Assembly (NCBI RefSeq): GCF_014647495.1
Contig: NZ_BMPH01000003.1
Coordinates: forward strand, 248,001 to 312,000
DNA from: Glutamicibacter protophormiae
GTDB taxonomy: Bacteria; Actinomycetota; Actinomycetes; Actinomycetales; Micrococcaceae
DNA length: 64,000 bases
Reading direction: 5' to 3'
The notes under the pieces: generated by a model
Database searches by the model: none
What the model saw: only the letters and a program-made list of their open reading frames with translations
What the model was told of the DNA's origin: nothing
Shown: positions 1-64,000 of the stretch, one piece after another
How the letters are laid out: each line of letters opens with the position of its first letter
How positions within the stretch are numbered: the stretch's first letter is position 1
Made by a program: the position numbers and the translations under genes

Positions 1-1
1 G

Positions 2-1273
2 CTGATTCTGACCGAGCTCTTGGCGCTGCTGGTCCCGGTGGAGATCGAAAATACCAGCAGGGAAGGCCTGAGCGTCGTTTCCTCCTTCGGCGTGCTCTTC
101 TGCGGCGCGGTGTTGGGCACCTACGCTGCGTGGGTGGGAAGCCGCTTCGGCGTGCAGGCCCTGCGCCGCGTCCGCGGACCGCGCCGCATCGCGGCGACCG
201 CCCTGAAGCTGTTGGCGCCACCGCTCGTTGTCGGTGCCAGCGCCTACCTGCTGGGCTACGCAACGGCCATGTACCGGATGGGCGAGATGTTCTTTCCCGA
301 TCCCGGCCTCTTCCTGCTCTCGATGCTCATGATGCTGGGTTTGTGCCTGGGTGGCCTGGGGCTGGGATTGCTGTTCAGGCCGGGGCCGGCCATCACCTTG
401 AGCATCGTGCTGTTCTCCGGGCTGCAGCTCTTTTCGTTGCTGGCGCCGGGCCCGGTGCTCTCCAACATGGCCGGACTTTCTGGATGCTGCAGCCTGGATT
501 ACGGGCCGAACCCCGGGGTGATCCAGGCCGTGGCCCTGTGCTACCTGGGCTGGACGGCGCTCGGTCTCTTCGCGATCTGTCTCAGGGTGCGGGCAATGGG
601 CAAAACGCTGCGCCGGCTCCTGGCGGTGGCCGGTGCGGCGTCGCTGGCCGTGCTGTGGGGCGGCGGGGCCTTGGCCGCCCAGGAGGCGGGATCCGAGCAG
701 GAGCTGAGCCGTACCTCGCAGTTGCTGTGCGAGCGGCCGGGCGACGGGCACCAATACTGTTTTTGGCCCGGCCAGGCCGCGCATTGGGGCGACTGGGGCT
801 CGAATATCGTCTCGGGCATTGCCCGCATGGAAGAAGCCAGCGGGATCCGGCAGCCCGAGGCCATTACCAGCAGCAAGGCCCACGCCCTGGCGACCGGAGG
901 ACTGCGCCTGGATTTCGAGGACCGTTATTCGCCCGAGTCGGTCATGTGGGAGCTGGCAATGGCAATGGCGGTCAGCCCCACGGAAGAATGCCTGGGCGGT
1001 TTGGCGGAAGATCATGTTTTGCCCGACATCGCGGCGGTCGATTCCGAAGCCCAGCAGCAGATGTGGGCGCAGTACGACCTGCTGTACCAATGGTGGGCCG
1101 GTAAAGCCGATCGCGACTACCTGGATGACGCGGAAAACCATGAGCTCGCCGAGCTGCGGGACCTGGACGAGCGGGCCCAGGCCGCCTGGGTGCGGAAGGC
1201 GGCTGCCGGTATCGAAGACTGCCAGCTGGTGCCGCTGCCAGGTTCGCAGGACGGCCGCGGACTTTCGGGTTAA
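2..1273 (+). CDS. Multi-pass membrane protein, 5' end cut by the window
   Basis: The reading frame is open to the left edge, so the TTG at 20 is probably not the true start and the gene begins upstream. The visible product has about five hydrophobic segments in its first 200 residues, a sixth near residues 198-218, and then a polar C-terminal domain of about 190 residues. That domain carries conserved-looking Cys and Trp residues (LLCERPGDGHQYCFWPG). This layout resembles the membrane subunits of actinobacterial ABC-2-type exporters that end in an extracytoplasmic domain, but the sequence gives no firm family. It ends at TAA 1271-1273, just before a strong hairpin. Membrane location is well supported; the exporter role is inference. 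Confidence 0.6.
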   Translation: MILTELLALLVPVEIENTSREGLSVVSSFGVLFCGAVLGTYAAWVGSRFGVQALRRVRGPRRIAATALKLLAPPLVVGASAYLLGYATAMYRMGEMFFPDPGLFLLSMLMMLGLCLGGLGLGLLFRPGPAITLSIVLFSGLQLFSLLAPGPVLSNMAGLSGCCSLDYGPNPGVIQAVALCYLGWTALGLFAICLRVRAMGKTLRRLLAVAGAASLAVLWGGGALAAQEAGSEQELSRTSQLLCERPGDGHQYCFWPGQAAHWGDWGSNIVSGIARMEEASGIRQPEAITSSKAHALATGGLRLDFEDRYSPESVMWELAMAMAVSPTEECLGGLAEDHVLPDIAAVDSEAQQQMWAQYDLLYQWWAGKADRDYLDDAENHELAELRDLDERAQAAWVRKAAAGIEDCQLVPLPGSQDGRGLSG

Positions 1274-1276
1274 AGA

Positions 1277-1320
1277 ACCAAAGGTAGGTGGGGACGCCGT
1301 TGTCCCCGCCTACCTTTGGT
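1277..1320. terminator. Long hairpin between convergent genes
   Basis: Arms 1277-1295 and 1302-1320 pair over 19 bp with one G-T pair and a 6-nt loop. There is no T-tract. It lies between a plus-strand gene ending at 1273 and a minus-strand gene ending at 1337, so it fits a bidirectional terminator. Confidence 0.6.
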
Positions 1321-1336
1321 GTGGTGCCCGGTAATC

Positions 1337-1981
1337 CTAGAGGACCACCGTGCCCTTGCCGGTCTTGAACGTCACCGACAGGATGCCAGGAGTTCCGTTG
1401 GGTGCCTGGTACTTGGTGGTCACCGGCCCGAGATTGACGTTCTCCGGCTGTCCCAGCCATTCAAGCACGCGCTCGCGGGAGCCGGCGATGCTGATCTCGC
1501 TGATTTCACCGGTCGGATCCAGCGCGCGCGAGGGATGCAGTTCCTCGGTGCCGTCGTCCCAGCGCAGCAGGTAGGGTACCTGCGGGTCCGCGATCAGCCC
1601 CTTGATGCCGATCTGCTGCCAGGTCAGTTCGCGGCCGTCGGGGAACTTGCGGTTCCCGGGAACGGCCTTGCGTTCCAGGCGTTCTTCTGCGCCGCTCAGG
1701 TCGTCCAATGAGACGCACCAACCCATCCAGCCGCCGCCCAGCTCGGAGCGGGCGCGAACGGCCTGACCGAAGGGAGCCTTGAGGCTGGCCGGATGATTCA
1801 GTACCTCGACGACCTCAAGGTACTGGTTGTGCTTCAGCGGGAAAATGACATTGCGAGTTCCAAACCGTGGATGCACGCCTCCCTTGACGAATTCCAGGCC
1901 CAGGGACTCTGCAATTCTCTCAGCAGTTGGCATCAGCCCGTCTGGGCCGCATGCGTACGTAACGTGATCTAGCCTCATCAT
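1337..1981 (-). CDS. VOC-family (glyoxalase-like) protein
   Basis: The 214-residue product starts MMRLDHVTYACG, the typical first strand of a vicinal oxygen chelate fold, and has a glyoxalase-like layout with strands such as NQYLEVVEVL and a possible second module after residue 90. Proteins of this type bind a metal and act as lyases, dioxygenases or resistance proteins; the substrate cannot be read from the sequence. It is monocistronic on the minus strand and convergent with the gene ending at 1273. It is divergent from the metY riboswitch. Family call good, function unknown. Confidence 0.75.
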   Translation of the reverse strand: MMRLDHVTYACGPDGLMPTAERIAESLGLEFVKGGVHPRFGTRNVIFPLKHNQYLEVVEVLNHPASLKAPFGQAVRARSELGGGWMGWCVSLDDLSGAEERLERKAVPGNRKFPDGRELTWQQIGIKGLIADPQVPYLLRWDDGTEELHPSRALDPTGEISEISIAGSRERVLEWLGQPENVNLGPVTTKYQAPNGTPGILSVTFKTGKGTVVL

Positions 1982-2152
1982 GTGCCAATCATGACAACAA
2001 TGTGATCCCAGTCTCTACTTAGGCGATCCTAAGACGCGCGTGTCCTTCGAATTCTGTGCGGCAACCGGGCGGATCGCCGTGAATATGACTGATTGAGACT
2101 CCGTCCGCGCTGGCGAGTTGTCAAAATATTCGATTCTCAGGCACACTGGAAG

Positions 2153-2235
2153 CAGGTCATGAGTCCCAGTAACAAGCCCCGGCTTACTGGGCGGCAACCC
2201 TCCAACCGCGGTGGGGTGCCCCGGGTGAAGACCTG
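2153..2235 (+). promoter_or_regulatory. SAM-IV riboswitch controlling metY-metX
   Basis: P1 is formed by CAGGTC (2153-2158) and GACCTG (2230-2235). P2 is formed by 2165-2172 and 2184-2191 (8 bp). The core CGGCAACCCTCC and the later GGGGTGCC match the known actinobacterial SAM-IV class, which binds S-adenosylmethionine and lowers expression of methionine genes. It lies 128 nt before the metY start, which is the usual context. Downstream sequence to about 2300 contains further small hairpins, such as 2288-2300, that may belong to the expression platform. Confidence 0.85.
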
Positions 2236-2362
2236 GCCCTTGAGCTATTCGGCGTCGAGGACAAGCGCGGGTTACCCCTCTGGCAACACCTCCTAGAGGT
2301 ACTGCCCGGCGGTGTGTGTTCAGTGGTGTACCCCCATAGTTACGGAACTTTTGGAGGCTGCC

Positions 2363-3706
2363 ATGAGCAACAACTGGTCGTTTGAAACCCGTCAGATCCA
2401 CGCAGGCCAGACCCCTGACCCGGTCACCGGCGCACGCACCCTGCCGATCTACCAAACCACGTCCTTCGTTTTCCCGTCCGCGGAGAGCGCCGCCGCGCGC
2501 TTCGCGCTGCAGGAGCTGGAGCCGATCTACACCCGCATCGGCAACCCGACCACAGAAGCCGTGGAAAACCGCATCGCCGACCTCGAAGGCGGCGTGGGCG
2601 CGCTGCTGCTGTCCTCGGGGCAGGCCGCAACCACCTTCGCCATCCTGAACATCGCCGAGGCCGGCGACCACATCGTGGCCAGCCCCAGCCTTTACGGCGG
2701 CACCCAGAACCTGCTCAAGCACACCCTGAAAAAGCTGGGAGTGCAGGTCACCTTCGTCTCCGACCCGGACAACCTGCAGGAATGGCGCGAAGCCGTCCAG
2801 CCGAACACCAAGGCGTTCTTCGGCGAGACCATTTCCAACCCGCGCCAGGACGTGCTGGACATCGAGGGCATCTCCGCGATCGCCCACGAGGCCGGCGTCC
2901 CGCTGCTGGTGGACAGCACCCTGGCCACCCCGTACCTGATCCGCCCCATCGAATGGGGCGCGGACATCGTGATCCACTCGGCCACCAAGTTCCTCGGCGG
3001 CCACGGCAACGCCATCGCCGGGGTGATCGTGGATTCGGGCAACTTCGACTTCGCCAAGAACCCGGAGCGCTTCCCGAGCTTCAACACCCCGGACGAGTCC
3101 TACAACGGCCTGGTCTACGCCCGCGACCTGGGTGTCAACGGCATCCTCGGCGCCAACTTGGCCTACATCCTCAAGGCCCGCGTGCAGCTGCTGCGCGACC
3201 TGGGTTCGGCTCCGGCCCCGTTCAACGCATTCCTGATTGCCCAGGGACTGGAAACCCTGTCCCTGCGCATCGAACGCCACGTGGAAAACGCGGCCAAGGT
3301 GGCCAACTGGCTCGAAGCCCGCGCCGATGTCGAGGCAGTGGCCTATGCCGGCCTGGAATCCTCGCCGTGGTTCGAGCGCGGCCGCAAGTACAGCCCCAAG
3401 GGCGCCGGCTCCGTGCTGGCCTTCGACCTGCCCGGAGGAGTGGAAGCCGGCAAGGCGTTTGTCGATGCACTGCAGCTGCACTCGCACGTGGCGAACCTAG
3501 GCGACGTCCGCTCGCTGGTCATCCACCCAGCTTCCACCACCCACGCGCAGCTCTCCGACGCGGAGCGCCTGGCCGCCGGGGTCCGCCCGGGCCTGGTGCG
3601 GCTGAGCGTCGGACTGGAACACATCGACGACATCCTGGCCGACCTTGAGCTGGGCTTCCAGGCCGTTGCAGCCCTTGATGGCAAGGAACTGCAGGAAACA
3701 CGCTAG
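2363..3706 (+). CDS. metY: O-acetylhomoserine sulfhydrylase
   Basis: The 447-residue PLP enzyme makes homocysteine (or cysteine) from O-acetylhomoserine (or O-acetylserine) and sulfide. The start ATG 2363 has TTGGAGG 6 nt upstream; an earlier in-frame start at 2312 lacks this. Cys/Met-metabolism PLP family marks are visible: NWSFETRQIHAGQ at the N-terminus, TRIGNPTTEAVE, the SSGQAAT loop, and the PLP lysine in HSATKFLGGHG. The gene is read from the SAM-IV riboswitch and is followed after 2 nt by metX, which supplies its substrate. Expression should fall when SAM is plentiful. Confidence 0.95.
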   Translation: MSNNWSFETRQIHAGQTPDPVTGARTLPIYQTTSFVFPSAESAAARFALQELEPIYTRIGNPTTEAVENRIADLEGGVGALLLSSGQAATTFAILNIAEAGDHIVASPSLYGGTQNLLKHTLKKLGVQVTFVSDPDNLQEWREAVQPNTKAFFGETISNPRQDVLDIEGISAIAHEAGVPLLVDSTLATPYLIRPIEWGADIVIHSATKFLGGHGNAIAGVIVDSGNFDFAKNPERFPSFNTPDESYNGLVYARDLGVNGILGANLAYILKARVQLLRDLGSAPAPFNAFLIAQGLETLSLRIERHVENAAKVANWLEARADVEAVAYAGLESSPWFERGRKYSPKGAGSVLAFDLPGGVEAGKAFVDALQLHSHVANLGDVRSLVIHPASTTHAQLSDAERLAAGVRPGLVRLSVGLEHIDDILADLELGFQAVAALDGKELQETR

Positions 3707-3708
3707 GC

Positions 3709-4857
3709 ATGGCATCCATTGTGACTACCGAAGACGCCCTTGACGCCGAAGAGCTCACCGACGGGACGCACGGCATTTTGCGCCGTGCCTCGGTGGGGGA
3801 GTATTCCTTTGAATTCGGCGGCTACCTGCCGCAGGTGACCCTGGCCTATGAAACCTGGGGCACGCTGAACGCGCAGCGCAGCAACGCCGTGCTGGTCATG
3901 CACGCCCTGACCGGGGACGCCCACGTCTCCCGTGGCGATTCGCAGACCGACGGCTGGTGGGAGGACTTCGTAGGCCCCGGCCTGACGGTGGACACCAACC
4001 GCTTCTACGTGGTGTCGATCAACATGGTCGGCGGTTGCAATGGGTCCACCGGTCCCTCCTCCCTGGATGAGCAGGGTGTGCCGTGGGGTTCGCGGTTCCC
4101 GTTCGTCACCATCAAGGATTCGGTGCGCCTGGAGCAGCGCCTGGCCGGGCAGCTGGGTGTTGAACGCTGGCACACCGTGCTCGGCGGATCCATGGGCGGG
4201 GCCCGAGCGCTCGAGTACGCAGTGGAATTCCCGGACCAGGTCGCAAACCTGTTGGTCATGGCCTCCACCGGCCAAGCTAGCGCCGAACAGATAGCGTTCG
4301 CGCAGGTGCAGACTCAATCCATCCGGCTTGATCCGCATTTTGCCGGGGGAGACTACTACCAGAACCAGACGCGCCCGGACGAAGGCCTGGGGCTGGCCCG
4401 CCGGTTGGCCCACCTGACCTACCGGTCCGAGGCGGAGCTGGAGCACCGCTTCGGCCGCAAGGCGCAGGACGGCGAGGTCCCCGATGCTCCCTTCGAAGGG
4501 CGCCGTGGACGCTACCAGGTGGAGAGCTACCTGGACCACCAGGCCAGCAAGCTGGTCAACCGCTTCGACGCGAACAGCTACCTGGTCCTCACCGAGGCCT
4601 TGATGAGCCACGACGTGGCCCGCGGGCATGAATCCTTCGAACACGCGCTGGCGCGGCTGGAACAGGTCAACGTGCTGGTGGCGGCAGTGAAGTCCGACCG
4701 CCTGTACTACCCGGAGCAGTCGGTGAAGCTCGCTGCTTCCCTGGCCACGCCCAAGCCGGTGCACTACATCGATTCGCCGATCGGCCACGACGGATTCCTG
4801 ACAGACGCCGCCCAGCTGGACGGGGTGCTGCGCACACTGGTTTTCGACGAGGACTAA
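3709..4857 (+). CDS. metX: Homoserine O-acetyltransferase
   Basis: The 382-residue alpha/beta-hydrolase-fold enzyme moves acetyl from acetyl-CoA to homoserine, the step before MetY. The nucleophile serine sits in GGSMGG, the acid in VKSDRLYYPE and the histidine in IDSPIGHDGFL, the order expected for MetX. Oxyanion-region signatures HALTGDAHV and NMVGGCNGSTGP are present. It starts 2 nt after metY, so the two are co-transcribed and share the riboswitch. A hairpin at 4880-4918 closes the unit. Acetyl rather than succinyl specificity is inferred from the actinobacterial context and the metY partner. Confidence 0.95.
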   Translation: MASIVTTEDALDAEELTDGTHGILRRASVGEYSFEFGGYLPQVTLAYETWGTLNAQRSNAVLVMHALTGDAHVSRGDSQTDGWWEDFVGPGLTVDTNRFYVVSINMVGGCNGSTGPSSLDEQGVPWGSRFPFVTIKDSVRLEQRLAGQLGVERWHTVLGGSMGGARALEYAVEFPDQVANLLVMASTGQASAEQIAFAQVQTQSIRLDPHFAGGDYYQNQTRPDEGLGLARRLAHLTYRSEAELEHRFGRKAQDGEVPDAPFEGRRGRYQVESYLDHQASKLVNRFDANSYLVLTEALMSHDVARGHESFEHALARLEQVNVLVAAVKSDRLYYPEQSVKLAASLATPKPVHYIDSPIGHDGFLTDAAQLDGVLRTLVFDED

Positions 4858-4879
4858 TCGAGAGCGACATGGCATGGAA

Positions 4880-4918
4880 CGAAGGCCGCACCACCAGTTA
4901 TCGGTGATGCGGCCTTCG
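4880..4918. terminator. Bidirectional terminator hairpin after metX
   Basis: Arms 4880-4895 and 4903-4918 give a 16-bp stem with one G-T pair and a 7-nt loop, without a clear T-tract. It lies between the convergent ends of metX (4857) and the GDSL hydrolase gene (4931). Confidence 0.65.
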
Positions 4919-4930
4919 GCATGTTCGGGG

Positions 4931-5788
4931 CTAGGGAGCGCTGTCGCCGGCTCCCAGCGAGTCGTTCGGCGTGCTCTCGGCAAAAGGCGTCGGGGTGGGG
5001 CGCTTGGCCGTGATGCCGTCGCCTGAGGACTGGTGGCGCAGCCGGCGCAGTACCCACGGGGCCAGATGCTCGCGGGCCCAGTGCAGGTCCTCGATCCGCG
5101 CTTCCTTCCAGCTGCGGGTGTCCTGAACCGCGTCGATGCGGGTATCGCGCGTGTGCGGGACGTTCAAGGCATCCAGCGCCATCGCCGCGATGCGCTGGTG
5201 GCCCAGCGGCGAGAAGTGCAGGCGGTCGGCGGACCACATGACCGGCTGGTGCAGTTCGCGCAGCGCCCACATGTCGGCCACGATCGCGTCGTAGCGGGCG
5301 GCGACGGTGCGGACGTTTTCGTTGTAGATCGCCACGCGGCCGCGGATGCTTCCGAGCACTGGGGTGTCGCGGATATCCGGGCCGGTAAAGAGCAGGATGG
5401 TGGCTCCGGTGGAATTCAGCCGGGAAATGGTGGAGTCGAGCTGGTCGGCAATCTTGTCCGGATCCCCGCCCGGGCGCAGCACGTCGTTGCCTCCGGCGCA
5501 GATGGAAATCAGGTCCGGTTTCAAGTCGATGGTCGGTTGGACCTGCTCCTCGATGATCTGGGCAATCAACCGGCCGCGGATCGCGAGGTTGGCGTAGGCG
5601 AAGTCCGGCACACCCCGGCTGAGCTCCTGGGCCAAGCGGTCGGCCCAGCCGCGGAAAGACTGCGGGGACAGGGGATCGGGGTCGCCCACGCCCTCAGTGA
5701 ATGAATCCCCGACCGCTACGTAGCGGCGCCAGGGGTGCACCGTGGAATTCTCGGAATCAGGGGTTTCGAAACTCGGGGAAATAGCCAC
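4931..5788 (-). CDS. SGNH/GDSL-family hydrolase
   Basis: The 285-residue product carries the SGNH blocks: YVAVGDSFTEG with the nucleophile serine, a central ICAGGNDVLRPG with the block III Asn, and SADRLHFSPLGHQRIA with the Asp-x-x-His pair. Such enzymes hydrolyse esters or lipids. No signal peptide is visible, so it is probably cytoplasmic. The C-terminal 50 residues are polar (RRLRHQSSGDG) and probably disordered. The start used is GTG 5788, which has no clear ribosome site. A 26-bp imperfect palindrome sits 6 nt upstream and suggests control by a dimeric repressor. Confidence 0.85.
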   Translation of the reverse strand: MAISPSFETPDSENSTVHPWRRYVAVGDSFTEGVGDPDPLSPQSFRGWADRLAQELSRGVPDFAYANLAIRGRLIAQIIEEQVQPTIDLKPDLISICAGGNDVLRPGGDPDKIADQLDSTISRLNSTGATILLFTGPDIRDTPVLGSIRGRVAIYNENVRTVAARYDAIVADMWALRELHQPVMWSADRLHFSPLGHQRIAAMALDALNVPHTRDTRIDAVQDTRSWKEARIEDLHWAREHLAPWVLRRLRHQSSGDGITAKRPTPTPFAESTPNDSLGAGDSAP

Positions 5789-5793
5789 AAGCT

Positions 5794-5819
5794 ACATTGT
5801 TACTCGTTAGTAACGTTGT
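5794..5819. promoter_or_regulatory. Palindromic operator candidate upstream of the GDSL gene
   Basis: Arms 5794-5804 and 5809-5819 match at 9 of 11 positions around the spacer CGTT; the inner core TTACT-CGTT-AGTAA is perfect. Size and symmetry resemble TetR-type operators. No regulator gene is adjacent. Confidence 0.4.
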
Positions 5820-5837
5820 GTCAACGATTCGAGAAAA

Positions 5838-6218
5838 CTATCCGAGCAGGACCTTGCTGCGGGCCTCGGCGTATTCCTCGGCGCTGATCAACTGCTTGGA
5901 ACGCAGGTCGTCCAGTTCACGCAGCCGGTCCTCCTTCGACTGGGCCGGGGCGAGCAACGCTGACTTCGAAGCCTTGGCCGCGATGTCGGTCTGCACGGTG
6001 AAGATGTCGACCCCGGCGTTCTTGGCCGCTCGGTAGTTGCGCACCCAGACCACGATGATGAATACGACCACTAGCGTGAAAACGACAATGAAGAGTATGG
6101 ACAAGATGCTGACGCCGGTAAACACGGTTTCCATGGTGTCCATGGGATTGGAATCGAGCAGTGACGAGGGGGTGTCGACCTCTTCGATGAACTCCACTGG
6201 GGCATCGTCAAAATTCAT
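5838..6218 (-). CDS. Single-pass membrane protein with SHOCT domain
   Basis: The 126-residue protein has an acidic N-terminus, one strong transmembrane helix at about residues 34-59 and a C-terminal SHOCT motif at 96-124 (KEDRLRELDDLRSKQLISAEEYAEARSKVL is the classic pattern, given here only as evidence of family). SHOCT segments are short two-helix modules often found at protein ends and thought to aid oligomer formation. No enzymatic domain is present. It is monocistronic and divergent from the esterase gene at 6401. Function unknown. Confidence 0.8.
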   Translation of the reverse strand: MNFDDAPVEFIEEVDTPSSLLDSNPMDTMETVFTGVSILSILFIVVFTLVVVFIIVVWVRNYRAAKNAGVDIFTVQTDIAAKASKSALLAPAQSKEDRLRELDDLRSKQLISAEEYAEARSKVLLG

Positions 6219-6385
6219 TGCAGGTACGGCCTTAAGTTGGCGGACATGGGCTTGAAGAAACTGATGGCACTAGTCAACCACGAGTTCCGGGACAGCGAAA
6301 CAAGTAAATCCAAACGTTACAGATTCGCAATAACGTCGACCGGCGCCTCGGTGTCGATTGATATGCCACGGACCCCGACTGTCGA

Positions 6386-6391
6386 TAGGCT
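6386..6391 (+). promoter_or_regulatory. -10 box TAGGCT ahead of the esterase gene
   Basis: TAGGCT ends 9 nt before ATG 6401, so the transcript would start at or within a few bases of the start codon. One of five such boxes in this window. Confidence 0.4.
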
Positions 6392-6400
6392 TGAACCACT

Positions 6401-7054
6401 ATGAATAATCCTGAAGCATCAACGGTTGCCCTGATTTCCCGCAACGACGAAACCCGCCTCGACACACCGCTGCTGGTGTTCCTGCACGGCTACGGCTCGA
6501 ATGAAGAAGACCTCATGGGCTTGTCCCGCTACCTGCCGGAGGAGTTCACCTACCTTTCGGTGCGCGCTCCGCTGCAAGCAGGGCCCGGCTTCAGCTGGTT
6601 CCCATTGACCCAGGAAATTGACTACTCGATCGATGCAGTGGCGCAGAGCGTGAAGGACCTCTGGGTCTTCTTGGAGCCGATTGCCGCTCAGCACTCGTCG
6701 CTCACACTGCTCGGCTTCTCGCAGGGTATGGCCATGGCCACCTCGCTGGCCCGCTACCAGCGCGATGCAGTGTCTGCAGTAGTCGGCCTGTCCGGTTTCG
6801 CGGTCGAGGCTCCGGAGCTTGACCTCTTTGACGACGCGAAGCTCAAGGCTAACCCGCTGCCGCTCTTCTGGGGCAGAGACCTGGCCGACCCGGTCATCAC
6901 CCGCGACAAGATTGAATTCACTCTCGGCTGGGTTCCAGCCCACACCGAGCTGACCAGCGAAACCTACCCGCAGATTGCCCACTCGGTGAGCATGGAAGAA
7001 ATCCAGGATGTCGATTCTTTCCTCAAACGCGAGGTATTAAAGCTCAAGGGTTAG
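6401..7054 (+). CDS. Phospholipase/carboxylesterase-family alpha/beta hydrolase
   Basis: The 217-residue enzyme has the family's HG oxyanion motif FLHGYGSNEEDL, the nucleophile serine in LLGFSQGMAMA, the acid in LFWGRDLADPVI and a histidine in PQIAHSVSMEE. This order and length match small esterases of the acyl-protein thioesterase/YpfH group. The substrate is unknown; no signal peptide is visible, so action is cytoplasmic. There is no clear ribosome site, and a TAGGCT box just upstream suggests a leaderless or nearly leaderless message. It stands alone, followed by a long gene-poor stretch. Confidence 0.85.
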   Translation: MNNPEASTVALISRNDETRLDTPLLVFLHGYGSNEEDLMGLSRYLPEEFTYLSVRAPLQAGPGFSWFPLTQEIDYSIDAVAQSVKDLWVFLEPIAAQHSSLTLLGFSQGMAMATSLARYQRDAVSAVVGLSGFAVEAPELDLFDDAKLKANPLPLFWGRDLADPVITRDKIEFTLGWVPAHTELTSETYPQIAHSVSMEEIQDVDSFLKREVLKLKG

Positions 7055-7841
7055 GCCTGCTTCGCAGGGCCTGGGCAATCGACTGGGCCCTGCTCAGGGT
7101 GTTGGATAATCGCAAGCAAGACTGCTCTCAATGGTGACGTGGCCCCCCGATCCCACGACCTTTGACCGGTGCAAGCCTGAAGTGAAACCGCTGTCTATCG
7201 CCGTTTGCGAGTCCACCGACGAAGTCGGCCGCAGAGCAGGGTAAAGGCCTGGATCTAGCTGGCTTACCGCTTATGGGGCCGAGGGTTATTCGATGATGCG
7301 AAACCGTTGACAACGGTGTGTCGGATAAGACCGGTGTATGGAAAACTTTCATCATTCCCCAGCCATGTCCTGATTGCAGCTGCCATGGCTGGACACAGGG
7401 AACTCTGCTCGGACGCTCCGAACCCGCGGGTCGGTGATGGAACCTCCGGTGTCGCATTGGAGCTGAATGAACGCATAGACTCTACTTCGGCCTCATGGAC
7501 TTCCCGGATGTCGCAGATGGCGTGACCGGCGGGTAGATCGTTGCGCACCATCTGTGGGGAATTGCCGACGGTATGCCGGGGAATGATATTGACGTTTTGA
7601 ATAAGCCGCACTGCGCATGCACGCCTTGGGAATGAGTCCGACCCTAATCGGACTTCCGTGGTGGCAAGGAAACTTCGATACCCCGGCAACGTCTCTTGCT
7701 TGGTTCTTCAACAGGTGTTTCCATGTCTTCGACATGCGCGACGGTGTGACAAGGCCTGAATTACTTGGAACGAAGTCAACCGAGTCGAATTTAAGTGCCG
7801 GCCAAACGATGCATTGAGTCGATCGTTTGTAGGCTTGTCTT
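7055..7841. other. Gene-poor stretch, possibly decayed DNA
   Basis: About 790 bp without a convincing gene. Short open frames exist on both strands (for example 7264-7689 minus), but their products are rich in unusual residues, lack ribosome sites and show no recognisable family. Base composition is lower in GC than the flanks. No inverted ends or target duplications were seen that would mark a complete insertion sequence. Confidence 0.5.
7830..7835 (+). promoter_or_regulatory. -10 box TAGGCT for leaderless start at 7842
   Basis: TAGGCT ends 6 nt before ATG 7842, placing the transcript start at the A of ATG. No Shine-Dalgarno sequence is present. Confidence 0.5.
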
Positions 7842-8267
7842 ATGAAACCTCTGGTTGGCAAACTCACGAAGATGCTGGCCGTCATTCTGGCAGCAGTAGT
7901 CATCATCGTCATTTCGGTATCCACGCTCATATCAAATGCGATGGAAGACTTGATCGCGGCCGTTGAGGATTCATCGCACCACGACCCGGCTACGATGTAC
8001 AAGGACGACGAACGTAAACTTGCCAATAAAATAGCGAAGCTTCCTGCCGTCGAAACATCGGATTCAGGCAAATCGGACGCCAATACGACAAGAATTCAGA
8101 TCGTCTTATCTACGCCATATCCAAGCAGCGGCGACCTTATGGCGATTTCCTCCGCCTGCACTTCGCATGCAACACTGTGGGGTCCTTTCGAGACAAGACC
8201 CGTCGTCTGCACAGTCGTTTCCGGTTCAGGTGAATCCGTGGACACATACAAGTGGCTCTTGGACTGA
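7842..8267 (+). CDS. Small membrane-anchored hypothetical protein
   Basis: The 141-residue product has a short basic N-terminus, one hydrophobic helix at residues 11-30 and an outside domain of about 110 residues with two cysteines near its end (SSACTSHA and RPVVCTVVS), which could form a disulfide. I do not recognise the family. Codon use is less GC-biased than the neighbouring core genes, and it sits after a gene-poor stretch, which suggests an acquired or fast-changing gene. A TAGGCT box 6 nt before the ATG supports real expression as a leaderless message. Confidence 0.6.
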   Translation: MKPLVGKLTKMLAVILAAVVIIVISVSTLISNAMEDLIAAVEDSSHHDPATMYKDDERKLANKIAKLPAVETSDSGKSDANTTRIQIVLSTPYPSSGDLMAISSACTSHATLWGPFETRPVVCTVVSGSGESVDTYKWLLD

Positions 8268-8446
8268 CCTGCCTGCCATTGGGGAGTCTCGCTTCGCCAC
8301 GGTGCCGGTAGGCCTCGTCGAGCATGAACCTTGGCAAAGGGGTTGTTGAAGCCGCTCCAAACTACAATGACTCAGCAAGATGGTTCACGCGGAACGGGGC
8401 ACTATCGCTGGGCTAGCGCTCGCCGAGGAGGTATCGCTCCTCGGAA

Positions 8447-8677
8447 CTAGGCGCGGCTGGAAATCTTGACGCATTCGCCGTTAACGCAGACCACGTCGTT
8501 CTGGTGGATCTGTGCCCCGCGGCGGGTTTCCACTTGCCCGTTCACTGTAACCGCGCCTTCGGAAATCAGCTCCTTGGCATGGATGCCGTCCTCGGCGAGG
8601 TTGGCCAGCTTCAGCAGCTGTCCCAGCCGGATGGACTCGTCGCGGATTTCCAGGTCAAAAGCTTCGTTTGCACTCAT
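8447..8677 (-). CDS. S4-domain RNA-binding protein
   Basis: The product of about 76 residues is a stand-alone S4 fold of the YbcJ/YaaA type: IRLGQLLKLANLAEDG, then KELISEGAVTVNG and VVCVNGE match the helix-turn-strand core that binds structured RNA. Proteins of this size are linked to ribosome or rRNA handling. ATG 8677 was preferred over the in-frame ATG 8686 because GGAAG lies about 10 nt from the first and only 1 nt from the second. A small hairpin at 8423-8444 follows the stop and may end the transcript. Confidence 0.85.
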   Translation of the reverse strand: MSANEAFDLEIRDESIRLGQLLKLANLAEDGIHAKELISEGAVTVNGQVETRRGAQIHQNDVVCVNGECVKISSRA

Positions 8678-8858
8678 GGGCACCATTCTTCCCTATTGAA
8701 GACGCGTCAAGTCGCGCATCGGGGAAAAGAGCGGGGAAGTTCACCTGCCGATAACTTGGACCGACTTAGTTTCACAGGCCTTGAAACGATAGTCTTGGAA
8801 GGTATGTATTTTTCTACGGACCGCAACCAGCGGCCTCGTAATTTCCTATGGAGTTGAT

Positions 8859-10244
8859 ATGGCGCCACAGTCCAAGCTTGATCAGGTCATTTCCCTCGCA
8901 AAGCGTCGCGGGTTCGTCTTCCAGGCCGGTGAAATTTACGGCGGTTCCCGCTCCGCATGGGACTACGGGCCCCTGGGCACCGAACTGAAGGAAAACATCA
9001 AGCGCGAATGGTGGCAGTCCTTCGTGCGCGGCCGCGAGGACATGGTGGGTCTGGACTCGTCCATCGTCCTGCCCAAGGCCGTCTGGGAAGCGTCCGGCCA
9101 CGTCGCGACCTTCACCGACCCGCTCGTCGAGTGCACCCAGTGCCACAAGCGCCACCGTCAGGACCACCTGCTTGAGGCCTTCGAGGCCAAGAAGGGCCGC
9201 GCCCCGCAGGACGGCATGAGCGAGATCGCCTGCCCTGACTGCGGCACCAAGGGCCAGTTCACCGAACCGCAGCAGTTCTCCGGCCTGATGAAGACCTTCC
9301 TCGGCCCGGTGGATACCGAAGCCGGACTGGCCTACATGCGCCCGGAAACCGCGCAGGGCATCTTCGTGAACTTCGCCAATGTGCTCACCGCCAGCCGCAA
9401 GAAGCCGCCGTTCGGCATCGGCCAGATCGGCAAGGCGTTCCGCAACGAGATCACCCCCGGCAACTTCATCTTCCGCACCCGCGAGTTCGAGCAGATGGAG
9501 ATCGAGTACTTCACCGCTCCGGAAGACGCACCGAAGTTCTTCGACCAGTGGGTCAAGGACTGCTGGGACTGGTTCCTGGACCTTGGAATCAAGGAAGAGA
9601 ACCTGCGCCAGTTCGACGTGCCTGATGGCGAGCGCGCGCACTACTCGGCCGGCACCATCGACTTCGAGTACCGCTTCGGCTTCCAGGGATCGGAGTGGGG
9701 CGAGCTCATGGGCGTCGCCAACCGCACCGACTACGACCTGTCCAGCCACGCCAAGGCCTCCGGAGCCGAGCTGAGCTACTTCAACCAGGCCACCGGCGAA
9801 CGCTACACCCCGTACGTGATCGAGCCGTCCTTCGGCCTGACCCGCTCGATGATGGCATTCCTGGTCGACGCCTACACCGAGGACGAAGCCCCGAACACCA
9901 AGGGCGGCGTGGACAAGCGCACCGTGCTCAAGCTCGACCCGCGCCTGGCCCCGGTCAAGGCCGCCGTACTGCCGCTCTCGCGCAACGAGAACCTCTCGCC
10001 GAAGGCCAAGGATCTGGCCAACGAGCTACGCAAGCGCTGGAACATCGATTTCGATGACGCCGGGGCCATTGGCCGCCGCTACCGCCGCCAGGATGAGATC
10101 GGCACCCCGTTCTGCATCACCGTGGACTTCGACACCCTCGAGGACCAGGCCGTGACCATCCGCGAGCGCGACACCATGGCCCAGGAGCGCGTCGCCCTGG
10201 ACCAGGTGGCGGCCTACCTCGCCGAGCGTCTGAACGGAGCCTAA
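8859..10244 (+). CDS. glyS: Glycyl-tRNA synthetase, dimeric type
   Basis: The 461-residue class II synthetase joins glycine to tRNA-Gly. It begins [17 protein letters not shown], has [16 protein letters not shown], a zinc-like Cys pair set (CTQCHKRH and CPDCG), motif 2-type segments [10 protein letters not shown] and [13 protein letters not shown], and [11 protein letters not shown] near motif 3. The length fits the single-chain alpha2 enzyme used by actinobacteria, not the alpha2beta2 form. GGAG precedes the ATG. The next gene starts 7 nt after the stop, so the two are co-transcribed. Confidence 0.97.
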
Positions 10245-10251
10245 GCGCCCG

Positions 10252-11181
10252 ATGAATGAACTGGAATTCCGCCCCTGGCGTTCCGGGGACGACCTTGAGC
10301 TGCTGCAGATCTTCGGCGACCCGCGGTCCCCGCAGGCGCACCAGGATCGCACCATGCTGCGCGAGAACAGCGATGCGCCGTTTTCCCGCACGCTGGTGGC
10401 CACCGTCGATACGGTGGCCGTCGGCGCGGGTGTCGTCTTCGCCTCGTCGCTGCACCCGCAGCGGCTGTGGTTGTACGTCGAGGTCGCCCCGGACATGCGC
10501 CGCAACGGCGTGGGCACCGAACTGGTGGCGCGGCTGCGCGAGCAGATCCCGGCGGGGACCGCGAGCGAGCTCAAGGCCCGCTACACCGTGACCGCAGGCG
10601 ACAGCGCGCAGGCCGCCGCGGCGTTCTGCGCCGCGCTGGGCCTTGGCGAAATCCAGGTCTCGCGCGATGTCATCATCGAACCCGGAGCCCTGGCGGAACC
10701 GGTGTTCGACACCAATGACCGCGTCATCGAGGAGCTGTCCACCGGCAGCGTGGAACTGACCCGCCTGGTCATGGACTTCTACAATGCGGTGCACGCCGAC
10801 TGGGATCCGGCGGCCATGACCGTGGGCTCGGCCCAGCGCATGCTGCTGGACGAGAACACCGGGGCGCAGGCCGCGCTGGTGCTGCGCGACAAGCCGAAGA
10901 CCGAGGGCGGGGTGCCGCTGGCCTTCGCCGTCAGCTACATCCCGGCCCGCGAGAACGCCCCCTCTGACGTGCTGGTGGGCCACAACCCGGCCTTCAGCGA
11001 CGACGAGGTGGCCGAGGCGGTGCGCGACATGGTCGCCATGCTGGTCTACCAGCACCCGGTGAAGCTGGAAGTCGACTCGTCGATGTTCGTGCTCTCCTCG
11101 CTGGTCGATGCGCTGGCCAGCGTGGAGCAGGCCACCGTCATCTCCACAACCCACATCATGGCCAGCGACGCAGCTCGCTAG
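10252..11181 (+). CDS. GNAT-family acetyltransferase with two domains
   Basis: The 309-residue product has an N-terminal GNAT core with the acetyl-CoA loop LYVEVAPDMRRNGVGTELV at about residues 75-95. A weaker second GNAT-like half follows, where FSDDEVAEAVRDMVAML replaces the usual loop. Two-domain GNAT proteins include mycothiol synthase, but the active second domain of MshD is not evident here. It lies directly behind glyS (7 nt) and ends in a good terminator. The substrate is unknown. Confidence 0.8.
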   Translation: MNELEFRPWRSGDDLELLQIFGDPRSPQAHQDRTMLRENSDAPFSRTLVATVDTVAVGAGVVFASSLHPQRLWLYVEVAPDMRRNGVGTELVARLREQIPAGTASELKARYTVTAGDSAQAAAAFCAALGLGEIQVSRDVIIEPGALAEPVFDTNDRVIEELSTGSVELTRLVMDFYNAVHADWDPAAMTVGSAQRMLLDENTGAQAALVLRDKPKTEGGVPLAFAVSYIPARENAPSDVLVGHNPAFSDDEVAEAVRDMVAMLVYQHPVKLEVDSSMFVLSSLVDALASVEQATVISTTHIMASDAAR

Positions 11182-11195
11182 CCTTGGCACACCGC

Positions 11196-11230
11196 AACGG
11201 GACCTGCATTGCAGGTCCCGTTGTCGTTTT
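11196..11230 (+). terminator. Rho-independent terminator after glyS-GNAT
   Basis: Perfect 12-bp stem (11196-11207 with 11211-11222), 3-nt loop, then GTCGTTTTT. Confidence 0.85.
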
Positions 11231-11263
11231 TGAACCGGACATCCACTGCACGAAAGCCAGCTT

Positions 11264-12271
11264 TTGACCTCCCGCACCACCACGCCGGGCTCCCGCACCG
11301 GCGGCACCCTGCTTTTCATCCTGCTCAGCGTCGGCTCCGGGCTGCTGCTGTCCATCCAGTCGCGCATCAACGGCGCGCTGGCCACGGCGTTGGGCGACCC
11401 GATCGCCGCGGCCACGTTCAGCTTCGGAGTGGGCCTGCTGGCCCTGGTGCTCACCGCGCTGTCGGCGCCCACGGCCCGCCGGGGCGTGCGGCGGATCCCC
11501 GCGGTGCTGCGCGAGCGCCGGTTCCCCTGGTGGTACCTGGCCGCCGGAGCCGTCGGCGCGATGATCGTGTTCAGCCAGTCCGCCACCGTCCCGCTGATCG
11601 GGGTGGCGCTGTTCACCGTCTGCCTGGTCACCGGTCAGTCCATCGGCTCCATGGTGATGGACCGCGTGGGCTTCGGCGGGGCGGTGCCGCGCAAGATCAA
11701 CTTGCTGCGCGTGATCGGCGTGGTGCTGACCATTGCGGGTGTGGTGTGGGCGGTGAACCCCGGCGCGGCCGGAACCGAGCTGTCCAGCCAGCTGCTGCCC
11801 ATGGGCTTCGCCCTGCTGGTGGGCATGCTGATGGGTTTCCAGGGCGCGGCCAACGGGGCGCAGTCCGCGGCCTACGGCAGCGCGATCGCCGCCACCCTGG
11901 TGAACTTCGTGGTGGGCTTCGCGGTGTTGGCCGCCGTGCTGCTCACGCGCCTGGCCGGCGGGGTGGAGCTTGCGCCGCTGCCCACCGAGCCCTGGTACTA
12001 CATCGGCGGGCTGCTGGGTTGCATCTTCGTGGGGCTGACCGCCACGGTGATCAAGCGGCTGGGGGTGCTGGTCACCAGCCTGGCCGCGGTGGGCGGGCAG
12101 CTGGTCGGCTCGCTGGTGCTGGACATCGTGGTGCCGGCCGCCGGCAGCCACGTGAGCACCGCAACGGTGCTGGGAACCCTGCTGACCCTGCTGGCGGTGG
12201 CGCTGGCCACGGTATCTGGGGCTCGCGGGACCACCGCCGCGGTGGAAACCCGGCAGAAGATCCACCGCTAG
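11264..12271 (+). CDS. DMT-superfamily transporter, YdcZ/DUF606 type
   Basis: The 335-residue protein has ten hydrophobic helices in two similar halves, the layout of a DMT exporter. The start GSGLLLSIQSRINGALATALGDPIAAATFSF and the mid-chain MGFQGAANGAQSAAYG are typical of the DUF606 group, where INGxL and N-A-x-A motifs repeat in each half. The transported compound is unknown. It reads from a TTG start at 11264 with no strong ribosome site. Monocistronic, in the inner membrane. Confidence 0.8.
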   Translation: MTSRTTTPGSRTGGTLLFILLSVGSGLLLSIQSRINGALATALGDPIAAATFSFGVGLLALVLTALSAPTARRGVRRIPAVLRERRFPWWYLAAGAVGAMIVFSQSATVPLIGVALFTVCLVTGQSIGSMVMDRVGFGGAVPRKINLLRVIGVVLTIAGVVWAVNPGAAGTELSSQLLPMGFALLVGMLMGFQGAANGAQSAAYGSAIAATLVNFVVGFAVLAAVLLTRLAGGVELAPLPTEPWYYIGGLLGCIFVGLTATVIKRLGVLVTSLAAVGGQLVGSLVLDIVVPAAGSHVSTATVLGTLLTLLAVALATVSGARGTTAAVETRQKIHR

Positions 12272-12314
12272 TTCCGGACGAAGCGCCGTTTACCTGGCGT
12301 TTTCCTTGCCCGCG

Positions 12315-12320
12315 TAGGCT
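12315..12320 (+). promoter_or_regulatory. -10 box TAGGCT for leaderless chrA start
   Basis: TAGGCT ends 6 nt before ATG 12327, which would put the transcript start on the start codon. No Shine-Dalgarno sequence precedes the ATG. Confidence 0.5.
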
Positions 12321-12326
12321 GATTCC

Positions 12327-13550
12327 ATGAACAGCGAGCAGCACACCCAAACGGGGTCGGCCTGGGAAGTGTTCCGCGTCTTCCTGAAGCTTGGATTAAC
12401 CTCTTTCGGCGGGCCGATAGCGCATCTGGGCTACTTCCGCACCGAGCTGAGCGAACGCCGCCGTTGGGTCACCGACACGCAGTATGCGCAGCTGGTGGCC
12501 CTGTGCCAATTCCTTCCCGGGCCTGCCTCCAGCCAGGTGGGTTTCGCCCTGGGCCTGCACCGCGCCGGGATGCGCGGAGCGCTGGCCGCTTTTGCCGCCT
12601 TCACGCTGCCCTCCGCGGTGCTGCTGGCCCTGTTCGCCTACGGCGCCTCGCTCTTCTCCGGGACGATTGGCGAGGGCTTGCTCTCCGGGCTGAAGATCGT
12701 GGCGGTGGCCATCATCGCCCAGGCGGTGCTGGGCATGGCAAAGACCCTGACCCCGGATGCCACCCGCGCCTCGATTGCGGTGGCCGCCGCGCTGGCGGCC
12801 CTGCTGCTGGGCGGTAGCCTGGGACAGGTGCTGGCGATCGTGCTGGGCCTGGCGGCCGGCTACTTCCTTTGCCGCACGCCCCAGCCTGCACAGGCAGGCA
12901 GCTCCGAGGCGCCGCTGCGTTTCACCGTCAGCCGCCGTGCCGGAGCTTTCAGTCTGGGCGCGTTGGCCCTGCTGCTGGTGGGCGCCCCTATGGCGGCGGC
13001 CGCCACGGGGTGGGGAGCGCTGTCGCTGTTCGACGCGTTCTACCGCTCGGGCGCGCTGGTCTTCGGCGGCGGGCATGTGGTGCTGCCGCTGTTGCAGGGC
13101 GCGGTGGTGGACACCGGCTGGGTCTCGAACCAGGATTTCCTGGCCGGATACGGGGCGGCGCAGGCAGTGCCAGGGCCGCTGTTCACCTTCGCCGCCTATC
13201 TGGGAACCATCTCCACGGTGGGTCCCGGCGGCGTGCTCGGTGCCGCGATCGCTCTGGCAGCCATCTTCCTTCCCGGCTTCCTGCTGCTGGTGGGGGTGCT
13301 GCCGTTCTGGAACGAAGTATCAGCCCATCCACGGGCGCAGGCCATCATGCGCGGAGCCAACGCGGCGGTGGTGGGAATCCTGGCCGCCGCGCTGTACGAC
13401 CCGGTGTTCACCAGCGCGGTCACGGGACCCGGGCAGTTCGCCCTGGGCCTGGTGTGCTTCGTGCTGCTGGTGTCCTGGAAGATTCCGCCGTGGAGCGTGG
13501 TGGTTATCGGCTCTTTGGGAGGAGTTCTGCTGGCGCTGCTCGCAGCCTGA
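12327..13550 (+). CDS. chrA: Chromate transporter family protein, two-domain type
   Basis: The 407-residue membrane protein has two CHR domains. The first carries FGGPIAHLGYFRTELSERRRW and QFLPGPASSQVGF; the second carries VFGGGHVVLPLLQG and AVPGPLFTFAAYLG. This is the bidomain ChrA layout, which exports chromate by proton motive force in studied bacteria, though many homologues have no tested role. No chrB or other metal-resistance gene is nearby. Its last 47 bp overlap the 3' end of the convergent RDD gene. Confidence 0.88.
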   Translation: MNSEQHTQTGSAWEVFRVFLKLGLTSFGGPIAHLGYFRTELSERRRWVTDTQYAQLVALCQFLPGPASSQVGFALGLHRAGMRGALAAFAAFTLPSAVLLALFAYGASLFSGTIGEGLLSGLKIVAVAIIAQAVLGMAKTLTPDATRASIAVAAALAALLLGGSLGQVLAIVLGLAAGYFLCRTPQPAQAGSSEAPLRFTVSRRAGAFSLGALALLLVGAPMAAAATGWGALSLFDAFYRSGALVFGGGHVVLPLLQGAVVDTGWVSNQDFLAGYGAAQAVPGPLFTFAAYLGTISTVGPGGVLGAAIALAAIFLPGFLLLVGVLPFWNEVSAHPRAQAIMRGANAAVVGILAAALYDPVFTSAVTGPGQFALGLVCFVLLVSWKIPPWSVVVIGSLGGVLLALLAA

Positions 13551-14094
13551 CCACCTTGGTTCCGGCCGCCAGATCATGCGGTCCGCGACCCTCGCGCTGC
13601 AAACCGACCATCAGCAGATAGACCGCCGGCAGCACATCGGCGAAGACCGCCACCGCGTACAGCCAGGCCGGGAATATGGAGCTGCCGGTGGATGCAATGG
13701 CCACGAAGTGCCAGGCTGAGAAATGGGCGATCTCCCACGGCAGCAGCTTGACGACGGTGCGCAGCAAGATCCGCGGTTTGGATGCCTGCCCGCCGCTCCG
13801 CGCATCGACGACCCGCAGATTCAGCTGGCGTTTGCCGAGCGTGGCCTGCGCGGCGGAGGATTCCGAAAGGTACAGGTAGACGCCCACGGGAAGCACCAGC
13901 ACCACGAAGCCCAGCAACTGGGCGCCACCGGTTCCCAGCTCGAGCCAGTTGTAGATCTTGCCGGTGGACAGCCACAGCAGGACGGTAGCCAGAGCAAGCA
14001 CCACCATCCACCCGAGGATCAACAGGTAATCCACGAGCGAGGCCAAAACCCGGCTCCAGAAAGTGGGTCTGGTCGACTCCTGCACGGCCGCCAT
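13504..14094 (-). CDS. RDD-family membrane protein
   Basis: The 196-residue product starts TRPTFWSRVLASLVDYLLILGW, where the Arg and Asp of the RDD signature lie in the first helix. It continues with three or four transmembrane segments and GKRQLNLRVVDARSGG, the usual loop after the second helix. RDD proteins are poorly defined; some act in sodium/proton exchange. The 3' end overlaps chrA by 47 bp on the opposite strand, so transcripts of the two genes are complementary there. Confidence 0.85.
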   Translation of the reverse strand: MAAVQESTRPTFWSRVLASLVDYLLILGWMVVLALATVLLWLSTGKIYNWLELGTGGAQLLGFVVLVLPVGVYLYLSESSAAQATLGKRQLNLRVVDARSGGQASKPRILLRTVVKLLPWEIAHFSAWHFVAIASTGSSIFPAWLYAVAVFADVLPAVYLLMVGLQREGRGPHDLAAGTKVVRLRAAPAELLPKSR

Positions 14095-14145
14095 GCCTGT
14101 ATGCTAGCACGGCTGCACTGTGAGGGCCATGGGCGGCAGAGGTGA

Positions 14146-14427
14146 TCAGTCCAGCCCGCTGATCTTGTAATCGCGGGCGATTGAGCTGGTCATCCGTCCC
14201 CACAAGCTCGACGCTGCGCGCTCCTGATGGGCCTTGAACGCTTCCGGATCGGTGAATTCTTCCTCAACCGACCAGACCAGCGGATCCTGCGTGGGGGATA
14301 CCTCGAAAGAGATGCAGCCCGGCTCATTGCGGGTGAGCTCGACATGCTCCGGGAGATGGTCGATCACCACATCGGCTTCTGCAGTGTTTGTGCACAGCAG
14401 CAGCCCGTTCAAACGCACGTTGTCCAT
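14146..14427 (-). CDS. Antibiotic-biosynthesis monooxygenase (ABM) domain protein
   Basis: The product of about 93 residues has the dimeric ferredoxin-like ABM fold pattern: a first strand, HLPEHVELTRNEPGCISFEV, VEEFTDPEAFKAHQERAAS and a final strand. Proteins of this type are quinol or haem monooxygenases, or have no known substrate. ATG 14427 was chosen because GGAGG lies 8 nt upstream; the in-frame TTG 14442 would overlap that ribosome site. It stands alone after the RDD gene on the same strand. Confidence 0.8.
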   Translation of the reverse strand: MDNVRLNGLLLCTNTAEADVVIDHLPEHVELTRNEPGCISFEVSPTQDPLVWSVEEEFTDPEAFKAHQERAASSLWGRMTSSIARDYKISGLD

Positions 14428-14454
14428 TCGGCAGTCCTCCAAGTCCCGATGATT

Positions 14455-14808
14455 CTAGGCGAGATTCTTCCTCATTTTGATGCTCGTGGTTTCATAACTG
14501 AGCAATTCATGCAGACCCCGCGTCGAATGGTTGATCCCGAACACGCTCAGCCCGAGTGTGGGTGCGCCCTGGGACCGTGCGTAGTCTTCAGACAAGAGCA
14601 TGCCTTCCTCGCCGCAGCCCTTGCCGCGGTGCTCCGCTTCGATCAGGATGTCCCGGACCCACCAAGCGCTGGGGTCATTGGACTGGTCGCGTCCGATCCA
14701 GAGGCAACCGACCTCGGAGCAAGCCGAATCACTCAAAATGAAAATCGCATTTGCGACGGTGGCAAGCCTCGCCGGGAACGCATCTCGAACGCTTGCCACG
14801 GCAGCCAT
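14455..14808 (-). pseudogene. GNAT acetyltransferase, N-terminally truncated
   Basis: The frame encodes the C-terminal two thirds of a GNAT protein: NAIFILSDSACSEVGCLWIG, the acetyl-CoA loop EAEHRGKGCGEEGMLL and the family's end LSVFGINHSTRGLHELLSYETTSIKMRKNL. The expected first 40-50 residues are missing, and the in-frame sequence upstream of ATG 14808 does not resemble a GNAT start. The ATG has no clear ribosome site. The acetyl-CoA loop has a Cys where Gly or Tyr is common. Most likely a remnant; a short functional enzyme cannot be excluded. Confidence 0.6.
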
Positions 14809-15155
14809 GCGCGAACAGAGCTGGGTTCCAGTGCTGAGGCATTGAGGGACATCATCGAATTGTGACTTGACCTGTCGCGTTGCACGGCGTTCACGGCTGA
14901 AACCGGGTTCGCCGTGCGTTGCAGATCTTTGCTGACGCAGCTGTGCAGGTGCTGGAGATGAACAAAAATTCTGTTCATTTTCATCGGTGGCCTTCCGCCG
15001 GATCCGTCATGCCTGGATTCCGATGAAGAATTCGAGGCGCGGCTGCAACGGCTTTTTCCTTGACAGCCATGGGTACGCGACCGAAACTGGCAATTACTGG
15101 TCATCATCTGGTTCCGGCACGTCTAACGGCCGGCATCGCTGGAGAGGCATGAAGC
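14809..15155. other. Intergenic stretch without a gene
   Basis: No supported gene. It contains two short inverted repeats: 14882-14889 with 14910-14917, and ATGAACA with TGTTCAT near 14959-14979. It may be what remains of the 5' part of the truncated GNAT gene region. Confidence 0.45.
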
Positions 15156-16639
15156 ATGAGTGCTGGGAATGCTGGAAGTGAACGGAACGTCAAGGACCCA
15201 ACGATGCTTGATGCGCTGGTGCCGCTGTTCTCCATGATCCTGCTCATCGCCGCCGCCTTGCTGGTCTTCGGCCTGGAAGCCTTGGACGGTCCGATCCAGG
15301 TGGCGCTGGTGGCGTCCTGCCTGGTGGTGTCCCTGGTCGCCCTGAAGAACGGCCACCAGTGGTCCGCGGTGCAGCAGGCAGGCCAGTCCGCGCTGGCGTC
15401 CATCACCTCAGCGGTGTTCATCCTGCTGGCCGTAGGGGCACTGATCGGCACCTGGAACTTGTCCGGAACCATCCCCACCATGGTGTTCTACGGTTTGGCC
15501 GTGCTCTCTCCGGCGTGGTTCTATCCGGCGGCCGCGCTGATCTGCGCACTGGTGGCGCTGAGCATCGGAAGCTCGTGGACCACCGCCGGGACCATTGGCG
15601 TGGGGCTGGTGGGGATCGCGGCCATGCTGGGTGTCTCCCCGGCGATTACCGCCGGGGCGGTCGTCAGCGGAGCCTATCTGGGAGACAAGCTTCCCCGCTG
15701 TCGGAAACCACCATCCTGACCGCCCAAATGGTTAAGGCCGACGTGATGACCCACATCAAGGCCCAGGCCTGGACCTCGGTGCCGGCCTTCGGGCTGGCCA
15801 TGGTGTTCTTCACGATCCTGAGCCTGACCGGCGGGGCCGATTCCGTGCCGCCGGCGCCGACCGAGGTGGAACTGGACAAGCTCGGCGAGGTCTTCGCGAT
15901 CACCCCGTGGAACCTGCTCCCGCTGCTGTTGCTGGTGGTCCTGTCCGTCAAGAAGGTGCCGGCCTCCATGGCCCTGTTCTTCTCCGCGGTATTCGCGGGA
16001 ATCACCGGCGCGATCCTGCAGCCCGGGGTATATGCCGCCTTCGTGGGGCAGGAAGCGCTCGGCGTCCTCGACGCCGTCCGCGCCGTCTGGCAGGCGCTGG
16101 CCACGGGATTCGAAACAACCACCGGCCTGGCGGACATCGACAGGCTGCTCTCGCGCGGCGGCATGGATTCGATGCTGCTGACCCTGTGGCTGATCATCGG
16201 CGCGGTCACCTTCGGGGCGCTGATGGACGAGCTGGGACTGATCTCGCGGATCACCGAACCCATGATCGCGCGGGCCAAGAGCCGCGGCGCACTGTTCCTG
16301 ACGGTGTTCGCCTCGGCCTTCGGCCTGAACATCGTGGCCGGGGACCAGTACATCGCCCTGGTGCTGCCGGCCCGCACCTACCGGGCTGAGTTCGCCCGGC
16401 GCTCGCTGGCCCCGACCAATCTCTCGCGGCTCTGCGCCGACTCCGGCACCGTCACCTCCGCGCTGGTTCCCTGGAACTCCTGCGGGGCGTTCATGGGATC
16501 CACCTTGGGGGTGGCCACCGTGCTGTACCTGCCGTTCGCGTTCTTCAACATCTTCTCGCCGCTGCTCAGCGTGCTGTACGGATTCACCGGGTTCAAGATC
16601 GTGCACACGGAGCCGGAACCGCTGGAATCCGGCAGCTGA
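15156..16639 (+). pseudogene. nhaC: NhaC-type Na+/H+ antiporter, broken by one frameshift
   Basis: Two overlapping frames together give one complete NhaC-type antiporter of about 490 residues. Frame one (from ATG 15156) runs through SIGSSWTTAGTIGVGLVG and GAYLGDKL, then meets a stop at 15719. The other frame carries on with SPLSETTILTAQMVKADVMTH, the expected continuation, to 16639. The break lies at 15689-15696 in AAGCTTCCCCG, where one base is missing. Either the gene is inactive or the assembly lost a base in the C-run. The rest (FGLNIVAGDQYIALVLP, ADSGTVTSALVPWNSCGAF) is intact and typical. Confidence 0.85.
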
Positions 16640-16675
16640 CACGAAAGGCGCCTGCGGAACAGACTGCGCGGGGGA

Positions 16676-18349
16676 TCAGTCCGCCAGCTCCGTGAAGCTC
16701 ACCTGGCCGTCGGGGCTGGCCACGGCCAGCAGCGAACCGGGCCGGGTGGACAGGGCCTCGGTGATCCGGTTGGCCAGCTGCTGGGTGATCTCCTCGGGCA
16801 GCCGCGGACCGCTGGACGCGATCCAGCGCACCGCGAGGCCTTCGGTGAGCTGCAGCGTGGACAGCAGGTGGTCGCTGCCGTGCGGCGCGACCACGATCAC
16901 CGTGCGTACGTCCGCCGGGGCCGGTTCGGCCGGTGCCGGGGAGTCCTCGGCCGGGGCGGCCGGGGCCTGCAGCCGGGCGGCGGCCAGCCGTTCCCGGTCC
17001 GACTTCCACAGGGCGAAGTGGTAGGCCGATACACCTGCGGTGGCGAGCAGCCATCCCAGCGGGGCGCGGATGTAGTCCAGCAGGTTCAGCGCCGGGCTGG
17101 CCCCGCCTACCAGCATCTCGAACACCCGGTAGCCGACAATCAGCAGGGCCACCAGCGCGACGACGGCGCTGACGCCGAAGAACAGCACCAGGTACACGCG
17201 CCGGGATTCGGGATCGGCGGGGGAGCCGGGCTGGAAGTACTTCACCCAGAACAGGATTCCCACCAACGCCAACGCGATGCCGGTGCGCAGCACCGAGGGC
17301 GCGGTTTCGGAATTCAGCGGGGAGGAAATCGAGGCCAGCAGCGCGTTGACGACCATGCCCAGGCCGCTGGCCAGCAGCGCCAGCGAGATGCCGCTGATGA
17401 TCTGCCGGGACACGGAGACGACCAGCGTCCCGCGGCCCGCGAGCTGCCAGTGGTGGTAGGTCCAGAACATGGCGCCGGACAGCAGTGCGGAGATCGCCAG
17501 CGGGCCGAAGCTGGCGAACCTCTCGCCCATGGCGCCGATATCCCACGGCAGCGGGATGATGATGTTCAAGGCCGCGGCGGCAGCCAGCAAGGTGGCCAGC
17601 GCGGCCAGGCAGACGCCAACCAGCATTACCACGAAGGAGGTGAAGACATCGCGCAGCGTCTGGACCCGCTGCAGCTTCCAGTGCCAGAACCACAGCACGG
17701 CGGCGCCCACGGCCCAGACCACCGCGCCGAGCAGGCGGGGCAGCGGGCTCTGGCCTAGCAGCGTGATGGCCGGGACGAAGATCAGCTCCAGTGCGGTGCG
17801 CAGCGCCATGGCCAGCGAGAATCCGGCCAAGCCCAAGGCGTAGGCGTTGCCCAGGGTCACGGCCAGGTGCGGGAGTTCGCGCGGCGCGTACTTCACCGAA
17901 TTCAGCATCCGGAACTGCCAGAACGTGATCAGGCCCCAGCCAAGGACGGTGCCGGCCCTGTCCTGCCAGGTGTCGGCGGCGGTGCCGCCGACCAGGCTGG
18001 AGAGCAGCTGGAGCAGGGCGGTGGAGGACATGATCAGCGCGATCAGGTAGACCGCCGAGCCCTGCATGGACCAGATCGCCGCATCGGTGGGATGGGCGGT
18101 GACCAGCTTCCTGCGGATCCATACCCAGAGCGCCCAGGCCAGCGGCCCCGGAATGACGGTGAAGGCCAGCGCGGTGGCCAGGACCAGCTGGCGGTCCTCG
18201 TCCACGGCAAGGCCGCGCAGCGACATGCTGATCAGCAGGGACAGGCCGATGCCCAGCAGCACGAGCAGGATCAGCAGCAGCCCGTGCAGGATCAGGCCGC
18301 GCAGGGCGTTGACGGTCTGTCCGGTGGCGGTTTTCGCAGGTGCGCTCAT
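16676..18349 (-). CDS. Large multi-pass membrane protein, DUF5671-like
   Basis: The product of about 557 residues has twelve or more hydrophobic helices and a polar C-terminal domain of about 120 residues. It is built of repeated units of about 140 residues, each with a basic amphipathic stretch between helices (for example FWQFRMLNSVKYAPRE and FWTYHHWQLAGRG), which matches DUF5671 repeats. Function unknown. ATG 18349 was chosen because it directly follows the stop of the upstream gene (18352) with GGGG nearby; longer starts overlap that gene. The pair forms a two-gene unit. Confidence 0.75.
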   Translation of the reverse strand: MSAPAKTATGQTVNALRGLILHGLLLILLVLLGIGLSLLISMSLRGLAVDEDRQLVLATALAFTVIPGPLAWALWVWIRRKLVTAHPTDAAIWSMQGSAVYLIALIMSSTALLQLLSSLVGGTAADTWQDRAGTVLGWGLITFWQFRMLNSVKYAPRELPHLAVTLGNAYALGLAGFSLAMALRTALELIFVPAITLLGQSPLPRLLGAVVWAVGAAVLWFWHWKLQRVQTLRDVFTSFVVMLVGVCLAALATLLAAAAALNIIIPLPWDIGAMGERFASFGPLAISALLSGAMFWTYHHWQLAGRGTLVVSVSRQIISGISLALLASGLGMVVNALLASISSPLNSETAPSVLRTGIALALVGILFWVKYFQPGSPADPESRRVYLVLFFGVSAVVALVALLIVGYRVFEMLVGGASPALNLLDYIRAPLGWLLATAGVSAYHFALWKSDRERLAAARLQAPAAPAEDSPAPAEPAPADVRTVIVVAPHGSDHLLSTLQLTEGLAVRWIASSGPRLPEEITQQLANRITEALSTRPGSLLAVASPDGQVSFTELAD

Positions 18350-18351
18350 TG

Positions 18352-18813
18352 CTAGAGCCCCAATTCTTCCGCGGTGCACAGGCTCATCTGCCACGGGGCG
18401 GCGGTGATCAGCCAGGTGCCGTCGATCTTCTTCAGTTCGAAGTTCTCCTGCGACTCGTAGGATTCGAAGGGCAGCGCCCCGTCGGTGGCATAGGCGATGG
18501 ACACCGTGATGGTGGAGCTGCGGTCGGTGGTGACCTCGCGGATCAGGCTTACCTGCGCGGCGCCGTCCTCCGTGAGGTAGTTGACGCAGTCCTGCTTGTC
18601 TTTCCCGTCTTCAACAAGTGCCTGCGCTGCGGCCAGGTCCGAGGACTGGTAGGCGAGCACGTAGCGCTGCACGACCCCTGCCGGGGTGTCGGCTTCGCGC
18701 AGCGGCGGGGCGGGGCGCAGCGAAACCACGATCAGGGCGGCTATTATCAAGCCCACACTCGCCGTCACCAGGGCGATCAGCGCGCCCCTTGCCGGCACAG
18801 AAATACTTGTCAT
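18352..18813 (-). CDS. Membrane-anchored hypothetical protein
   Basis: The 153-residue product has one N-terminal helix at residues 9-31 and an outside domain (TPAGVVQRYVLAYQSSDLAAAQALV) that resembles the NTF2-like or DUF4878-type cone seen in many anchored actinobacterial proteins. Two cysteines (KQDCVNY and MSLCTAEE) could pair. It is the first gene of a unit with the DUF5671-like gene. TAGACT lies directly against the ATG, so the true start or promoter may be shifted. Function unknown. Confidence 0.7.
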   Translation of the reverse strand: MTSISVPARGALIALVTASVGLIIAALIVVSLRPAPPLREADTPAGVVQRYVLAYQSSDLAAAQALVEDGKDKQDCVNYLTEDGAAQVSLIREVTTDRSSTITVSIAYATDGALPFESYESQENFELKKIDGTWLITAAPWQMSLCTAEELGL

Positions 18814-18916
18814 AGTCTAATTTTCTGATATTGCCGATGGATAAACCAGTTTCGTGACGTTGCGGTTTGATCAAGATCTCACCGCAGGATTTGCCCCCAT
18901 GGGCGATAATGGAGTG

Positions 18917-20101
18917 GTGACGATCCTGACTGATGTGCAAAGCGAAACGCCGACCCTCAAGCTGCCTCCGCTGCAGCTGGGCAAACTCACCATCGAGACC
19001 CCGGTGGTCCTTGCCCCGATGGCCGGCGTGACCAACCGCGCCTTCCGCCGGCTGTGCCGCGAATACGGCGGCGGACTGTATGTCACCGAGATGGTCACCG
19101 CCCGCGCGCTGGTCGAGCGCAACCCGGAATCCATGCGCATCATCTCCCACGACGCCGACGAGGACATCCGCTCCATCCAGATCTACGGCGTGGATCCGGC
19201 CACCGTGGGCGCCGCCGTGCGCTTGGTGGTGGAGGAGGACCGCGCGGACCACATCGACTTGAACTTCGGCTGCCCGGTGCCCAAGGTGACCCGCAAGGGC
19301 GGCGGCTCGGCCCTGCCCTGGAAGTCCGACCTGTTCACTTCCATCATCGAGGCGGCCACCCGCGAAGCGGCCAAGGGAGATGTCCCGCTGACCGTGAAGA
19401 TCCGCACCGGCATCGACAACGACCACCAGACCTACCTGGAATCCGCCAAGATCGCCCGCGACCACGGCGCCGCCGCGGTGACCCTGCACGCGCGCACCGC
19501 GGGCCAGTACTACGCCGGCCACTCCGACTGGTCGGCCATCACCACCCTGCGCGAGGCCATGGACGATATGCCGGTGCTGGGCAACGGCGACGTCTTCAGC
19601 GCCGAGGACGCCATCGAGATGGTGGAGCAGACCGGCGCCGCCGGCGTCATGGTCGGCCGCGGCTGCCAGGGCCGCCCGTGGATCTTCGGCGACCTGCAGG
19701 CGGCCTTCGAGGGCCGTGCCGAGCGCATCCGCCCCGGCGTGCGCAAGGTCGCGGACACCGTGTACCGCCACGGCGAGCTGCTGGCCGAGTTCTTCGAGGA
19801 CGAGGGCAAGGGCATGCGCGACATCCGCAAGCACATCGCCTGGTACTTCAAGGGCTACCCGGTGGGCGGGGAGATCCGCTCCCAGCTGGCCCAGGTCCCG
19901 TCCCTTGAGCGCCTGCGCGAACTGCTGGACCAGCTGGACCTGGACCTGCCGTACCCGGGCGACGCCGCCGAAGGCACCCGCGGACGCGCCGGCCACCCGA
20001 AGAAGACCCACGTGCCGGACGGCTGGCTGGATTCGCGCAACATGACCGATGCGCACCGCGAAATGATCAAGGCCGCGGAGCTGGACATTTCCGGCGGCTA
20101 G
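18917..20101 (+). CDS. dusB: tRNA-dihydrouridine synthase
   Basis: The FMN enzyme of about 394 residues reduces uridines in the D-loop of tRNA. It shows APMAGVTNRAFRRLC, the catalytic cysteine in NFGCPVPKV with the following RKGGGSAL, the KIRTGID strand, LHARTAGQYY, and the FMN phosphate loop VMVGRGCQGRPW. A GTG start at 18917 was preferred because homology begins soon after and GATAAT lies 7 nt upstream, as in leaderless genes; an ATG at 18899 or 18854 remains possible. Followed by dgt, after 65 bp with its own promoter box. Confidence 0.93.
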   Translation: MTILTDVQSETPTLKLPPLQLGKLTIETPVVLAPMAGVTNRAFRRLCREYGGGLYVTEMVTARALVERNPESMRIISHDADEDIRSIQIYGVDPATVGAAVRLVVEEDRADHIDLNFGCPVPKVTRKGGGSALPWKSDLFTSIIEAATREAAKGDVPLTVKIRTGIDNDHQTYLESAKIARDHGAAAVTLHARTAGQYYAGHSDWSAITTLREAMDDMPVLGNGDVFSAEDAIEMVEQTGAAGVMVGRGCQGRPWIFGDLQAAFEGRAERIRPGVRKVADTVYRHGELLAEFFEDEGKGMRDIRKHIAWYFKGYPVGGEIRSQLAQVPSLERLRELLDQLDLDLPYPGDAAEGTRGRAGHPKKTHVPDGWLDSRNMTDAHREMIKAAELDISGG

Positions 20102-20153
20102 GCCCGCAGCTACGCCGACGGTGGATAAACCCGGCGGCCCGCCAATTAGTCAC

Positions 20154-20159
20154 TAGACT
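20154..20159 (+). promoter_or_regulatory. -10 box TAGACT ahead of dgt
   Basis: TAGACT ends 7 nt before ATG 20167. The GGAG between them is only 2 nt from the ATG, so a leaderless start is likely. Confidence 0.5.
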
Positions 20160-20166
20160 TGGAGCT

Positions 20167-21450
20167 ATGACTCAGATCCCCGGATACACCGACATGGATG
20201 CGGAACGCTGGGTGCCCGAGCCGGCCAAGAAGTCCTACCGCACCGCCTTCGAGCGCGACCGCGCCCGCGTGCTGCACTCCTCGGCGCTGCGCCGGCTGAG
20301 CGCCAAGACCCAGGTGGTCGCCCCGACCCAGGACGACTTCGTGCGCAACCGGCTGACCCACTCCCTGGAAGTGGCCCAGGTGGGCCGCGAACTGGGGGCC
20401 GCGCTGGGCTGCGATCCGGACGTGGTGGACACCGCCTGCCTGGCCCACGACCTGGGCCACCCGCCCTTCGGGCACAACGGGGAGAAGGCGCTGGACAAGC
20501 TCGCAGCGGACATCGGCGGGTTCGAGGGCAACGCCCAGACCCTGCGGCTGCTGACCCGGCTGGAGACCAAGACCTTCAGGCACAACGGCCACTCGGCCGG
20601 GCTGAACCTCTCGCGCGCCTCGCTGGACGCTGCCTGCAAATACCCGTGGCTGCGCGCCGACGCTCCGCAGGTCGACGGGAAACCCACCCGCAAGTTCGGC
20701 GTCTACGCGGATGACGCGCCGGTCTTCGACTGGCTGCGCTCGGTGCCCGAGGCCCAAACCGGCGTGGTGTGCATGGAGGGACAGGTCATGGACCTGGCCG
20801 ATGACATCTCCTATTCGGTGCATGACGTGGAGGACGCCATCGTCGGCGGCAACCTGCAGCTGCGCTGGCTGAAGAAGGATGCCGCCCGCACCCGGGCGCT
20901 GCAGGTCACCAAGGACTGGTACCTGCCAACCACCGCGGACCAGGACATCGAGGCGGCGCTGCGCCGCCTGGAGCAGAGTCAGGAATGGGTGGCGCACTTC
21001 GATGGCTCGCGCCGTTCCATGGCCGGGCTGAAGGACATGACCAGCCAGTTCATCGGGCGCTTCGCGGCGGCCGCCATGGACGCCACCCGCGCCCGCTACG
21101 GCACCGGCCACCTGACCCGCTACAACGCGAGCCTGATCGTCCCGGAGGAAACCGAGCACGAGATCGCTGTCATGAAGGGCATCGCGGCCAGCTACGTGAT
21201 GACCTCGGAGGGGCGCCAGCCGCTCTACGACCAGCAGCGCACGCTGCTGGCCGAGCTGGTGGAACTGCTGCTGGAGACCGGCAGGGACAACCTGGAGCCG
21301 ATCTTCGCCGCGGACTGGGAGGACGCGGCGGACGCGGACGCGCAGCTGCGCGTGGTGATCGACCAGGTCGCCTCGCTCACCGACGTCTCCGCCACGCAGT
21401 GGCACTCCTATCTGGTCAAGGGCGAGGCCCCGGACGCAACGCTGTTTTAG
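20167..21450 (+). CDS. dgt: dGTPase-like HD-domain phosphohydrolase
   Basis: The 427-residue enzyme removes triphosphate from deoxyguanosine triphosphate and related nucleotides, helping to set dNTP pools. The HD metal site is clear: RLTHSLEVAQVGREL gives the first His, ACLAHDLGHPPFGHNGE gives the HD pair, and DLADDISYSVHDVEDA gives a later Asp. The N-terminal RDRARVLHSSALRRLSAKTQV is typical of the dNTPase group. It lies 9 bp before dnaG, a conserved actinobacterial pair, so both are co-transcribed. Confidence 0.93.
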   Translation: MTQIPGYTDMDAERWVPEPAKKSYRTAFERDRARVLHSSALRRLSAKTQVVAPTQDDFVRNRLTHSLEVAQVGRELGAALGCDPDVVDTACLAHDLGHPPFGHNGEKALDKLAADIGGFEGNAQTLRLLTRLETKTFRHNGHSAGLNLSRASLDAACKYPWLRADAPQVDGKPTRKFGVYADDAPVFDWLRSVPEAQTGVVCMEGQVMDLADDISYSVHDVEDAIVGGNLQLRWLKKDAARTRALQVTKDWYLPTTADQDIEAALRRLEQSQEWVAHFDGSRRSMAGLKDMTSQFIGRFAAAAMDATRARYGTGHLTRYNASLIVPEETEHEIAVMKGIAASYVMTSEGRQPLYDQQRTLLAELVELLLETGRDNLEPIFAADWEDAADADAQLRVVIDQVASLTDVSATQWHSYLVKGEAPDATLF

Positions 21451-21459
21451 AAGGGAATC

Positions 21460-23343
21460 ATGGCAGGGCTGATCAAGCGCGAAGACATCGACGAGGTGCG
21501 CAACCGCACCGACCTGCGCGAGGTCGTCGAATCCTATGTCACGCTCAAATCCGCGGGCATCGGATCCTTCAAGGGCCTGTGCCCGTTCCACGACGAGCGC
21601 AGCCCCTCCTTCCACATCCGCCCGCAGCTGGGCACCTTCCACTGCTTCGGCTGCGGCGAATCCGGCGACGTCATCGCCTTCATCCAGAAAATGGACCACT
21701 CCTCCTTCACCGAAACCGTGGAGCTGCTGGCCGCCCGCATCAACTACGAGCTGCATTACGAGGACGGCGGCCCGGGCCCGCGCCGCGAGGACTACGGCAA
21801 GCGCCAGCGCCTGGTCGATGCGCACAAGGTCGCCGAGGAATTCTTCCGCACCCAGTTGGAAACCGGCGAGGGTGCGGCGGCGCGCGAGTTCCTCACCGGC
21901 CGCGGCTTCGACGCCGAGGCGGTGGCGCACTTCTCGGTGGGCTACGCGCCCAAGGGCTGGGACGGGCTGCTCAAGCACCTGCGCAGCCGCGGCTTCGTGG
22001 ACGAGGAGCTGAAGCTCACCGGCATGTTCTCCGAGGGCAACCGCGGGATCTACGACCGCTTCCGCGGCCGGGTGGTATGGCCGATCCGCGACCTGTCCGG
22101 GGCCACCATCGGCTTCGGCGCGCGCAAGCTCTACGAGGACGACCAGGGCCCGAAGTACCTGAACACCCCGGAAACCCAGCTCTACAAGAAGTCCCAGGTG
22201 CTCTACGGCCTGGACCTGGCCAAGAAGCAGATCTCCAAGGGGCGGCAGATCGTGGTGGTGGAAGGCTACACCGACGTCATGGCCTGCCATCTGGCCGGCA
22301 TCACCACCGCGGTGGCCACCTGCGGCACCGCCTTCGGCACCGACCACATCAAGATTTCGCGCCGTCTGCTGCAGGACGACGGCACCGGCGGCGAGGTGAT
22401 TTTCACCTTCGACGGCGACGAGGCGGGCCAGAAGGCGGCGCTGCGCGCGTTCGAGGAGGACCAGCGCTTCATCGCCCAGACCTACGTGTGCGTGGAGCCG
22501 ACCGGGGTAGACCCCTGCGATCTGCGCCTGCACCGGGGCGACGAGGCGGTGCGCGAGCTCATTGCGAACAAGCGGCCGCTGTTCGAATTCGCCATCCGCG
22601 CCGAGTTGAAGAAGTTCAACCTGGACACCGTGGAGGGGCGGGTCCAGGCCCTGCGCCAGACCGCGCCGATTGTCGCGGCGATCCGCGATTCGGCCATCCG
22701 CCCGGCCTATGCCCGCGAACTGGCCGGCTGGCTGGGCATGAACAACGAGGACGTCAACCGGTCGGTGGCCGCGTCCATCAAGCGGGCCAAGCTGCCGCGC
22801 AACACCCCGCCCGCGCAGCCCCAGGCCCAGGCCCAGGCGCAGGCGCAGGGCACCCCGAGCGCTCCTGCCTTCGAGCGCCCGGACCAACGCGACCCGGTGA
22901 TGCGGCTGGAACGCCAGGCGCTGGAAGTGGTCATCCAGCAGCCGCAGCGACTGACCGACGAGCAGTGGCAGGCCTTCTATGAATCGCGCTTCATGGCCCC
23001 GGCCCACGCCGCGGTGCATGACGGGATCGTCGCCGCCTCCACCGCTGGCGCCTCGGCCGCTTCCTGGGTGGAAGTCATCCGCGAGGAGGTGCCCGAGCAG
23101 CTGCGCAGCTTCGTCTCGGAGCTCGCCGTGACCGTCATTCCGGCGCTGGACGAGCACAACCTGAACCGGTACTGCTCGGACATCATCAACGGCTTGATTG
23201 AGCTTCAAATCACACATCGCAAGGCGGAGTTGATCGGCCGGCTGCAGCGGGCCGAAATGGACCCGGATGGCGAGGAATATTCACAGGTCAATAAGGAATT
23301 GATGGAGCTGGAGATGCGCCGGCGGATCCTTCGGGGAACCTAG
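21460..23343 (+). CDS. dnaG: DNA primase
   Basis: The 627-residue primase makes RNA primers at the replication fork. The N-terminal zinc ribbon is complete (CPFHDERSPSFHI and FHCFGCGESGD). The TOPRIM core shows VVVEGYTDVMACH with the catalytic Glu and FTFDGDEAGQKAA with the metal-binding Asp residues. The C-terminal helicase-binding domain follows a linker with a short Gln-Ala repeat (near 22818-22850). ATG 21460 has AAGGGA upstream and lies 9 bp after dgt. Confidence 0.97.
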   Translation: MAGLIKREDIDEVRNRTDLREVVESYVTLKSAGIGSFKGLCPFHDERSPSFHIRPQLGTFHCFGCGESGDVIAFIQKMDHSSFTETVELLAARINYELHYEDGGPGPRREDYGKRQRLVDAHKVAEEFFRTQLETGEGAAAREFLTGRGFDAEAVAHFSVGYAPKGWDGLLKHLRSRGFVDEELKLTGMFSEGNRGIYDRFRGRVVWPIRDLSGATIGFGARKLYEDDQGPKYLNTPETQLYKKSQVLYGLDLAKKQISKGRQIVVVEGYTDVMACHLAGITTAVATCGTAFGTDHIKISRRLLQDDGTGGEVIFTFDGDEAGQKAALRAFEEDQRFIAQTYVCVEPTGVDPCDLRLHRGDEAVRELIANKRPLFEFAIRAELKKFNLDTVEGRVQALRQTAPIVAAIRDSAIRPAYARELAGWLGMNNEDVNRSVAASIKRAKLPRNTPPAQPQAQAQAQAQGTPSAPAFERPDQRDPVMRLERQALEVVIQQPQRLTDEQWQAFYESRFMAPAHAAVHDGIVAASTAGASAASWVEVIREEVPEQLRSFVSELAVTVIPALDEHNLNRYCSDIINGLIELQITHRKAELIGRLQRAEMDPDGEEYSQVNKELMELEMRRRILRGT

Positions 23344-23396
23344 CGCGCCGATTTTGCATTCGGGAAAACCTCGGGTAAAGTTATATCTCGTTGCAA

Positions 23397-23472
23397 TCCT
23401 CCATAGCTCAATTGGCAGAGCATTCGACTGTTAATCGAAGGGTTACTGGTTCAAGTCCAGTTGGAGGAGCCA
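23397..23472 (+). tRNA. tRNA-Asn (GTT)
   Basis: Acceptor arms TCCTCCA and TGGAGGA pair; the anticodon loop is CTGTTAATC with anticodon GTT; the T-loop is GGTTCAAGTCC. CCA is encoded (23470-23472). A terminator follows at once. Nearly identical to the copy at 36600. Confidence 0.97.
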
Positions 23473-23476
23473 AGGA

Positions 23477-23515
23477 AAATCTCCCAGCCGTTTCATACGG
23501 CTGGGAGATTTTTGT
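23477..23515 (+). terminator. Rho-independent terminator after tRNA-Asn
   Basis: Perfect 14-bp stem (23477-23490 with 23498-23511), 7-nt loop, T-rich tail; also suits the minus-strand gene ending at 23527. Confidence 0.9.
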
Positions 23516-23526
23516 TGTGCCGGAAA

Positions 23527-24363
23527 TCAGTGCTCCCAGAGCCTGCGGGATTCCAGGTACCAGAAGTAGGCGAAGAGCCCGATCTGGAACCATTCGATGA
23601 TGAACACCGCCTGCCGCACACCCAGCCATACGAGCACCGGCCAGGCAGCCAGGCCCGCCCCCATCAGCCACAGGATCCCGGCATAGTGGATCCGCCGCCC
23701 GCCGCTGGTGTCGTGCTCGCACAGGCCGCCGGCGCCCAGATGGCTGGCGATCGCCAGGGCCATCGAGCAGACCAGCAGGAACGCAGCGGTGACATGGACG
23801 CCGGCGAAGTACGTGCCCTCGACAACCCGCCAGAGCACCAGCAGCAGGAAGACTGCCAGCAACACTGCACACAGGATCATCAAGAACCGCCGCCGCGGCG
23901 TGCCCAGCAACTCGGGGCCCGGCCAGCGCCTGGTCCTCCACCCCAGATAGGCGAAGACGGCCGTGACGACGAGTACGGCGATGATGGCCACGCGCACGGA
24001 CAGGATGGAACGTGTTCGCCCCGCCTCATCGAGCAGGGCCAGCGAGGCCTCGAAACGGGTGGGAACCAGCGCGACGAACATGGCGTAGAACCCCGCCAGG
24101 TTCAGGGCCAGGTCCTCCACCGGCGGACCGGAATACACCACCAGCAGGATGCCGGTGCTGACCACCATGGCGACGAACAGGTCCCGGGCCGGCCCGAGGT
24201 AGTAGGAGCTGATCGAGTCCTCGATCCGATGGTTCACCACCGCGTAGACGAGAATCGCAATGATCAGCAGCAGCGGCACGACCAAAAGCATCAGCCGCAC
24301 GTAGCGCAGGGTCTCCAGTCCATCGGGACGATCCGTCATGTTGCCCATATCCGCATTCTGCAC
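23527..24363 (-). CDS. Multi-pass membrane protein of unknown function
   Basis: The 278-residue product has seven hydrophobic segments. Conserved-looking loops include NHRIEDSISSYYLGPARDLFV after the first helix, ALNLAGFYAMFVALVPT, and a closing FIIEWFQIGLFAYFWYLE. I have seen this pattern in integral membrane proteins without an assigned role and cannot name a family with confidence. Candidate starts are GTG 24363, ATG 24348 and ATG 24339; none has a strong ribosome site. Monocistronic, convergent with the tRNA. Confidence 0.7.
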   Translation of the reverse strand: MQNADMGNMTDRPDGLETLRYVRLMLLVVPLLLIIAILVYAVVNHRIEDSISSYYLGPARDLFVAMVVSTGILLVVYSGPPVEDLALNLAGFYAMFVALVPTRFEASLALLDEAGRTRSILSVRVAIIAVLVVTAVFAYLGWRTRRWPGPELLGTPRRRFLMILCAVLLAVFLLLVLWRVVEGTYFAGVHVTAAFLLVCSMALAIASHLGAGGLCEHDTSGGRRIHYAGILWLMGAGLAAWPVLVWLGVRQAVFIIEWFQIGLFAYFWYLESRRLWEH

Positions 24364-24546
24364 CGGGACCGCGTGGCCTGGCTAGGGGACAGGGGCGGCA
24401 AGGCCGGCAGCGGGCCATAGTGTCGGTCGCGCTTGGCATGATGAAGTCCAGGTCGTTCCAGACCTCGGCACGCAGAAGGACATCACTTCCCGCCGCTGCC
24501 GAAACCCGGTGCGCTGGGCGCGCCATCATCACTCGAGGAATCATTC

Positions 24547-25368
24547 ATGTCTGTTGGAAATCAGCTGGACCCCGGCCACCAGATGCCGGCACCGGCTCCC
24601 GCCCCGGTCGCGAAGTCGTCGGCCGGCAAGGGCCTGGGCGTCGCCGCCCTGGTCATCGGCATCGTTGCACTGTGCCTGTGCTGGGTGCCGATCGTCAACA
24701 ACTTCGCCGCGGTGCTGGGCTTCATCGCCCTGGTCCTCGGCGTCGTCTCGCTGGCCATCGCGTCGAAGAAGAACGGAGGCAAGGGGCTGGGCGTCGCCTC
24801 GAGCATCATTGCCGTTGTCGCCATCGTGCTGGTGTTCGTGACCCAGGCCGCCTACGTGAAGGCGTTGGACGGGTTGTCGGCGGCCATCGAGGATGCCGGC
24901 GACGGCGAAGTCGCCGCTTCGGAAGAGGTGCTGGAACAGGCGCAGGATCCTGCGCAGGCCCTGGACCTGGGGCAGGCCGCCGCGATCGGAGAATACACGG
25001 TCCGCGTGGATGCGGTGAACCTGGAGGCGGACAAGGAAATCGCCGCCGCGAATCCGTTCAACGAAAAGCCCGAAGGCCAGTACGTGCTGGTTGACCTCGC
25101 CACGGAGTACAACGGTGCCGAGGAAGGCGACCCGTGGATCGACCTGACGGTCGAGCTGGTCGGCTCCGACGCGCGCATCTACAGCACTGCGACCAACATG
25201 GCGGTGACGGAGCGCCCGGCGACGGACGTGCCGACCCTGACCGCCGGGGGCGAGGGCTCCTACCAGCTGGCCTTCGACGTGCCGGCCGCAGCCGTCGAGG
25301 ACGCCAAGATCCGCGTTACCGAAACGCTGTCCTTCAAGGACGAGTCGGGCCTCTGGGCCACCAAGTAG
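24547..25368 (+). CDS. DUF4190-type membrane protein with outside domain
   Basis: The 273-residue product has a Pro/Ala-rich start, then paired helices at about residues 30-72 that match the DUF4190 pattern (GLGVAALVIGIVALCLCWVP). A third helix follows at 81-100, and then a polar extracytoplasmic domain of about 130 residues (GEYTVRVDAVNLEADKEI, GQYVLVDLATEYNG). The latter looks like the DUF4352/telomeric-repeat-factor-like beta sandwich common in anchored Gram-positive proteins. Role unknown. It ends just before a strong hairpin shared with the ABC permease gene. Confidence 0.75.
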   Translation: MSVGNQLDPGHQMPAPAPAPVAKSSAGKGLGVAALVIGIVALCLCWVPIVNNFAAVLGFIALVLGVVSLAIASKKNGGKGLGVASSIIAVVAIVLVFVTQAAYVKALDGLSAAIEDAGDGEVAASEEVLEQAQDPAQALDLGQAAAIGEYTVRVDAVNLEADKEIAAANPFNEKPEGQYVLVDLATEYNGAEEGDPWIDLTVELVGSDARIYSTATNMAVTERPATDVPTLTAGGEGSYQLAFDVPAAAVEDAKIRVTETLSFKDESGLWATK

Positions 25369-25380
25369 TTCCAGAGCGCC

Positions 25381-25415
25381 CGAACAGCCGCAGGATGCAA
25401 TCCTGCGGCTGTTCG
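25381..25415. terminator. Bidirectional terminator hairpin
   Basis: Perfect 15-bp stem (25381-25395 with 25401-25415) and 5-nt loop between two convergent genes. Confidence 0.75.
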
Positions 25416-25444
25416 TTGTCCGGCGCTGCTTGCGGCCTGCAGGG

Positions 25445-26212
25445 TCAACCGCGGGTCTTGCGTGCGAAGACGTAGAGGGAGAGGCCCCAGGCCGCTGCGA
25501 GCAGGCCCAGCAGCCAGGCCGCGGAGACCCAGATCGATGCATCCACGCCGCTCCCGGTCAGCAGCGAGCGCAGCGAATCGACGATGGCGGTGATCGGCTG
25601 GTGCTCGGCGAACCAGGCCACGGCCTTGGGCATGGAATCGGTGGGGACGAACGCCGAGCTGATGAACGGCAGCAGGATCAGCGGGTAGCTGAACGCGCTG
25701 GCCCCGTCCACGGTTTTGGCGCTGAGTCCGGCGATGACCGCGACCCACGTCAGCGCCAGGGTCGTGGCCAGCAGCAGGGCCGCGACGGCCAGCCAGTCCA
25801 GGACGGAGGCCTGGGCGCGGAAGCCCGCCAGGAAGGCCACGCCGATGACCAGCAGCAGGGAGATGGCATTGGCCGCCAGCGAGGTCAGCACATGGCCCCA
25901 CAGTATGCTGGACCGGGAGATGGGCAGGGAGCGGAGCCTGAGCATCATGCCTTCGGACATGTCCAGGAACAACCGGTAGGAAGTGTAGGCGACGCCCGAG
26001 GCAATGGTGATGATCAGGATTCCCGGGAGCATGTAGTCTACATAGGATTCGCTGCTTCCGGTGTTGATCGCCCCGCCGAAGACGAAAACGAACAGCAGCA
26101 TCATGGCGATCGGCGTGATCGCGGTGGTGATGATGGTGTCGGGGCTGCGCAGAATGTGGCGCAGGGAGCGAGCGGTGAGAAGACGGGTGTCGTGCAAGGC
26201 TGCGCTGCTCAT
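25445..26212 (-). CDS. ABC-2-type transporter permease, DrrB-like
   Basis: The 255-residue permease has six hydrophobic segments and the ABC-2 layout. ARSLRHILRSPDTIITTAITPIAMM at the N-terminus, YVDYMLPGILIITIASGVAYTS and PLILLPFISSAFVPTDSMP match the DrrB group of drug exporters. It overlaps its ATPase gene by 4 bp and is the last gene of a four-gene leftward operon (PadR, DUF1048, ATPase, permease). It should form the membrane channel of an exporter; the substrate is unknown. Confidence 0.9.
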   Translation of the reverse strand: MSSAALHDTRLLTARSLRHILRSPDTIITTAITPIAMMLLFVFVFGGAINTGSSESYVDYMLPGILIITIASGVAYTSYRLFLDMSEGMMLRLRSLPISRSSILWGHVLTSLAANAISLLLVIGVAFLAGFRAQASVLDWLAVAALLLATTLALTWVAVIAGLSAKTVDGASAFSYPLILLPFISSAFVPTDSMPKAVAWFAEHQPITAIVDSLRSLLTGSGVDASIWVSAAWLLGLLAAAWGLSLYVFARKTRG

Positions 26213-26979
26213 GACGTGGCTCCTTCCGGGGTGCTGGCGGAACCGACGAGGTTCAGGAAGATGTCTTCCAGCGTCGGTTCCTTGGCAACGTGTTCGATCG
26301 TGGCCGGGGGCAGCAGCTTGCGCAGATCGGCCAGGGTGCCTTCCTGGATGATGGTGCCGTCGTGCAGGATGGCGATCCGGTCCGCCAGCTGTTCGGCCTC
26401 GTCCAGGTACTGGGTGGTCAGCAGGACGGTGGTTCCGGAGGCGGCCAGTTCCCGGATGATGTGCCAGGTCTGGATCCGGGATTGCGGATCCAGCCCGGTG
26501 GTCGGCTCGTCCAGCAGCACGAGCGGCGCGCCGCCGACCAGTCCCATGGCGAGGTCAAGCCGTCTGAGCATGCCCCCGGAATAGGTCGAGGCCCGGCGCG
26601 ATGCGGCTTCGGTGAGGTCGAAGCGTTCGAGCAGCGCGTCGGCTGCGCGCTCCGGATCGGGTTGCCGACGCAGCCTGGCGAGCAGGAGCAGGTTTTCCCG
26701 GCCGGTGAGCACCCCGTCAATGGCGGCGAACTGCCCGGTCAGGCTCAATGACTCGCGCACATGGCGGGGCTGGGTCGCGGTGTCGAAGCCGTTGACCAGT
26801 ACCTGCCCCGCATCGGCGGACAGCAACGTGCTCAGGATCTGGACCAGCGTGGTCTTGCCCGCTCCGTTGGACCCGAGCAGTGCGTAGATGCTGCCGGGCT
26901 GAACGACCAGGTCCACGCCGCGCAGCACGTGCAGGTCCTTGTAGGACTTGTGCAGCCCGTGGACCTCGATTGCCTGCAT
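26209..26979 (-). CDS. ABC transporter ATP-binding protein, DrrA-like
   Basis: The 256-residue ATPase has Walker A GSNGAGKTT, signature YSGGMLRRLDLAMGL, Walker B LVLLDEPTTGLD and the switch His region TTQYLDEAEQL. The C-terminal LEDIFLNLVG is the mark of the DrrA/daunorubicin-resistance group. It pairs with the overlapping permease gene. The gene starts 2 bp after the DUF1048 gene. Export of a lipid or drug-like molecule is likely but not shown. Confidence 0.93.
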   Translation of the reverse strand: MQAIEVHGLHKSYKDLHVLRGVDLVVQPGSIYALLGSNGAGKTTLVQILSTLLSADAGQVLVNGFDTATQPRHVRESLSLTGQFAAIDGVLTGRENLLLLARLRRQPDPERAADALLERFDLTEAASRRASTYSGGMLRRLDLAMGLVGGAPLVLLDEPTTGLDPQSRIQTWHIIRELAASGTTVLLTTQYLDEAEQLADRIAILHDGTIIQEGTLADLRKLLPPATIEHVAKEPTLEDIFLNLVGSASTPEGATS

Positions 26980-26981
26980 GG

Positions 26982-27353
26982 CTACTGCCCTTCTTCCTTC
27001 CGTTCGGCCTGGTCGATTGCCTCGATCAGCCGTGTGCGTTCCTTGTCGATCCAGCGCTGGCCTCCGTAGGCCGCGGTGAATTCCTCGGCGAACTCCACCG
27101 GGTTTTCACCGACGATTTCGCGTACCGGGGTGCCGGCCGCGGCGGCGCCCTCGAAGAGATCGGCCAGGTCGCCGAGCATGGCGACCAGGATGTCGCCGTC
27201 CGTGACCCCGCCTTGGTAGAGGAAGTAGCGCTGCAGCGCGGCGGCGGTTTCCTTGTAGGGGGAGGCCAGCTCCTGGAGCCGTGCGGCATTGCGCTTGTAC
27301 TGCTTTTTCTGTTCCAGGGATCCGGTCATCATTTCGATCCATTTGGCTGCCAT
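26982..27353 (-). CDS. DUF1048-family protein
   Basis: The 123-residue acidic, mostly helical protein has MAAKWIEMMTGSLEQKKQYKRN and DGDILVAMLGDLADLFEGAAA, typical of DUF1048. Proteins of this family are usually encoded between a PadR regulator and an ABC exporter, as here, but their action is not known. It sits 3 bp after the PadR gene and 2 bp before the ATPase gene, so all are translated from one message. Confidence 0.88.
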   Translation of the reverse strand: MAAKWIEMMTGSLEQKKQYKRNAARLQELASPYKETAAALQRYFLYQGGVTDGDILVAMLGDLADLFEGAAAAGTPVREIVGENPVEFAEEFTAAYGGQRWIDKERTRLIEAIDQAERKEEGQ

Positions 27354-27356
27354 GAT

Positions 27357-27692
27357 TCAGCGTCCTTTGCTGTTGTGGGGGAGGTTTTCAATGCGGCTGA
27401 CCAGCTGGTTCCACGTGGACCAGAAGTCCTTGAGCTGGGCCCGGCCCGCGTCGTTGAGGGTGAAGACCTTGCGCGGCGGCCCCTTGGCGGAGGGGACCTT
27501 GTCCACCGCGACGAGCTTCTTGGTTTCAATGCGAATCAGCAGTGCATAGATGGTGCCTTCGGCGATATCGGTGAAACCGCGTTCTCGAAGTTCGGCGGTG
27601 ATTTCGTAGCCGTACGCGGGGCGTTCGGCGAGGATCGACAGCACAATGCCTTCGAGGGTGCCTTTCAGCATTTCGGTCATCTGTGTTCCCAT
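27357..27692 (-). CDS. PadR-family transcriptional regulator
   Basis: The 111-residue winged-helix protein has MLKGTLEGIVLSILAERPAYGYEI, RGFTDIAEGTIYALLIRIE and VPSAKGPPRKVFTLNDAGR, the full PadR DNA-binding core; the C-terminal dimer helix is short. AGGAG lies 5 nt before ATG 27692. As first gene of the exporter operon it probably represses its own promoter and responds to a compound that the exporter removes. The repeats at 27705-27771 are the likely binding sites. Confidence 0.93.
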   Translation of the reverse strand: MGTQMTEMLKGTLEGIVLSILAERPAYGYEITAELRERGFTDIAEGTIYALLIRIETKKLVAVDKVPSAKGPPRKVFTLNDAGRAQLKDFWSTWNQLVSRIENLPHNSKGR

Positions 27693-27704
27693 GGCATCTC
27701 CTGT

Positions 27705-27771
27705 CTACTTAGCGATGTTGAGTACAGGTAGATAGTAGAACTAAGTAGCAGTAACTAGCAATACTTAGTAG
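27705..27771 (-). promoter_or_regulatory. Repeat-rich operator region of the PadR operon
   Basis: CTACTTAG at 27705-27712 and its exact reverse complement CTAAGTAG at 27741-27748 are followed by ACTTAGTAG at 27763-27771. The stretch is AT-rich and lies 13 nt before the PadR start. Three copies of one 8-bp word in 67 bp strongly suggest regulator binding. Confidence 0.55.
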
Positions 27772-27858
27772 TGAAGTTTTTTCCTGTTCAAGCAAAAGCG
27801 ATTCCCACAGGGGACTGGAACACGCAAATTTTCCGGACGAAAGAACCCGACAACGAAC

Positions 27859-27864
27859 TAGGCT
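27859..27864 (+). promoter_or_regulatory. -10 box TAGGCT for leaderless start at 27871
   Basis: TAGGCT ends 6 nt before ATG 27871; GGGG between them is too close to the ATG to serve as a ribosome site. Confidence 0.5.
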
Positions 27865-27870
27865 GGGGCC

Positions 27871-28500
27871 ATGGAAAACGCAGCCCGATGGCGGTTGATC
27901 GATGAGGAACGCCGGCGCCTGGACAACGTGCTGGCGGCGCTGGAGCCAGGGCAATGGGAACTGCCGACGCTGTGCGGGGACTGGGACGTGCGGCACGCGG
28001 TCGCGCACCTCAGCGCGGCCGGGTCCACCGCGACCCCGCGATGGCTGGTGAATATGGCGCGCTCGGGGTTCAACACCGACCGGCATAACGCGCGGCTGCT
28101 GGCCGGGCAGCTGGGGCGGGACTGGTCCGAGACCCTGGAACGCTATCGCCTGGTCTGCACCCGCCGCATCGCCCCGCTGGGATCCAGCCAGGGCCTGCTC
28201 GGCGAGGTGCTGGTGCACGGGCAGGATATTACCAGGCCGAACAAACTGCGCCTGGACCCCTCTGTCCCGGCGGTGCGCGAGGTCGCAGAATTTTTCGCGG
28301 CCAAGGATTTCGCGGTGAACAGCAAGACTCTGTCTAAGGGGCTGGCCCTGGTCGCGCTGGACGACGAATTCTCCGCCGGCTCCGGCCCTCAAGTGCGTGG
28401 AACCCTGCTGGACCTGGTGATGGCGATGGCCGGGCGGCGCGAAGCCTGCAACCGGCTTGAAGGCGAAGGCGTCGCGGCCCTCGCCGCCCGGATCGGGTAG
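27871..28500 (+). CDS. Maleylpyruvate isomerase-family, mycothiol-dependent enzyme
   Basis: The 209-residue product has the DinB/MDMPI four-helix metal fold. EERRRLDNVLAALEPGQWELPTLCGDWDVRHAVAHL gives the first metal His, and LLGEVLVHGQDITRP gives the second His region. Proteins of this group use mycothiol, the actinobacterial thiol, to isomerise or transfer onto small molecules. The exact substrate is not evident; no aromatic degradation genes are nearby. Monocistronic with a leaderless-type promoter. Confidence 0.85.
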   Translation: MENAARWRLIDEERRRLDNVLAALEPGQWELPTLCGDWDVRHAVAHLSAAGSTATPRWLVNMARSGFNTDRHNARLLAGQLGRDWSETLERYRLVCTRRIAPLGSSQGLLGEVLVHGQDITRPNKLRLDPSVPAVREVAEFFAAKDFAVNSKTLSKGLALVALDDEFSAGSGPQVRGTLLDLVMAMAGRREACNRLEGEGVAALAARIG

Positions 28501-28502
28501 GC

Positions 28503-28536
28503 GCCGCACCGGAACGCACGGCGTTCCCGGCGCGGC
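28503..28536. terminator. Hairpin between convergent genes
   Basis: Inner 7-bp stem (28511-28517 with 28521-28527), outer 5-bp stem (28503-28507 with 28532-28536) and an internal loop; no T-tract. Lies between the isomerase-family gene and the siderophore operon end. Confidence 0.5.
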
Positions 28537-28557
28537 ACCCGCGGAGAAGGAAAAATC

Positions 28558-30900
28558 CTACTCCATGGCAACGAGCGCCGATGCCAGCGGATTCTCCAGA
28601 TCTCCGGCATACAGCAGGCCGCCCGACTGGTCCGCAAGATTCAGCATCTGCTGGTTGTTGCGCAGCTGGAGACGGTTCAGGCAGGAAAGCGGAAAGTCCT
28701 GGGCGAACAGCACCAAGCGGTCGAAGTCTTCGGCGAAGTCCGGATGCCCGCTGCGGTAGGCCAGCAGGCGCTCGGAGACGATGCGCCAGAAGTCGTCCTC
28801 GCCCAGCACCTTTTCGGCGTCCAGCAGCGGCGCGAGGAAGCGGAAGAACGAATCGAACACGTCGGTGAAGATCGACAGCACGGGATCGCCTCCGGTGCGT
28901 ACCCGGCGGACCTCTTCGGGCAGTTCAACCCGGTCGGAGAGCACCGCAATCTCCTCGCCCAAATCCTTGAGCAGCACTCGCTGCACCGCCCCGTCCTTGA
29001 GCACCAGGATGACATTCTCGCCATGCGGCATGAACACCAGGTCGTAGGCCGCCAGGCAATGGACCAGCGGAACCAGGTACGCATCGAGGTAGGTTGCCAG
29101 CCACTGCCCGGCGTCCAGGCCGCTGCCGCGGATCAACGCCGCGGCGAACGACCGGCCCTGGTCGTCAACGTGCAACAGGCTGGCCATGGTGGCCAGGCGC
29201 TCGCCTTCGGCCAGGGTGCCGATGGGGGACTCACGCCACAGGGCGGCAAGCATCTTGCGTTGCGCCGCCGAGGCATCGGTGGCGGCTTCGAATTGCGGGT
29301 TGCGGTATCCCACCGCGGCGATTTCGCGCAGCAGCTCCACCGGCTGCGTGCTCAGCACCGGGTCCTTCTCGAACAGCTCGCCCAGCCACTGGTTGATCGC
29401 CGGGGTGGCCTTCATGTATTCGGCGCTCAGGCCGCGCATGAAACCCATGTTGAGGATCGACATGGCCGTCTTCACGTAGTGCCGTTCCGGGTGGTCCACG
29501 TTGAAGAAGGTGCGGATGGACTGCTGCGGCTGGTAGTGATCCGCGCTGGCGCCCAGCCAGATCAGCTGGCGGGCGGCGATGTCGTTGGCGAAAGTGATGG
29601 ACAGCCTGTTCTCCCACTGCCATGGATGCACCGGCAGCAGGATGTAGTCCGCCGGATCCCCGCCCGTGCCGTCCAAGGAACGCTGAAGCGTCCGCTCCAG
29701 CCGTGCGCGTTCGGCCGAACCCAGTTCCGCGGCCAGCAGCCCCTCGTAGTCCAAGGTATCGACCGAGCTGAAATGGGCCCGTGAGCGATGGGCGGCGACC
29801 CAGCCCAGGCGCAGCGCTGTTCCGGTCTCCGGGGCGTAGCGCAGGTAGTCGGTGCGGCCCAGTCCCATGCGTCCGTTGTTGGCGACGAAGCAGGGGTGCC
29901 CTTCGGTCATCGCCGCCTCGATCCGCTGGAACGACTGCGCTGCAGTTCCAGCGAACCGCGCCAGCTGCGCGCTGGAGTGCGAGGCCTGCAGCTGCTTGTA
30001 GCAGTGGCTGCTGAGCGTCGAGGACAGTTCTTCCAGATAGGTGGGCAGCTGGGCTTCACCCAGGGTGAGTTCGCTGCGGTAGAGCGTGACGAAATCGAGC
30101 ACGTCGACCGGGGCCGGCTGCCAGGATCCGTCGGCCCAGCGTTCGTGCCGGATCGACTGCGGCTGCACCAGCCAGTGGTTCATCCGGTACCTCCCGGCGG
30201 TGAACCGGTAGCGGTGCCCGTCCTTGTGCAGGCTGTACGACCGCTCGCCGTGCTCGGCAGGCTCCAGCAGCCGTTCATGGCTGAATTCACCCAGCGCCTT
30301 GGCCAGGACATGGCGGTTGGCGCGTTCCCAGCGTTCGGGGGAGAGCACGGTGCCGGTTGGCACCGTGCCGGTGGCTTGCTCGAAATCGGCGCGGGTGATG
30401 ATCGACAGCAGCGCATGCTTGGTGCCGCCGTTTGCCTCCACCAGCCGAACCGGCCCGCAGGGCCTGAATCCCACGCTGGCGTTGAGCGCCTGGATCGACT
30501 TGTTGCGCAGGTCCGGCTCCACGATGATCCGTTGCACCCGCGGATCGGCGAAGCCTTGCTCCACGGCGGCGGACAGTGCACGGTTGGTGAACCCTGCTTC
30601 GGGCGCGGTGGTTGCCGGGGCCAGGAAGTGCAGTCCTAGATCGCCGGGGACGTGGCGGTAGGCGCCAGCCAGCGGGGAAGCCAGCGGATCGTAGAGTTCC
30701 ACCAGGAAGCGGGCGGCCTGGTGCTCAACGCCCAGCAGCACCTGATACCGCGGCGTGCCCAGCAGCTCGGCGTAGGCCGACTCGATCTCCGTGGCGGTGG
30801 CGTGCGGCATGCCCCAGAACGCTGCGTGTTCGGTGGCAATCCAGGAATGCAGCAGTTCGGTGTCTTCGGGCAGGCGGAGGGAACGGAATTCAAAAGTCAT
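28558..30900 (-). CDS. desD: Fused siderophore acyltransferase and NIS synthetase (DesC-DesD type)
   Basis: The 780-residue protein joins two activities. Residues 1 to about 185 form a GNAT/IucB-like acyltransferase (FRSLRLPEDTELLHSWIATEHAAFWGMP, FTNRALSAAVEQGFADPRVQRIIVEPD). The rest is an IucA/IucC-type NIS synthetase with a FhuF-like end: EGHPCFVANNGRMG, LLPVHPWQWENR, TSMSILN-like KTAMSILNMGFMRG, and FMPHGENVILVLKDG. In desferrioxamine routes the first step acylates N-hydroxycadaverine and the second condenses and cyclises the units with ATP. ATG 30900 has AGGAG 6 nt upstream; longer frames run through desB. It is the third gene of the operon, 8 bp after desB. Confidence 0.9.
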   Translation of the reverse strand: MTFEFRSLRLPEDTELLHSWIATEHAAFWGMPHATATEIESAYAELLGTPRYQVLLGVEHQAARFLVELYDPLASPLAGAYRHVPGDLGLHFLAPATTAPEAGFTNRALSAAVEQGFADPRVQRIIVEPDLRNKSIQALNASVGFRPCGPVRLVEANGGTKHALLSIITRADFEQATGTVPTGTVLSPERWERANRHVLAKALGEFSHERLLEPAEHGERSYSLHKDGHRYRFTAGRYRMNHWLVQPQSIRHERWADGSWQPAPVDVLDFVTLYRSELTLGEAQLPTYLEELSSTLSSHCYKQLQASHSSAQLARFAGTAAQSFQRIEAAMTEGHPCFVANNGRMGLGRTDYLRYAPETGTALRLGWVAAHRSRAHFSSVDTLDYEGLLAAELGSAERARLERTLQRSLDGTGGDPADYILLPVHPWQWENRLSITFANDIAARQLIWLGASADHYQPQQSIRTFFNVDHPERHYVKTAMSILNMGFMRGLSAEYMKATPAINQWLGELFEKDPVLSTQPVELLREIAAVGYRNPQFEAATDASAAQRKMLAALWRESPIGTLAEGERLATMASLLHVDDQGRSFAAALIRGSGLDAGQWLATYLDAYLVPLVHCLAAYDLVFMPHGENVILVLKDGAVQRVLLKDLGEEIAVLSDRVELPEEVRRVRTGGDPVLSIFTDVFDSFFRFLAPLLDAEKVLGEDDFWRIVSERLLAYRSGHPDFAEDFDRLVLFAQDFPLSCLNRLQLRNNQQMLNLADQSGGLLYAGDLENPLASALVAME

Positions 30901-30908
30901 GGGTGCTC

Positions 30909-32219
30909 CTAGGCGTGGGTGGCCGTTGCAGTGGGCAGGATGTCGAGGGAATCGGCGCCGAAGCGCTGGAAGGCGATGCGATCTTCCACCGGGTAAGCGG
31001 TCTCCTGCGTGATCCGGTTGAGCAATACAGAGTTGCGGTAGGCGCCCATACCCAGATCCGGGGCGGTGAACCCGTGGGTGTGCAGCTCCGCGTTCTGCAC
31101 AAAAATGCCCGGACCGATGCCGTACTCCCGGTCCACGTCCAGCCGCCCGTCGGGCAGGGTGTTGATCCGAGTGCTGATGCCGGCCAGGAAATCCGGCAGC
31201 TGGCTCGTGTAGCCGGTGGCCAGGACCAGCTCGTCGGTCACGAATGACAAGTCCCGTGCCGTGCATTTGTGGTGCAGTTTCACGGCCAGGCCCTCGGGGC
31301 GCAACTGGATGTCGGTCGCGGCGCACCCGGTGCGCAGATGCACGTTAGGGCGCCCTGCCACGCTGCGTTCGTAGAGCTCGTCGTAGATCTCGTTGACCAG
31401 GTCCGCGTTGATACCCTTGTAGAGCCCCTTTTGCCCGGCGGCCAGCCTGTCGCGTGCACTTTGCGGGAGCGCATGGAAATGGTCGATGTATTCGGGCGAG
31501 GTCATCTCCAAGGTCAACTTGGTGTATTCCAGCGGGAAATAGCGTTCCGACCGCGTTGCCCAGATGAGATGGTCCTCCTCGGGCAGGCTGCGCAGCAGGT
31601 CCAGGAAGATCTCCGCCGCGCTCTGCCCGCTGCCCAGCACGGTGGTGACCTTCGGGCGTGAGGTGCGCGGCTGCAGCAGGCGGCCTCGATGGCGCAGGTA
31701 GTCGCTTGAATGGACGGCCTTGGCCGCGGCGGCTTCGCCGAGCGCCGGCGGGAGGTAGGGCTGGGAACCTGTCCCGAGCACCAGCTTGTCGCAGCTGAAT
31801 TCGTCAACGCCACCGGCGGTAAGCACCGATACCCGGTAGCGGCCCGCGGCATGCTCGACCGCGAGGACCCGATGGCCCAGATGGACGCTGTCGAGTTCTT
31901 CGGCCGCCCAGGCAAGGTAGTTGCTGTACTCGGCGCGCAGCGCATAAAAGTCTTCGCGGATGTAGAACGGGTAGATCCGGCCTTGCTGCTTGAGGTAGTT
32001 CAGGAAGGAGAACCGGCTGGTGGGGTCGGCCATGGTGACCAAATCCGCCATGAAGGGCACCTGGAGGTGGGTGCCTGGCAGCATCATGCCGGGGTGCCAG
32101 CTGATCGTATCCCGGGCTTCGAAGACGGCCAGGCTCAACTGCTCCAGCGGCTCGGCCAACGCGGCGAGACCGAGATTGAAGGGGCCGGCACCGATGGCGA
32201 TGACGTCAAAATGCTTCAC
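30909..32219 (-). CDS. desB: Lysine/cadaverine N-hydroxylase of siderophore synthesis
   Basis: The 436-residue flavin monooxygenase hydroxylates the amine that becomes the hydroxamate iron ligand. FAD binding shows in VIAIGAGPFNLGLAALAEP, NADPH binding in VTTVLGSGQSAAEIFLDLL, and the C-terminal LVLATGYTSQLPDFL is typical of lysine/ornithine N-monooxygenases. The GTG start at 32219 overlaps the TGA of desA (GTGA), which points to translational coupling. Cadaverine is the likely substrate because desA lies directly upstream. Confidence 0.92.
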   Translation of the reverse strand: MKHFDVIAIGAGPFNLGLAALAEPLEQLSLAVFEARDTISWHPGMMLPGTHLQVPFMADLVTMADPTSRFSFLNYLKQQGRIYPFYIREDFYALRAEYSNYLAWAAEELDSVHLGHRVLAVEHAAGRYRVSVLTAGGVDEFSCDKLVLGTGSQPYLPPALGEAAAAKAVHSSDYLRHRGRLLQPRTSRPKVTTVLGSGQSAAEIFLDLLRSLPEEDHLIWATRSERYFPLEYTKLTLEMTSPEYIDHFHALPQSARDRLAAGQKGLYKGINADLVNEIYDELYERSVAGRPNVHLRTGCAATDIQLRPEGLAVKLHHKCTARDLSFVTDELVLATGYTSQLPDFLAGISTRINTLPDGRLDVDREYGIGPGIFVQNAELHTHGFTAPDLGMGAYRNSVLLNRITQETAYPVEDRIAFQRFGADSLDILPTATATHA

Positions 32220-33742
32220 AGTGGTATTCCAGCTTTCTGATCGGAGAGTATTTCGCGGCCTACCCGGCAGATGACATCGAGAATGGCGCTGATATCGGAC
32301 AGGGAGGTGTTCGGGTTCAACAGGGTGAGCTTGAGCAGGCGCTCGCCGTGGTGGGTGGTGGCAGCGATCATGGCTTCGCCGGAGGCATAGAGCCGATGGC
32401 GGATCTGGTCGGCGAGCTGGTTCTTCTGCGTCCGGGACAAGGCGGCGTGCGGGGCATCGAAGGCGAACACCAGGGTGCTCAGCTGCACCGGGGCGACCAG
32501 CCGCAGCTCGTCGCGCAAGGCCACTTCGCGCTCGGCCATTTCCGCCAGCTCGATCACCTGGTCGAACATGTCGCCCAGTTCTCCGGCGCCCAGCGTGCGC
32601 AGCGTGGTCCATAGTTTCAAGGCATCGAAACGGCGCGTGGTCTGCAGGGACTTGTCCACCTGGTTGGCGCTGCCGGCCGCCTCGGACCGCGGATTGAGGT
32701 ACTCGGCGTAGTGGGTGATGGAGCCGAAATCCTGGCCGCTGGCCAGGATGAGCGCGCTGGATCCGATGGGCTGGAAAAACGACTTGTGGTAGTCCACCGT
32801 GACGGAGTCCGCGGTTTCGATGCCGGCCAGCCGGTGGCGGTGGCGCCGGGAGATCAGCAGCCCGCATCCGTAGGCGGCGTCGACATGCAGCCAGGTCCCG
32901 TGCTCCGACGCGATGCTCCGCAGTTCGGGCAGCGGATCGATGGAGCCGAAATCGGTGGTGCCCGCCGTCGCGCTGATGCTCATCGGTTGCAGCCCGGCCT
33001 GCACGTCTGCCTCGATCTGCCGGCGCAGGGCCGCGGGATCCATGCGGTGCAGGGGGTCGGTGGGAATCGCAACGGCGGCCTCGACGCCCAGGCCGAGCAG
33101 CATGGCGGAGTTGCGGATGGAGAAATGTGCATCGGCGGAGCAGTAGATCCGGAGCTTCGACAGGCGGTGGGGCAGCGAACCCTGCAGCTTGGCGGTGGCA
33201 ATGTTACGGGCGATCAGCATGGCCTGGAGGTTGGATTGGGTGCCGCCGGAGGTGAAGATCCCGTCAGCCTTCTGGGGATCGAAGCCGATGAGCCTGGAGG
33301 TCCAGTCCACGAGCTTGCGTTCGATCAGGGTGGCCCCGGCGCTTTGGTCGAAGGTGTCCATCGAGGTATTCACGCTGGTGACCATGGCCTCGATGGCCGC
33401 TGCGGGGATGGCTACGGGGCAGTTCAGGTGGGCGGCGTAACGGGTGTCGTGGAAATAGATCGCATCCCTCAGATAGAGCCGCTGGATCTCTTCCACAGCA
33501 TCGTTGAGATTGCCCAACGGAGTATCGAGGTCCACGGCCTCGATTGCCGGTCTGAGCTCCTCGGGGCTGGCTCCGGTGGCGGGGGAGGCTATGCCGGATA
33601 GCTGTGCGGCCAAGTGACTCAGTACAAGGGCCGACTCGGTTTCGAATTGCGCTGCGGTCTGTGCAGACAACAGCGAGCTGCCATGACGTCGTGAAATCAC
33701 GGTGGCTCTTTGCATGGAAGGCAATGGGGTACCCAAGTGCAT
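32216..33742 (-). CDS. desA: PLP-dependent lysine decarboxylase of siderophore synthesis
   Basis: The 508-residue group II decarboxylase should turn lysine into cadaverine, the base unit of desferrioxamine. PLP marks are FTSGGTQSNLQAMLIARN, the Asp in LHVDAAYGCGLLI and the Schiff-base Lys in VTVDYHKSFFQPIG. GAGGAG lies only 1 nt from ATG 33742, so TTG 33736 (7 nt away) or ATG 33718 region starts are possible; homology begins near residue 30. First gene of desA-desB-desC/D. An iron box overlaps the promoter. Confidence 0.9.
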   Translation of the reverse strand: MHLGTPLPSMQRATVISRRHGSSLLSAQTAAQFETESALVLSHLAAQLSGIASPATGASPEELRPAIEAVDLDTPLGNLNDAVEEIQRLYLRDAIYFHDTRYAAHLNCPVAIPAAAIEAMVTSVNTSMDTFDQSAGATLIERKLVDWTSRLIGFDPQKADGIFTSGGTQSNLQAMLIARNIATAKLQGSLPHRLSKLRIYCSADAHFSIRNSAMLLGLGVEAAVAIPTDPLHRMDPAALRRQIEADVQAGLQPMSISATAGTTDFGSIDPLPELRSIASEHGTWLHVDAAYGCGLLISRRHRHRLAGIETADSVTVDYHKSFFQPIGSSALILASGQDFGSITHYAEYLNPRSEAAGSANQVDKSLQTTRRFDALKLWTTLRTLGAGELGDMFDQVIELAEMAEREVALRDELRLVAPVQLSTLVFAFDAPHAALSRTQKNQLADQIRHRLYASGEAMIAATTHHGERLLKLTLLNPNTSLSDISAILDVICRVGREILSDQKAGIPL

Positions 33743-33766
33743 GCTCCTCAGTTTTGCGCGGGAATG

Positions 33767-33785
33767 TATGGTCAGGCTTACCTAA
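33767..33785 (-). promoter_or_regulatory. DtxR/IdeR-type iron box of the des operon
   Basis: Read on the minus strand the 19-mer begins TTAGGTAAGCC and matches the IdeR/DmdR consensus (TTAGGTTAGGCTCACCTAA) at about 13 positions, with a perfect TTAGGT half. It is 25 bp before the desA start and next to a possible -10 TACATT, so an iron-loaded repressor would block transcription. The 33786-34071 gap between desA and the exporter is otherwise AT-rich and without a gene. Confidence 0.65.
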
Positions 33786-34071
33786 CGACAACTATTAAGA
33801 ACATAAGATATTTAGTTAATGCAAGCCCGGTAACTCAAATTGAAAGTTTCATGACGCTGATGCCATTTGGGCGCGCTTGTGGTAACGCCGGATATATTTG
33901 GCCGCTTTGACCTGTGCGTTTCCGAATGCGACACGGTAGCACCTGGGAACCTAGCGGAGCGATTTCCGCCGGATCGGCATGCTTGAAAGTTTGAGCTAAT
34001 CGATTGACTTGCAAGCAGGAGTGCGATTGGCATGTTGACTGGTAGGTTTCAAGAACTAGGGGAGGTGGCAT

Positions 34072-35337
34072 ATGGCTGATCTGCGCAAGTCGCAACGAAT
34101 GCTGCTGTGCTCGAATGCCGCAGATGCCGCCGGCCGGACTCTGGGTGAGTTCACCGTGGAACTGCTCTTCATTTCCACCTTGGCCGCCAACGCATTCGAC
34201 ATGGGTTTGCTTAACGCCCTGGGGACGTTGGCGTTCGTGGCGGCCACGCTTCCGGCGGGATATGTGGTGGATCGTCTCGGACCGCTCCGAGTCCTGCGGC
34301 TCGGACTCGGCGCCAAATTCGGACTCATGGGTTGTCTGCTGATCCTCAGTGCTGCCGGGGCGCTGAGTATCGCGCTGGGGCTGGTCCTGGCGACGCTTCT
34401 GGGCTTCTGCAATGTTTTCAGCGAAACGTCCCAGGCCACTGCGGCGCCCGCGCTGACAATTGAGCGGACCTCGATGGCCGGGCTCATTGCACGGCTGGCC
34501 GCAGCCGATCAGGCATTGAGCATCATCATTCCGGCCGCCGCGGGAACGGTGTTCGCGCTTTTGGGCGCTCCGCCGTTGCTGGCGGCCGCCGCGGCCTTGC
34601 TGCTTGCGGCATTCGGCACCTCGTGCGCCATCCGCGGGAAGGAAGCAGCTCATCAAGCGGGGGCTGAAACCGTGCGAAGCGTATCTGGACGAGGGTCCTT
34701 CGCCGCCGGCATGCGCTACGTGTGGGGCAGCCCGATGCTCAAGGCGCTGACCTTGAGCGTCGCGTTTTCCAATCTGGGACTAGCGATCGGTTCGGCCGTT
34801 GAAGGCCTCTTCATCGTCAATGAGCTGGGGCTGGGTGCCACGGGGTTCGGACTGTATGCGGCACTTGGCGGACTTTCCGGCTTGACGGGTGCCCTGCTGG
34901 CTCCACGGTTGGCAGAAAAATTCACGCCAAGCCAGCTCGCGCTGCCGACTATCGCGGGGCAGGTCGTCTTGTCGGGTCTGGTACTCGCCGCGGGATTCGC
35001 CGCGCCGCCGCTGGCGGTCATTCTGCTCGCCGCGCATGCGTCCGGGTGGGGGATGCTGCTCCTGGTGTTCAACGTGGCAATGGCAACGTGGGTAGCCGAG
35101 ATTACCCCTGAGCAGCTGCTTGGGCGCGTTACCAGCGCACGTCGATTGTTCACATTCGGCGTCGTGCCACTCGGGGGCCTGCTGGGCGGAGGCATCGGCG
35201 CAGTCTTCGGAATCCGGGCGGCATTGGGGGCTTGGGTGCTGGCAAACGTTGTGGGATTGGCGTGCTACCTGATGCTCTCCAAGGCTGGCCGGCATGCGCA
35301 AGATCCGTCTGTCGATGAAGAAGTCCCTGAACCCTAG
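34072..35337 (+). CDS. MFS exporter, probable siderophore export
   Basis: The 421-residue protein has about twelve helices in the MFS pattern. The loop GYVVDRLGPLRVLRLGLGAKFG between helices 2 and 3 is the usual MFS motif A region. The group resembles EntS-like small-molecule exporters. GGGGAGG lies 8 nt before ATG 34072. It diverges from desA across a 330-bp region with the iron box, so export of the desferrioxamine-type product is the likely role; this is inferred from position only. Confidence 0.82.
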   Translation: MADLRKSQRMLLCSNAADAAGRTLGEFTVELLFISTLAANAFDMGLLNALGTLAFVAATLPAGYVVDRLGPLRVLRLGLGAKFGLMGCLLILSAAGALSIALGLVLATLLGFCNVFSETSQATAAPALTIERTSMAGLIARLAAADQALSIIIPAAAGTVFALLGAPPLLAAAAALLLAAFGTSCAIRGKEAAHQAGAETVRSVSGRGSFAAGMRYVWGSPMLKALTLSVAFSNLGLAIGSAVEGLFIVNELGLGATGFGLYAALGGLSGLTGALLAPRLAEKFTPSQLALPTIAGQVVLSGLVLAAGFAAPPLAVILLAAHASGWGMLLLVFNVAMATWVAEITPEQLLGRVTSARRLFTFGVVPLGGLLGGGIGAVFGIRAALGAWVLANVVGLACYLMLSKAGRHAQDPSVDEEVPEP

Positions 35338-35387
35338 CGGATAGGCTTAACTTCCAACCGCTGCCAACGACGAAGGCGACTCACCTC

Positions 35388-36503
35388 GTGAAACTCGTTA
35401 TCGATGCCCGATACACCCGCATTACCCACCATGACGGGATCAGCCGTTTCACGGCAGGGCTGATTGCGGCGGCTTCCGAGCTTGCCGAGGTCACGATGCT
35501 GATCAATGATCCCCGGCAACTGCCAATGCTGCCGGACGTGCCCTACCTGAAGGTGTCGTCCCCGACCAGCCCACTTGAGCCGCTGGTAGCGCTGCGGGTC
35601 AACAAGCTGAACCCCGATGTCGTGTTCTCGCCGATGCAGACCATGGGGACGCTCGGGCGCAAATATCCGGTGATCCTGACCCTGCACGACTTGATCTACT
35701 ACTCGCATCCCCACGCCCCGAAATTCCTGCCGGCGCCGATCCGGCTCGGCTGGTACCTGTTCCATCAGGTGTACTGGCCGCAGCGCTGGCTCCTGAACCG
35801 GGCCGATGCGGTGGCCACGGTATCCAATACGACCGCTTCCCTGATGCGCGAACACAACCTGACGCGCAAGCACATAGGGCTGGTCTCGAATGCGCCCAGC
35901 GGAACTTTTGCCCGGCGCTCGGAAACTGCCGAACCCAGGAAGACCCTGCTGTACATGGGCTCATTCATGGAATACAAAAACGTCGAGACGCTGCTTGCAG
36001 GCATGGAGTTCCTGCCCGACTTCGAACTGCACCTGTTGAGCGCCATCGCGGATCAGCGCCGCAGCGAACTCGAGCAGCGGATCCCCGAAGGTGCAAGAGT
36101 CGTTTTCCACAACGGCGTCAGCGACCAGGAGTACGAAGAAATGCTGGGAGAATGCACCGCCTTGGTGACCTTGTCGCGTGAAGAAGGCTACGGGCTGCCG
36201 CTGGTGGAGGCCATGAGCATGGGAACCCCGGTCGTCGCCACCGACATGCCGATTTTCCGTGAAGTCGCGGATGATGCTGCGCTCTTTGCTGCGCCCGACG
36301 ATCCCCAGGGTTTCGCGGCGCAGGTGCGCCAGCTGGCGGACAGCGGCACATGGAGCCTATTTTCGCGACGCGCGGTGCAGCGCGCGGAAAATTATTCCTG
36401 GGAACGTTCTGCCCGCCAGTTGATCGAGCTCGCAGGGTATGCCTCAAATCACAGGGCGAGGTTGAAGGGTGGCGCGGGAAAAACTTCCGGTGCCATGGGG
36501 TAA
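35388..36503 (+). CDS. GT4-family glycosyltransferase
   Basis: The 371-residue GT-B enzyme shows YTRITHHDGISRFTAGLI at the start, SNTTASLMREHNL at the domain hinge and the donor-binding E-x7-E motif in SREEGYGLPLVEAMSMGTPVV. Such enzymes use nucleotide sugars, often GDP-mannose, for envelope glycolipids or polysaccharides. GTG 35388 has a weak ribosome site; the transcript may start near TAGGCT at 35343. It lies 50 bp after the exporter gene but is probably unrelated to siderophore work. Confidence 0.85.
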   Translation: MKLVIDARYTRITHHDGISRFTAGLIAAASELAEVTMLINDPRQLPMLPDVPYLKVSSPTSPLEPLVALRVNKLNPDVVFSPMQTMGTLGRKYPVILTLHDLIYYSHPHAPKFLPAPIRLGWYLFHQVYWPQRWLLNRADAVATVSNTTASLMREHNLTRKHIGLVSNAPSGTFARRSETAEPRKTLLYMGSFMEYKNVETLLAGMEFLPDFELHLLSAIADQRRSELEQRIPEGARVVFHNGVSDQEYEEMLGECTALVTLSREEGYGLPLVEAMSMGTPVVATDMPIFREVADDAALFAAPDDPQGFAAQVRQLADSGTWSLFSRRAVQRAENYSWERSARQLIELAGYASNHRARLKGGAGKTSGAMG

Positions 36504-36599
36504 TACCCGGAAAATCAACGGGAAAATGCCCCACAATCCCATGGCCGCTGCCGATTTGAAAACCCGGCTTGGCCAGTGATAAGGTATATCTCGTTGCAA

Positions 36600-36672
36600 T
36601 CCTCCATAGCTCAATTGGCAGAGCATTCGACTGTTAATCGAAGGGTTACTGGTTCAAGTCCAGTTGGAGGAG
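36600..36672 (+). tRNA. tRNA-Asn (GTT), second copy
   Basis: Same 73-nt body as the copy at 23397, with 14 nt of shared upstream sequence (ATATCTCGTTGCAA). The 3' CCA is not encoded here: CGA follows the discriminator G. A terminator follows. Confidence 0.96.
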
Positions 36673-36681
36673 CGAAAAGAG

Positions 36682-36720
36682 CCTCCCAATCACCTCTGGT
36701 GGTTGGGAGGTTTTCTCATT
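36682..36720 (+). terminator. Rho-independent terminator after second tRNA-Asn
   Basis: 13-bp stem with one wobble pair (36682-36694 with 36698-36710), 3-nt loop, then TTTTCTCATTTT. Confidence 0.9.
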
Positions 36721-36942
36721 TTCGTGGACAGAAGCGCTCGGCTACTGGTCAGGGCGCGCACAATTTTTTGCATCGCTTATAGTCAACCGGGTTCAGGCGA
36801 TAGACTTTCGATCGAGAACAGATACACCCGTGGCATGAGATCGAGCCGTGGGTATTACGCCTGAAGACTGAGTCGCCTGCGACAACTGGAGTGCTAGCGT
36901 GAGTACTACCGGTTATCCGGCCATCAAGAATATGGAGAAACC

Positions 36943-37785
36943 ATGTCTGAAGCTGAATCGACCCAGACTGATGAAAGTCTGAAGTCGAGCGTCAAGAGTG
37001 CCAAGGCACAAGTCGAAGGCCTCAAGGAACTTGTTCCGCAGCAGATCTCGGACGAACTGAAGCTCGCGACGACCCTGCTTAAGAGCAAGGGCATCAGCCT
37101 GGGCATGGCTGGCGCCATGGCCGGCGCGGCCTTGGTCCTCGTCCTGCTATTCGGTATCGCTGTCGTGGTCACCTTGATCAACGTTTTGACGATCTGGCTC
37201 CCAGGCTGGGCTGCTGCTTTGATTTTGGCGGGAGTCTTCCTGGTTCTTGCCGCACTTCTGGCGCTTGTCGGATACCGCAAGGTCAAGAAGGCGATGCCGC
37301 TCAAGCCTGAGGCAGCGATTCGCGGCATCCGCCACGACATCGGTGTTCTCAAGGACGGCAGTAATTTCGACGTCACCACCCTGGACGAACCGTTGAAGAA
37401 GAAGTCCGAAGACGCCGAGGGCAAGGATTCCAAGTCCAGCGAACCCAAGCCGCCGGCACCGAGTGCCGATGAGCTCATCCTGCGCACCAAGCGCCGCCGT
37501 CGCCAGATCCAGGCCCTGCGCGACAATCTCGGAGAAAGCATCCAGGTTCCGCTGGCGAAGGTCGACAAGGTCCGCCACTTTGCCGAAAGTACCGGTGAAC
37601 GCGTCAGCAACGCGGCCGCCAAGGCTCGCAGCTTCGTGCGCCCGTCCTCCGCTTCCGGCGAAGACCTTTCGGAGTCCGACAGAGCCGCTGCCGAACGCAT
37701 GGAGAAAGCCAAGCCTTTCGTCGTCGCGGCAGGCTCAGCGACCGCGCTGGCGGTTGTGCTCCGCAAGCTCTTCAAGCGCTCCTAG
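36943..37785 (+). CDS. Holin-X/DUF1469-like membrane protein
   Basis: The 280-residue product has an N-terminal amphipathic helix (VEGLKELVPQQISDELKLATTLLKSKG). Two helices at about residues 55-105 (GAALVLVLLFGIAVVVTLINVL and a second to VGYRK) match the actinobacterial Holin-X-like family. A highly charged, probably helical C-terminal half and a last short hydrophobic segment (VVAAGSATALAVVL) follow. Despite the family name it is chromosomal and no lysis genes are near. GGAG lies 7 nt before the ATG. Role unknown, possibly envelope-linked. Confidence 0.78.
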   Translation: MSEAESTQTDESLKSSVKSAKAQVEGLKELVPQQISDELKLATTLLKSKGISLGMAGAMAGAALVLVLLFGIAVVVTLINVLTIWLPGWAAALILAGVFLVLAALLALVGYRKVKKAMPLKPEAAIRGIRHDIGVLKDGSNFDVTTLDEPLKKKSEDAEGKDSKSSEPKPPAPSADELILRTKRRRRQIQALRDNLGESIQVPLAKVDKVRHFAESTGERVSNAAAKARSFVRPSSASGEDLSESDRAAAERMEKAKPFVVAAGSATALAVVLRKLFKRS

Positions 37786-37856
37786 GCTTTGATGCCGAGG
37801 GCGGACGCGCGCGACGTCTCGCGGCATGAAAACAACTAGGCCAGAAAGGCACTGAC

Positions 37857-38777
37857 ATGGTTTGGATCGCTATTGCAGCGGCACTATGCAGTGCCTTTTG
37901 CCTTGCTTTCGGAGCCCACTTCCAAGCCATGGCCGTGCGCAATTCCGTGGGCGGTCTCGATCTGAAGATCGGAAACATCGGCAAGCTCGTTTCCAATGGG
38001 CGCTGGATGAGCGGTTTGCTCCTGATGGTCTCGGGCATGGCGTTGAACGTCTTTGCGCTGGCGAATGCGCCATTGACGGTTGTGCAGCCTGTGGGTGCCA
38101 TCGCGTTGGTCATCACCGCCTTGGTCAACGCCAAGGAATCGGATCTGACGCTGAACCGGCCCACCGTATTGGCCATCGCCAGCTGCATGGCCGGCTCGGT
38201 TGGTTTCGTGCTCATGGCCATCATGGTCACCAACACCAACCAGAGCATGACGCAGGCCGAAGCGCATCTGATTGAATTCATCCTCGCCTGCGTCGTGGCT
38301 GCGGTGGCCCTATGCACAGTGGTGTTCCACAAGCGGCTCGGAGCGTTCTTTTACATCGCCGGCGCCGGAATCCTGTTCGGATTCGTCGCCGTGCTCGTAC
38401 GCATGATTGCAGTGGCCTTCCTGAATCTGGGGGACGCAAGCCTGTCCAATCTGCCGTGGCTCGCCGGGCTCTCCGTGGTCGTCGCCGGTTTGCTCGGATC
38501 GTATTTCGTCCAGAAGGCCTACGCCAAGGGCCCTCCCGATCTGGTTATCGCTGGACTGACCGTCATCGATCCGATCATCGGCATTGCCATCGGCGTGATC
38601 ATCCTCGGGGAGCTCCGACCGGATGTGCCGGTGCTGATATCCCTGGCCATGCTGGTCGCCGGCATTCTGGCCATCATCGGTGTGGTGGCCTTGTCCAGGC
38701 ACCATCCTGATGTCATTGAGCGACGGGTCAAGCATGCGGCGCACCGCAGCAAGAGTATGCAGGGCGAAGAGAAATAG
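37857..38777 (+). CDS. DMT-superfamily transporter, NIPA-like
   Basis: The 306-residue protein has nine or ten helices. MVWIAIAAALCSAFCLAFGAHFQAMAVRN, LNVFALANAPLTVVQPVGAIALVITALVNA and the later AYAKGPPDLVIAGLTVIDPIIGIAIGVIILGE show the two EamA/NIPA-type halves. NIPA proteins move magnesium in eukaryotes; bacterial homologues are untested. It lies 71 bp after the Holin-X-like gene and 55 bp before a glycosyltransferase gene, probably one transcript. Confidence 0.82.
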   Translation: MVWIAIAAALCSAFCLAFGAHFQAMAVRNSVGGLDLKIGNIGKLVSNGRWMSGLLLMVSGMALNVFALANAPLTVVQPVGAIALVITALVNAKESDLTLNRPTVLAIASCMAGSVGFVLMAIMVTNTNQSMTQAEAHLIEFILACVVAAVALCTVVFHKRLGAFFYIAGAGILFGFVAVLVRMIAVAFLNLGDASLSNLPWLAGLSVVVAGLLGSYFVQKAYAKGPPDLVIAGLTVIDPIIGIAIGVIILGELRPDVPVLISLAMLVAGILAIIGVVALSRHHPDVIERRVKHAAHRSKSMQGEEK

Positions 38778-38832
38778 TCGTGCCACGCGGCACGCAATGG
38801 AATTAGTACATGTTGAACGACAAAGGATGCTT

Positions 38833-40014
38833 GTGGCCGAGGATAAACCGCTGACTATCGTCATCGCCGCCGATACCTACCCGCCGGATGTAAACGGCGC
38901 CGCCATGTTCTGCTATCGCCTGGCAACGGCCATGCATGAACGCGGCCACCGGGTGCATGTCTTGGCTGCGCGAGGAGAGTCCGGCCGAACCTATACGGAG
39001 GTTCGCGACGAGGCCATCGTGCACCGACTCAGGTCGCACGCCGTGCCGACCCACGAATATTTCCGCATCGTCTTCCCCTGGGAAGTCAATCGGCAAATTG
39101 AGAAGTTACTTGCCGAAATCAATCCGGATGTAGTGCATGCGCAAAGCCACTACATGATCGGACAGCACACCCTCGCCTGGGCGCGGAAGCACAAGGTCCG
39201 ATCCATCGCCACGAACCACTTCATGCCGGAGAACCTGGACCCCTTCCTTCCGTTCCCGGTCTGGTTCAAGAAAATCGTGGCGCACAACTCCTGGCGGGAC
39301 ATGGGCAAGATCTTCGGCCGCGCCGACGCCGTGACCACCCCGACGCCGCTGGCCGCCAAGGCTATGCGGGAGCGGGCCAGGCTGAAGGACGTCCTTCCGC
39401 TGTCCAACGGCATCGAGGTCGGCAACTATGAGCTGGCCGAGGGTGAAACTGTGCTCAAGAACGAGGCGCCCACGATCCTCTTCGCGGGCAGGCTGGCCGT
39501 GGAAAAGAACATCAATGAACTCATTGAAGCGCTGCCGCTGATGCATTCGGTACCCAACGCAATACTCGAGATTGTCGGCGGCGGCGAGCAACGCAAGAAC
39601 CTGGAACGTATCGCCGTCGAGCAGAAAGTCGGCGACCGGGTGCGCTTTTTGGGGCAAGTTCCAGATGAAGAACTCCGCCAGGCTTACCTGCGTTGCGATG
39701 TTTTCTGCCAGCCTGGCACCGCTGAATTACAGTCCCTAGTGACCTTGGAAGCATTGTCGGCTTCCAAACCCGTAGTGCTGGCAAACGCCATGGCCTTGCC
39801 GCACCTCGTGGACGAAGGCATCAACGGTTACATGTTCACCCCCGGGGACCGGCGGGACCTTGCCGACAAGCTGGAAAAGGTGCTTGGACTCGACGAGGCC
39901 GGCCGGGCCAAGCTGGGCCAGGCAGGTCATCGCAAGGTGCTGAACCATGCGCAGGAAAAGACCATGGACGCCTTCGAAGCCCTGTACCGCGGACAAAAAG
40001 TGACCATCCACTAA
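38833..40014 (+). CDS. GT4-family glycosyltransferase, PimC/MgtA-like
   Basis: The product of about 393 residues has the GT4 layout: TYPPDVNGAAMFCYRLATAMHERGHRV with the glycine loop, an acceptor-side ATNHFMPENLDPFLPFP, FAGRLAVEKNINELIEALPL at the donor domain and CQPGTAELQSLVTLEALSASKPVV with the E-x7-E motif. The AxNHFMPEN pattern is common in actinobacterial mannosyltransferases. GTG 38833 was chosen for AAAGG 6 nt upstream; ATG 38827 and 38797 are alternatives. Followed by the tRNA at the prophage border. Confidence 0.87.
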   Translation: MAEDKPLTIVIAADTYPPDVNGAAMFCYRLATAMHERGHRVHVLAARGESGRTYTEVRDEAIVHRLRSHAVPTHEYFRIVFPWEVNRQIEKLLAEINPDVVHAQSHYMIGQHTLAWARKHKVRSIATNHFMPENLDPFLPFPVWFKKIVAHNSWRDMGKIFGRADAVTTPTPLAAKAMRERARLKDVLPLSNGIEVGNYELAEGETVLKNEAPTILFAGRLAVEKNINELIEALPLMHSVPNAILEIVGGGEQRKNLERIAVEQKVGDRVRFLGQVPDEELRQAYLRCDVFCQPGTAELQSLVTLEALSASKPVVLANAMALPHLVDEGINGYMFTPGDRRDLADKLEKVLGLDEAGRAKLGQAGHRKVLNHAQEKTMDAFEALYRGQKVTIH

Positions 40015-40112
40015 TTGGGTTCAACCCCGTGCGCCGAATCGGCGTTTGGGCTGGTGATGCCCTAGAATATTTCGAGTGTGCTTCGCTTGGACTGACAGGA
40101 AAGCTCACGGAT

Positions 40113-40189
<77 letters not shown>

Positions 40190-40192
40190 AGC

Positions 40193-40240
40193 AAAATCGC
40201 CCGGCGACCTGCGTAAACAGGTTGCCGGGCGATTTTCGTT
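40193..40240 (+). terminator. Terminator after the CAT tRNA
   Basis: 19-bp stem with one wobble pair (40193-40211 with 40218-40236), 6-nt loop, then CGTTT. Serves the tRNA and perhaps the convergent integrase transcript. Confidence 0.85.
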
Positions 40241-40260
40241 TAAGACCATTTTCGTCGGTT

Positions 40261-40282
40261 TGACCATAATTTGACCATAATT
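40261..40282. repeat. Tandem 11-bp direct repeat near the attachment site
   Basis: TGACCATAATT occurs twice in a row (40261-40271, 40272-40282), 8 bp from the integrase stop. A related GACCATTTTC lies at 40246. Possible integrase arm sites. Confidence 0.45.
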
Positions 40283-40289
40283 TTATTTT

Positions 40290-41630
40290 TCATGCGCCGA
40301 AGTTTCCGCGATTCCGGAAGCGGTCCTGCAGTGAAATCACGTTATCCGGCTGCGGTACCGGTTTGGGCTCCGGCTCAGCCCAATGCGCGGACAACTTGTC
40401 CGCGACGTCCTGGTGCATCTCATCGAGCACATGCTGGTAGCGCTGCAGCATGGAGATCTGCGACCAGCCCAGGATCTCCATCACCACCCGTTGGGGAACA
40501 CCGAGCAGGAGCATGGTCGTGGCCGCCGTGTGCCGGCCGTCGTGGATGCGGCCGGGCGGCACCTTCGCCTCGGCTAGCAGCTCGCGCCACGCCGTCCAAT
40601 CCGCCTTCGAGTACAGTGGCATCCCGCCCGGCCGGCAGAAAACCAGATCCCGCTCAACCCCGTTCTGGTCCTTCCATACCGCCCACGGTTCGTGCGCGCG
40701 TATCGTTTTCCGGGCCTCAGCATGCCTCAGGAGCGCCTGACGCAGTGGACCTGGCATGGTTACGCTACGAACGCCTGCGGCGCTCTTAGGCGCGCCCGTG
40801 AAGTATCCGCCGCCCCTCCGCATCGGGCAGTGCCGGCCGAACTTCCGCCCGCACTTCGGCGCCAGCGGATCATCCGGGTTGCACCCGTGCTCCCACGGCA
40901 GCACGAACAGCTCACGTTCGATGCGGATCTTCCCGTTCTCAAAGTCAATATCCGACCAGGTAAGCCCCAGCGCTTCACCCTGGCGCGGACCCAGCATCAG
41001 ATTCAGCAGCCACCGCGCCTCATCATCCCGGCTCTTGGTCGCCGTGATCATTCGCCGCACCTCTTCGGTCGAATACACCTGCGGCTCAAACGGCTCTGGC
41101 GAGGGCGCATCCAAGACCAATATCGGGTTCTTCCCGAGGACTCCGCGCTTGACCGCCATATTCAGCGCTCGCCGGAGGATGGCGTGGAGCCCGAGGAGGC
41201 TGGTTTCGGATAGCCCAGCTTCGCGCATCGCCGCGTAGATCACTTCGAAGTCGGTGGGCGTGAGCTTGTCCAAGCGCTTGCCGGCCAGCCGGTGGGGCCG
41301 GATGTGGCTGTTGATCTTGTTGCTGTAGCCCTTGCGTGTCTGGGGGCTCTTGGCGGTGGCTGGGGCGATGTTGGCGAGCCAGTAGTCGAGCCATTCGATC
41401 AGGCGAGGCTTGAGCCCTACAGTCGATTGGCCAGCGTGGACTTCGCGCAGCGCTTCACGGAGCTTGCGGGTGCATTCCGCTTTGGTCTTGCCATAGGCCG
41501 ATTTGAGTATGGCGTGGCCGCTGGGCTTGTAGCCGGCGACGTAGTTGGCTTGCCAACGGCCGTCGGCTCGCAGCCTCGGTTCGGAGCCTTCCTGGTTGCC
41601 CCGCTTGGCGCGGGGTTCTGAGGTCGTCAT
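40290..41630 (-). CDS. int: Tyrosine-type site-specific integrase
   Basis: The 446-residue recombinase integrates and excises the phage. It has an AP2-like arm-binding start (LRADGRWQANYVAGYKPSG), a core-binding SAM-like domain at about 72-165, and a catalytic domain with R216 (GPRQGEALGL), K282, H363 and R366 (HDGRHTA), W389 in place of the usual His (LGWSQ), and Y398. An insertion at about 245-278 carries Cys250, Cys260, Cys268 and a nearby His267, which looks metal-binding. The gene ends about 100 bp from the tRNA, as in phages that use tRNA genes as attB. Confidence 0.95.
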   Translation of the reverse strand: MTTSEPRAKRGNQEGSEPRLRADGRWQANYVAGYKPSGHAILKSAYGKTKAECTRKLREALREVHAGQSTVGLKPRLIEWLDYWLANIAPATAKSPQTRKGYSNKINSHIRPHRLAGKRLDKLTPTDFEVIYAAMREAGLSETSLLGLHAILRRALNMAVKRGVLGKNPILVLDAPSPEPFEPQVYSTEEVRRMITATKSRDDEARWLLNLMLGPRQGEALGLTWSDIDFENGKIRIERELFVLPWEHGCNPDDPLAPKCGRKFGRHCPMRRGGGYFTGAPKSAAGVRSVTMPGPLRQALLRHAEARKTIRAHEPWAVWKDQNGVERDLVFCRPGGMPLYSKADWTAWRELLAEAKVPPGRIHDGRHTAATTMLLLGVPQRVVMEILGWSQISMLQRYQHVLDEMHQDVADKLSAHWAEPEPKPVPQPDNVISLQDRFRNRGNFGA

Positions 41631-41707
41631 GGTTCCCTCCTTGGGGAAATTGTGCGCGCCGAATAGACCCCGCGAGCGGGGTTATTGGCGAGTTGTGGAA
41701 AACAGGA

Positions 41708-42109
41708 TTAGGCGATGTGCTCTGAGGCTGGCCAGAGCTGCTGGATCTGGTCGCCGTCGAGTGTCTGCAGGCGGTCGATGACGACTTGCTCGGTGACGCC
41801 GAGTTCTTCGGCCATCACCCAGGGGCTGCGTGACCAGCCGGCGACGCGCTGCAGGTCTTCGAAGCTGACTAGGAAACGGGCGGTCTCCAAACAGATCTGT
41901 CGTTCGACGGATGGCGGCTGGCAACCTTGGTGGCCGTGCTTGATGTGGAAGGCCTCGTGTGCGAGGAAACATCGCCGCTCGGCCGCCGTGAGTTCTGGGT
42001 CCACCCAGATGCGACGGCCGTCTGTGGCCGCCACTAGATCTGGGTGGGGTCGATTCCAAATGATTACTACCTGGGCAAGCGTGCGCAACATGCCCCAAAC
42101 GTTCTGCAT
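41708..42109 (-). CDS. ImmA/IrrE-family metallopeptidase
   Basis: The product of about 133 residues has the zinc motif HEAFHIKHGH. A C-terminal HTH-like stretch (MAEELGVTEQVVIDRLQTL) is probably the second metal-site and helix region. ImmA-type enzymes cut phage or element repressors to trigger excision. ATG 42109 was chosen because a 28-bp palindrome lies directly upstream; starts at 42133 would place the palindrome inside the gene. TATATT within the palindrome ends 6 nt before this ATG, so the message may be leaderless. Confidence 0.85.
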   Translation of the reverse strand: MQNVWGMLRTLAQVVIIWNRPHPDLVAATDGRRIWVDPELTAAERRCFLAHEAFHIKHGHQGCQPPSVERQICLETARFLVSFEDLQRVAGWSRSPWVMAEELGVTEQVVIDRLQTLDGDQIQQLWPASEHIA

Positions 42110-42134
42110 GATTCGAATATATATTCGAATCATG
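42107..42134. promoter_or_regulatory. Perfect 28-bp palindrome at the ImmA gene start
   Basis: Each 14-bp arm reads CATGATTCGAATAT from the outside inward, and the match is perfect with no spacer. On each strand TATATT is followed 6 nt later by ATG. It can act as operator and promoter for the ImmA gene on the minus strand. Confidence 0.7.
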
Positions 42135-42181
42135 GTGTGGGCCTAATGCAAGAGGAGACTTGTGTTGTTGCTTTTTAGTAG

Positions 42182-42928
42182 TTAGGACACCATTGCTTGC
42201 AGTTCATTTGCGGCGTTTGATGCGTCTAGGTCGAGTATGCCAGCGTGCTGTTCGACCGGTCGCAGTAGGTCATCCAGAAGATCCCTATCGGCTCTGTTGA
42301 GCGGAAGCATGGCTATGATTCTAGGAGCTTTTCCGACGCGTTCCACGGCATCGATTCGAGTTCGAAGGTAAGATATCGCCAATGGATTTGGGCTTAGGGC
42401 TTCGAGGGTTACACGGTGGTCTTCGCCTAGCCCAAAATCAAAAGGAATCGGCACCTCGGGAGTATCGAGGTCCCAGCGTCCGGGTAGCAGAATTCGCTCG
42501 TGAACCTCGATTTGAGCCTCAGCAAGGACATGCCTCGCGAGATCCAAAGGAGCTTGGATTGGCTTCTCGGGAAGTGTCACCATTTCGCTGAAAAGTCTAT
42601 CGGCGAGAAAGCGAGGTTCGCCGGCTATTTCCATGATTGTTCCGCCGTGGATGGCGCTAAAGTTTGACGGTCGCTTCTCTGGTATCGATAGTGCCTCGCT
42701 CCATCGGCCGGTATGTGCTTTACGTGCAAAGTACTCTATCCAGGACTGATAGGTCGATTTAGATACGCCGATACCGCGTAAAAGACGGCCGTTGATTTTA
42801 CCGCTGCGGTCCACACCACGAAATCGCAGAATCCACTGCTCGCCCACATTTAGAACGACGCCAATGTTGCGAGGTTCATGTCTCCGCAAATCAGCGGTAA
42901 TTTGGACGAGGTACCAGTCTGCGTGCAT
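42182..42928 (-). CDS. DUF3037-like protein, partner of the HipA-like kinase
   Basis: The 248-residue product begins ADWYLVQITADLRRHEPRNIGVVLNVGEQW, which resembles DUF3037 proteins (a strand, then E-x-x-N-I/V-G-V-V-L). Such genes are commonly next to HipA_2 kinase genes, as here. The rest has no recognisable enzyme motif. GGAGGATCTC precedes the ATG. It follows the kinase gene by 27 bp, so the two form one unit. Base composition is more AT-rich than the phage structural genes. Function unknown; a toxin-antitoxin or defence role is a guess from the partner. Confidence 0.65.
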   Translation of the reverse strand: MHADWYLVQITADLRRHEPRNIGVVLNVGEQWILRFRGVDRSGKINGRLLRGIGVSKSTYQSWIEYFARKAHTGRWSEALSIPEKRPSNFSAIHGGTIMEIAGEPRFLADRLFSEMVTLPEKPIQAPLDLARHVLAEAQIEVHERILLPGRWDLDTPEVPIPFDFGLGEDHRVTLEALSPNPLAISYLRTRIDAVERVGKAPRIIAMLPLNRADRDLLDDLLRPVEQHAGILDLDASNAANELQAMVS

Positions 42929-42955
42929 GAGATCCTCCTTCTGTGAGTGGTCTAG

Positions 42956-43702
42956 TCAGTCCGCGCGGGAACCTGGGATATTCTGGCCAAAGAGATCTGG
43001 GACCTCAAGGTTATATGTGTGCGCCGACAGAAACACTATATTTAAGGTTCTGTGGTGCAGGAAACGACGGTACTGATCGATATGCGCTTTGCTGGCCAGT
43101 TTACGTTGGTACGCGGCATCGCAAGCTGCATCTACCCACCGTTTTCCCTGGCTGAATATAAGGCCTGTCCACCAGCCCAAGAGTTCAGCTGATGGAGTGA
43201 CTTCTCGGTAGACCTGCGATCGATGAGTTGAGTTTTCAACTCCCCGCAAAGCATTCGGATGTCGAGGGTCCACTCCGTTGAAACACTGCTCATGATCGAT
43301 TGCCCACAACCCCACATCGGGCGTCCAGATCAGATTTGCGTCTGTACGGTCGATGTTGAGTAGCCACACGTCAAAAGCAGCTATACCTGAGTATATGTGA
43401 GGCTCCACTACTGCGGCTTCCTGCGGGTTCGGTGGCGCGGAAACTTCGCCATCGGTGCCAACAATCGCGGTTGCCCAGGCGCGGGCATTGTGCTGGACGG
43501 CAGCAAGCTCGCCGAAGGGGACGGGGATACCCATGGAGTGCGCGAGTCTTGCAGCTAGGTACTCGTGGAGAACGACTGGGTGTTCTGAATCTTCGTCTGA
43601 TTTCACGAATACTCGCGCAATGCCTTGCTGTAAGTCTTTTGAACCTAAATCGCTAGCCACTAGTTCGGATACAGCTAGCCCAGGAAGTCCGCGGAATGCC
43701 AC
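42956..43702 (-). CDS. HipA-like (HipA_2) protein kinase homologue
   Basis: The 248-residue product has the reduced kinase core of HipA-like proteins: Lys34 in ARVFVKSD, Glu47 in HEYLAARLAHSMGIPVPFGE, the catalytic loop FDVWLLNIDRTDANLIW (Asn116, Asp118, Arg119, Asn123) and a metal-type Asp136 in LWAIDHEQCF. All residues for phosphotransfer appear present. There is no DNA-binding HipB gene beside it; a DUF3037-like gene follows instead. The GTG start has GAGGGA 8 nt upstream. HipA proper phosphorylates GltX and stops growth; the target here is unknown. Confidence 0.75.
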   Translation of the reverse strand: MAFRGLPGLAVSELVASDLGSKDLQQGIARVFVKSDEDSEHPVVLHEYLAARLAHSMGIPVPFGELAAVQHNARAWATAIVGTDGEVSAPPNPQEAAVVEPHIYSGIAAFDVWLLNIDRTDANLIWTPDVGLWAIDHEQCFNGVDPRHPNALRGVENSTHRSQVYREVTPSAELLGWWTGLIFSQGKRWVDAACDAAYQRKLASKAHIDQYRRFLHHRTLNIVFLSAHTYNLEVPDLFGQNIPGSRAD

Positions 43703-43802
43703 TAGTGATCGTCCCTCGAATTAGATGCGTCCACGCCGGTTTGTTCGTCGAGCTGCTCGTGTATGTTCTTCGATTTCGACTTCGATGGTGCGGCTAAAGG
43801 AT

Positions 43803-45023
43803 TCACGGCTTTGAGTCCCCTTTGGCAGGTCCACTACTCTGCAGTTTAGCGACATTCGCCATAAGAGCCGCTAGCTCAGAAACTGCCGCAGTATTATTAG
43901 GCGGTTCTGGATTTTTGTCGTCGGCGCCTGGTTCGTTGCCGAAAACTCTTCTCGCAAATTCCATGCGCAGCTGATCTCGGGCACCCTCCTCACCGATTAG
44001 TTGTATATATGGCGTGAAGGTTTGGAGCTGGACACTGACCGTGTCACTCCAAACCGAGAGCCTACGGTGATAATTGGACTGCCTTAGAAGATATGTGCCA
44101 ATTGCGGATCCACCTGCGACTACCGCAAGTTTCCATGCCAAGGTTGGCCAATTAAACGCCTCGTCGGCAAGGATAAAAGCGTAGATTACGGCAAAAATTG
44201 CCACCGTACTCAGGACCGTAATCCCAACCCAAAAGTATGCCGTTGACTTCTCATCGTGAGAGTTATGGAAGTTTTCGAAATGCTTGATTAGAGCCTTCTT
44301 GGAGTCTTCTTCGTTTAGGACTTCTTGTTGAGCCTGAACCGATGCATAGCTCTGTTGGGCTTGATCAGCTAACGCGGCAGCATTTTCAGCAATAGTTCGG
44401 TATTTGTTGAGTTCGGCAGTTCTTTGGGTAGCTTCCTCGTTGAGCTTTTCGACTTGTTGCGCCAACTCATTCGCTCGTTGAAGGGACGATTGGAGATCGT
44501 AACCACCCTTGGCGGCTCTCGTCAGCTCATCTCGAACTTTAGAAAATTCGGCGTCTACAACTTCCTGCTGAAGCTCCCTGCTGTAAGCGAACCTCAAATT
44601 TATGGCTGACTCATTTACCCGATGCATACGCTGATGAACATCGTTGGGTCGCTCGCGGAGCTCCATATATTGACCCATATCAAGCATCATGGCGAATTCG
44701 TCCTGAACCCATCGAATGATTTCATCGCAATCTTGAAGGCGCGTCCGTTTGGGTAGATTCAAGTCGCGAACGGAACTATTTAGAATCATCTCAACCGACT
44801 GCAGAGATTTTGCATCAGCCATGTCGATAATGTAGACCATGTCACTCAAATAGGAATCAACCGCTAAGGCCACATGATCGGCAATCAGTTGTCGCATACG
44901 GTGTGATGCAGGGGAGCCCTCAGGCTTGTTGGCCCAGTCCCTGAATTGAGTTGCGATGTCTCCAAGGCTAAGACGGAGCTGACGGAAGGCCATTTCCGCA
45001 GATTTATTTACATTGGACGTCAT
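43803..45023 (-). CDS. Coiled-coil protein with two membrane helices, coupled to the repressor
   Basis: The 406-residue product has a helical N-terminal domain (1-145), a long coiled coil (about 148-245, ANELAQQVEKLNEEATQ), two transmembrane helices (about 262-285 and 295-313) and a 90-residue tail. The plan loosely recalls DUF6161-type proteins. Its ATG directly follows the repressor TAA, so it is made in the lysogen. DNA is clearly AT-richer than the flanks. A membrane role that excludes other phages is a reasonable guess, not shown. No enzyme motif was found. Confidence 0.75.
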   Translation of the reverse strand: MTSNVNKSAEMAFRQLRLSLGDIATQFRDWANKPEGSPASHRMRQLIADHVALAVDSYLSDMVYIIDMADAKSLQSVEMILNSSVRDLNLPKRTRLQDCDEIIRWVQDEFAMMLDMGQYMELRERPNDVHQRMHRVNESAINLRFAYSRELQQEVVDAEFSKVRDELTRAAKGGYDLQSSLQRANELAQQVEKLNEEATQRTAELNKYRTIAENAAALADQAQQSYASVQAQQEVLNEEDSKKALIKHFENFHNSHDEKSTAYFWVGITVLSTVAIFAVIYAFILADEAFNWPTLAWKLAVVAGGSAIGTYLLRQSNYHRRLSVWSDTVSVQLQTFTPYIQLIGEEGARDQLRMEFARRVFGNEPGADDKNPEPPNNTAAVSELAALMANVAKLQSSGPAKGDSKP

Positions 45024-45620
45024 TTAGTTCTCGTTCCTCGAGTCCGATTCCTCGTCGAGCTGTTCGCTCCTGGTTTTCACCTTCGGATGCGCTGCCAATT
45101 GCTCTATCGGCGGGGCCGGGTACTTCTCGGCTTCGGCGCCGTGGAATTCGATGATGCTGTCATCCGGCCCGGTCTTCTGTTCCTGGCCAAGGTTACTTTC
45201 AGAGGAGACACCGCGACTTTGGTGCCGAGAAATTTTCGTAGGTTCTGAGCTGGTGCGTTCTGCATTGCTGCCTGCTTCGAGGTCGACGAGGACCCGAACC
45301 ATCTCTACGACTGCTTTCCGCGATTTAGGCGAGAGGTTGTCTGCGCCTGGTGGGAGTTCGTCTGCGAGTGGCGGGCCCGGGACTGGTTGTCCCGCTGCTG
45401 TGAACGCCACAGAATCCTCAACGCCGGCAAGCCAGGCAATCGCACGAAGGGTTTGTTCGCCTGGAACAGACTTGTACGTGTTGCTCCGAATTTGGTTCAA
45501 AGTCGTGTAGGTGATTTTGAGACCAGCCTCTTGAGCCTTGAAGGCAAGTTGCCGGGCAGACGTTTGGTGTCGCTCGACCGCCATCTCTATGAGGCCCTTG
45601 AGGGAATCTGTATCGTTCAC
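45024..45620 (-). CDS. Probable phage repressor (HTH, XRE-like)
   Basis: The product of about 198 residues has an N-terminal HTH domain (KGLIEMAVERHQTSARQLAFKAQEAG and TYTTLNQIRSNTYKSVPGEQTLRAIAWLAGV), close to immunity repressors of actinophages. A Pro-rich link and a long polar, probably disordered tail follow. GTG 45620 has GGAAAG about 8 nt upstream; the GTG at 45626 is too near. It is read leftward, divergent from the XRE gene, with three related 9-bp sites between, the layout of a lysis-lysogeny switch. It lacks an S24 peptidase domain, so release may depend on the ImmA protein or the antirepressor. Confidence 0.78.
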   Translation of the reverse strand: MNDTDSLKGLIEMAVERHQTSARQLAFKAQEAGLKITYTTLNQIRSNTYKSVPGEQTLRAIAWLAGVEDSVAFTAAGQPVPGPPLADELPPGADNLSPKSRKAVVEMVRVLVDLEAGSNAERTSSEPTKISRHQSRGVSSESNLGQEQKTGPDDSIIEFHGAEAEKYPAPPIEQLAAHPKVKTRSEQLDEESDSRNEN

Positions 45621-45682
45621 AACCACGACTTTCCTAGATGAACTCTCGCTTGCTCAATTCCCTGAACTTTGCAGGTGAAAAG

Positions 45683-45771
45683 TAACAAGTTCATCATCCC
45701 AATAATTTCGCGGGTAAATCCACTTTTCGACTTGACAACTTGGTGAGTAGTGAATGATAGTTAACTTGTCA
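45683..45771. promoter_or_regulatory. Switch region: early promoter and three operator half-sites
   Basis: TTGACA (45732-45737) and GATAGT (45756-45761), 18 bp apart, form a rightward promoter. Three copies of a TGACAAGTT-like word lie at 45683-45691, 45733-45741 (over the -35) and 45763-45771 (reversed, after the -10). A protein on the last two would block the early promoter. Confidence 0.6.
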
Positions 45772-45846
45772 GATCGAAAAGTGGAAGGAATACTGGTTAT
45801 GCGTGGAACGCGTCGTCATCTCAATCTCGTTCGAAAGGAGAGCTGG

Positions 45847-46122
45847 ATGCGTGTTATCGATCCCGCTGCGCTGAGGCGCAAGCGGATAAATCAGCGGTTC
45901 AGCCAGCGTGACCTAGCTGGCCTGGTCCGTCGCTCGCAGGCTACGATCCACCAGCTGGAGACCGGCAAGATGAAGACCCTCACCGAGGATCTGGCTCTGT
46001 TGATCGCTGCTCGGTTATTCACCGACTGGGAGGACTTGTTCATCCTTGAGGAGCATGAAGTTGCGCCTCGTGTGACAAGTGGGGGATCATCCGGCGTCAA
46101 CTCGGCGGTGAACGCGGCATGA
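45847..46122 (+). CDS. XRE-family regulator (Cro-like)
   Basis: The product of about 91 residues is mostly one HTH domain: RRKRINQRFSQRDLAGLVRRSQATIHQLETGKMKTLTEDLALLIAARL. ATG 45847 was chosen for AAAGGAG 5 nt upstream; the frame is open from 45754, but that start would overlap the promoter. It is the first rightward gene after the switch, the position of Cro or of an early activator. Its TGA overlaps the next start (ATGA). Confidence 0.82.
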   Translation: MRVIDPAALRRKRINQRFSQRDLAGLVRRSQATIHQLETGKMKTLTEDLALLIAARLFTDWEDLFILEEHEVAPRVTSGGSSGVNSAVNAA

Positions 46123-46868
46123 GTGTCGACGAAGCCAAGAGCAACCTGCAAGCTCAGCTCGACTCCCAGGCGCTCGCCGCCCAGGTAACTGTCTCCCGGG
46201 ATGAACTTGAAAAGTTGCTCGATTGGGCGGACTCCGCCAGTCGAACTATCGGCGAGTTCGTCGCCTGGGCCAATTCGTGCCCGGCAAACGAAGAGCCCCC
46301 AGCAGTTGCACCTGCTGAGGGCGGATCGGGAGTAGGCACGCTGTGGATTCCCGAGTCGGCAACGCTAGACGATCTTGTGTCAGCTCTCGGTCCCGGCGAG
46401 TTTCCGACCATCGATCAGGATATGTCCGAGGTCGTCAAAAGTTTCGAAGATGGCTCCCTTTATCCGCTCGACGTCGATCGTGTTGTCCAGGAGGGTTGCC
46501 GCGTAGTTGAAAGAGATCTGGCTAGCCCTCGTGATGAGGTACGAGACAGCCGGGCGGTCATCCTCTGTAGGAATGAAGACGAAGCGGAAAGCGGCGTGCT
46601 TGTTAAGAAGTTCGCACACTGCAACGTCAAGGGCAGCAAAGATCAGGTCCGCGTTTGCTTCAGCAGTGATGACGTCGGCTCCGTTGAGATTCATTTTGGC
46701 CATCAGATTTCCCTCTCGGTAGTTGGAGCACCGGATGGTGCGGGTGTTGGAACCTCTGAGTCTACCGAGAGGGGTCAAACTCCGACCTTGTCGGAAAAAG
46801 AAATGCCCTCAGCAGTTGCACCTGCCGAGGGCGACGAAACCAAAAACCAGTCTGCAAGAAAGGTGTGA
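46119..46868 (+). CDS. Hypothetical early phage protein with an embedded antisense gene
   Basis: The frame of 249 codons starts with a plausible helical protein (MSVDEAKSNLQAQLDSQ, VSRDELEKLLDWADSAS). Residues from about 105 to 205 run antisense to a better-looking minus-strand gene and are less protein-like. The segment PAVAPAEG occurs twice, at the two hairpins 510 bp apart. The original gene may have been an 80-residue protein that was lengthened in frame by the insert. It starts with ATGA overlap to the XRE gene. Confidence 0.45.
   Translation: MSVDEAKSNLQAQLDSQALAAQVTVSRDELEKLLDWADSASRTIGEFVAWANSCPANEEPPAVAPAEGGSGVGTLWIPESATLDDLVSALGPGEFPTIDQDMSEVVKSFEDGSLYPLDVDRVVQEGCRVVERDLASPRDEVRDSRAVILCRNEDEAESGVLVKKFAHCNVKGSKDQVRVCFSSDDVGSVEIHFGHQISLSVVGAPDGAGVGTSESTERGQTPTLSEKEMPSAVAPAEGDETKNQSARKV
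46295..46322 (-). terminator. Hairpin copy 1, downstream of the antisense gene
   Basis: 11-bp stem with one wobble pair (46295-46305 with 46312-46322), loop TTGCAC. Read leftward it is followed by TCTTCGTTT, so it can end the leftward gene. A near copy lies at 46805-46832. Confidence 0.6.
46380..46703 (-). CDS. Leftward hypothetical gene nested in the early operon
   Basis: The 107-residue product (MAKMNLNGADVITAEANADLIFAALDVAVCELL, FVFIPTEDDRPAVSYLITRA) has regular hydrophobic spacing and better codon use than the opposing frame. ATG 46703 has GAGGG 7 nt upstream. It is bounded by two copies of one hairpin that both work as leftward terminators, so it has the form of a self-contained unit (a moron) turned against the operon. 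I do not recognise the family. It may be expressed in the lysogen. Confidence 0.6.
   Translation of the reverse strand: MAKMNLNGADVITAEANADLIFAALDVAVCELLNKHAAFRFVFIPTEDDRPAVSYLITRASQISFNYAATLLDNTIDVERIKGAIFETFDDLGHILIDGRKLAGTES
46711..46773 (-). promoter_or_regulatory. 12-bp inverted repeat around the antisense gene's promoter
   Basis: CCCTCTCGGTAG (46711-46722) and CTACCGAGAGGG (46762-46773) are perfect inverted copies 39 bp apart. Leftward, TAGACT overlaps the distal arm, and the proximal arm contains the ribosome site. It could be an operator pair, or an RNA stem that hides the ribosome site. Confidence 0.45.
46805..46832 (-). terminator. Hairpin copy 2, upstream of the antisense gene
   Basis: 11-bp stem with one mismatch pair (46805-46815 with 46822-46832), loop TTGCAC. 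Leftward it is followed by ATTTCTTTTT. It is almost the same sequence as copy 1, exactly 510 bp away. Confidence 0.6.
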
Positions 46869-46873
46869 TTTCA

Positions 46874-47167
46874 ATGCCCAGTGTAATCGGTTTCCCGATC
46901 CAGGGTGCAGGAAACTGCCCCGGCACTATCGACGTGGAACCAGGCGTGCCTGTCGAATCCCGTCCCGTCCGGCTCCTGTACACCGTTGCCGATACCGCGG
47001 AACTGCTATCCATTGGCCTGTCTTCGGTCTACGACCTGATCAACGCCGGCGACTTGCCAAAGGTCATGGTCGGCACCCGCGGCAAGACCACTCGCATCGC
47101 CGCGACTGACATCCAGGCATACATCGACAACCAGAGAGTAGTGGCGGAGTCATCGTGGGCAATGTGA
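46874..47167 (+). CDS. Excisionase-type helix-turn-helix protein
   Basis: The product of about 97 residues ends in a MerR/excisionase-like domain: YTVADTAELLSIGLSSVYDLINAGDLPKVMVG then TTRIAATDIQAYIDNQR. This is the helix-turn-helix_17 pattern of phage excisionases and replication-control proteins. ATG 46874 has AAAGG about 10 nt upstream; GTG 46865 is the alternative. It overlaps the next gene by 13 bp. It may direct excision with the integrase. Confidence 0.75.
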   Translation: MPSVIGFPIQGAGNCPGTIDVEPGVPVESRPVRLLYTVADTAELLSIGLSSVYDLINAGDLPKVMVGTRGKTTRIAATDIQAYIDNQRVVAESSWAM

Positions 47168-47517
47168 ACCGAACCTACGCCGACGGCGGCAGGGTGACCG
47201 GCAGCTCGTCTAAGGGCAAGGTCTTGATCATTCCGGAGGGCCGTGGGCTCGCCGTCGCTGAGCTGGATATCAAGTGGCGCCACTACCCGAAGGCCGACAA
47301 GGCGATCCAGGCGCGCAAGGCTGCGGCGTTATGGGCGAACTACTTCTACCGGGCCGCGACCGCCGACGTGTTTGTCGACATGGGGTCGATCAGTCCGGCC
47401 GATCCGGACGGCAAGGGCGGGATCTTCCTTGGCAGGAAGCGCACCCACGACTTCACTGTTCTGGAGGATTTGCCTGAGCCGGTGCCAGCAGCGTCCCTAT
47501 TTGGGGGTGGACGCTGA
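47155..47517 (+). CDS. Hypothetical phage protein
   Basis: The 120-residue product has a Ser/Gly-rich start and a central region WRHYPKADKAIQARKAAALWANYFYRAATADVFVDMG, which is probably helical. No motif is recognised. GTG start inside the end of the excisionase-like gene; the stop TGA overlaps the next ATG. Confidence 0.65.
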   Translation: MGNVNRTYADGGRVTGSSSKGKVLIIPEGRGLAVAELDIKWRHYPKADKAIQARKAAALWANYFYRAATADVFVDMGSISPADPDGKGGIFLGRKRTHDFTVLEDLPEPVPAASLFGGGR

Positions 47518-47726
47518 TGAGCGCCGGAACGATTATCGCCCGCGCAACGAGGCGCATGTGGCTGATCTGGATGCCGGCTATCTTCGCAGTCCTGGCCGTC
47601 GCAGTGATGACAGCTTCGATGCAGAACGGGTTGAGCGTGCTGGCCATCATGGTGGCCGGCGGGCTCGTGCTCATGTCCTTGGGGGACTGGTTCTCCGCCG
47701 AACTCGCAGCTAACCGCGCCAGCTGA
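47517..47726 (+). CDS. Small membrane protein
   Basis: The 69-residue product has two transmembrane helices (about 14-33 and 38-58). It overlaps the previous stop by 1 base (TGATG). Such small membrane proteins are frequent in early phage operons; function unknown. Confidence 0.65.
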   Translation: MSAGTIIARATRRMWLIWMPAIFAVLAVAVMTASMQNGLSVLAIMVAGGLVLMSLGDWFSAELAANRAS

Positions 47727-47784
47727 CCGCTGGCACCACACACTCTCTTTTTTCTTTCTCTCGACACACCTTATGGAGGATTTC

Positions 47785-49296
47785 GTGTCTCAAAAACCAG
47801 GTGAACTCAGAATACTGCCGGTCTCGGCCATCCACCCGGACCCGAAGAACCCGCGCGAAGACATGGGCGACATCGACGGCCTGGCGCATGAGCTGAAGAC
47901 CATCGGCCAGTTCGACTCGATCACCGTGTACCCGCATCCGGAGCTCGACGGGGACTACATGATCCAAGGTGGCCACCGCCGCCACGCCGCCGCGCTGCGC
48001 GCCGGCCTGACCGAGCTCAAGTGCGAGATCGTGCCTTCCCCGGAGAACGCCGCACTCGACTTGTACACCGAGGCCCTGTCTACCGGCACCAACCACATGC
48101 CGCTCGACAGCATGGGCCAGTCCAAGTCGCTGCAGGGCATGCTGACCGAGGGGAAGTCCGAGGCATGGATCTCGAAGAACTTCAACATCCCCAAAGCAGA
48201 GGTGAAGCCCCGCGCCCGCCTGGCCGACAACCCGCGGGTCGCTCAGATCCACGCCCGCGGCACCATCGACCTGCTCAGCGCCGCCGCAGTCCTCGACGTC
48301 GAGGAAGAGACTGGCGATACCAGCATTTTCGACGGCATTGTTGACGATCTGGAAGCTTCCCACTGGAAGAAGGACCAGATGGAAGTGAACCGTCTGATCG
48401 AGCAGAAGAAGCAGAACGCCCGCCGCGACACCCTCCGCGCCGAGCTGACCGAGCAGGGCGCCGTCGAAATCGACTCGCAGAACCGCTACAGCGGCAAGTG
48501 GGCCAAGACCGAGCAGGTGCTCGACGTGGCCGGCCATGTGGCGGCGGGGCATCAGTTCGATGTGAGCACCCCGGATTCCGTGGACTGGTGGGAGAAATCC
48601 AAGGCCGCGGCCAAGGCGAAGGCCTCCCCGGAAGAGAAGGCGCGCCGGGAGAACATCCGTCGCCTGGACGGCGTCCTACCGATCGCGCAGCGCGCCCGCC
48701 ACAAGTTCGTGATCGACAAGATCCGCGACCGCAAGGGCATCGAGGACCGCAACGCGCGCGGCCTGCTGGTTTCCATGATCTTCCAGGAAGCCCGCGGCGA
48801 CTACGAGACGTTTAAGCGTCAAGCCATTGGCGAGGCCGTGGGCCTCCCGTTCCCGGAACTCGAAGATGATCAGACAAACCGAGCCCCGGAGGTGGAGGAT
48901 GCCCGGAAACGGTGGGAGGCCGAGGCGCGCAAGGTAGCGCTGGGCTTGACCCTGCAGCAGCTTTCGCTACTCCTGGCCTACGTGCCGGTGGCAATCACAG
49001 ACCGGAACCTGGGCAAGACGAATTGGTACATGCGCGACTCGTGGGAGAAGGAGAACCGCTGGGCTCCGCTCTCGCGCTGGTACCAGCAGCTGATCGACTT
49101 CGCCGGATACCTGCCGTCCGAGGACGAAGCAGAAATGATCCGGATCGCACAGCAGACCCGCGAGAACGCGCTCAACGACGTTCACCTGAACACGGCGACC
49201 TGCAAGAACTGCAACCAGGAAGTCGTCTCCGACAAGCACTGGGCCGGGATTTGCGCCGAGTGCGCGCCGGCCATCGACGGAATCGAGGTGGCCTAA
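47785..49296 (+). CDS. ParB-like nuclease/partition-domain protein with C-terminal zinc ribbon
   Basis: The 503-residue product starts with a ParB/Srx fold: LRILPVSAIHPDPKNPRED, then MIQGGHRRHAAALRAGL (GGHRR at 62-66) and the HTH-like SQSKSLQGML region with IDLLSAAAVLDVEE. A long charged middle follows, and the end has a four-Cys ribbon CKNCNQEV and CAECAP. GTG 47785 has GGAGG 5 nt upstream. No ParA is nearby, so plasmid-type partition is unlikely; a role in phage DNA handling or transcription is more likely. Confidence 0.85.
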   Translation: MSQKPGELRILPVSAIHPDPKNPREDMGDIDGLAHELKTIGQFDSITVYPHPELDGDYMIQGGHRRHAAALRAGLTELKCEIVPSPENAALDLYTEALSTGTNHMPLDSMGQSKSLQGMLTEGKSEAWISKNFNIPKAEVKPRARLADNPRVAQIHARGTIDLLSAAAVLDVEEETGDTSIFDGIVDDLEASHWKKDQMEVNRLIEQKKQNARRDTLRAELTEQGAVEIDSQNRYSGKWAKTEQVLDVAGHVAAGHQFDVSTPDSVDWWEKSKAAAKAKASPEEKARRENIRRLDGVLPIAQRARHKFVIDKIRDRKGIEDRNARGLLVSMIFQEARGDYETFKRQAIGEAVGLPFPELEDDQTNRAPEVEDARKRWEAEARKVALGLTLQQLSLLLAYVPVAITDRNLGKTNWYMRDSWEKENRWAPLSRWYQQLIDFAGYLPSEDEAEMIRIAQQTRENALNDVHLNTATCKNCNQEVVSDKHWAGICAECAPAIDGIEVA

Positions 49297-49724
49297 TGTC
49301 TCCGGGCCAAGTTTCCGACGAACTGGGCAAGCCACCCGCGCCAGCAGTCGATCCTGGCCGGATCCGCTCGCAGGCCCAGCACCCTGCGACGGCCGGCACC
49401 GCACCAAAGCAACGGGTCGTGGATCTGGACCGCGGGCATGAGCAGATCCTGCCAGCGCTCAAGCACGTGCTCAGCTACCCTCGCACCACAGTTCGCGCTG
49501 TGCCTGGTGTGAAGCCCGGGGAGACGATCTACGTCGCGAAGGTCTGGGTCGCACCGGGCCGACCAGCGCGGGTCAACGCTCGCTCGGTTACCAAGTCCAC
49601 GGGTTCCCGATCTGAAGTGTTCTGGTGGGCGCAGCGGGCAACGGAGCACTTCCGTGACATCACCGAGTTTCACCGCACCGGCGAGCTGGGCCGGCCGCAC
49701 AGAAGATGGGCGCCCCAGTGGTAA
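49296..49724 (+). CDS. Hypothetical phage protein
   Basis: The 142-residue product has a Pro/Ala-rich first third and a basic C-terminal domain (TTVRAVPGVKPGETIYVAKVWVAPGRPARVNAR) that looks like a small beta fold. TAATG overlap with the ParB-like gene; overlaps the WhiB gene start by 19 bp. Function unknown. Confidence 0.65.
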   Translation: MSPGQVSDELGKPPAPAVDPGRIRSQAQHPATAGTAPKQRVVDLDRGHEQILPALKHVLSYPRTTVRAVPGVKPGETIYVAKVWVAPGRPARVNARSVTKSTGSRSEVFWWAQRATEHFRDITEFHRTGELGRPHRRWAPQW

Positions 49725-50077
49725 CCAGAGGCAGCGCGAGCACGGTGAAGTACCAGCTGGCAACGCACTCCGACACCATCGACTGGCGCCAGGAAGCGGA
49801 GTGCAGGAAGCACTACGACCTGCTGCGCGGCGGGGGAGACCCGTGGTTCCCTCCACCAGGTAAGTCAACGGAGGTCAACGACAAGGCCTTGAAAATTTGC
49901 TTCAGCTGCCCGGTCCAGCAGCAATGCCTGGAATATGCGCTGGAGAAGAAAGAACTCAAAGCCGGGATCTTCGGGGGCAAGACCCCGACCGAACGGCAGT
50001 ACATCTTCAAGAAACAACAGCAGGCCAAGGGCATCAAGACCAAGACCCGGAAGAAACGAAAGGCGAAAACATCATGA
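49706..50077 (+). CDS. WhiB-family iron-sulfur transcription factor
   Basis: The 123-residue protein has the four cluster cysteines Cys33, Cys65, Cys68 and Cys74 (AECRKH and CFSCPVQQQC), the turn GIFGGKTPTER and a very basic tail (KTKTRKKRKAKTS) for DNA contact. WhiB proteins bind a 4Fe-4S cluster and act with the main sigma factor; phage members can switch off host genes. Its end overlaps the clamp gene start (ATGA). Confidence 0.93.
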   Translation: MGAPVVTRGSASTVKYQLATHSDTIDWRQEAECRKHYDLLRGGGDPWFPPPGKSTEVNDKALKICFSCPVQQQCLEYALEKKELKAGIFGGKTPTERQYIFKKQQQAKGIKTKTRKKRKAKTS

Positions 50078-51345
50078 TTACCGCACCAGAAGCACTAGAA
50101 GCAGTCTCCAGAAGAACCGCCGGCGCAGACACCGGCAACGTCGCCGTGACCATCCCGGCCCGCGAGCTGCTGGCCATGCTGAAGAAGATCCGCATCGTCG
50201 GACGTATGCCGGCGCCGTTCCTCACTCTAACGGCACTGCGCTTCCAGGAGTCCGGCTGGCTGGAAGCCACGACTTTCGATTACCAGACCAGCCTGCGCAT
50301 CACCCGCGGCGAGGCAACGGGCGAGACGGTGCACGAACGGCTCATCGCAGGGAACTATGTCATCAACACCCTGACAGAGCTGGTGCGCGGCGCGGCCAAG
50401 GATTTGGACGTCACGCTCAAGTGGGAGTGGAAGGCCAAGGACTCGATCAGCCTGCTGACACTGGAAGCCGATGGGTTCGAAATCGCGGTGCCATCGTCGC
50501 TCGCCAGCGCGTCCCAGGCAGAGGAGTTCGGAACTATCGCCGACTGGAAGAACGCGCTGGGTCAGGAGCAAATCGCTGGGGCAGTGGTCGATGTGCAGGC
50601 ATTCCGCGACCTGCTCGACTCGGTAGCTCACACGGCGAGCAAGGATGACACCTTGCCGGTCCTGACCGCGATCAACGTCGTATTCTCCGCGGACCGCATC
50701 ACCGCGTACGCCACCGACCGGTACCGGCTGGCGCGGGCCTGGATCCCTTCACCCGTCTCTTTCGAGGGGAGCTTCCTGATCAAGTTGTCCGAGTGGAATC
50801 GGATCCGGGTTCTCATGGACAAGCCGGGGGACATGCACCTGCTTTTGATGGGCTCGGGTGGATACAGCCAGTTCGAAGCGGTGCACTTCTCCGGGAAGGA
50901 CTTCGTCGTCAACGCTCTGACCGTCAACGGTGAATACCCGAAGCTGCGCGACCTGTTCGCCAAGGAATACTCGTCGCACATGGTGTTCTCGGCCGCGGCC
51001 ATGAAACGAGCTTCCCGGGTCATCGGGTCGACCACCGAACGGAACCAGCCTTTCGAGCTGACCAGCGCCGAGGATCGCACTGCGCTTCGAATCAGTACCA
51101 CCTGGGAAGAGAACCCGGCGAAGTCGCCGCTGATCCCGGCGGAGGGTGAAGCCGACGTGCGAACTGCGTTCAACCCGTACTTCTACCAGGATGCGCTCAG
51201 AGCGCTGCCCGGCGACAAGGTGCGTCTCTCGTTCGCAACGATGGCTCAGCCTGTCCGGATCACCAGCGGTCTGGAACCCCTCGACTCGGTCGTGCTGGAA
51301 CAGCTGGTTATGCCGGTTCGCCTGCCGCCGAAGCAAGACAAATAG
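50074..51345 (+). CDS. dnaN: DNA polymerase III beta-clamp homologue
   Basis: The 423-residue protein resembles the sliding clamp. Domain starts are visible at VTIPARELLAMLKKIRIV, VDVQAFRDLLDSVAHTASKDDTLPVLTAINVVF (ending TAYATDRYRLARA) and FLIKLSEWNRIRVL. The end LVMPVRL matches the clamp's C-terminal M-P-x-R peptide. Similarity is moderate, so it is a phage version and not a recent host copy. It could load phage replication onto host polymerase. Overlaps the WhiB gene by 4 bp. Confidence 0.88.
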   Translation: MITAPEALEAVSRRTAGADTGNVAVTIPARELLAMLKKIRIVGRMPAPFLTLTALRFQESGWLEATTFDYQTSLRITRGEATGETVHERLIAGNYVINTLTELVRGAAKDLDVTLKWEWKAKDSISLLTLEADGFEIAVPSSLASASQAEEFGTIADWKNALGQEQIAGAVVDVQAFRDLLDSVAHTASKDDTLPVLTAINVVFSADRITAYATDRYRLARAWIPSPVSFEGSFLIKLSEWNRIRVLMDKPGDMHLLLMGSGGYSQFEAVHFSGKDFVVNALTVNGEYPKLRDLFAKEYSSHMVFSAAAMKRASRVIGSTTERNQPFELTSAEDRTALRISTTWEENPAKSPLIPAEGEADVRTAFNPYFYQDALRALPGDKVRLSFATMAQPVRITSGLEPLDSVVLEQLVMPVRLPPKQDK

Positions 51346-51401
51346 GCCGTCAATCCTTGTTTCACAGAAAACAAACCAAAAACATTGTATTGGAGGAAAT
51401 C

Positions 51402-52190
51402 GTGACCGAGATTCAGACCCACATCTACGAGGACGAAGAAGTGCGCACCCTTCTCGTCGACGGGCAGCCCTGCTTCATCGCGAATGACCTGTGCGAAGTG
51501 CTCGGGTTGGCCAATCCGCGCACCAGCCTCGCTTTGCTCGACGAGGACGAAAAGGGTGTACACACTATGGACACCCTTGGCGGAGACCAGCAGATGGCCT
51601 ACGTGACCGAAGCCGGGATGTACTCGCTGGTGCTGCGCTCGCGCAAGCCGGAAGCGAAGGTGTTCAAGCGGTGGCTGACGCACGAGGTGCTTCCAGAGAT
51701 TCGACGCACCGGCATGTACGCGGTCAAACCGAAGACCCTGGAAGAGCGTGCTCTGGAAATCGTGGGGGAGCTGCAGTCCGTCGTCGCCAATCAGGCGCAG
51801 GAGCTGGAAGCCGCCCGCCCGAAGGTAGCCCAGATCGACATGTACCGGCAGGCCGAGGGCCTGCAGACGATCAGTGACCTCGCCAACCAGCTGCAGGTAT
51901 GGGCGCAGTCCAACGCGCCTGCCGCAAGGGTGCGGCACCAGGATGTATTCGACCTTGCCGGCGAACTGCACATCATCATCCGCGGGGAGACCGTCCGCCG
52001 CAACCAGGCCACCGCGCAGGCGGTCAAGGCTGACTGGGTCAAGGTCAAGGAATCCATCATCGGTTCCGGCGACAGAGAGCGCGTCGTGTTCTCGGTCAGA
52101 CTCACGCACCGCGGTGCCGGACGTCTCTGGGACGCCGCTATCGCACGCCTGTCCGCAGGCGAACCCATCTACAGGAAGAAGGCAAGCTAA
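51402..52190 (+). CDS. Phage antirepressor with Bro-N domain
   Basis: The 262-residue product has an N-terminal Bro-N domain (VRTLLVDGQPCFIANDLCEVLGLANPRTSL, YVTEAGMYSLVLRSRKPEAKVFKRWLTHEVLPEIRRTG). The C-terminal half is predicted helical, with VRHQDVFDLAGELHI, possibly a second DNA- or repressor-binding domain. Antirepressors release the lysogenic repressor during induction. GTG 51402 has GGAGG 6 nt upstream. It may work with the ImmA protein against the repressor at 45.0 kb. Confidence 0.88.
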   Translation: MTEIQTHIYEDEEVRTLLVDGQPCFIANDLCEVLGLANPRTSLALLDEDEKGVHTMDTLGGDQQMAYVTEAGMYSLVLRSRKPEAKVFKRWLTHEVLPEIRRTGMYAVKPKTLEERALEIVGELQSVVANQAQELEAARPKVAQIDMYRQAEGLQTISDLANQLQVWAQSNAPAARVRHQDVFDLAGELHIIIRGETVRRNQATAQAVKADWVKVKESIIGSGDRERVVFSVRLTHRGAGRLWDAAIARLSAGEPIYRKKAS

Positions 52191-52390
52191 TGACCGTTGA
52201 AGAATTGCTGGGAAGCGTGGCCGGGCTCATTGAGCAGTACGGCCCAATCATCATCGTGCTGTACTGCGTCTTCGCGGTCGTAGTGCTCGGCCTGGTAATC
52301 ACCATTTTCGTTTTCGTGCTGCGACAGTTCCACCGCATAAATCGTGACTTCGACGATTTCGACCGACGCCACCGGGGTGGTCGGTGGTGA
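52190..52390 (+). CDS. Small membrane protein
   Basis: The 66-residue product has one long helix (about residues 19-43, IIIVLYCVFAVVVLGLVITI) and a charged tail (HRINRDFDDFDRRHRGGRW). The start overlaps the antirepressor stop (TAATG). Function unknown. Confidence 0.62.
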   Translation: MTVEELLGSVAGLIEQYGPIIIVLYCVFAVVVLGLVITIFVFVLRQFHRINRDFDDFDRRHRGGRW

Positions 52391-52674
52391 GCCTCCAGAT
52401 CACCGTCTACGCCAAGGACGACTGCGGCGACTGCGCCCGCACGAAGATGCTTCTCACCCAGAAGGGCATCGCACACGCGACGAAGCACGTCGCCGAGGAT
52501 AACGCCAAGCTGATCGCATCGCTCCGCTCGATCTCTGACGCGAAGGGCATCCCTCTGGGCATGCCCATGGTCGAGGTAACGAACCTCGACCTTGGCGAAA
52601 CAGAACAGTGGTTCGGGCACCGCCCCGACCTGGTCCTGCAGCACATCATCAACCCGACAAGAAGAAGAGGCTAA
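52384..52674 (+). CDS. Glutaredoxin/NrdH-like redox protein
   Basis: The 96-residue thioredoxin-fold protein has ITVYAKDDCGDCARTKMLL with the CxxC pair Cys14-Cys17 and a cis-Pro-type GMPMVEV. NrdH proteins give electrons to class Ib ribonucleotide reductase; no reductase gene is in view. Phages often carry one to raise dNTP supply. GTG start, overlapping the previous gene by 7 bp. Confidence 0.8.
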   Translation: MVSLQITVYAKDDCGDCARTKMLLTQKGIAHATKHVAEDNAKLIASLRSISDAKGIPLGMPMVEVTNLDLGETEQWFGHRPDLVLQHIINPTRRRG

Positions 52675-52676
52675 CC

Positions 52677-52985
52677 ATGACCGAGAACATCACCGTATGG
52701 GAGCTTGGCGAAGACAGCGAACTGTGGCTGGTCACCGGCACCACCGACGCGCACAGCGCCGACGAAGCCGTGCGCCAGTGGGTCGAAGCAACAACCGGGG
52801 AAACCATCGAAGCGCTGCACGACGCAGACGACCTGATCGAATTCAGGGTCACCCGCCGCACCGATTGGGCATGGCGGCCGGGCCTGAACCCGGACGACCC
52901 AATGGAAGATGCAACGCTACTCCACGGAGGCCCGACCAAAACCGGCATCCTGCCGACCTTCACCGGGTTCCTGGTGCAAGCATGA
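52677..52985 (+). CDS. Hypothetical phage protein
   Basis: The 102-residue acidic product (ENITVWELGEDSELWLVTGTTDAHSADEAVRQWVEATTG) has a strand-strand-helix start like small DNA-mimic or regulatory phage proteins; no family is recognised. AGAGG lies before ATG 52677. Stop overlaps the next start (ATGA). Confidence 0.65.
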   Translation: MTENITVWELGEDSELWLVTGTTDAHSADEAVRQWVEATTGETIEALHDADDLIEFRVTRRTDWAWRPGLNPDDPMEDATLLHGGPTKTGILPTFTGFLVQA

Positions 52986-53227
52986 GCGTCATGATCGAAG
53001 CCCGCCGCCTCAACGGCACCGACCTCGGCCGCACCATCGGCAACTTCGGAGTCCTGAAACAGGTATCCCACGGAACACTCCAAGTCGAGGTCGAAGAAGA
53101 CAACGGCAACCTGAACCCCATGAACCTCAAAACGGTCATCATCAAAACCAGCACCGGTGAATACGCACTCACCCCCAGCACCAAAATCACCATCACCGGC
53201 AAGCGCTCGTCGGAGTCCGGGCAGTGA
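52982..53227 (+). CDS. Hypothetical phage protein
   Basis: The 81-residue product is rich in beta strands (GTLQVEVEEDNGNL, KTVIIKTSTGEYALTPSTKITIT). Function unknown. Overlaps both neighbours by 4 bp. Confidence 0.62.
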   Translation: MSVMIEARRLNGTDLGRTIGNFGVLKQVSHGTLQVEVEEDNGNLNPMNLKTVIIKTSTGEYALTPSTKITITGKRSSESGQ

Positions 53228-53367
53228 GCGCGTGGTCGTGGCTGGTGCTGGGCATCGGCTTGCTCGTGTTTCAAGCACCGTTCCTAGCGTGGACTCTCGC
53301 CAGATTCCTCCGCGTATCCATCGACAACGAAAGGAAAGCCGATCATGAGCAGTCCAAGTATCGCTAG
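53224..53367 (+). CDS. Very small membrane protein
   Basis: The 47-residue product (GTG start in a GTGA overlap) has one hydrophobic helix, WSWLVLGIGLLVFQAPFLAW, and a basic, polar tail. It fills an otherwise empty gap in a tightly packed operon and overlaps the next gene by 23 bp. Only this packing and the membrane helix support it. Confidence 0.5.
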   Translation: MSAWSWLVLGIGLLVFQAPFLAWTLARFLRVSIDNERKADHEQSKYR

Positions 53368-53701
53368 AGCGATAGACCTGGCCAAGCGCGCCGAGCACTG
53401 CCGGAAGACCGGTCAGCCGCGCATGGCAGCGCTGTACGAGAAGAACCTGCGCCAGGCACTCCGCAAGGTCGAGAAGGAAGCCCGAGCTGCCCGAATCCAA
53501 GCAAATTCATTCCGCGCCTTCCAGTACCTCGGGCAGGACTTGGTCGAAGGCATAGGGGCTATTGCAGAAGGGTTAGCCGCGGTTGTCGAATCCATCGCGG
53601 ATGCCGTGACTACTGTGCAGAGCACGCGGCAGTCAGATTTCGCGCTCGGCGGTCCCCTGCCAGATTTAGCACCCATACATCAGCGTAGGAGCAAGGAATG
53701 A
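53345..53701 (+). CDS. Hypothetical phage protein
   Basis: The 118-residue product has a basic helical first half (RAIDLAKRAEHCRKTGQPRMAALYEKNLRQALRKVEKEARAA is one long helix) and an Ala/Val-rich second half (GIGAIAEGLAAVVESIADAV). No family is recognised. GAAAGG lies 10 nt before the ATG; its TGA overlaps the next ATG. Confidence 0.6.
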   Translation: MSSPSIARAIDLAKRAEHCRKTGQPRMAALYEKNLRQALRKVEKEARAARIQANSFRAFQYLGQDLVEGIGAIAEGLAAVVESIADAVTTVQSTRQSDFALGGPLPDLAPIHQRRSKE

Positions 53702-54009
53702 AGCCAGGAATCATCAACCTCGCCAAGCTGAATCGAGCACAGCGCAAGATGCTCTTTGAATGGGCATCGGCGAATGGCGTGCGGCACTACGTGCCGCTTG
53801 AATCCCACATGGTGATCACCGGGAACAAGTTCACCGTGGAAACCTTCGACATCGAGCGCATTGGGCAGAAGAACACGAAGTGGGCGCGTCGGTTCGGCTC
53901 CCGGAACATGCCGCGTCGTATCCGGACATACCGAATTCGGGTTCCGTTTCGGGCACCCGAGCGAGGCCCATCTGTAGGAGCTCAGTGGGAGGACGAAGTT
54001 AATGTCTGA
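53698..54009 (+). CDS. Hypothetical phage protein
   Basis: The 103-residue basic product (NLAKLNRAQRKMLFEWASANGVRHYVPLESHMVI, then an Arg-rich segment SRNMPRRIRTYRIRVPFRAP) may bind nucleic acid. Family unknown. Overlaps both neighbours by 4-8 bp. Confidence 0.6.
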   Translation: MKPGIINLAKLNRAQRKMLFEWASANGVRHYVPLESHMVITGNKFTVETFDIERIGQKNTKWARRFGSRNMPRRIRTYRIRVPFRAPERGPSVGAQWEDEVNV

Positions 54010-54421
54010 ACAGCCCAAGCTAGACCCGTTCGCAGTCGAAGCGACGGCGAAGAACCTCTACAACCAGTATGGGAAGGGTAACTGGGGTGCTGATTGGGAT
54101 TACCTGCACCCTCGAATCCGCGCCGAGTACACCGACAAGGTAGAAGAGCTCGTCAGTGAGTACTTCGCTGCCGCACTGCCGGGATTGTCCGGCGGTCCAT
54201 GGTCGGTTACCCAGATCCGTACATACTTCGAGTGGGGCGGGCAGGTGCGCCTAGACCCAGCGGAGTTCGACAGGGTACTGGCCAACGAACGTGCCGAAGC
54301 ACTCGAAGAAGCGGCAGACGCAATGGACGCCGACGCAAGCGTGCACGATCCGCTGCGACTGAAATCCGATTGGATACGAATCCGCGCCGCACAGCTCAGG
54401 CAGGAGACCGAAACCAGATGA
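54002..54421 (+). CDS. Hypothetical phage protein
   Basis: The 139-residue product has WDYLHPRIRAEYTDKVEELVSEYFAAALPG and a helical acidic end (ANERAEALEEAADAMDADAS). This last segment with R-AAQLR resembles phage proteins of unknown role that count or modify host factors. No motif is clear. Confidence 0.6.
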   Translation: MSEQPKLDPFAVEATAKNLYNQYGKGNWGADWDYLHPRIRAEYTDKVEELVSEYFAAALPGLSGGPWSVTQIRTYFEWGGQVRLDPAEFDRVLANERAEALEEAADAMDADASVHDPLRLKSDWIRIRAAQLRQETETR

Positions 54422-54684
54422 CCGAGACCCAGGAGCACCAGGGCCCGCCGCAGATGCTCAACCCGGTTCGGGACATGGAAGAGATCCGCATCGGTGAGAT
54501 CAACTATTTCCACCGCGGGCTCCACGCCCGCATCCCGCTGCCGGGAAACAAGATGATCTACGGGCAGATCGTCTTTGCACTGCACAGCGAGCTGTCCAGC
54601 AAGATAGCCCTCCGCTGGGGCGGCGAGCAGATGGAAACCAAAGCCCACCCGGAGCAGATCATCAGAATTGAGGCCACACCATGA
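54418..54684 (+). CDS. Hypothetical phage protein
   Basis: The 88-residue product (EEIRIGEINYFHRGLHARIPLPGNKMIYGQIVFALHSEL) has a small beta-barrel look. ATG 54418 overlaps the upstream TGA. Its tail overlaps the next ATG by 4 bp. Function unknown. Confidence 0.6.
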   Translation: MTETQEHQGPPQMLNPVRDMEEIRIGEINYFHRGLHARIPLPGNKMIYGQIVFALHSELSSKIALRWGGEQMETKAHPEQIIRIEATP

Positions 54685-54995
54685 ACCGTCGAATTTTCCG
54701 CTACGAACTCAATGTAGATGACCAGGTGCGCGGACTGCCGGCCGGGAAGGTCGTGCACTTCGCCGACTACCGGATGAAAAATATCACCGGAGAGCGCAAC
54801 CGTGTTGAAGTGTGGGTCGAAGCCGAGTTGGTCGGGAACAGCTTGTCATTCGATTTCGCAGGCGTGCAGAACGTGCAGATCTTCAGCACCGGGCATCCCA
54901 TCCCCGACGGCGCCGACCACCTCGCCAGCTGCCTGGCCAGCCAGTTTGTCTGGCACCTCTACCGACTCCCGGAAACCCCCGCAGGAGACAGCTGA
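54681..54995 (+). CDS. Hypothetical phage protein
   Basis: The 104-residue product begins FRYELNVDDQVRGLPAGKVVHFADYRMKN, a start seen in many actinophage proteins without a known role (DUF7352-like). It is probably a beta-rich fold. It is the last of the run of small overlapping genes before the replication gene. Confidence 0.65.
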   Translation: MNRRIFRYELNVDDQVRGLPAGKVVHFADYRMKNITGERNRVEVWVEAELVGNSLSFDFAGVQNVQIFSTGHPIPDGADHLASCLASQFVWHLYRLPETPAGDS

Positions 54996-55080
54996 TGCAA
55001 AATACCGAAGCCCGCGCACCGCCGCCGACCACCACACGAAACGAACGTACTGATCCATTTCATGAAAGGAGGGAAAAGAA

Positions 55081-56565
55081 TTGCCATTCTTCCAAGTTGA
55101 CGACCAACTCCACGTCAATCCCAAAGCATCAGCGCTCGCCGAAAAGGCGTTGCAGGATGACTTGGTGGGGATCGCAGCCATGGGGCTGTGGACGATGGCC
55201 GGCAGCGTGACCCAGGCGGCTTTGACCGACGGCCTGGTCTCCCACATCCAGCTGATGAAGATCCTGCTCAATAGTGATGCAGTTGATCTCTTGGCCGGGC
55301 AGTTGGTTGAGACGGGCCTGTGGCATACCGCCGGGCATGCATGCGAGCAATGTCCTGCAGTCAAGGAGGGGCATTATCTTTTCCACGACTGGTTCCAATT
55401 CGGGTATGACACCGGCGACAACGTACGCTTGGCCAGAGCCAAGCGTAAGGAGCTCGCTGATCCGCAGATTCGCGCCGATGTGTGGGCGCGTGACGCGGAG
55501 GACTTCCCGAAGTGTTCCAGGGGAAAATGCCGCTACTGCGGCGACATGGTCTTCAAGAAGACCAGCAAGGGAGACAAGCGCCCTGAATTGGATCACATTG
55601 ACCCTACCCTTGCCGTGGGTGCCAGGAACATCGTGTTGTCCTGCGCCGCGTGCAACCGGGAGAAGGGCAGACGCAATCCGGAGCAGGCAGGCAAGACCCT
55701 GCGCCCCGCTCCAGTCCGTGAAACCGCTTCGGCTTTGTCGAGCTCGACGATCGCACCTTCGGGTCCGCTGAACGTCGCTCCGGAGACCGTCCCGGAATCA
55801 CCGGCTGTTGAGCTGGGGGCGCAGGATCCAGCCTCACGCTTCGGACTCAACCTCGCCGCCAAGAAGCCGGCAGCCTCCGGCGCTCCGTTGAGCTCGACGA
55901 TCGCACCTTCGGGTCCGCTGAACGTCGCTCCGGAGACCGTAGAGGCACCGCCGGTCATTCAGGCAGCCACCGCTCTGTCGAGCTCGACGATCGCGCCCAG
56001 GGGCCTGCAGAACGTCGCTCCGGAGCAGGACGCCGAACAGGCCGAGGACGAGACCAGCGCGCCTGCCTGGATGATCGAGGAAAACCCCGACATTCCGGCT
56101 GCAATGACCAAATTCTCGACCATCGATGGTCCAGTAGACGAACCATCCATGGTCGAAGAGCAAGAAGCTGTCTACGGGCGCGCGCATGCGCGTGCACGGG
56201 CTGGCAGGGCAGGGCAGGGCAGGGATGGGTTAAGGGCTGGGTCTGGCCAAGGTCAGCCTGAGCTACCCACTGATTCCTCTAAGCCTCGAAGATCCAGATC
56301 CAGACGCAGACGGGGAAAGAAGAATCCTGATCTGCAGTCGCAACCTTCCAGCACTCAACTCTCAGGACAGCAGGACCATGGCACCCATGATGCGGGTGAG
56401 GCTCCGGCTGTGTTGACGGGTGGGAGGTACGGGTCCAGGTATTACGGGGTCAAGGGTCAGAAGGTGGACGAGCCGAACGTCGATTGCCAGCTCCATGGAT
56501 TGCAGCTTCCATGCCGGAAGTGCCAGGACTCGGTCGATGGATGCGCTGCGGGTGGTGGTGCTTGA
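55081..56565 (+). CDS. Replication-type phage protein with HNH domain and repeated linker
   Basis: The 494-residue product has an N-terminal winged-helix-like domain (1-115, PFFQVDDQLHVNPKA and LWTMAGSVTQAALTDGLV) as in phage replisome organisers. An HNH nuclease domain follows (about 148-200: Cys150, Cys153, Asp171-His172, Asn183, Cys188, Cys191). Then comes a long low-complexity part with three copies of LSSSTIAPSGPLNVAPE-like sequence, and a last Cys pair (CRKCQ). The TTG start has GGAGGG upstream. The role is probably in replication start or DNA processing. Confidence 0.75.
   Translation: MPFFQVDDQLHVNPKASALAEKALQDDLVGIAAMGLWTMAGSVTQAALTDGLVSHIQLMKILLNSDAVDLLAGQLVETGLWHTAGHACEQCPAVKEGHYLFHDWFQFGYDTGDNVRLARAKRKELADPQIRADVWARDAEDFPKCSRGKCRYCGDMVFKKTSKGDKRPELDHIDPTLAVGARNIVLSCAACNREKGRRNPEQAGKTLRPAPVRETASALSSSTIAPSGPLNVAPETVPESPAVELGAQDPASRFGLNLAAKKPAASGAPLSSTIAPSGPLNVAPETVEAPPVIQAATALSSSTIAPRGLQNVAPEQDAEQAEDETSAPAWMIEENPDIPAAMTKFSTIDGPVDEPSMVEEQEAVYGRAHARARAGRAGQGRDGLRAGSGQGQPELPTDSSKPRRSRSRRRRGKKNPDLQSQPSSTQLSGQQDHGTHDAGEAPAVLTGGRYGSRYYGVKGQKVDEPNVDCQLHGLQLPCRKCQDSVDGCAAGGGA
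55735..56026 (+). repeat. Three intragenic direct repeats of about 53 bp, possible origin
   Basis: Copies at 55735-55790, 55888-55940 and 55975-56026. The first two are identical over about 52 bp; the third is partly diverged in the middle. Each contains GAGCTCGACGATCGC; copies 1 and 3 extend this to a palindrome, GTCGAGCTCGAC. Spacing is 153 and 87 bp, so the frame is kept. Confidence 0.75.
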
Positions 56566-56633
56566 AACCTGATCAAGTCGAGGGGTGAGTGCGGTTGTTG
56601 GATTGTTTGCAGGATTTGATGAGAGGAAGCACA

Positions 56634-57284
56634 GTGACTCAGGAGAATGTTTTGAGTGAGAAGCAGCAGTTGAAGCGTGGCCGTACGTGGCGGTTCCGTG
56701 ATCAGTTGCTGGATTGGTCTCCGGAGATTATCGAGGTTGAGGGCGAGGGGCCTCGCGTGGGGATGCAGAAGCCGTTGCTGTTGGAGCTGCAGGAACAGGT
56801 GCGTCCGTCGGGGGAGGGTGGTGCTGGTGGTGCTGGGTTTGGCCCTGGTATGCCGGTGGCTGCTGCTGCGTTGGCGTTGATGCAGGATATTGAACGTGAG
56901 GTGGCTGATCGGTTATGGTCGTTGCCTCGGCCGGCTCAGGTTCCGGAGAAGCTGGCTCAGCGGATCCAGTATTGGGTGACGTGCTTGAATGATCGTCCTG
57001 ATCTGATCGATGAGTGCTATACGGTGCTGGGTGGTTGGGTGCAGCGGATCAATGATCTGTTCAATCCCCCTACCGTGGTGCGGTTGCGCCGGAAGTGCCC
57101 GGCCTGCAATCTGTCCCATGTATGGGAAACCCTGGATGGGGAGAGGGTGCAGAATCGTGCCCTGGTGGCTGCGATCCGCCCGGCCTCGGATACGCCCGTA
57201 CTGGTTGAGTGCCGGGCATGTGGCGCCGGGTGGTGTGGGCCGAGCATTCATGAGCTGGAGGAGCTGACGAGACCGCAGGAGTAG
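56634..57284 (+). CDS. Phage zinc-ribbon protein of unknown function
   Basis: The 216-residue product has a helical start, a Gly-rich loop and a C-terminal four-Cys ribbon (CPACNLSHVW and CRACGAGWCG). Members are common in actinophages just before the HNH/terminase block, sometimes termed DUF7340/7341-like. GTG 56634 has GAGAGGAAG 5 nt upstream. It shows a noticeably different codon choice (many GTG, TTG and GGT) from the genes before it, so it may come from another phage. Confidence 0.68.
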   Translation: MTQENVLSEKQQLKRGRTWRFRDQLLDWSPEIIEVEGEGPRVGMQKPLLLELQEQVRPSGEGGAGGAGFGPGMPVAAAALALMQDIEREVADRLWSLPRPAQVPEKLAQRIQYWVTCLNDRPDLIDECYTVLGGWVQRINDLFNPPTVVRLRRKCPACNLSHVWETLDGERVQNRALVAAIRPASDTPVLVECRACGAGWCGPSIHELEELTRPQE

Positions 57285-57431
57285 TGCGTGTCGCTGGTGG
57301 TTTGCATTCCGTAGGTGAGGTGGTTTAAGCTGAGACCACTTGCTACACGTGTATCCAAATCACGGTGATTCGAGAGGGCTGGCCGACATGGCTGGCCCTC
57401 TTGTTCGTTAAGGCTGTGGGTTGGAGGTGCA

Positions 57432-57737
57432 GTGGTGGCGACTTCTCGCACCGGCACGGCGCTGTGGAAGAAGATTGTGGCGCGTGTGCGCTATCGCTGT
57501 CGGGTTGTGGAAGGTCAGACGCGTTGTCCTTGGTGCAGTGTGGTGCTGAACTGGGAAGTGTCGAAGCTGCCGAACTCGGCAGAGGTTGATCACATCGTTC
57601 CTTCTGCTCAGGGCGGTGCGGACTCGGAGGAGAATGCGTGGGTGATTTGCCGGCGGTGCAACGGCTCCAAGGGGAAGCGTTCACGGCCGCGGAGCGTCGT
57701 TCATCACGCGCCGCTGCGCAACTCGGGTCGCTTCTGA
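57432..57737 (+). CDS. HNH endonuclease
   Basis: The 101-residue protein has CPWCSVVL, the active-site VDHIVPSAQGGADSEENAWVICRRCNGSKGKR (His-Asn-His type with the second Cys pair). Small HNH proteins next to terminase genes are needed for cutting packaged DNA at cos in several phages. The start GTG 57432 has GGAGG about 7 nt upstream. Followed by a 251-bp gap that is the best cos candidate. Confidence 0.9.
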   Translation: MVATSRTGTALWKKIVARVRYRCRVVEGQTRCPWCSVVLNWEVSKLPNSAEVDHIVPSAQGGADSEENAWVICRRCNGSKGKRSRPRSVVHHAPLRNSGRF

Positions 57738-57988
57738 TGCGGCTCGCTTCGCCCGGCGTGCCCCTGGGGGGTATCCCCTACCCCCTCTCAGCCAATCGCC
57801 CCCACCTCGCATAGCGATATATCCCCCCGGGCTTCTGACCTGAGGTTTTGAAAATTATTCGACTCTGACTAGGTGTTTTGCGAATGGCTTGCGCGCTCAC
57901 CTGGTTGCCGGATTCTGACTAGGCATTTTGTGGTCAAAAACCCCGGAATCTCGAGGATTTTTGCGTTACAACTTGGTAGAATTGAAGC
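57738..57988. other. Non-coding gap before the packaging genes, possible cos region
   Basis: No gene is seen. It holds a G/C-run segment CCCCTGGGGGGTATCCCC near 57761-57779. It also holds two copies of a TCTGACTAGGNNTTTTG word (57864-57880 and 57914-57930), 50 bp apart. AT-rich DNA lies at 57848-57865. Position between HNH and terminase genes fits a cos site and its binding repeats. Confidence 0.4.
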
Positions 57989-58546
57989 ATGAGGAAATGC
58001 GAGCACTGCGACAAGGATCTGGCTACGTGGCGTAGCCGGCGTGCTCGCTTCTGCTCGGTCCGCTGCCGCGTTGCCAGGTGCCGCGCCAACAAGCGAATCC
58101 CCAAGGATCTGACCAGCCGCAAATGCTGGGTACGCCGCGACGCGCTGAAGCGTCCGCTCACCACCACCGGCGCACTGGCCTCCGTCAGCGTCTCCAACGG
58201 CTGGACCTCCTATCAGGACGCCAAGAACGCCACAGCAGGCGTCGGAATGGGCTTCGTCCTGGACGGCTCCGGCATCGGCGTCATCGACCTCGATCACGCG
58301 TTCGCTGCCGACGGCACGCTGCACCCCTGGGCGGCCGCCGTGCTGGACCAGAACCCGGACACCTTCACCGAAGTGTCCCAGTCCGGCAACGGGCTCCACA
58401 TCTGGGGCTACCTCGCCCCGCAGCGCGGAAAGAAACTCCGCGACGGCCGAAACATCGAGATCTACTCCATGGGCCGATACATGGCGCTCGGAACCCCGCG
58501 CCGGGGAACCAGCCCAACACTCAAACCACTCGTCGTCCCCATCTAG
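57989..58546 (+). CDS. Small AEP-type primase-polymerase domain protein
   Basis: The 185-residue product has an N-terminal zinc finger (Cys4, Cys7, Cys22, Cys26) and an archaeo-eukaryotic primase core of the prim-pol group: GVIDLDH (Asp100, Asp102, His103), SQSGNGLHIWG (Ser132, His137) and NIEIYSMGRYMALG (Glu157). The usual helicase domain is absent. It sits between HNH and terminase genes, an unusual place for a primase. It may make primers for the phage or have another nucleotidyl-transfer role. Confidence 0.82.
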   Translation: MRKCEHCDKDLATWRSRRARFCSVRCRVARCRANKRIPKDLTSRKCWVRRDALKRPLTTTGALASVSVSNGWTSYQDAKNATAGVGMGFVLDGSGIGVIDLDHAFAADGTLHPWAAAVLDQNPDTFTEVSQSGNGLHIWGYLAPQRGKKLRDGRNIEIYSMGRYMALGTPRRGTSPTLKPLVVPI

Positions 58547-58587
58547 CGCGGCCCGGTGCTGCGCTCGCCGTGAAGGAGTCAGCACCG

Positions 58588-58965
58588 ATGGCAACCAATG
58601 ATTTCCCTGAAAAGAACGCGTTGACCGAGGCGGTTCGCCTGGCGGACGGTTTGGGGCGGCGCGTCTCCGTGGTGCTTCACCAGCGTCGGAACGTCTTGCC
58701 ACAGATTTTTGCCGATACCATGGCGCTGGCCACCCCTACGCGGGTCGCTCGTGTGCGCCGCGTCTACGGCAGTGAGCGTATCGACTTCGCCAGCGGAGGT
58801 AACATCCGATTCTTCGCGCCGCCGCGCACGATTGCGGGTGACAGCGCCGATGTGCTGGTGCTATCCGATGAGCTGACAGAAGAGCAACGCGAATACTGCA
58901 TACCCGCGATTGTCACCAGCAAGAACCCGGCGGTCATCCAGCTCGGTGACCTCGCGAACCGATGA
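58588..58965 (+). CDS. Terminase-ATPase-like small protein without P-loop
   Basis: The 125-residue product has GGNIRFFAPPRTIAGDSADVLVLSDELTEEQ (residues 70-100), closely like the Walker B part of the large terminase later in this phage (GGSIEFVARSKGSGRG, VDVLVLDEAQDINEEQ). It lacks the N-terminal P-loop and the nuclease domain. GGAG lies 10 nt before ATG 58588. It overlaps the small terminase gene by 4 bp. It could be a broken copy or an accessory packaging subunit. Confidence 0.6.
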   Translation: MATNDFPEKNALTEAVRLADGLGRRVSVVLHQRRNVLPQIFADTMALATPTRVARVRRVYGSERIDFASGGNIRFFAPPRTIAGDSADVLVLSDELTEEQREYCIPAIVTSKNPAVIQLGDLANR

Positions 58966-59402
58966 ATCACGAACCAGCCGGTCTGGGGGAGCGCGGCGCC
59001 CGGGTCTTCCGGTCCCTGACCAAGGACGAGACGAGCCCCATGATCCTTGAAACAGCGATCGAAGCAGCCCGCGCTGCCGACCGGCTCGATGACCTCGACC
59101 GTGCGATCCAGGGCGAAGGCGTGCTGGACCTGATGCGCGCCGCACTGGAAGACAACGGCGTCTACGGTGGCGAGCACAAGATCACGATCAAGCTCCAATT
59201 CTCCGGAGTCCTCATGGAAGGCCGGCAGCAGCAGGACAACTTCAGGAAGCTCATCGCCGAAGTCGCACGCCTCAAGACGCTAGGCAAGCCAAAGACCGAG
59301 GGCGCCACACCGGCCCCAGAAGCGCCGAAGGTCGACAACTCCACGGAGAACGAACTCGACAAGCGGCGCAAGGCGCGGGAGAGGGCGCGCAAACACGGGT
59401 AG
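58962..59402 (+). CDS. terS: Terminase small subunit
   Basis: The 146-residue product has AGLGERGARVFRSLTKDETSPMILETAIEAARAADRLDDLDRAI, which fits small terminases of actinophages. These bind the packaging site and feed DNA to the large subunit. A long charged C-terminal helix (NELDKRRKARERARKHG) follows. Ends 14 bp before the large-subunit gene. Confidence 0.82.
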   Translation: MNHEPAGLGERGARVFRSLTKDETSPMILETAIEAARAADRLDDLDRAIQGEGVLDLMRAALEDNGVYGGEHKITIKLQFSGVLMEGRQQQDNFRKLIAEVARLKTLGKPKTEGATPAPEAPKVDNSTENELDKRRKARERARKHG

Positions 59403-59416
59403 GACGGTGATGCACG

Positions 59417-60952
59417 GTGCTGTACGGCAGTCAGATCCCGTTGCACAATACCGCACCGGACGGCGAGGAGTATCTGGACGACCATGGCGAGGACGCGGTC
59501 TGGTACGCCCAGAAGTACGGGCTGACCGCCGACCCCTGGCAGAACACCACCGTGTGCTCCTGGCTTCGGCAGACACCGGACGGCAAGTGGGCCTGCGCGG
59601 TCGCGGGTGTCACCGTGGCGCGCCAGAACGGCAAGAACGGCGGCTTGGAAGTCGTCGAGCTGTACCTGATGGCCCAGCTCGGGATGAAGATCCTGCACAC
59701 CGCGCACGAGGTCAAGACCGCGCAGAAGGCGTTCGCCAGGCTCAAGCACTTCTTCGGGGAATCCAAGGACGACCCGAACGCGAAGTTCCCCGAGCTCAAC
59801 GCCATGGTTGAGAAAGTCCGCAACGTCAACGGCCAGGAAGCGATCATCCTCCGCAACGGGGGAAGCATCGAGTTCGTGGCCCGCTCCAAGGGCTCGGGCC
59901 GCGGCTTCACCGTGGACGTGCTGGTGCTCGACGAAGCCCAGGACATCAACGAGGAGCAGCTGCAGGCGCAGTTGCCGACCATCTCGGCCGGCCCGGCGCA
60001 GAACCCGCTGACCATCTACATGGGCACCCCGCCGTCGCTGGAAGAGCTGGCCAAGGGAAACGGGCGCCCGTTCCTCCGGGTGCGAACCAACGCGCTCAAG
60101 GGCCTGCAGCGCATCGCCTGGGTGGAATTTGGAACCCCCGAGTACATCGAGGACATGACCCCCGAGGAACTGGCCGAGTACGTGCAGGATCCGGCGAACC
60201 ACGCCAAAGCCAACCCGGCCTACAACCTGCGCATCATGCCTTCCACCATCGAGGGCGAGCTGGGCCAGTTCTCCCCGGAATCATTCGCGCGAGAACGCCT
60301 GAACAAATGGCCCAAGAGCCTCGAACACGTCTCGGTCATCCCCACCGAACGGTGGAGCGCCCTAGGCGTCGAACCACCGCCGCTGGCTGTCGCCAACCTC
60401 TGGCAGACCGCATCTTTCGGCGTGGACATGAACCGCGAACGAAACCGCGTCTCCATCTCGGTCTCATCATTCGTCCCGGAAGACGAAGAGAAGATCGTCC
60501 TGGAACTCATCGGCTCCGCCAAATACGACGACGGCGGCACACCCAAGCTCGTCCAGTACCTCTGGGACCGCGCCAAGCGCATCCACCCGGTAGTGATCGA
60601 CGGGCGCTCGCCGGCCGTGTCGTTGGTGCCGCATCTTCGGAAGAAGAAGATGAAGGTTCGTGTGCTGGGCGGTGCCGAGTTCGTCGAGGCATCCATGGGG
60701 TTCTATGACGCGGTCATGCGTGACAAGACGATCGAGCACCATTCGGAGCCGCGCTTGGACCAGTCCTTGGAGGGCCTGGGCAAGCTGGCCGTGGATAAGA
60801 CCGGCGCGCAGTGGAAGTTCACGCCGATGGATCTGACCAAGCCGTATCACCCGTTCATGAGCACCTTGTGCGCTCATTACGGGGCAGTCAAATTTGTCCG
60901 CCGCCGTATCGGCGAATCCGCCGAAACCCGAGATAGTCACGGGTTCGGTTAA
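59417..60952 (+). CDS. terL: Terminase large subunit
   Basis: The 511-residue motor-nuclease packages DNA into the procapsid. The ATPase part has Walker A VARQNGKNG (Lys73) and Walker B VLVLDEAQD (Asp172, Glu173). The nuclease part has FGVDMNRERN with a metal Asp and later VVIDGRSPA and YDAVMRD, consistent with a RuvC-like fold. GTG 59417 start, 14 bp after the small subunit. Confidence 0.95.
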   Translation: MLYGSQIPLHNTAPDGEEYLDDHGEDAVWYAQKYGLTADPWQNTTVCSWLRQTPDGKWACAVAGVTVARQNGKNGGLEVVELYLMAQLGMKILHTAHEVKTAQKAFARLKHFFGESKDDPNAKFPELNAMVEKVRNVNGQEAIILRNGGSIEFVARSKGSGRGFTVDVLVLDEAQDINEEQLQAQLPTISAGPAQNPLTIYMGTPPSLEELAKGNGRPFLRVRTNALKGLQRIAWVEFGTPEYIEDMTPEELAEYVQDPANHAKANPAYNLRIMPSTIEGELGQFSPESFARERLNKWPKSLEHVSVIPTERWSALGVEPPPLAVANLWQTASFGVDMNRERNRVSISVSSFVPEDEEKIVLELIGSAKYDDGGTPKLVQYLWDRAKRIHPVVIDGRSPAVSLVPHLRKKKMKVRVLGGAEFVEASMGFYDAVMRDKTIEHHSEPRLDQSLEGLGKLAVDKTGAQWKFTPMDLTKPYHPFMSTLCAHYGAVKFVRRRIGESAETRDSHGFG

Positions 60953-60972
60953 GAATCTGAGGAGGTGCGTTC

Positions 60973-62535
60973 GTGATTCGTGCACTGGATGACGATGAGC
61001 TCAAAGAACACACCGAGATGACTAAGCGCATCGAGGACAAGTACCGGCGCAACAAGCTGAAGCTTGATTACTACGACATGAAAGCCAAGCTGGATTTCAT
61101 CGGCTTCTCCATCCCAGATGACATGAAGGACTTGGAAAGCGTGATCGGCTGGGCGGCCAAGTCGGTGAACGTCCCATCTGACCGCATCCGGCGCACCGGC
61201 TTCACCGGCCCCGAAGGCAACGCGACGCTGACGCGCCTGACAGAGCTGGAGGAAGAAACCGAGTTCCAGCGCCTTGAAACCATGGCCCGGCACTCGGCCG
61301 CGCAGACCTCATGCAGCTTCGCGTTCTTCACCCCCGGCGATACCGACGCGGGAGAGCCGGAGAAGATCGTCAGCATCAAGGACGCCACGATGGCCACGGC
61401 GATCATCAACCCGCGAACCCAGCAGGTGACCGCCGCACTGGAAGTCGTGGATCGAAACACCCAGTTGCTGTACCGGCCGTTCGTGACGCTCCGCTTGGAG
61501 CGCCGCGGCGGACGCTGGGTGGTCGCCGACGAGTACGAGACGGGCACTCGCCGGGTACGCTGCACCCCGTACACATGGCGCCCGGAGCTTCGCCGGCCTT
61601 TCGGCTCGGCACGCATCAACCGGGCCGTCATGGGGCACATCGACCGCGCGGTGCGCACGATCCTCCGCCAGGAAGTCAACGCCGAGTTCTACAGTTCGCC
61701 CCGCGGTGTTCTCGAGGACGCGCACAAGGGTGCGTTCTTCGACAAGAGCGGCAAGCGGATTGACCCGTTGCGCGCCATCGGAGCGATCTGGGGCATCCCG
61801 GCCTACCGGGACATGGAAACCGGCGACATGCGCTCGCCGGCCTTCAAGCAGCTGACCCAGGCGTCGTTCCAGCCGCACTCCGAACTTCTGCGCAGTATCG
61901 CCATGAACTTCCACGCCGACACTGACATCCCCCTCGGTCAGCTCGGAGTGGTTCAGGACAATCCATCCTCGGCCGACGCGATCCGTGCCGCGGAGGATGG
62001 GTTGATCGCCGTCTGCGTGACGCAGAGCGACCACTTCGGGTACAGCTCCCGGAGCGCCGCGCTGAACATGCTGTCCTTGGAAGCGCCCGACAAAGAGATG
62101 GACGCGATCACCAAAGACATGGCGAAGATCCGGCCGAAGTTTGCGAACCCGGCGACCCCAACGCCGGGTTCGCAAGCTGACGCTGGCTCCAAGTTCGTGA
62201 CGGCATTCCCCGATCTGCAAGGCTCGGATCTGGCGCTGGAACGCTTCGGGCTGGACTCCGACGAGGTCAGCAGGGCCAAGGAGTACATGCAGTCTAAGAA
62301 CGGCAAGAGCGCGCTGCAGCAGGCGCTGGAAGCCGCGTCGGCACGCCCCCAGGCGCAAGCATCCGGACAGCAGAAAGTGCTGCACCCGCTGGAGGAACAG
62401 AAGCTACGCGCCGAGATGCTCGGCCTGCTGCGCCGCGCCGGCGTCACCGCGGAAGCAGCGGCGAAGTCCGCCGGCCTTGAAGGCATGGAGTTCGTGCCAG
62501 GTAACCCGGTGACCATCCGCGAAGAGCCGGCCTGA
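60973..62535 (+). CDS. Phage portal protein
   Basis: The 520-residue product has the portal layout: a helical start, SVNVPSDRIRRTGF, a wing with VADEYETGTRR, HIDRAVRTILRQEVNAEFYSSPRGVLEDA, the long-helix part and FHADTDIPLGQLGVVQDNPSSADAIRAAEDGL. The dodecamer forms the DNA entry of the capsid. GGAGGTG lies 5 nt before GTG 60973. A Gln/Ala-rich C-terminus follows. Its TGA overlaps the next ATG. Confidence 0.93.
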   Translation: MIRALDDDELKEHTEMTKRIEDKYRRNKLKLDYYDMKAKLDFIGFSIPDDMKDLESVIGWAAKSVNVPSDRIRRTGFTGPEGNATLTRLTELEEETEFQRLETMARHSAAQTSCSFAFFTPGDTDAGEPEKIVSIKDATMATAIINPRTQQVTAALEVVDRNTQLLYRPFVTLRLERRGGRWVVADEYETGTRRVRCTPYTWRPELRRPFGSARINRAVMGHIDRAVRTILRQEVNAEFYSSPRGVLEDAHKGAFFDKSGKRIDPLRAIGAIWGIPAYRDMETGDMRSPAFKQLTQASFQPHSELLRSIAMNFHADTDIPLGQLGVVQDNPSSADAIRAAEDGLIAVCVTQSDHFGYSSRSAALNMLSLEAPDKEMDAITKDMAKIRPKFANPATPTPGSQADAGSKFVTAFPDLQGSDLALERFGLDSDEVSRAKEYMQSKNGKSALQQALEAASARPQAQASGQQKVLHPLEEQKLRAEMLGLLRRAGVTAEAAAKSAGLEGMEFVPGNPVTIREEPA

Positions 62536-63272
62536 TGGCCAGCAGCGAGGAAGCCCGCCAGCTCCGTGCCGCAAACGCGGAGCTGGTCGGGCTGGTCACC
62601 GACGAGCTGGAATCGATCTTCTACGCACTGAATCTGGAACGCCCGGAACAGACCCGCGACGCGATGATCGAAGTCCTGCCGCTCCTCCTGGACAAGTACG
62701 GGCCAATCGCCGGGCAGATCTCGGCCGATTGGTACCGCATGATGATGCCAGGATCCAAGCCGGAAGTGATCGGCTCGAAGATCAAGCTCGAACAGATCCA
62801 GCGAAAAGTTCATTGGGCCGCCGCCGACCTGTTCACCGACAACCCGTTCGCCACCCTCCGCAAGCTCACCAGCACCATGGGAGTCTGGGCCCGGCAGCCG
62901 GGACGGGAAACAATCCAGATCAACGCGAACCGCGACAAGGTCGGATGGGGACGAATCCCCAGCGGGCCGAAAACCTGCGCATTCTGCCTGATGCTGGCCA
63001 GCCGCTCCGGCGCATGGCTCTACAACAGCGAAGAATCCGCACTCCGCGCCGGCCACGGCGACAAATACCACCACGAATGCAACTGCGAGCCAATGCTCAT
63101 TCGTGGAGCTGACGACCTCCCCGACACCGGCTTCGACCACCGCGGCGCATACGTGGCCTACTCGCAGGCCATCGAATCCGTCGGCGGAGCCGCATCCCCG
63201 GACGAGATCACCGCGGCCCTGCGCCGCATGTTCCCAGACCTCCTCACCGACGGGGTCCACGAAATCTACTGA
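62535..63272 (+). CDS. MuF-like minor head protein or capsid maturation protein
   Basis: The 245-residue product has TCAFCLMLASRSGAWLYNSEE and GHGDKYHHECNCEPM, the Cys-His pattern of the MuF/VG15 head-protein group. It lies right after the portal gene, the usual place. It may help capsid assembly or DNA injection; a protease domain is not evident. ATG overlaps the portal stop. Confidence 0.82.
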   Translation: MASSEEARQLRAANAELVGLVTDELESIFYALNLERPEQTRDAMIEVLPLLLDKYGPIAGQISADWYRMMMPGSKPEVIGSKIKLEQIQRKVHWAAADLFTDNPFATLRKLTSTMGVWARQPGRETIQINANRDKVGWGRIPSGPKTCAFCLMLASRSGAWLYNSEESALRAGHGDKYHHECNCEPMLIRGADDLPDTGFDHRGAYVAYSQAIESVGGAASPDEITAALRRMFPDLLTDGVHEIY

Positions 63273-63348
63273 GCAGGACAGGCGCGATGCCTGCCCCGCT
63301 GCACGTCTCGCGATGAGACACCACCACCCACCAAAGGAGCACATCACC

Positions 63349-64000
63349 ATGCGCAAACCCACCCCACCAGCCTTCTTCGAACCGCTGCCCTACTACATGA
63401 CCGCGATGGGCATGCAGGGAGCGCGATTCATCGAAGGCAACGACGGGTCCGGATCCGGCGAAAGCGGCAATAACGGCGACGGCGAGCAGGGCGGCGACAA
63501 CCAGGAAGGCGGAGAGGGAGGCAACGACCAGGGCGAACAGCTCAAGGAGTCGGGCAAGAAAGCCCTCGAAGCTGAGCGCAAACGCGCCAACGAACTGGAC
63601 AAGCTGCTGAAAGCCGAGCAGGCCAAGACCAAGGCCTTCGAGGACGCGAAGCTCACCGACGCCCAGCGCGCCGAAAAGAACACCAAGGAGCAGCAAGAAG
63701 AACTCCAGCAGCTCCGCCGCGACAACCTCCGACTCACCGCGCTCGCCGGTCACTCGATTCCTGAGAAGTATCAGGCGTTGGTGAAGGGCGAGACGAAGGA
63801 AGAGCTGGATGCCTCGGCTGCATTGATCGCTGAACTTCTGGCTCGCGCCGGTGGCTCCGGAGACGGGAAACCTGGCCAGAAGCAGGACAAGCAGGAGAAG
63901 CGTGATCCGGTGCCCGGTTCGGGTTCCGGTGGTGATGGCCCCAGCCAGAAGAGCTTCGCGGCCGGCGCGGAGCGCTACAAGCAGCGCAACCCGAAAAAAG
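63349..64000 (+). CDS. Scaffold protein, 3' end cut by the window
   Basis: The visible 217 residues have an N-terminal PTPPAFFEPLPYYM segment, a Gly/Asn/Glu-rich linker, a long charged coiled coil (LEAERKRANELDKLLKAEQ) and AGHSIPEKYQALVKGETKEEL, all typical of head scaffold proteins that are removed or lost at maturation. AAGGAG lies 9 nt before ATG 63349. The major capsid gene should follow beyond the window. Confidence 0.88.
   Translation, partial: MRKPTPPAFFEPLPYYMTAMGMQGARFIEGNDGSGSGESGNNGDGEQGGDNQEGGEGGNDQGEQLKESGKKALEAERKRANELDKLLKAEQAKTKAFEDAKLTDAQRAEKNTKEQQEELQQLRRDNLRLTALAGHSIPEKYQALVKGETKEELDASAALIAELLARAGGSGDGKPGQKQDKQEKRDPVPGSGSGGDGPSQKSFAAGAERYKQRNPKK

Follow-up and report, generated by a model that had tools for sequence, protein, structure and literature searches.

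A HipA-type kinase and its DUF3037-like partner in the lysogeny region of a Glutamicibacter protophormiae prophage: a predicted phage defence pair

Results and discussion

The prophage and its lysogeny genes

The window (the whole 64,000-nucleotide stretch of Glutamicibacter protophormiae DNA that was analysed) runs into a genuine prophage inserted at a tRNA-Met gene (40113-40189), which lies beside a tyrosine integrase gene (40290-41630, minus strand; PF00589, 6.5e-22). A 91-bp stretch from the tRNA 3' end, the attL region (40145-40235), recurs beyond the window at positions 85411-85500 with 90% identity; this att-like repeat gives a prophage of about 45 kb, in agreement with the IMG/VR entry for it (44,648 bp). 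The lysogeny genes form a leftward run on the minus strand, in the following order: the prophage repressor as the first gene (45024-45626; PHROG 12831, 2.5e-17), a 406-aa coiled-coil/membrane protein that begins directly after the repressor stop (43803-45023), a putative 34-codon ORF (43702-43806; VNPLAAPSKSKSKNIHEQLDEQTGVDASNSRDDH), a HipA_2-type Ser/Thr kinase (42956-43702; 248 aa, GTG start), its partner (42182-42928; 248 aa), an ImmA-type metalloprotease (41708-42133; PHROG 87, 1.4e-12, with PF06114 at its cut-off), and the integrase. An inverted repeat with 23-nt arms (45719-45785), located upstream of the repressor near the start of a rightward HTH gene, is operator-like and is likely the operator of the genetic switch.

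The kinase and partner ORFs are present at the coordinates and on the strand given by the initial annotation, which placed them between the integrase/ImmA genes and the repressor; this position holds, except that the 406-aa membrane gene intervenes before the repressor. The annotation had also described the DNA as AT-richer than the structural genes: GC is 0.49-0.54 around the pair versus about 0.6-0.65 over most of the remaining prophage. The genes are tightly packed. The 34-codon ORF fills the gap between the membrane gene and the kinase exactly (its GTG overlaps the upstream stop, and its TAG overlaps the kinase GTG), and, if translated, is possibly a coupling peptide or a third component; the 27-bp gap between kinase and partner holds, after the kinase stop, a strong Shine-Dalgarno sequence (AGGAGG) for the partner.

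The kinase

The kinase matches the HipA_2 family (PF20613) at E=2.4e-8 and 34 bits, above the Pfam cut-off of 27, and PHROG 3162 at E=1.8e-11. The initial annotation had described a HipA-type kinase with intact Lys34, Glu47, Asn116, Asp118 and Asp136, and this is confirmed: the protein carries all five as well as Asn123, and all six are conserved in the family (E47, N116 and D136 never vary in a 16-sequence alignment, in which D118 and N123 are almost as constant; K34 is nearly invariant in an alignment of 11 sequences). Its predicted structure (pLDDT 84.6) matches the HipA, HipT and CtkA kinases in the PDB by Foldseek, and sequence searches of the PDB returned no match for either the kinase or its partner. 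The kinase also matches PADLOC PDC-M66A (E=3.1e-4 for the G. protophormiae protein), a profile matched by 15 of 16 kinase homologues (best 5.5e-8).

The kinase thus shares the HipA fold with HipBA and HipBST, from which the pair differs in lacking both HipS and the HipB HTH antitoxin, and in the size of the kinase, which has 248 aa where full HipA chains of the PDB have about 400-440. No HipB or other HTH gene adjoins the G. protophormiae pair, as the initial annotation had observed, and a reading of the pair as HipBA is ruled out by the lack of HipB beside it.

The partner protein

The partner is the predicted antitoxin or regulator of the pair, and comprises an N-terminal DUF3037-like domain (aa 1-119) and a C-terminal domain predicted to be PD-(D/E)XK/DUF1828-like (aa 124-248). 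Its description as DUF3037-like stands by way of its homologues and for its N-terminal half, but not for the protein itself, which has no match to PF11236 (DUF3037) or to anything else in the libraries searched, Pfam and PADLOC included. Three of 13 partner homologues match PF11236 (best 6.3e-4), and three of 13 match PDC-M66B (best 0.0086), which leaves the G. protophormiae partner unmatched. A profile-profile comparison of the partner family with DUF3037 aligned 118 columns with p=0.0018 at an HH-suite probability of only 15%, while control comparisons with unrelated families gave p=0.77-0.81. The kinship with DUF3037 therefore looks real but distant, and confined to the N-terminal half.

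In the predicted model of the partner (pLDDT 89.3), the second of the two domains arranges its elements in a PD-(D/E)XK-like order. A fold search of a viral library gave a DUF1828 protein as a match (2.6e-5), with several nucleases as weaker ones; the viral library alone was informative, since a search of the PDB gave no match below 0.001. The C-terminal domain is accordingly predicted, from the model, to be related to DUF1828/DUF1829. An active nuclease was considered and rejected, as the aligned strands lack an (E/D)xK motif, and for the same reason we read the domain as one that probably serves in binding. A search for the DUF1829 family in related genomes found no match anywhere and is hence uninformative on the partner; a search of plasmids for the partner found no match either.

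Distribution and co-variation of the pair

Both genes are present at 15 distinct loci, where they are neighbours in every case, with the kinase preceding the partner, and the sequence divergences of the two proteins run parallel (r=0.85 over 14 loci). At seven of the 15 loci (G. protophormiae, the Gordonia phages EMsquaredA and ZiggyZoo, and loci L044, L051, L053 and L057) an ImmA gene comes next after the partner, at most 100 bp away, and in one more (L041) it lies 2.5 kb from the pair; these ImmA genes were sought with our own profiles, the Peptidase_M78 profile being too weak for this ImmA group. In L044, L051 and L053 the kinase start and the stop of a repressor-type HTH gene share 4 nt (for L044 and L051, the HTH call comes from reading the sequence rather than from a score).

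Among close relatives the distribution is patchy, as the kinase is carried by one of 18 genomes of the host genus and matched in seven of 297 genomes of the host order, three of these matches being weak fragments. Across the phylum, all 28 actinobacterial DUF3037 genes sampled (L012-L039) adjoin a HipA_2-like kinase; these genes are of a short form of about 128 aa, and chromosomal pairs occur in all seven sampled genomes of one genus. A HipA_2/DUF3037 pairing therefore need not mean defence. E. coli HipA causes persistence, and this, together with the wide occurrence of short pairs on actinobacterial chromosomes, would fit a gene of host physiology (a persistence or metabolic kinase) carried by the prophage as a lysogenic conversion gene. 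We regard this as extremely unlikely: the patchy spread of the close relatives (7/297 genomes), many of them phage-linked, is unlike that of a housekeeping function.

One pair, in Gordonia amarae (L042, 7186-8360), is degenerate in both genes: the kinase has His in place of Asp118 and Ser in place of Asn123, and from the partner the C-terminal half is missing. Such joint decay, seen in this one case, is expected if an antitoxin matters only while its toxin is active.

The repressor-ImmA slot in sister phages

Homologues of the EMsquaredA ImmA were found in 196 phage records, and both genes of the pair in only three. Comparison of sister phages, sampled for diversity rather than counted exhaustively, reveals what else can stand between ImmA and the repressor. 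Over the 5,009 bp that end where immA begins, EMsquaredA and Floral share 97.3% identity, which is lost precisely at that point: the EMsquaredA slot holds the pair and a membrane protein (with weak matches to AbiJ_NTD4 and PDC-S32), the Floral slot holds RelE/HTH genes, and homology resumes at the repressor. ZiggyZoo and CarolAnn, both Jujuvirus, share 90.3% identity across the 3,091 bp that lead to the immA start; the ZiggyZoo slot holds the pair and the CarolAnn slot genes 43/44, the repressors differ too, and homology resumes beyond the repressor. CarolAnn 43/44 have been proven to act in abortive defence and are expressed in the lysogen together with the repressor (PMC6426606). Like the ZiggyZoo pair, these Rex-like genes are two in number and sit in the same slot; their products, a membrane protein and a DUF4747-like protein, are unrelated to the pair and include no kinase. 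The slot of Sidious contains genes annotated as RexA/RexB, and those of Easley, Angelique and ThankyouJordi a methyltransferase (the Easley copy matches PDC-M30A at 3.1e-44).

Because its contents differ between phages and include proven or annotated defence genes, the repressor-ImmA slot, judged from these alignments, behaves as a swappable cargo site in which defence genes are often found. The pair repeatedly occupies this slot in actinophages; the prophage setting and the evidence of cassette swapping are new here, and a literature search of partial coverage found no description of a HipA/DUF3037 pair in actinophage immunity regions. Across the ImmA-to-repressor slots of Gordonia phages (L061-L068, L081-L086), many uncharacterised genes were seen beside known defence genes, which makes these slots promising ground for finding new systems of prophage defence.

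The same comparisons bear on whether the kinase belongs to the lysogeny switch itself, where it would tune induction by phosphorylating the repressor, ImmA or a host silencer, with or without a role in defence. The direct succession of the pair by ImmA in seven of 15 loci and the overlap of the kinase with a repressor-type gene in three would agree with such a role, and prophage kinases that govern both lysogeny and defence are known, for example the kinase-kinase-phosphatase module KKP of Pf prophages (PMC11341870). In common with the pair as proposed below, KKP is carried by a prophage and is a toxin-antitoxin with a Ser/Thr kinase that is active in defence; it differs in that a phosphatase, not a DUF3037 protein, neutralises the kinase, and it also controls Pf phage production (PMC11341870). 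The phage records speak against this role: with ImmA homologues in 196 records and the pair in three, the ImmA/repressor switch works without the pair; the pair is cleanly exchanged for unrelated genes between phages with 90-97% identical flanks; and ZiggyZoo and EMsquaredA share their ImmA at 94% but their pairs at only 63-67%. We consider a part in the switch unlikely, and the rarity of the pair and the clean swaps disfavour, in particular, an obligatory one.

Proposed function

The initial annotation held that pairs of this type have no assigned role, a statement since overtaken by papers of 2025-2026 (PMC13092281, PMC12548924); the type corresponds to PADLOC PDC-M66 and to DS-6 (HipAD). 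In E. coli, DS-6/HipAD consists of a HipA-like kinase and a DUF3037-DUF1829 protein (DS-6B) and is a validated phage defence, which a catalytic mutation of DS-6A abolishes (PMC13092281). The G. protophormiae pair resembles it in having two genes, for a HipA-like kinase and a DUF3037-type protein, without HipB, as well as in its conserved catalytic core, in the second domain on the partner, and in the PDC-M66A match of the kinase. It differs in being very distant in sequence, in its position in the immunity region of an actinophage prophage, and in its partner, whose C-terminal domain is predicted to be PD-(D/E)XK/DUF1828-like and leaves DUF1829 unmatched by sequence. In Retron-Sda1, a kinase and DUF3037 pair forms a standalone defence module in which the kinase defends and the partner prevents toxicity: deletion of HipA abolishes defence, and deletion of DUF3037 is toxic (PMC12548924). 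Unlike that module, the pair described here is accompanied by neither a retron RT nor an ncRNA, comes from another host group, and is borne by a temperate phage.

Membership in HipAD, in diverged form, is the most likely assignment, and the pair probably operates in a similar way: the kinase itself matches PDC-M66A, and on the partner side matches are seen only among homologues. Starting from what is established here (the family of the kinase, the distant kinship of the partner, the constant pairing, and the cargo-slot position in the lysogeny region), we hypothesize that the pair is a diverged, prophage-borne HipA/DUF3037 (HipAD, PDC-M66) toxin-antitoxin that acts in abortive defence against other phages, a prediction that we consider likely. 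By analogy with the relatives, the partner would be the antitoxin and the kinase the effector. In the lysogen, the repressor promoter would drive a transcript through the repressor, the membrane protein, the kinase and the partner, and the partner would bind and silence the kinase. On infection by another phage, a phage product may disturb the partner or the complex, and the freed kinase would then phosphorylate an essential target, such that growth of the cell and of the invader stops. The pair probably protects its host from rival viruses, since it is related to HipAD and sits in a slot that holds defence genes in related phages. Of the readings considered, an exclusion or abortive-infection module active in the lysogen, as the initial annotation had suggested, is the best supported, in view of the PDC-M66A kinase, the validated relatives, and the defence genes of the slot.

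The constant pairing, which suggests toxin-antitoxin logic, and the Gordonia amarae locus (L042), with its kinase devoid of Asp118/Asn123 and its partner of the C-terminal half, would also fit a toxin-antitoxin that serves only for addiction or stabilisation, penalising cells that lose the prophage, and has no antiviral effect. That reading seems improbable to us, as integrated prophages have little need of addiction, the slots of sister phages hold proven or annotated defence genes, and the characterised relatives of the pair confer phage defence (PMC13092281, PMC12548924). Defence and lysogeny control might also be joined in a dual-purpose switch, in which the partner-held kinase would both abort other phages and phosphorylate the repressor or ImmA, coupling the sensing of superinfection to induction; we judge such a switch very unlikely.

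If abortive defence is indeed the function of the pair, temperate actinophages would be seen to carry a newly recognised HipAD-type defence within their immunity regions, and the repressor-to-ImmA slot would be marked as a swappable defence site. The function is testable in Gordonia terrae 3612, for which there already are near-identical sister phages that differ in having or lacking such a pair.

Neighbouring features

A 28-bp palindrome (CATGATTCGAATATATATTCGAATCATG; 42107-42134) spans the immA start, and is the sole perfect palindrome with arms of at least 10 in the 64-kb window. The palindrome is SOS-box-like and fits the pattern TCGAA-N6-TTCGA, of which the host genome has 18 copies versus five of a reversed control; one such site lies about 225 bp upstream of a lexA match. 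It is not conserved at the other loci of the pair. On this pattern, it could be a candidate LexA (SOS) box that renders ImmA inducible by DNA damage.

A second exclusion function is possible for the 406-aa membrane protein upstream of the pair. In its C-terminal part it is similar to proteins of the Gordonia phages Malachai, Dmitri, Lucky10 and Floral, and the Floral relative sits to the left of the integrases.

Follow-up and report, generated by a model that had tools for sequence, protein, structure and literature searches.

Interchangeable antisense gene cassettes and an open sense frame in a probable early operon of temperate Glutamicibacter-type phages

Temperate phages of the Glutamicibacter type probably carry, at one position of their early operon, a set of interchangeable leftward cassettes that resemble phage morons and lie in a noncontiguous-operon layout; the cassettes would be expressed in the lysogen, and the rightward frame through them would be kept open for ribosomes. 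The shared leader, the mostly unrelated cargoes, the empty loci, the leftward hairpins and the openness of the frame are read from the sequences themselves, and the steps of expression are what we infer from them. Leftward genes were found at the same operon position in 13 of the 18 loci compared, 17 genes in all. The reference locus lies in a window of 64,000 nucleotides from Glutamicibacter protophormiae, which is part of a 3.83 Mb genome (G000). The stretch concerned is in a prophage, and is also present in IMG/VR as a viral contig of 44.6 kb with proteins 100% identical. The first-pass annotation of the window had described its leftward gene and the flanking hairpins; it missed that this unit is one of an interchangeable set with a common leader, and that openness of the rightward frame characterises this set.

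The window locus and its relatives

The locus begins with a repressor-like gene on the minus strand, followed by an inverted repeat with promoter-like sites and then, on the plus strand, by a Cro-like gene, a frame of 249 aa, an excisionase-like gene and a ParB-like gene. The features of the window are as follows.

45024..45626, minus strand: immunity-repressor-like gene (context); phrog_12831, transcriptional repressor, E 2.5e-17
45719..45785, no strand: inverted repeat and sigma-70-like sites between the repressor and the cro-like gene; repeat and promoter scan
45850..46122, plus strand: Cro-like HTH gene, gene 1 of the early operon; Pfam HTH_3/HTH_31, PHROG repressor, DNA similarity to Cro genes of Gordonia phages
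46119..46868, plus strand: rightward frame, 249 aa; begins on the cro stop (ATGA overlap), open across the entire antisense gene, codons in exact register with the antisense codons
46295..46322, minus strand: left hairpin, leftward-terminator-like, downstream of the antisense gene
46380..46703, minus strand: antisense cassette gene, 107 codons; TTA, CTA and TCA codons absent
46711..46717, minus strand: Shine-Dalgarno sequence GAGAGGG, 7 nt upstream of the ATG and contained in the right arm of the leader's inverted repeat
46711..46722, minus strand: arm of the leader inverted repeat that holds the Shine-Dalgarno sequence; repeat search and leader alignment
46728..46741, minus strand: inner stem-loop of the leader with a 5-bp stem; 2 pairs with compensatory changes among cassettes
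46759..46764, minus strand: TAGACT, proposed −10 hexamer; invariant in 13 of 13 type A leaders
46762..46773, minus strand: second arm of the leader inverted repeat; repeat search and leader alignment
46805..46832, minus strand: right hairpin, leftward-terminator-like; single copy in loci without a cassette
46865..47167, plus strand: excisionase-like HTH gene, next in the early operon; Pfam HTH_17 9.8e-13, phrog_66 1.6e-5
47773..49296, plus strand: ParB-like gene (context; used to find relatives); phrog_6218 1.6e-31

Since the 249-aa frame lies directly downstream of the Cro-like gene, its placement in the early operon by the first-pass annotation was reasonable. The leftward gene of 107 codons with its own ribosome site was confirmed as well. 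The interval 45719-45785 is probably the early promoter/operator region; its inverted repeat, between repressor and cro, has 23-nt arms of 87% complementarity and is likely to be the operator. A weak Rfam match to a microRNA in the same interval is probably due to chance, and the Rfam scan gave two matches only, both far below the gathering score. The start codon of the Cro-like gene at 45850 was chosen by us. This gene matched 42 records of Gordonia phages, and in the three maps inspected the genes that follow it carry other annotations.

A DNA search of 18 genomes of the genus gave prophage stretches in G002, G004, G005, G008 and G012, and viral contigs were found by searches with the leader and with the excisionase-like and ParB-like proteins. 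After removal of copies and of weakly matching contigs 18 loci were compared. L040, L041, L053 and L054 are one sequence and were counted once, L043 belongs to the L067 contig and L055 to the L070 contig, and the weak matches L057-L060 and L071-L085 were left out of the counts. Thirteen of the leftward genes follow a leader that we call A: one each in the window, G004, L040/L053, L043/L067 and L055, and two each in G005, L042, L068 and L069. The other four (G008, G012, L051 and L087) follow a second leader of the same design, leader B. The exact pattern of leader A was found in 3 of 395 genomes of the family, all three in the same genus; the pattern is a strict one, and the leader variants in L068 and L069 would escape it.

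Loci with one hairpin and no insert, such as the first-pass annotation had envisaged, are G002, L056, L065 and L066, and L052 is a relic in which part of a leader is left. In L066 the rightward gene stops right after the hairpin (105 aa). Its homologues in G004, L067 and L069 (57, 64 and 66% identity to L066) continue through the leftward cargo, with two different cargoes among the three, and L068 has part of an L066-type rightward gene only (40%). The view of the first-pass annotation that an autonomous-looking leftward unit lengthens a short early gene was thus borne out.

Two further observations concern the surroundings of the site. In L065 (IMGVR_UViG_2775506731_000002) the DNA is 91-94% identical to the window from position 47473 rightward and has no DNA similarity left of the hairpin; an exchange of the immunity region seems to have taken place beside the site of the hairpin. 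In L042 (2411-2887, minus strand) and L067 (near 2029-2523) leftward genes of 158 and 164 aa without leader A directly follow cro. Judged by eye they have a hydrophobic N-terminus, and the rightward frames there are also tightly joined.

The leader, the hairpins and the cargoes

The key shared part of the cassettes, absent from the first-pass annotation, is the leader with its 12-bp inverted repeat (46711-46722 / 46762-46773 in the window). The 13 sequences of leader A have a mean column identity of 83%, and TAGACTC is invariant in all 13, the bases outside the stem included. The outer stem of 12 bp is paired in 96% of the cells, with all 12 pairs in nine leaders and one or two mispairs in the other four; no compensatory change was found in it among the 13. 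In the inner stem, which is missing in L055, two pairs show compensatory changes, in three sequences each. When the alignment was shuffled 500 times the covariation score and the number of doubly changed cells were reached by none of the shuffles, and the number of pairs changed on both sides (2) was reached by 186. The structure from RNAalifold deviated slightly from this one, and its covariation term was small. Folding was stronger than in shuffled sequences for the window leader (type A, z −4.85) and the G012 leader (type B, z −3.34), and with the left arm removed the z values were 0.31 and −0.31.

In leader A and leader B alike the Shine-Dalgarno sequence is part of the right arm. Actinobacterial −10 elements have the form TAnnnT, which TAGACT (A) and TAGGAT (B) fit; no conserved −35 was seen by eye upstream of TAGACT in the type A leaders. 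A transcript that starts from TAGACT or TAGGAT would lack the left arm, so its start site would be free. The leader stem probably closes the start site on transcripts that enter from upstream and leaves the cassette's own transcript open.

The two hairpins of the window, 28 nt each and 510 nt apart, differ at 2 positions and are part of a direct repeat of 42 nt (46282-46323 / 46792-46833, 86% identical), which is not due to chance given its self-BLAST E of 1.9e-8. The first-pass annotation had called both leftward terminators, and both score as such. The terminator scan by itself proves nothing, because it gave 4 sites in total and the shuffles a mean of 3.7; the support is comparative. All 25 hairpins of the 18 loci have 5-8 T in the 9 bases on their leftward side (6 and 7 for the two of the window) and 0-2 on the rightward side. 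As the T-rich tails are leftward only, the right-hand hairpin should shield the cassette from leftward transcripts that begin further to the right, and a promoter within the spacer or the leader is therefore likely. The distal members of three pairs (G005-1, L068-1 and L069-1) are without such a hairpin directly upstream of their leader.

The left-side copy of the hairpin is present in the window, G004, G005, L042 (second cassette), L067, L068 and L069. Six loci (G008, G012, L051, L087, L053 and L055) have the right-hand hairpin only and none downstream of the cargo; an origin of the unit by duplication of a terminator, as first suggested, is therefore not established. That the spacing keeps the frame holds in the window and is common, not universal: where the copies directly flank one cassette they are 510, 378, 363 and 378 nt apart in four of five cases, all multiples of 3, and 632 in the fifth (L042-2), which is not. 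Two cassettes separate the copies in two further cases, at spacings of 1759 and 1111 nt, again not multiples of 3. The octapeptide PAVAPAEG, said to be encoded twice, is present in full in one place only: the two copies are PPAVAPAEG and PSAVAPAEG, which have AVAPAEG in common.

The cargoes behind the common leader are mostly unrelated proteins of 62, 66, 77, 79, 98, 101, 105, 107, 108, 183-203 and 294 aa. Some recur at other places. A 98-aa cargo lies nearest the excisionase-like gene in L068 (L068-2) and furthest from it in L069 (L069-1), with 98% identity; the 79-aa cargo of G004 is the second of the two in L069; and G012 and L087 have an identical cargo gene. The gene had a lower G+C content than the 2 kb to its right in 12 of the 13 cassettes measured (of the 17), for example 0.546 against 0.629 in the window; the exception is L040.

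Two cargoes matched the Pfam family DUF7882 (PF25355), L055 with 4.2e-9 and L068-2 with 4.6e-10, and L042-1 fell below the cut-off (0.0016). The antisense protein of the window had no match in Pfam, DUF7882 included, nor in PHROGs, NCBIfam or PADLOC. It was without a relative in phages, plasmids and the other 17 of the 18 genus genomes and, in a close-relative search, in GTDB contigs, and IMG/VR gave its own contig only. Public phage and plasmid records gave nothing useful for this protein, the rightward protein, the leader, the excisionase-like protein or a DUF7882 cargo; one of these searches returned 10 matches at chance level (best E 0.5). For the other cargoes nothing informative was found in Pfam (all except L087 and L069-1, which are copies) or in NCBIfam, PADLOC and PHROGs (most of them). 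In Pfam the cargoes of G008, G012, L051, L043 and L069-2 gave sub-threshold matches only, all to G012. No transposase match was found among the cargoes scanned with Pfam, PHROGs and NCBIfam. The PADLOC defence models gave one weak match only for 10 proteins (E 0.021), and we do not claim a defence role. The predicted structure of the window protein was uninformative (pLDDT 45); that of a DUF7882 cargo had a pLDDT of 84 but no PDB match at E 0.001.

The type B cargoes (L038/L036/L051/L087 type; 183-203 aa) have, by eye, a hydrophobic stretch at or near the start that resembles a membrane anchor. Superinfection-exclusion proteins often begin with a hydrophobic stretch of this kind. The site is a collector of small prophage genes, DUF7882 proteins among them, and our guess is that these may have functions specific to the lysogen, for instance in exclusion or defence.

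The open rightward frame and the strand under constraint

The plus-strand frame of the window (46119-46868) is open throughout and reads through the whole leftward gene, as had been noted in the first-pass annotation. Because its codons lie exactly opposite the leftward codons, a rightward stop could arise in the window only from a leftward TTA, CTA or TCA. These codons were wholly absent from 12 of the 13 genes behind leader A. The rightward frame that enters the cassette was stop-free across 15 of the 17 cassettes, and across all 17 when one closely spaced restart was admitted (L042-2 and G008); L042-2 has two stops in the complementary frame. The operon was tightly joined: 26 of 43 joins were 4-base overlaps and the jumps were between −35 and +5 in 17 of the 18 loci, as counted by a greedy search permitting −43 to +30. 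The remaining locus, the empty L056, has a 25-nt jump (+25) without a coupled start.

The chance of an open frame was calculated by redrawing synonymous codons for each leftward protein, with the codon usage of 13 phage genes (4579 codons) for which homologues exist among the loci compared. Each cargo family was represented by one cassette, 12 of the 17; L043, L069-1, L069-2, L051 and L087 were dropped. A single frame crossed 10 of the 12 non-redundant cassettes and 3.1 were expected (P 1.4e-6), or 1.8 if the entering phase was taken as random (P 2.6e-8). With restarts allowed all 12 were crossed against 7.2 expected (P 8e-4), a weaker excess. A natural control came from the rest of the same loci, in 28 genes of 60-120 aa lying on the expected strand: the complementary frame was open in 2 of these and in 8 of the 9 non-redundant leader A cassettes of the same size (Fisher 1e-5). 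The control genes are mechanical ORFs, and false ones among them may raise the stop rate; the expectation of 3.1 is independent of them. TTA, CTA and TCA occurred 2 times against 21.8 expected, and the other rare codons 77 times against 70.7, near expectation. A previous codon test, with a reference of mechanical ORFs and all 13 type A genes, redundancy included, had given 2 observed and 25 expected (P 4e-9); the non-redundant tests are preferred.

It could be argued that the rightward frame is under no selection, codon bias having removed TTA, CTA and TCA so that the mirror frame is open for free. We regard this as unlikely. A strict codon reference, at a rate of 1.0%, is in its favour, since most single cassettes then become unremarkable, with an open-frame chance of about 0.3-0.5. 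The flanked cassette L042-2, which violates the spacing rule, can be put on the same side. At the strict rate, 1097 non-redundant codons should include about 11 of the three codons, and only 2 were seen. The joint crossing of 10 of 12 cassettes, the few open control genes and the undepleted other rare codons all speak against it, as does the spacing of the hairpins by a multiple of 3 in 4 of 5 directly flanked cassettes. Moreover, the type B genes use the three codons freely (16 in 579 codons of 3 genes), and yet in three of the four (G012, L051 and L087) the linking frame is open in another phase. Openness seems therefore to be kept as such, and not as a by-product of codon avoidance.

If on the other hand the rightward frame made a long protein that the phage needs, with the leftward gene overprinted on it or not expressed, the ATGA coupling with which the frame begins in most loci, the absence of stops in 15 of 17 cassettes and the positive codon score of the rightward frame (0.221 bits per codon in the window) would be explained. 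We hold this to be quite improbable, for in the two informative pairs of homologous cassettes the leftward protein was the better conserved one. G005-1 and L043 were 66% identical in the leftward and 40% in the rightward protein, G004 and L069-2 84% and 62%, and the differences peaked at the third of the leftward codon positions (18, 12 and 33 at positions 1, 2 and 3 in the former pair; 7, 7 and 26 in the latter). L068-2 and L069-1 are too close to decide (98 and 95%), and G012 and L051 are saturated (22 and 26%). In 12 of the 15 cassettes scored the leftward frame had the higher codon score, by a small margin, when compared with its rightward complement; L042-2, G008 and L051 were the exceptions. 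The three cassette-free loci with a rightward gene at this place carry a version of 33-105 aa from which the middle is absent. Conservation of a long rightward protein, which the first-pass annotation had named as part of the contrary outcome, was not seen, its middle not being conserved among the relatives compared. From the two informative pairs, constraint at the level of the protein appears to act on the leftward gene, and the rightward frame appears to be held open with its sequence little constrained. The remaining alternative, in which the hairpins are a mere duplicated bidirectional terminator or a recombination scar and the leftward gene is spurious, would suit the orphan status of the window protein in phages, plasmids, the other 17 genus genomes and GTDB contigs. 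We consider it very remote: the window leader is common to 12 other cassettes, other cargoes have homologues with third-position divergence, two of them reach DUF7882, and the T-rich hairpin tails are leftward only.

Proposed role in the phage life cycle and likeness to known systems

We thus favour interchangeable cassettes with a lysogeny-specific leftward gene and a rightward frame that is left passable. In the lysogen the early promoter would be repressed and the cassette would be transcribed leftward from a promoter within its own leader. At induction early polymerase would cross the cassette head-on and shut it down, which would make the cassette gene lysogeny-specific by its layout. The rightward frame would be kept stop-free and in the register of the upstream gene so as to let ribosomes on the early mRNA travel across the insert and pass on to the gene that follows. 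Without translation, the antisense stretch would expose the downstream genes to Rho-dependent polarity; Rho is encoded in the genome of the window, so an untranslated insert could have this effect. Openness may serve protection from polarity, or else the delivery of ribosomes to the next start site, and the sequence of the rightward protein itself would be of little importance.

A phage moron is an extra gene between genes that are adjacent in relatives, with its own terminator and a distinct G+C content. The cassettes are similar in being absent from the four one-hairpin loci (G002, L056, L065 and L066) and in their G+C content, below that of the neighbourhood in 12 of the 13 measured. The window gene has a downstream leftward hairpin with a T tail, whereas six other cassette loci have no hairpin downstream of the cargo. 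As for a promoter of their own, TAGACT is invariant in the type A leaders, with no conserved −35. Unlike morons, the cassettes are antisense to the operon, and the upstream gene passes through them in frame and stop-free. In IS10 and IS50 terminal inverted repeats mask the transposase start in read-through RNA. The leader repeat could likewise hide a start site on transcripts from outside; here, however, no transposase was found, and both arms lie within 63 nt before one gene and not at the ends of an element.

In the S. aureus phage 80alpha the antisense layout of the tha/ith noncontiguous operon is described as tying immunity to the life cycle (PMC11087260). The likeness to a noncontiguous operon is in genes opposite to and inside an operon, seen here in the sequence as 17 leftward genes in rightward ORF chains. 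In contrast to tha/ith (PMC11087260, PMC9694928), the operon that hosts the insert would here be that of early lytic growth, and the antisense cargoes can replace one another behind a common leader; the sense frame appears to be kept open through the cargo, a feature which the passages cited from these two papers do not mention. The start-associated sequence (SAS) of cluster K mycobacteriophages and its extended form (ESAS) are, as far as the cited part of that work goes, conserved elements, built of a Shine-Dalgarno core and inverted repeats, that precede many unrelated genes and for whose hairpins the authors report little support (PMC3203893). The 13-nt SAS (GGGATAGGAGCCC), which stands before the start codon, was not found in the window even when 2 mismatches were allowed (0 matches). 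The present leader differs from SAS/ESAS, as described there, in its sequence, in that one arm holds the Shine-Dalgarno sequence and the arms can pair in RNA, and in preceding antisense genes.

Noncontiguous operons are recognised in temperate phages, and the passages cited from PMC11087260 and PMC9694928 do not explain how a long antisense insert avoids polarity. Titles and abstract openings of the literature on phage noncontiguous operons, antisense coupling and Rho, morons and DUF7882 did not contain a stop-free sense frame through interchangeable antisense cassettes, which is not proof of absence. What would be new relative to the known noncontiguous operons is this combination, interchangeable antisense cassettes with the sense frame kept open. 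Annotation of these phages calls for caution, since an annotator could accept the long ORF on the rightward strand and overlook the leftward gene, which is the conserved one. The solution common to these mostly unrelated cargoes is a sense frame that is open and tightly joined at its ends. We put forward, as a proposal whose chances we judge to be even, that antisense inserts in phage lytic operons are selected for a stop-free opposite strand in register with the gene that hosts the insert, and could be termed frame-transparent antisense genes. If this is true, one strand of such a gene codes for the protein and the other is a mere track for ribosomes, and it would be a general condition for the tolerance of antisense cargo in translated operons.
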